DNA of 8,009 nt, taken from positions 1 through 8,009 of the forward strand of contig JABISU010000209.1 in the NCBI GenBank assembly GCA_018700255.1, read 5' to 3'. The notes below the pieces were generated by a model, which worked only from the letters and a program-made list of their open reading frames with translations, was not told the DNA's origin and ran no database searches. Source of the stretch: Flavobacteriales bacterium. Lineage in GTDB: Bacteria; Bacteroidota; Bacteroidia; Flavobacteriales; UA16. The translations under genes were made by a program, and so were the position numbers. Shown piece after piece: positions 1 to 8,009 of this stretch. How positions within the stretch are numbered: position 1 is the stretch's first letter; each line of letters opens with the position of its first letter.

Positions 1-260
1 CCATTGGGAGACATAGAGTTCCAAAATAATGTGTGATTATAAAATCCACCTCCGTTGTTTCTAACTGCTGCGTTATCCATATTATGCGCAAGAAGATCTT
101 CAATGCAAGAACCCTCAAGAGCTGTGCCAGCAACAGCGGCATTCAACTTAGCAGTGTAACCAGCGTGATGCTTCCCGTGATGGATTTCCATGGTTCGTGA
201 GTCGATATGAGGCTCGAGAGCGTTGTAAGCGTAAGGTAGATTAGGTAATTCAAAAGCCAT
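1..260 (-). CDS. sodA: Superoxide dismutase [Fe/Mn], N-terminal part (runs off left edge)
   Basis: The enzyme converts superoxide to oxygen and hydrogen peroxide, normally in the cytoplasm. The 86 visible codons begin [20 protein letters not shown], the classic opening of Fe/Mn superoxide dismutases. The helical hairpin follows with [10 protein letters not shown] (residues 26-35, H27 the first metal ligand) and FYNHTLFW (73-80, H76 the second ligand). The remaining ligands (the DxWEHAYY-type motif) lie outside the window, so metal preference cannot be judged. The ATG at 260-258 is the natural start for this family. It lies 14 bases after the stop of the upstream peptidase gene, so the two are probably co-transcribed. 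The start has only an A/T-rich sequence before it and no Shine-Dalgarno site. There are no breaks in the visible part. The family call is very secure; the symbol sodA rather than sodB is a convention here. Confidence 0.96.
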
Positions 261-274
261 TTTACACGAATTTA

Positions 275-1933
275 TTAGAGATTTAAAGAATGATTCGTAG
301 AATCGTTATAAAGCAAATATACTCCTCCATCTCGCACCTTGAACCTATCATTTTGTAACAATTCATAAAGGGCTCTAGCTGTGAAATCATCTCCATTAAT
401 TAGAATCTTATAATATGCGTTATCTCCATATAAATTCTTTACTACTTGCGCATAAAATCTGCTCATAATTCGCTCGATTTGTATCCTACCTTCCTCACTC
501 GATATTTTAGGCCAAACAGTTCCTTGGTCTTCTGCCACACTCTTTATCAATGCCATCCCTCCTGTCTGTGAGTCTATCCAATTATCTGAAGTCCTCGAAA
601 CCAACTCTCCTCTATGATCATCTACCCATTTAAATGCTGCATCTCTCAAAACTCCAGTCCAAACCAATTCAGCGAGTGCTCTATACCCGATCGTACTATC
701 GAGTGGGATAAATATATCGGGTGTAATGCCACCGCCGCCATATACTTCTCTCCCGAATAGAGTTCTATATACAACGCTATCCGTTTTTATAACGCTATCA
801 TTCAGGAAGAGCTCGCCCGATTGAAGCCTGTCTTCGTAATCGTGGTCATAATCAACACCCTCGCCGTATGGTTTTTGAATAGCTCGACCACTTGGGGTAT
901 AGAATCTGGCAACAGTAAGCCTTAGCGCACCAGAACCTTCGTTTGAATTAGGAACTTCAAACTCCTCCTGCACGAGTCCTTTCCCGAAAGACCGTCGCCC
1001 AACAATAAGGCCTCTATCATTATCCTGCATCGCCCCAGCGAAAATCTCACTGGCTGAAGCAGAACTTTCATCAATCAGCACTGCAATTGGCCAGTTTCGA
1101 TACTCGCCATCGTATTTCGATACGTAGTCGCGACGAGGCGAGGCTTTGCCCTCGGTGTATACAATTCCGAGCCCTTGATCTAAAAACCTATCGATCATAT
1201 CAGTTGCAGCACTCATATATCCGCCGCCGTTAGCTCTAAGATCGACAATCACAGAGGTGGCGCCATCTCGCTCTAAGTTGTGCATTGCCTCTGCAAACTC
1301 AGCGGCCGTTGTCGCAGAGAATCGAATGACCTTTATGTACCCGACATCCTCTTCGATAATAAACGAGGCAACTACACTGTGAATGGGGATTCTATCTCTT
1401 ACAATTTCTACATCATACTCCTCATTAGAGCTGCTATGTAGAAGACTTAAATCAACTTTCGTTCCTCGAGCACCCTTTAAAAGCTCCATTACCCTCTTGT
1501 TCGTGAGGTTCACACCAGAAATCTCCTCATCCCCAACTTTCACAATTCTATCTCCTGATCTTATTCCAGCGCTTTCAGAGGGGCCACCAGCTATCGCATT
1601 GACAACAATTAAAGTATCATTCTGAATAATAAACTCCACTCCTATGCCTTCAAAATTCCCCTCCATTGGTGCGGCCATTTCCTCCAACTCTGCTCGAGAG
1701 AAATAATATGTATGAGGATCGAGTTCATCTACAATTGCTTCTACAGCAACATCTACAAGGGTTTCACGATTTATGGAGTCAACATATAGAACTTCGATTT
1801 GGTCTAAAATGTGAGAAATACGAGACCCTACTCGCGAATTACTACTCAATGAGCCATCCTCACACCCCTTTCCTAACATCAAACCAAGCGCAAGGGTAAT
1901 CGCAATAACTAGAGGCTGTTTACTCTGTGACAT
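275..1933 (-). CDS. ctpA: S41-family carboxy-terminal processing peptidase (CtpA/Prc type) with PDZ domain
   Basis: This is a serine protease with a Ser-Lys dyad that trims or degrades envelope proteins from the C terminus. Numbered from the ATG (552 aa), residues 7-21 form a hydrophobic segment after a short basic start, giving a signal peptide or membrane anchor. Cys24 follows, but its preceding residues (GKG) do not form a good lipobox. A PDZ domain spans about 90-180 with the carboxylate-binding GIGVEF (96-101). The catalytic core contains VDLRANGGG (230-238) and [17 protein letters not shown]. Serine 293, Lys318 (SFGKGLVQ) and Gln322 have the family spacing (25, then 4). A tail of about 150 residues, typical of Bacteroidota members, ends the protein. 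A TTG at 1936 directly precedes the ATG; I chose the ATG. The start overlaps the end of the deaminase gene by 14 bases, implying translational coupling. The protein is predicted to act in the periplasm. Confidence 0.95.
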
Positions 1934-2354
1934 CAAGGAGTTCAGTTTTTATTAATGACTTGTCCAGGAAATCAATTCCGCTAGTGTCTTTGTAAGCTTT
2001 CTTATAAACGACTCTAGAAATGCCCGATTGTAAGATGAGTTTTGCGCAATCGCGGCAAGGGGAAAGTGTGATATATAGGGTAGCTCCTTCAGCAGAGTTG
2101 ATGCTTCGAGCTAATTTTGTGATGGCATTTGTCTCTGCGTGGAGAACATACCAATGAGTTTCTCCTTCAGCATTTTCACATTCATTTGGGAACCCGCTTG
2201 GAGAACCGTTATATCCGTCAGATATAATCATCCTGTCTTTCACAATAAGAGCACCAACGTTCTTACGAGTGCAGTGCGAAAGTTTAGCCCACTCCTCAGC
2301 CATTCTCATATAAGCATTGTCATAACGCCTTTGCTTTTTAATCGCTTCATTCAT
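1920..2354 (-). CDS. Deoxycytidylate (dCMP) deaminase, zinc-dependent (ComEB-like)
   Basis: This enzyme is predicted to deaminate dCMP to dUMP, feeding thymidylate synthesis in the cytoplasm. The 144-residue length is normal for bacterial dCMP deaminases. The zinc site is intact: HAE (H72, with E74 as proton shuttle) and PCRDC (C100 and C103). The segment SDGYNGSPSGFPNEC (45-59) is the substrate-proximal motif that separates dCMP deaminases from cytidine and tRNA-adenosine deaminases. The N-terminal W22 to I44 stretch with KNVGALIVKD fits the family. It is the first gene of a minus-strand group with the S41 peptidase, whose ATG lies inside its last codons, and sodA. The ATG at 2354 is 33 bases from the divergent adenosyltransferase start. 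I infer dCMP specificity from the motif; a broader CMP/dCMP activity is possible. Confidence 0.93.
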   Translation of the reverse strand: MNEAIKKQRRYDNAYMRMAEEWAKLSHCTRKNVGALIVKDRMIISDGYNGSPSGFPNECENAEGETHWYVLHAETNAITKLARSINSAEGATLYITLSPCRDCAKLILQSGISRVVYKKAYKDTSGIDFLDKSLIKTELLDVTE

Positions 2355-2375
2355 TAATGCGCAAGATAATCTACG

Positions 2376-2383
2376 TAGCTTCG
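2376..2383 (+). promoter_or_regulatory. Possible -7 promoter element of the adenosyltransferase gene
   Basis: TAGCTTCG matches the Bacteroidota -7 consensus TAnnTTTG with one mismatch and ends exactly four bases before the ATG at 2388. If used, transcription would begin at or next to the start codon (leaderless mRNA). No convincing TTTG -33 box is seen at the usual distance. The call is weak alone and gains support only from the identical arrangement before lysC and the rmlD-pgm gene. Confidence 0.3.
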
Positions 2384-2387
2384 TTTC

Positions 2388-2936
2388 ATGCGTATATATA
2401 CAAGAACAGGTGATGACGGGACAACAGGACTTTTTAATGGTACCCGTGTACCTAAAGACAGCCTTAGAATAGAGGCTTACGGAACTGTAGATGAGCTTAA
2501 TTCCTTTATTGGAAAACTAATTGAGCATAAAGCAATGCTTGAACACCGTGAGTTTTTCAGAGAAATTCAGGCTGAACTGTTCACACTCGGTTCTCATCTT
2601 GCGACAAAAGATTCAAAAATGCTAGAAAAGCTTCCAAAATTATCCAAGCATGCAGTAAAGAAGTTCGAAGATTGGATGGACGCTGCAGATGAAAAAGTTC
2701 CCTCATTAAAAAACTTCTTACTTCCAGGAGGTCATCCAGCAGTTGCGGATGCACACATCGCAAGAGCTGTTTGTCGTAGAGCGGAGCGCAGGTGTGTGGG
2801 ATTATCCAGAGAGGAAGAAGTAAATCCAGAGGTTATAAAATATCTAAATCGACTTTCAGATTTACTCTTCACAACCGCCAGATTATTATCATATTTAACA
2901 GAAACTGAAGAAATTGCATGGAAAACTTGCAACTAA
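2388..2936 (+). CDS. pduO: PduO-type cob(I)alamin adenosyltransferase
   Basis: The enzyme transfers the 5'-deoxyadenosyl group of ATP to cob(I)alamin, making adenosylcobalamin for enzymes such as methylmalonyl-CoA mutase. The 182-residue protein opens with the ATP-binding signature YTRTGDDGTTGLFNG (residues 4-18), followed by RIEAYGTVDELNSFIG (27-42, including D35). Later come FLLPGG (110-115), the helix ARAVCRRAERR (125-135), whose arginines and glutamate correspond to the active-site cluster of PduO/MMAB enzymes, and NRLSDLLF (154-161). It is a five-helix-bundle protein that normally works as a trimer in the cytoplasm. The length and all motifs are complete. No other B12 gene is in the window, so the dependent enzyme must be encoded elsewhere. 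The start ATG is only 33 bases from the divergent deaminase start. Confidence 0.95.
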   Translation: MRIYTRTGDDGTTGLFNGTRVPKDSLRIEAYGTVDELNSFIGKLIEHKAMLEHREFFREIQAELFTLGSHLATKDSKMLEKLPKLSKHAVKKFEDWMDAADEKVPSLKNFLLPGGHPAVADAHIARAVCRRAERRCVGLSREEEVNPEVIKYLNRLSDLLFTTARLLSYLTETEEIAWKTCN

Positions 2937-2956
2937 TCGAGATTCGGTTACTTTTG
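2926..2956 (+). promoter_or_regulatory. Probable promoter of the DUF2795 gene (-33 / -7 type)
   Basis: TACTTTTG at 2949-2956 is an exact match to the Bacteroidota -7 consensus TAnnTTTG. CTTG at 2926-2929, 19 bases upstream, is a one-mismatch match to the TTTG -33 box. Transcription would start near 2961, giving a leader of about 35-40 bases that contains the inverted repeat at 2969-2989. The -33 box overlaps the last codons of the adenosyltransferase gene, so DUF2795 may be expressed both from here and by read-through. Confidence 0.45.
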
Positions 2957-2968
2957 CGCGCTGTAAGC

Positions 2969-2989
2969 TTTGTGTAAACAAGACACAAA
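2969..2989 (+). repeat. Perfect 7-bp inverted repeat in the DUF2795 leader
   Basis: TTTGTGT (2969-2975) and ACACAAA (2983-2989) are perfect reverse complements separated by seven bases. The repeat sits between the predicted transcription start and the ATG at 2999, right against the purine-rich AGAAAGGA that precedes the start. It could be an RNA hairpin near the ribosome site or a DNA operator. It has no U-run and lies before a gene, so it does not look like a terminator of pduO. Confidence 0.45.
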
Positions 2990-2998
2990 TAGAAAGGA

Positions 2999-3220
2999 AT
3001 GTATTGGACACTTGAATTAGCCTCTTACTTAGAGGATGCACCATGGCCCGCTTCAAAAGACGAGCTAATTGACTTCGCTATGCGTACAGGAGCGCCGCTT
3101 GAAGTAGTAGAAAACCTTCAGGGGCTTCAAGATGATGGTGAAAACTATGATACTATTGAAGATATTTGGCCTGACTACCCTTCGAAAGAGGACTTCTTCT
3201 TCAACGAAGACGAATACTAA
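2999..3220 (+). CDS. DUF2795 small acidic protein
   Basis: This 73-residue protein starts MYWTLELASYLEDAPWPASK and ends PSKEDFFFNEDEY. I recognise it as the DUF2795 family (Pfam PF11387), which from memory is found across Bacteroidota with strong sequence conservation and no established function. It is very acidic: 20 Asp/Glu against 3 Lys/Arg. It has no signal peptide or membrane segment, so it should be cytoplasmic. The segment SKDELIDFAMRTGAPLEVVE (19-38) reads as two helices around a turn, a small helical domain, followed by an acidic tail rich in aromatic residues. The start ATG directly follows AGAAAGGA; the spacing is very short for a Shine-Dalgarno site. It lies 62 bases after pduO with its own likely promoter. 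Its TAA abuts the lysC stop codon on the other strand with no base between. Confidence 0.9.
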   Translation: MYWTLELASYLEDAPWPASKDELIDFAMRTGAPLEVVENLQGLQDDGENYDTIEDIWPDYPSKEDFFFNEDEY

Positions 3221-4486
3221 CTAAGCCAGGAGCCGCCTTACTGTAGATGGGCTTTTCTGTTCCATCAAGACTTCCCTTTTTGCTGTCAATCTTTCTACTA
3301 ACTCCTCTGAGCCATATCTCACTGTTAGTAACTCTAGACCTCTAGTAGCTTTAGACCAAACCTCTTCCCCCAGCTTCTCAATCAACTTTACCTCCTTGTC
3401 TTTGTTCGAATCAAAGATGATATCAAACTTTACAGCTGAATTCTGCATCATCCTTACATGAATGCCGGCATCATCTAAAGCGCTAAAGACTGAGGTAAGG
3501 TGATCTTCACCAACAAATGATTGATCGGAAGGACCGATTGATAACCGAGTGACATTGGGTCTATAGATATACATGGGAAATGAAGGAATCTGTCCAGGAA
3601 ACCGAGCAATCCTTGTTTGTTTAGCATTTAAGTCCATAAAACTCCTCACTATTAAAGGGATTCCTAAATTTTGAAGAGGCTTAACCGTCCTGGGGTGAAT
3701 CACACTAGCTCCGTAATAACTAAGCTCAATAGCTTCAGAGTAATCAAGTTCTTCCACCGTCTGAGTTCCTTCAAAAATTCGCGGGTCTGCGTTCAACATT
3801 CCTGGTACATCCTTCCAAATCACCACCTCCTCAGCCCCGACAGCACAAGCGAGCAAGGCGGCAGAATAGTCTGAACCTTCCCTACCTAGTGTCGTGGTCC
3901 TTCCACTGGGACTTTTCCCTATAAAACCCTGAGTTACTACTATTCTCCGAGACGACTCAGAAAGCAGACCTCTAAGGTTAAGTCCCATTTCATCTAATCT
4001 ACTCTCATCAACTCTAGCGCTATTGTGCCTTTCATCTGTTTCTATAATTCCCCTCACATCTTTCCACTCAACATCCCAACTATTAGAATATAAATAAGCA
4101 AATAAAATCTTTGTGCTTGCGTCTTCTCCCGATGCTACTAATTCGTCATAAGCTGCATCTAAATCATCGAGATGATTTGCTTTTTTTAGTGCTGTAATAA
4201 ATAGCTCATGCAGATCTAACTCTATTGATAAAGCATCTATAACCTGCTGATGTGCTACAACTATTTCGTTTAATTCTTCCAAGGCTTTATCAAAACCATC
4301 AGATACCAAAGTAGAAAAAACCTGTTCAAGTTTATTCGTAGTTTTGCCCATCGCAGAAACTACAACCACTGCTGGATAAACCAAACAGTTTTGCAAAATA
4401 GATTCCACATTTCTTACAGCATCGGCATCTTTTACAGATGCTCCACCAAATTTATGGACTGTTAGATTTTGTACTCGAAATTGCAC
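3221..4486 (-). CDS. lysC: Aspartate kinase, monofunctional
   Basis: The enzyme phosphorylates L-aspartate with ATP, the first step towards lysine (and diaminopimelate), threonine and methionine. Numbered on 421 residues, KFGGASV (12-18) is the ATP/aspartate-binding start motif. TTTLGREGSDYSAA (197-210) is the kinase signature, VVIWKDVPGMLNADPR (221-236) is the nucleotide-binding region, and ELSYYGASVIHPRTV (254-268) closes the catalytic domain. Residues from about 312 form a regulatory ACT region (SVFSALDDAGIHVRMMQNS), followed by a short segment ending EVLMEQKSPSTVRRLLA that resembles other Bacteroidota aspartokinases. No homoserine dehydrogenase domain follows, so it is monofunctional. The start is GTG at 4486. 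A stop lies four codons upstream in frame, and no other start precedes the essential KFGG motif. Feedback inhibition by lysine or threonine through the ACT region is likely, but the effector cannot be read from the sequence. Confidence 0.95.
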   Translation of the reverse strand: MQFRVQNLTVHKFGGASVKDADAVRNVESILQNCLVYPAVVVVSAMGKTTNKLEQVFSTLVSDGFDKALEELNEIVVAHQQVIDALSIELDLHELFITALKKANHLDDLDAAYDELVASGEDASTKILFAYLYSNSWDVEWKDVRGIIETDERHNSARVDESRLDEMGLNLRGLLSESSRRIVVTQGFIGKSPSGRTTTLGREGSDYSAALLACAVGAEEVVIWKDVPGMLNADPRIFEGTQTVEELDYSEAIELSYYGASVIHPRTVKPLQNLGIPLIVRSFMDLNAKQTRIARFPGQIPSFPMYIYRPNVTRLSIGPSDQSFVGEDHLTSVFSALDDAGIHVRMMQNSAVKFDIIFDSNKDKEVKLIEKLGEEVWSKATRGLELLTVRYGSEELVERLTAKREVLMEQKSPSTVRRLLA

Positions 4487-4490
4487 GCCA

Positions 4491-4498
4491 CTAAGTTA
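4491..4498 (-). promoter_or_regulatory. Possible -7 promoter element of lysC
   Basis: On the minus strand TAACTTAG (4498-4491) matches TAnnTTTG with one mismatch and ends four bases before the GTG start at 4486. It lies inside the 24-base gap shared with the divergent cvpA gene. No TTTG -33 box is evident. Its weight comes from having the same position relative to the start as the elements before pduO and rmlD-pgm. Confidence 0.25.
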
Positions 4499-4510
4499 CT
4501 ACATTGCAAT

Positions 4511-5104
4511 ATGGATTCATTACCATTACCTATCACAGATATCATTCTAATTGTCATTCTAATTTGGGGTGCAATTACCGGCTTTAAAAAAGGATTGGTT
4601 CTTACACTAGCTTCTTTTATAGCAATCATCGCCGGGGCATTGGCCGCCTATTATGGTGCAGATGCAATCGCATATGAAATAAGCTTAAACTTAGATTGGT
4701 CCGAGAAACAAATTGCTGTGGCTTCTTTTGCAATTGTCTTCTTAATCGTGGTTATAACTGTACACTTGCTTGCAAGAGTACTTGAACAAGCTCTCAAACT
4801 TGTTGCATTAGGTCTTGCAAATAAAATTGCTGGAGCTGTTTTCGGTATTGCAAAAAACGCTCTAATTCTGACATTTATAATATTTGGAATTAAGGGGTTT
4901 GGAAGAGGATTACTTCCCGAAAATGCAACAGATGAATGTGTCGTTTACCCCGTTGTGGAGTCTATAGCACCTCTTGTTTTACCCTACTGGGAGGACTTTT
5001 ATGAGACTACTGACCTTGAAATACTCGAAGAAAAAGTTAAGGAAAATATTGAAAAGACAAAAGATAAAATAGAGGATGTAAAGAATCATAAAAAAGCCAA
5101 CTAA
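4511..5104 (+). CDS. cvpA: CvpA-family inner-membrane protein
   Basis: The 197-residue protein has the CvpA (colicin V production) pattern. It begins DSLPLPITDIILIVILIWGA, followed by the family motif GFKKGLV (24-30). About four membrane helices lie at roughly 9-27, 30-48, 68-88 and 105-127. A short loop region (about 130-165) and a charged, probably coiled-coil tail (about 167-195, rich in E and K, e.g. EEKVKENIEKTKDKIEDV) end the protein. CvpA proteins are widespread and linked to envelope integrity in other bacteria, but their biochemical role is not settled. I chose the ATG at 4511; a longer reading from a TTG at 4469 would overlap lysC and add non-family residues. The gene is divergent from lysC across 24 bases and ends 10 bases from the stop of the convergent rmlD-pgm gene. 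Confidence 0.9.
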   Translation: MDSLPLPITDIILIVILIWGAITGFKKGLVLTLASFIAIIAGALAAYYGADAIAYEISLNLDWSEKQIAVASFAIVFLIVVITVHLLARVLEQALKLVALGLANKIAGAVFGIAKNALILTFIIFGIKGFGRGLLPENATDECVVYPVVESIAPLVLPYWEDFYETTDLEILEEKVKENIEKTKDKIEDVKNHKKAN

Positions 5105-5114
5105 TAGAAGAAAA

Positions 5115-7712
5115 CTAAACTGCTCCAAAGGCTTTAAATAGATCTTTTACTCTGGTTTTTAATTCGGCTTGGGCCTTTGAGTAATCATCCCCAGCCTGTA
5201 TATTTCCTTTCACACTAACGTAAAATTTAATCTTTGGCTCTGTGCCTGAGGGCCTTACCGTCACTATAGAACCGTTTTCAGTTACAAACTGTAGAACATT
5301 AGATTTAGGAAGGTTGTATTTCGTCCCGTCAGGACTTGCAAAATCATAAAACTCAACAACTTTATTTCCAGCTAAGCTTTCGGGGGGATTCGTTCTAAAT
5401 GAAGTGATCATATCTGCAATCTCTTTCGATCCGTTCCTTCCGCTTTTCACGATTGAAATAAGCCCTTCTTGGTATAGTCCAAACTTTCTGTGAATCTCCT
5501 CCAATCTTTCAAGCATCGTCGTGCCCTGCTCTTTTAGTGTGTGAGCAAGCTCCGATATGACACAACATGCTGACACCGCATCTTTGTCTCGTGCAGTATT
5601 TTTTATGAGATATCCATAGCTTTCTTCAGCGCCTACGACGAAGTCCCTGCTACCCTTCTCTTGAGCTATTGCCGCTGCTATGTGTTTAAATCCAGTTAAA
5701 GTTGTCCTAACTCCCAAACCATAGCCTTTTCCAATCTCTCCTAGAAGTGGAGAAGTAACTATCGTTGACGCAACAAATTCCGAAGAGCCAAATGGGGTGC
5801 CGTTGTCTCTACCACAGCTAAGGACATAGTCGAAAAGAAGCGCTCCTGTTTCATTTCCGTTTAGAAGTTGAAACCCACCTTCCCCATTTGGGACAGCTAA
5901 ACCAACTCTATCTGCATCTGGATCAGTGCCCATTATAAGCGAAGCGTTAACCTGCTCACCTAAAAGGATTGCTTCTGCTAATGCTTGGCCTTCCTCAGGG
6001 TTGGGGCTAGAAACTGTAGGGAAATTTCCATTTGGCTCTTTTTGAGACATGACTTCATGGACGTTAGAAAAACCAAACGCCTTTAATGCAGGTGGAACGC
6101 TTACCGATCCTGTTCCATGTAGACCCGTAAAAACCAAGCACAAGTCAGAGCCCTTTTCCTCAATATCTTTAGAACTCCTTAATTCCAGAACAGCATTTAT
6201 ATAACCCTCGTCTAATTCAGGTCCTAGAATTGTAATTAGATTGTTTGAATCTAGAGGACCAGAAGAACTATTAACCTCCAATAGAGATTTTACTTTTCTC
6301 ACTTCTGAAATAATGCCTGAATCATGGGGAGCCACTATTTGGCCTCCATCATCCCAATAAACCTTATATCCATTGTATTCTGGAGGATTGTGAGATGCAG
6401 TTATGACAATTCCTGCAACACATCCTAAAGCGCGAACCGTATAAGAAAGTTGAGGGGTAGGTCTGAGTGCGGGGTACAGCAAAGCTTGAATACCATTTCC
6501 AGCTAAAACCCGTGCCGTTACTTCGGCAAATTCTGTGCTTTGATTGCGACAATCGTATGCAATAGCCACTTTAAGCTGCTCACCACTCTCGCCTTTCACG
6601 CCCTTGATGTAATTCACCAACCCTTGAGTCGCGCTGGCAATTATAGCTTCATTTATCCTGTTCGTCCCAGGCCCACATATACCCCTCATTCCCCCAGTTC
6701 CGAATTCTATATCCGTGTGAAATGCCTCCATAAGCATATCCTCCTCCTCATTTTTCAACCATTCCTTAACAACTTCTCTAGTTTTTAAATCGTATGGCTC
6801 TTTAGTCCAAACCTCCGCCCTCTCTTTAACTCTTAAATATTCACTGTTTATACACATTTCTAATGCTTTTTTCCAAGTTCTTTTAGTCAAGTTCAACAAC
6901 TCCCTAAGTGGCGCTCCGTCGAGATGAGAATTGGCGGGGCGCACTGCTTTAGTTGGGTATTCCGCTGTGGTAATACCCTCAACATCAACATCCATTTTAA
7001 GCTGCACAAATATCTCACGGGCAAAAGAAGCCCAACAAGTAACACCTTCATCACTAAAATGTAAAATACCATTTGGAACTTTTTCGCCGATGATGAGTAA
7101 TGATCTAATAGCCTCAGACAAAGACCCTACATAGGTCGGGGTACCTCTTTGGTCGAAAACAACTCTAATACTACTTCTTTCGGAGCCTAACCTTGTCATT
7201 GTGGTGAAAAAATTTGAACCCTTGTTGTCATAAAGCCAGCTAGTCCTCAAAATATGATATCGACCACTTTCAGACATCGCCTCTTCAACTGCACGCTCTC
7301 CAGCTTCTTTAGATTTACCATAGACTCCGATAGGGTTCACTTCATCATCCGCCCTATAAGGCCTCTCTTTAGTTCCACCATTCTCACCATTAAAAACGTA
7401 ATCAGTGCTAATGTGAACAAGGGCTACACTTCTATCGTTACAAGCTTTTGCAATAAGCGAGGGGGCTTCAGCGTTTACTTCCCATGCCAATTGCTTTTCC
7501 GTTTCCGCTCTATCTACGTTAGTATAAGCAGCAGTATTTACTACAGCAAAAGGTTTTTCTTTGTCTAGTATATCTTCTAATTGAGAACGGTTTTTGATAT
7601 CCAGTTGTTCTCTAGAATATCCCACCCAAGAAATATCATTGTCAGTAGCATATCTACGTAATAGGAAACTCCCTAATTGTCCTCCGGCCCCTAATAACAA
7701 TACTTTTTTCAC
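5115..7712 (-). CDS. rfbD-pgm: Fusion: dTDP-4-dehydrorhamnose reductase (RmlD) + phosphoglucomutase/phosphomannomutase
   Basis: One uninterrupted 865-residue frame carries two complete enzymes. Residues 1-288 are RmlD/RfbD, which reduces dTDP-4-dehydro-L-rhamnose to dTDP-L-rhamnose. They contain the nucleotide loop GAGGQLG (8-14), STDYVFNG (102-109), the YxxxK pair Y131/K135, RTSWLY (156-161), RPANSHLD (258-265) and the family-type ending TWKKALEMCI. From about 289 to 865 is an alpha-D-phosphohexomutase. It contains FGTGGMRG (337-344), the phosphoserine loop TASHNP (S440), the metal loop DPDADR (597-602), the sugar loop GAEESYGY (694-701) and the phosphate site RPSGTEPK (820-827). It most likely interconverts glucose-6-phosphate and glucose-1-phosphate; a phosphomannomutase is possible. 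Both halves have normal length and all visible key residues, with no linker. The start is GTG at 7712, the only start placed before the nucleotide loop. An in-frame ATG at 6857-6855 (M286) could initiate the mutase alone. RmlA, B and C are not in the window. Confidence 0.9.
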   Translation of the reverse strand: MKKVLLLGAGGQLGSFLLRRYATDNDISWVGYSREQLDIKNRSQLEDILDKEKPFAVVNTAAYTNVDRAETEKQLAWEVNAEAPSLIAKACNDRSVALVHISTDYVFNGENGGTKERPYRADDEVNPIGVYGKSKEAGERAVEEAMSESGRYHILRTSWLYDNKGSNFFTTMTRLGSERSSIRVVFDQRGTPTYVGSLSEAIRSLLIIGEKVPNGILHFSDEGVTCWASFAREIFVQLKMDVDVEGITTAEYPTKAVRPANSHLDGAPLRELLNLTKRTWKKALEMCINSEYLRVKERAEVWTKEPYDLKTREVVKEWLKNEEEDMLMEAFHTDIEFGTGGMRGICGPGTNRINEAIIASATQGLVNYIKGVKGESGEQLKVAIAYDCRNQSTEFAEVTARVLAGNGIQALLYPALRPTPQLSYTVRALGCVAGIVITASHNPPEYNGYKVYWDDGGQIVAPHDSGIISEVRKVKSLLEVNSSSGPLDSNNLITILGPELDEGYINAVLELRSSKDIEEKGSDLCLVFTGLHGTGSVSVPPALKAFGFSNVHEVMSQKEPNGNFPTVSSPNPEEGQALAEAILLGEQVNASLIMGTDPDADRVGLAVPNGEGGFQLLNGNETGALLFDYVLSCGRDNGTPFGSSEFVASTIVTSPLLGEIGKGYGLGVRTTLTGFKHIAAAIAQEKGSRDFVVGAEESYGYLIKNTARDKDAVSACCVISELAHTLKEQGTTMLERLEEIHRKFGLYQEGLISIVKSGRNGSKEIADMITSFRTNPPESLAGNKVVEFYDFASPDGTKYNLPKSNVLQFVTENGSIVTVRPSGTEPKIKFYVSVKGNIQAGDDYSKAQAELKTRVKDLFKAFGAV
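6855..6872 (-). other. RmlD/PGM junction: A6 run and in-frame internal ATG
   Basis: On the minus strand the junction reads TGG-AAA-AAA-GCA-TTA-GAA-ATG. The six-A run is at 6872-6867 and the ATG (M286) at 6857-6855. As given, the frame is continuous. With one A fewer, the RmlD frame would reach a TAG at once, and that ATG would lie two bases after the stop, producing a normal two-gene arrangement. The site is therefore where a sequencing indel, transcript slippage or internal initiation could separate the two enzymes. Confidence 0.6.
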
Positions 7713-7716
7713 GTTA

Positions 7717-7724
7717 CGAAACTA
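7717..7724 (-). promoter_or_regulatory. Possible -7 promoter element of rmlD-pgm
   Basis: On the minus strand TAGTTTCG (7724-7717) matches TAnnTTTG with one mismatch and ends four bases before the GTG at 7712. This would make the mRNA leaderless or nearly so. A TTTG occurs at 7731-7728 but is much too close to serve as a -33 box. The call is weak alone; the same spacing is found before pduO and lysC. Confidence 0.3.
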
Positions 7725-7755
7725 CAACAAACACTACCTTCGCTTTAATTCATCT

Positions 7756-8009
7756 ATGAAAAAGCTTCTCTTTATCAATTTCTGCTTGCTTGCTTTGACT
7801 TGCAAGGCTGATATTGTAACTGATTCCCTATATAAAAACCCCTCAGTTATTAATCCCTTTTTGAAAGATAAGGATAACAGTGTCGAATTAAAACGAGTTA
7901 CCAGAGTCTTCACTATAGCTACTTTCAGCAACGAAATTGGTTGGGCTTCTTTTATGGACGATCCCCATAAAGGATTCGAAATCAATTACACGAAGCAGAA
8001 GATGAGCCG
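7756..8009 (+). CDS. Exported protein of unknown function, N-terminal part (runs off right edge)
   Basis: From the ATG at 7756 the frame is open to the window end, 84 complete codons plus two bases. The product begins MKKLLFINFCLLALTCKADI: a basic start, a hydrophobic core and a polar boundary, a convincing signal peptide. Cleavage could follow CKA (residue 19). Cys16 in LALTC is a poor lipobox because Thr precedes the Cys, so a lipoprotein is less likely but not excluded. The mature part seen (DIVTDSLYKNPSVINPF, then RVTRVFTIATFSNEIGWASF) shows no domain I recognise. The gene is divergent from rmlD-pgm across 43 bases. TACCTTCG at 7735-7742 is a one-mismatch -7-like element 13 bases before the ATG. 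An opposite-strand ORF over the same bases starts with TTG and lacks any recognisable feature, so I prefer this frame. Confidence 0.7.
   Translation, partial: MKKLLFINFCLLALTCKADIVTDSLYKNPSVINPFLKDKDNSVELKRVTRVFTIATFSNEIGWASFMDDPHKGFEINYTKQKMS

Follow-up and report, generated by a model that had tools for sequence, protein, structure and literature searches.

Does a single gene of a Flavobacteriales bacterium encode two complete enzymes, and what would the cell gain from joining them? The question arises from one long open reading frame in the window analysed here, the whole 8,009-nucleotide stretch of contig JABISU010000209.1. The initial annotation described it as an in-frame fusion of RmlD (dTDP-4-dehydrorhamnose reductase) with a full-length phosphohexomutase. 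The frame was exactly reproduced on the minus strand (5115..7712): 865 codons with a GTG start, a TAG stop at 5115-5117 and no internal stop. As 100 mononucleotide shuffles of the window reached a longest stop-free run of only 175 codons, a frame of this length is not explained by chance.

Two complete enzymes in one reading frame

The RmlD half comprises residues 1-290 (6843..7712, minus strand). It scores 282.9 bits with the NCBIfam model TIGR01214 (rmlD; residues 3-289), over the cut-off of 224.05, and 295 bits with the Pfam family RmlD_sub_bind (PF04321; residues 3-290), over its gathering score. In L136, another Flavobacteriales fusion, the TIGR01214 score is 269.4 bits. The PDB sequence relatives of this half are the RmlD chains 3sc6, 1vl0 and 1kbz, and Foldseek returned target-normalised TM-scores of 0.92-0.95 against the 3sc6 and 1vl0 chains. 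The RmlD motif set is fully found in the window protein: the GxxGQxG nucleotide-binding loop (GAGGQLG, residues 8-14, 7671..7691), the STDYVF motif (residues 102-107, 7392..7409) and the YxxxK motif with the catalytic Tyr and Lys (YGKSK, residues 131-135, 7308..7322), all on the minus strand. These positions are well kept among 42 fused rows: G8, G11 and Q12 in 40 (the other two are gaps), Y131 and K135 in all, and residue 103 is Thr in 41 and Ser in one. The Thr of STDYVF is presumably catalytic, by family knowledge. No RmlC domain was detected in the fused protein by the NCBIfam and Pfam scans. In fold, motifs and curated family score, this half is like a stand-alone RmlD, but the latter ends where the fused protein runs on into the mutase.

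The remaining residues (291-865; 5118..6842, minus strand) constitute a member of the phosphoglucomutase/phosphomannomutase superfamily. All four PGM_PMM domains, I-IV (PF02878, PF02879, PF02880 and PF00408), are recognized above their gathering scores between residues 335 and 832. The PDB sequence relatives are phosphoglucomutases and phosphomannomutases, and Foldseek splits the two halves likewise, with the phosphoglucomutase 9du5 as the best match of the mutase half. Its four active-site loops, also on the minus strand, are preserved in each of the 42 fused rows. The phosphoserine loop TASHNP (residues 438-443, 6384..6401) and the phosphate-binding loop RPSGTEPK (residues 820-827, 5232..5255) are identical throughout, as are D597, D599, D601 and R602 of the metal-binding loop DPDADR (residues 597-602, 5907..5924) and the G-x-E-E-S pattern of the sugar-binding loop GAEESYG (residues 694-700, 5613..5633). 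We take G-x-E-E-S to be the phosphoglucomutase form, a rule of limited specificity.

Curated models are less specific about the substrate. None of the NCBIfam phosphoglucomutase cut-offs is passed (TIGR01132, 61.7 vs. 778.05; NF046027, 47.3 vs. 600; NF005737, 30.2 vs. 378), nor are those of GlmM (TIGR01455, 61.9 vs. 447.55; TIGR03990, 143.2 vs. 439). Because no substrate-specific NCBIfam cut-off is passed, "phosphoglucomutase" is a family-level reading and the substrate is inferred. Of the claim made for this half, the full-length phosphohexomutase stands on its four Pfam domains, but the equivalog scores do not certify a phosphoglucomutase.

The fusion of two complete enzymes in one gene is real: the Pfam and NCBIfam matches cover a whole RmlD and a four-domain mutase. 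The segment TWKKALEMCI, which had been read as the closing pattern of RmlD, corresponds to residues 279-288, and the N-terminal helix of the mutase follows directly. The product is probably a bifunctional enzyme of 865 residues, in which the mutase half likely makes glucose-1-phosphate and the RmlD half finishes dTDP-L-rhamnose; both the catalysis and the substrate are predictions from sequence. The database names inspected for fused proteins mention one half only (for example P0015, "dTDP-4-dehydrorhamnose reductase", and P0005, "phosphoglucomutase").

Fused and separate genes among relatives

The same architecture, RmlD followed by the PGM/PMM domains, occurs in related proteins: both domain sets stand together in one protein in 39 of the 120 listed homologues (out of 7,999 scored). 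Among the matches listed, 31 of these 39 are 56-94% identical to the window protein over 97-100% of the query. The stand-alone Bacteroidota mutases (P0039-P0120 except P0044), known as "phospho-sugar mutase" or phosphoglucomutase, measure 559-606 aa and are 47-57% identical to the matched part. They share the same mutase domains, with domain IV not called in all, but have their own start codon and no RmlD ahead; in 44 loci, such a mutase follows a separate rmlD.

At the DNA level, rmlD was found by tblastn in 12 of 80 genome loci, and one of the 12 is fused (L001, Flavobacteriales bacterium UBA2619, 83%). It was not found by tblastn in the fetched flanks of the other 68, some of them truncated where the contig stops; this counts against the bifunctional reading. 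Among 399 sampled Flavobacteriales genomes, 398 gave some match and 14 a near full-length match in a single frame free of stops. In G242, the fusion is split by contig ends, its first piece (L140) being open across the junction, and G294 holds only a partial mutase, 99% identical to the window. With duplicates omitted, the loci read in DNA comprise 15 complete fusions (window included) and 44 separate adjacent pairs, a ratio that is no frequency, as the rows came partly from the best matches to the fused protein. In the 44 pairs, rmlD is always first and on the same strand, and the gap is often a few tens of bases. Open-frame length had suggested fusions in G076, G054 and G136 as well; their DNA shows separate genes, and they were counted as adjacent. 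The initial annotation had set against itself the case of close relatives that all carry two adjacent genes. That case does not hold: the readable close relatives are fused, and only more distant ones are split.

The mutase tree was built from 99 rows, of which 41 are fused, 44 have adjacent genes and 14 come from the 68 loci lacking an rmlD match; 13 near-duplicate fused proteins were omitted. In it, 33 fused rows, including the window, form one clade (SH-aLRT 100), in which a few genes are counted twice, as protein and as locus (four identical pairs). Its sister consists of six adjacent-gene rows. The fused L135 and L136 lie beside five adjacent rows, and the last six fused rows are found among Bacteroidales and related rows. 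This tree needs three changes between the fused and separate states, a number that stays at three when only the starred branches count. With 84 rows (the truncated L005 being additionally omitted), the RmlD tree recovers the same 33-row clade (support 96) and the same separate pair, with a different sister to the 33 rows; it needs five changes, three of them forced by starred branches. Forcing the 21 Flavobacteriales fused rows together in the joined alignments (52 hand-chosen rows) costs 146 log-likelihood units, with an AU p-value of 1.5e-5 that is weakened by the definition of the tested group after the first trees.

The second pair of fused Flavobacteriales rows groups apart from the window clade, and the fusion appears, by the trees, to have arisen at least twice within one order. 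Non-monophyly alone would be compatible with a single old fusion followed by losses, and the changes counted could include losses. Separate gains are preferred, since two of them account for the Flavobacteriales on the mutase tree, where a single gain would need about three losses in addition, and since a fused gene can split only by acquiring both a stop and a start. Around the G094 fusion, the genes follow the window-clade order (rod-shape genes, purH, permease, fusion), so that in both Flavobacteriales lineages the two genes were likely joined in place. In such separate events, the stop and the spacer between the neighbouring genes would have been lost, and the C-terminal helix of RmlD would have run into the N-terminal helix of the mutase. 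Outside this order, the nearest relatives of the fused Bacteroidales protein P0034 are unfused mutases at 80-89% identity. Some single Bacteroidales fusions may be young or artefactual, and P0032 and P0034 are not taken as firm origins.

A fusion that arose in place could also be neutral, and this is the main rival of the bifunctional reading: a stop was lost between packed neighbours, and the joint protein was tolerated, its halves working as before with no selective coupling. Relatives carry the two genes side by side at the short distances given above, and the next gene behind the fusion is separated from it by just 10 bases. The fused genomes are also small (1.4-2.5 Mb), but much the same size (1.9-2.5 Mb) is found in the 18 genomes behind L102-L119, whose genes are adjacent and unfused. 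Junction spacing varies among the fused lineages, as expected of a tolerated joint: the window clade has a W280-to-W302 distance of 22 (17 rows) or 24 (15 rows), and the other 10 fused rows have tryptophan spacings of 16, 23, 25, 32 or 35. Within each of the two subclades, however, not one indel is found over this interval. Neutrality is also at odds with the recurrence of at least three fused/separate changes per tree even on starred branches, with RmlD always first, and with the 33-row clade, in which no split copy was seen among rows retrieved with the fused protein as the query. A neutral fusion is thus a possible but not a probable account, and the bifunctional enzyme is kept as the preferred one.

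Genomic context of the dTDP-L-rhamnose pathway

Phosphoglucomutase makes the glucose-1-phosphate used by RmlA, after which RmlB, RmlC and RmlD follow. The link proposed between RmlD and the mutase through this pathway is corroborated by unfused relatives. In L007, an SDR gene is followed by rmlA-rmlC-rmlD-pgm in a row, rmlA and rmlC being over their cut-offs. L003 has the order SDR-rmlC-rmlD-pgm, with rmlC over its cut-off, and L002 has rmlC-rmlD-pgm, where rmlC is recognized by tblastn only and truncated at the start of the contig. The other eight of the 11 separate loci from the 80-locus set showed no rmlC within the DNA fetched. In two loci without rmlD (L048 and L069), the mutase lies beside rmlA and rmlB.

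The 14 fused genomes carry one fusion each. A search for stand-alone copies, raised with the original claim, found in them no second RmlD and no second mutase of the fusion's type. Thirteen hold one further superfamily member, which is GlmM (over the TIGR03990 cut-off) in all four scanned of the 13. The other steps are encoded by separate genes over cut-off: rmlA in 13 genomes, rmlB in 14 and rmlC in 10. The fourteenth has an rmlA truncated at the end of its contig, and the four genomes in which no rmlC was found are perhaps incompletely assembled. On the fusion's contig, rmlA is present in eight of the 14 genomes, 13.6-18.0 kb upstream and on the same strand in all eight. A family scan of this interval in L167 identified a polyprenyl synthetase, 2-oxoglutarate dehydrogenase E1 and E2, rod-shape genes and purH, and the interval genes of L167 were matched by BLAST in five other regions. 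An rml cluster of rmlA and the fusion was considered and rejected, given the unrelated genes between them; the arrangement is taken as conserved gene order. In the fused genomes, rmlB (14/14) and rmlC (10/10 of those found) lie on other contigs than the fusion.

Other users of glucose-1-phosphate were searched for as well. GalU and GlgC were over cut-off in none of the 14 fused genomes, vs. five and seven, respectively, of 14 control genomes. A search with PF01704, the other UDP-glucose pyrophosphorylase family, is uninformative, since its control was silent throughout. A 339-aa nucleotidyltransferase to which no sugar is assigned is also present. With GalU and GlgC at 0/14 and rmlA at 13/14, no user of glucose-1-phosphate other than RmlA is clearly identified among the families searched. 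The fusion is predicted, and likely, to tie the cell's main supply of glucose-1-phosphate to dTDP-L-rhamnose.

The same genomes can be read differently. The mutase half might be a general sugar-phosphate mutase, acting on glucose, mannose or pentose for several pathways, in which case the attachment of RmlD would say little about rhamnose. As the sole mutase of its type found in the 14 fused genomes, it may be needed by other pathways, and the 339-aa nucleotidyltransferase and the unpassed substrate cut-offs would suit such a role. The order rmlC-rmlD-pgm in unfused relatives, once behind rmlA, speaks instead for rhamnose, as do the missing GalU and GlgC matches and the G-x-E-E-S loop conserved in 42/42 rows. 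A general role is considered an outside chance of some weight, and a bifunctional enzyme making glucose-1-phosphate for dTDP-L-rhamnose remains the favoured reading. Several observations count against the latter: the mutase half passes no phosphoglucomutase cut-off; rmlA lies at a distance behind unrelated genes, with rmlB and rmlC on other contigs; the junction spacing is variable; the 339-aa nucleotidyltransferase is present; and rmlC was not found in some fused genomes.

The predicted helical junction and the possible consequences of fusion

The junction (residues 280-302; 6807..6875, minus strand), delimited by AlphaFold and the spacing alignment, is predicted to be a single helix leading from the C-terminus of RmlD to the N-terminus of the mutase. 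The AlphaFold2 model of the window protein (63-row alignment) has a mean pLDDT of 91.4 and a pTM of 0.76, with one unbroken helix at residues 280-301 over the junction (block pLDDT 88-93). For L136 (51-row alignment), the mean pLDDT is 91.3 and the pTM 0.83, with a single helix at residues 281-303; its alignment shares many rows with that of the window, so the two helix predictions are not fully independent. Two residues rotate a helix by about 200 degrees. The two-residue difference between the subclades thus implies a turn of this size, and the domains need not keep one orientation. With a spacing that differs between subclades, a precise geometric coupling of the halves looks unlikely. Direct channelling between the active sites was likewise rejected as the main idea: the spacing shifts by two residues within the clade, and RmlA, RmlB and RmlC act between the two joined steps.

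A more ambitious version of the bifunctional enzyme can be envisaged, in which the rhamnose pathway has taken over, through a rigid shared helix, the one mutase of this type that the cell has, and the state of RmlD (NADPH or product binding) sets the rate of the first enzyme. Such a repeatedly evolved entry-exit enzyme would be a built-in flux governor linking two non-consecutive steps, but we regard it as rather doubtful.

Still less probable is the production of two proteins, with an internal start near M286 additionally yielding a separate mutase. Codon 286 or its counterpart is an in-frame ATG in 10 of 13 window-clade loci, but L099 and L100 have Met about three residues later, L101 lacks any ATG, GTG or TTG over the stretch examined, and M286 itself sits within the closing helix of RmlD. 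A conserved internal start is therefore unlikely. Moreover, in comparisons of the window with L091, L092 and L001, the dN/dS ranges are 0.12-0.14 (RmlD), 0.07-0.08 (mutase) and 0.10-0.17 (junction), values indicating that both halves and the junction codons are under purifying selection. An error of assembly or sequencing by which a stop or frame break disappeared, while conceivable for single Bacteroidales fusions such as P0034, can be dismissed for the window clade given independent assemblies, with stop-free fusions in 14 separate genomes, at least 31 fused protein clusters 56-94% identical to the window among the matches listed, and a dN/dS below 0.2 over the junction.

For the preferred bifunctional enzyme, the benefit of fusion would lie in a fixed 1:1 supply and in the co-location of RmlA's feeder with the finisher of the pathway; channelling is not expected, for the reasons above. 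A matching of hexose-phosphate flux to rhamnose output, suggested in the initial annotation, would be a hypothetical further effect. Many known gene fusions join consecutive steps. PurH (AICARFT/IMPCHase), a classic bifunctional enzyme, a family member of which is encoded near the fusion in L167, is similar in carrying two pathway enzymes per chain, but its two activities are consecutive. No description of an RmlD-phosphoglucomutase fusion was found in the open-access literature searched (titles and abstract openings), which is no proof of absence; this agrees with the initial annotation, to which the pairing was not known as a described architecture. New here is the domain pairing, both component families being known.

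Prymnesium parvum and other haptophytes have the closest known system, an RmlC-RmlD fusion, which was purified and made TDP-rhamnose together with RmlB (PMC6556577). As in the present protein, RmlD forms one covalent chain with a second enzyme of the dTDP-L-rhamnose pathway. The algal fusion, however, joins consecutive steps, whereas the bacterial one has RmlD at the N-terminus and a partner acting before RmlA, so that the first and last steps are linked. Single genes have also been overexpressed in sphingan-producing Sphingomonas (PMC9197254). In strain WG, pgm overexpression did not raise the gum yield and is listed as raising the rhamnose content, rmlA overexpression gave 13% more gum at 84 h, and the genes listed as lowering the rhamnose content include rmlA-D. 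These effects of single-gene overexpression are mixed and support neither side.

The enzymes joined here flank RmlA, RmlB and RmlC, and the apparent origin of their fusion at least twice suggests that coupling the supply of glucose-1-phosphate to the completion of rhamnose can be favoured. It is predicted, moreover, that the stand-alone mutase encoded beside rmlD in other Bacteroidota serves dTDP-rhamnose. The natural fused and split orthologues would offer material for directly testing why enzymes fuse.

Genes around the fusion in the window and in relatives

Upstream of the rmlD-pgm fusion, a common gene block was found in all six of the fused genomes read (L167, L171, L174, L179, L185 and L186). 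Its order is rmlA, polyprenyl synthetase, 2-oxoglutarate dehydrogenase E1/E2, rodA, PBP, mreC, mreB, purH and a MacB-like permease; the gene families come from a family scan of L167, and the other five regions were matched to it by BLAST.

At the other end, the gene for a CvpA/Colicin V production protein (PF02674; window 4511-5104, plus strand) converges on the fusion, with 10 bases between its end and the fusion stop. Its reading frame is open from position 4469 in the window's frame listing. The ORF directly behind the fusion in G094, a genome of the other fused Flavobacteriales lineage, also lies on the opposite strand, and its beginning closely resembles that of CvpA.

Other genes of the window

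A small DUF2795 protein (73 aa, PF11387) is encoded at 2999-3217 on the plus strand; the genes on its two sides are for a cobalamin adenosyltransferase and for an aspartate-kinase-like amino acid kinase. On the minus strand, the S41 peptidase frame, which has a TTG start, overlaps the upstream dCMP deaminase gene by at most 17 bases (1920-1936).

Nucleotidyltransferase and rhamnose genes

One locus of a fused genome (L168:1320-2336) encodes a 339-aa nucleotidyltransferase, which exceeded none of the curated NCBIfam cut-offs. Its C-terminus gave weak hexapeptide/left-handed-helix matches, and its N-terminus was seen again in two further loci, L172 and L176.

In two Flavobacteriales loci (L048 and L069), a mutase of the fusion's type adjoins rmlA and rmlB, with no rmlD found near it. 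This adjacency is a second type of link between the mutase and rhamnose genes.
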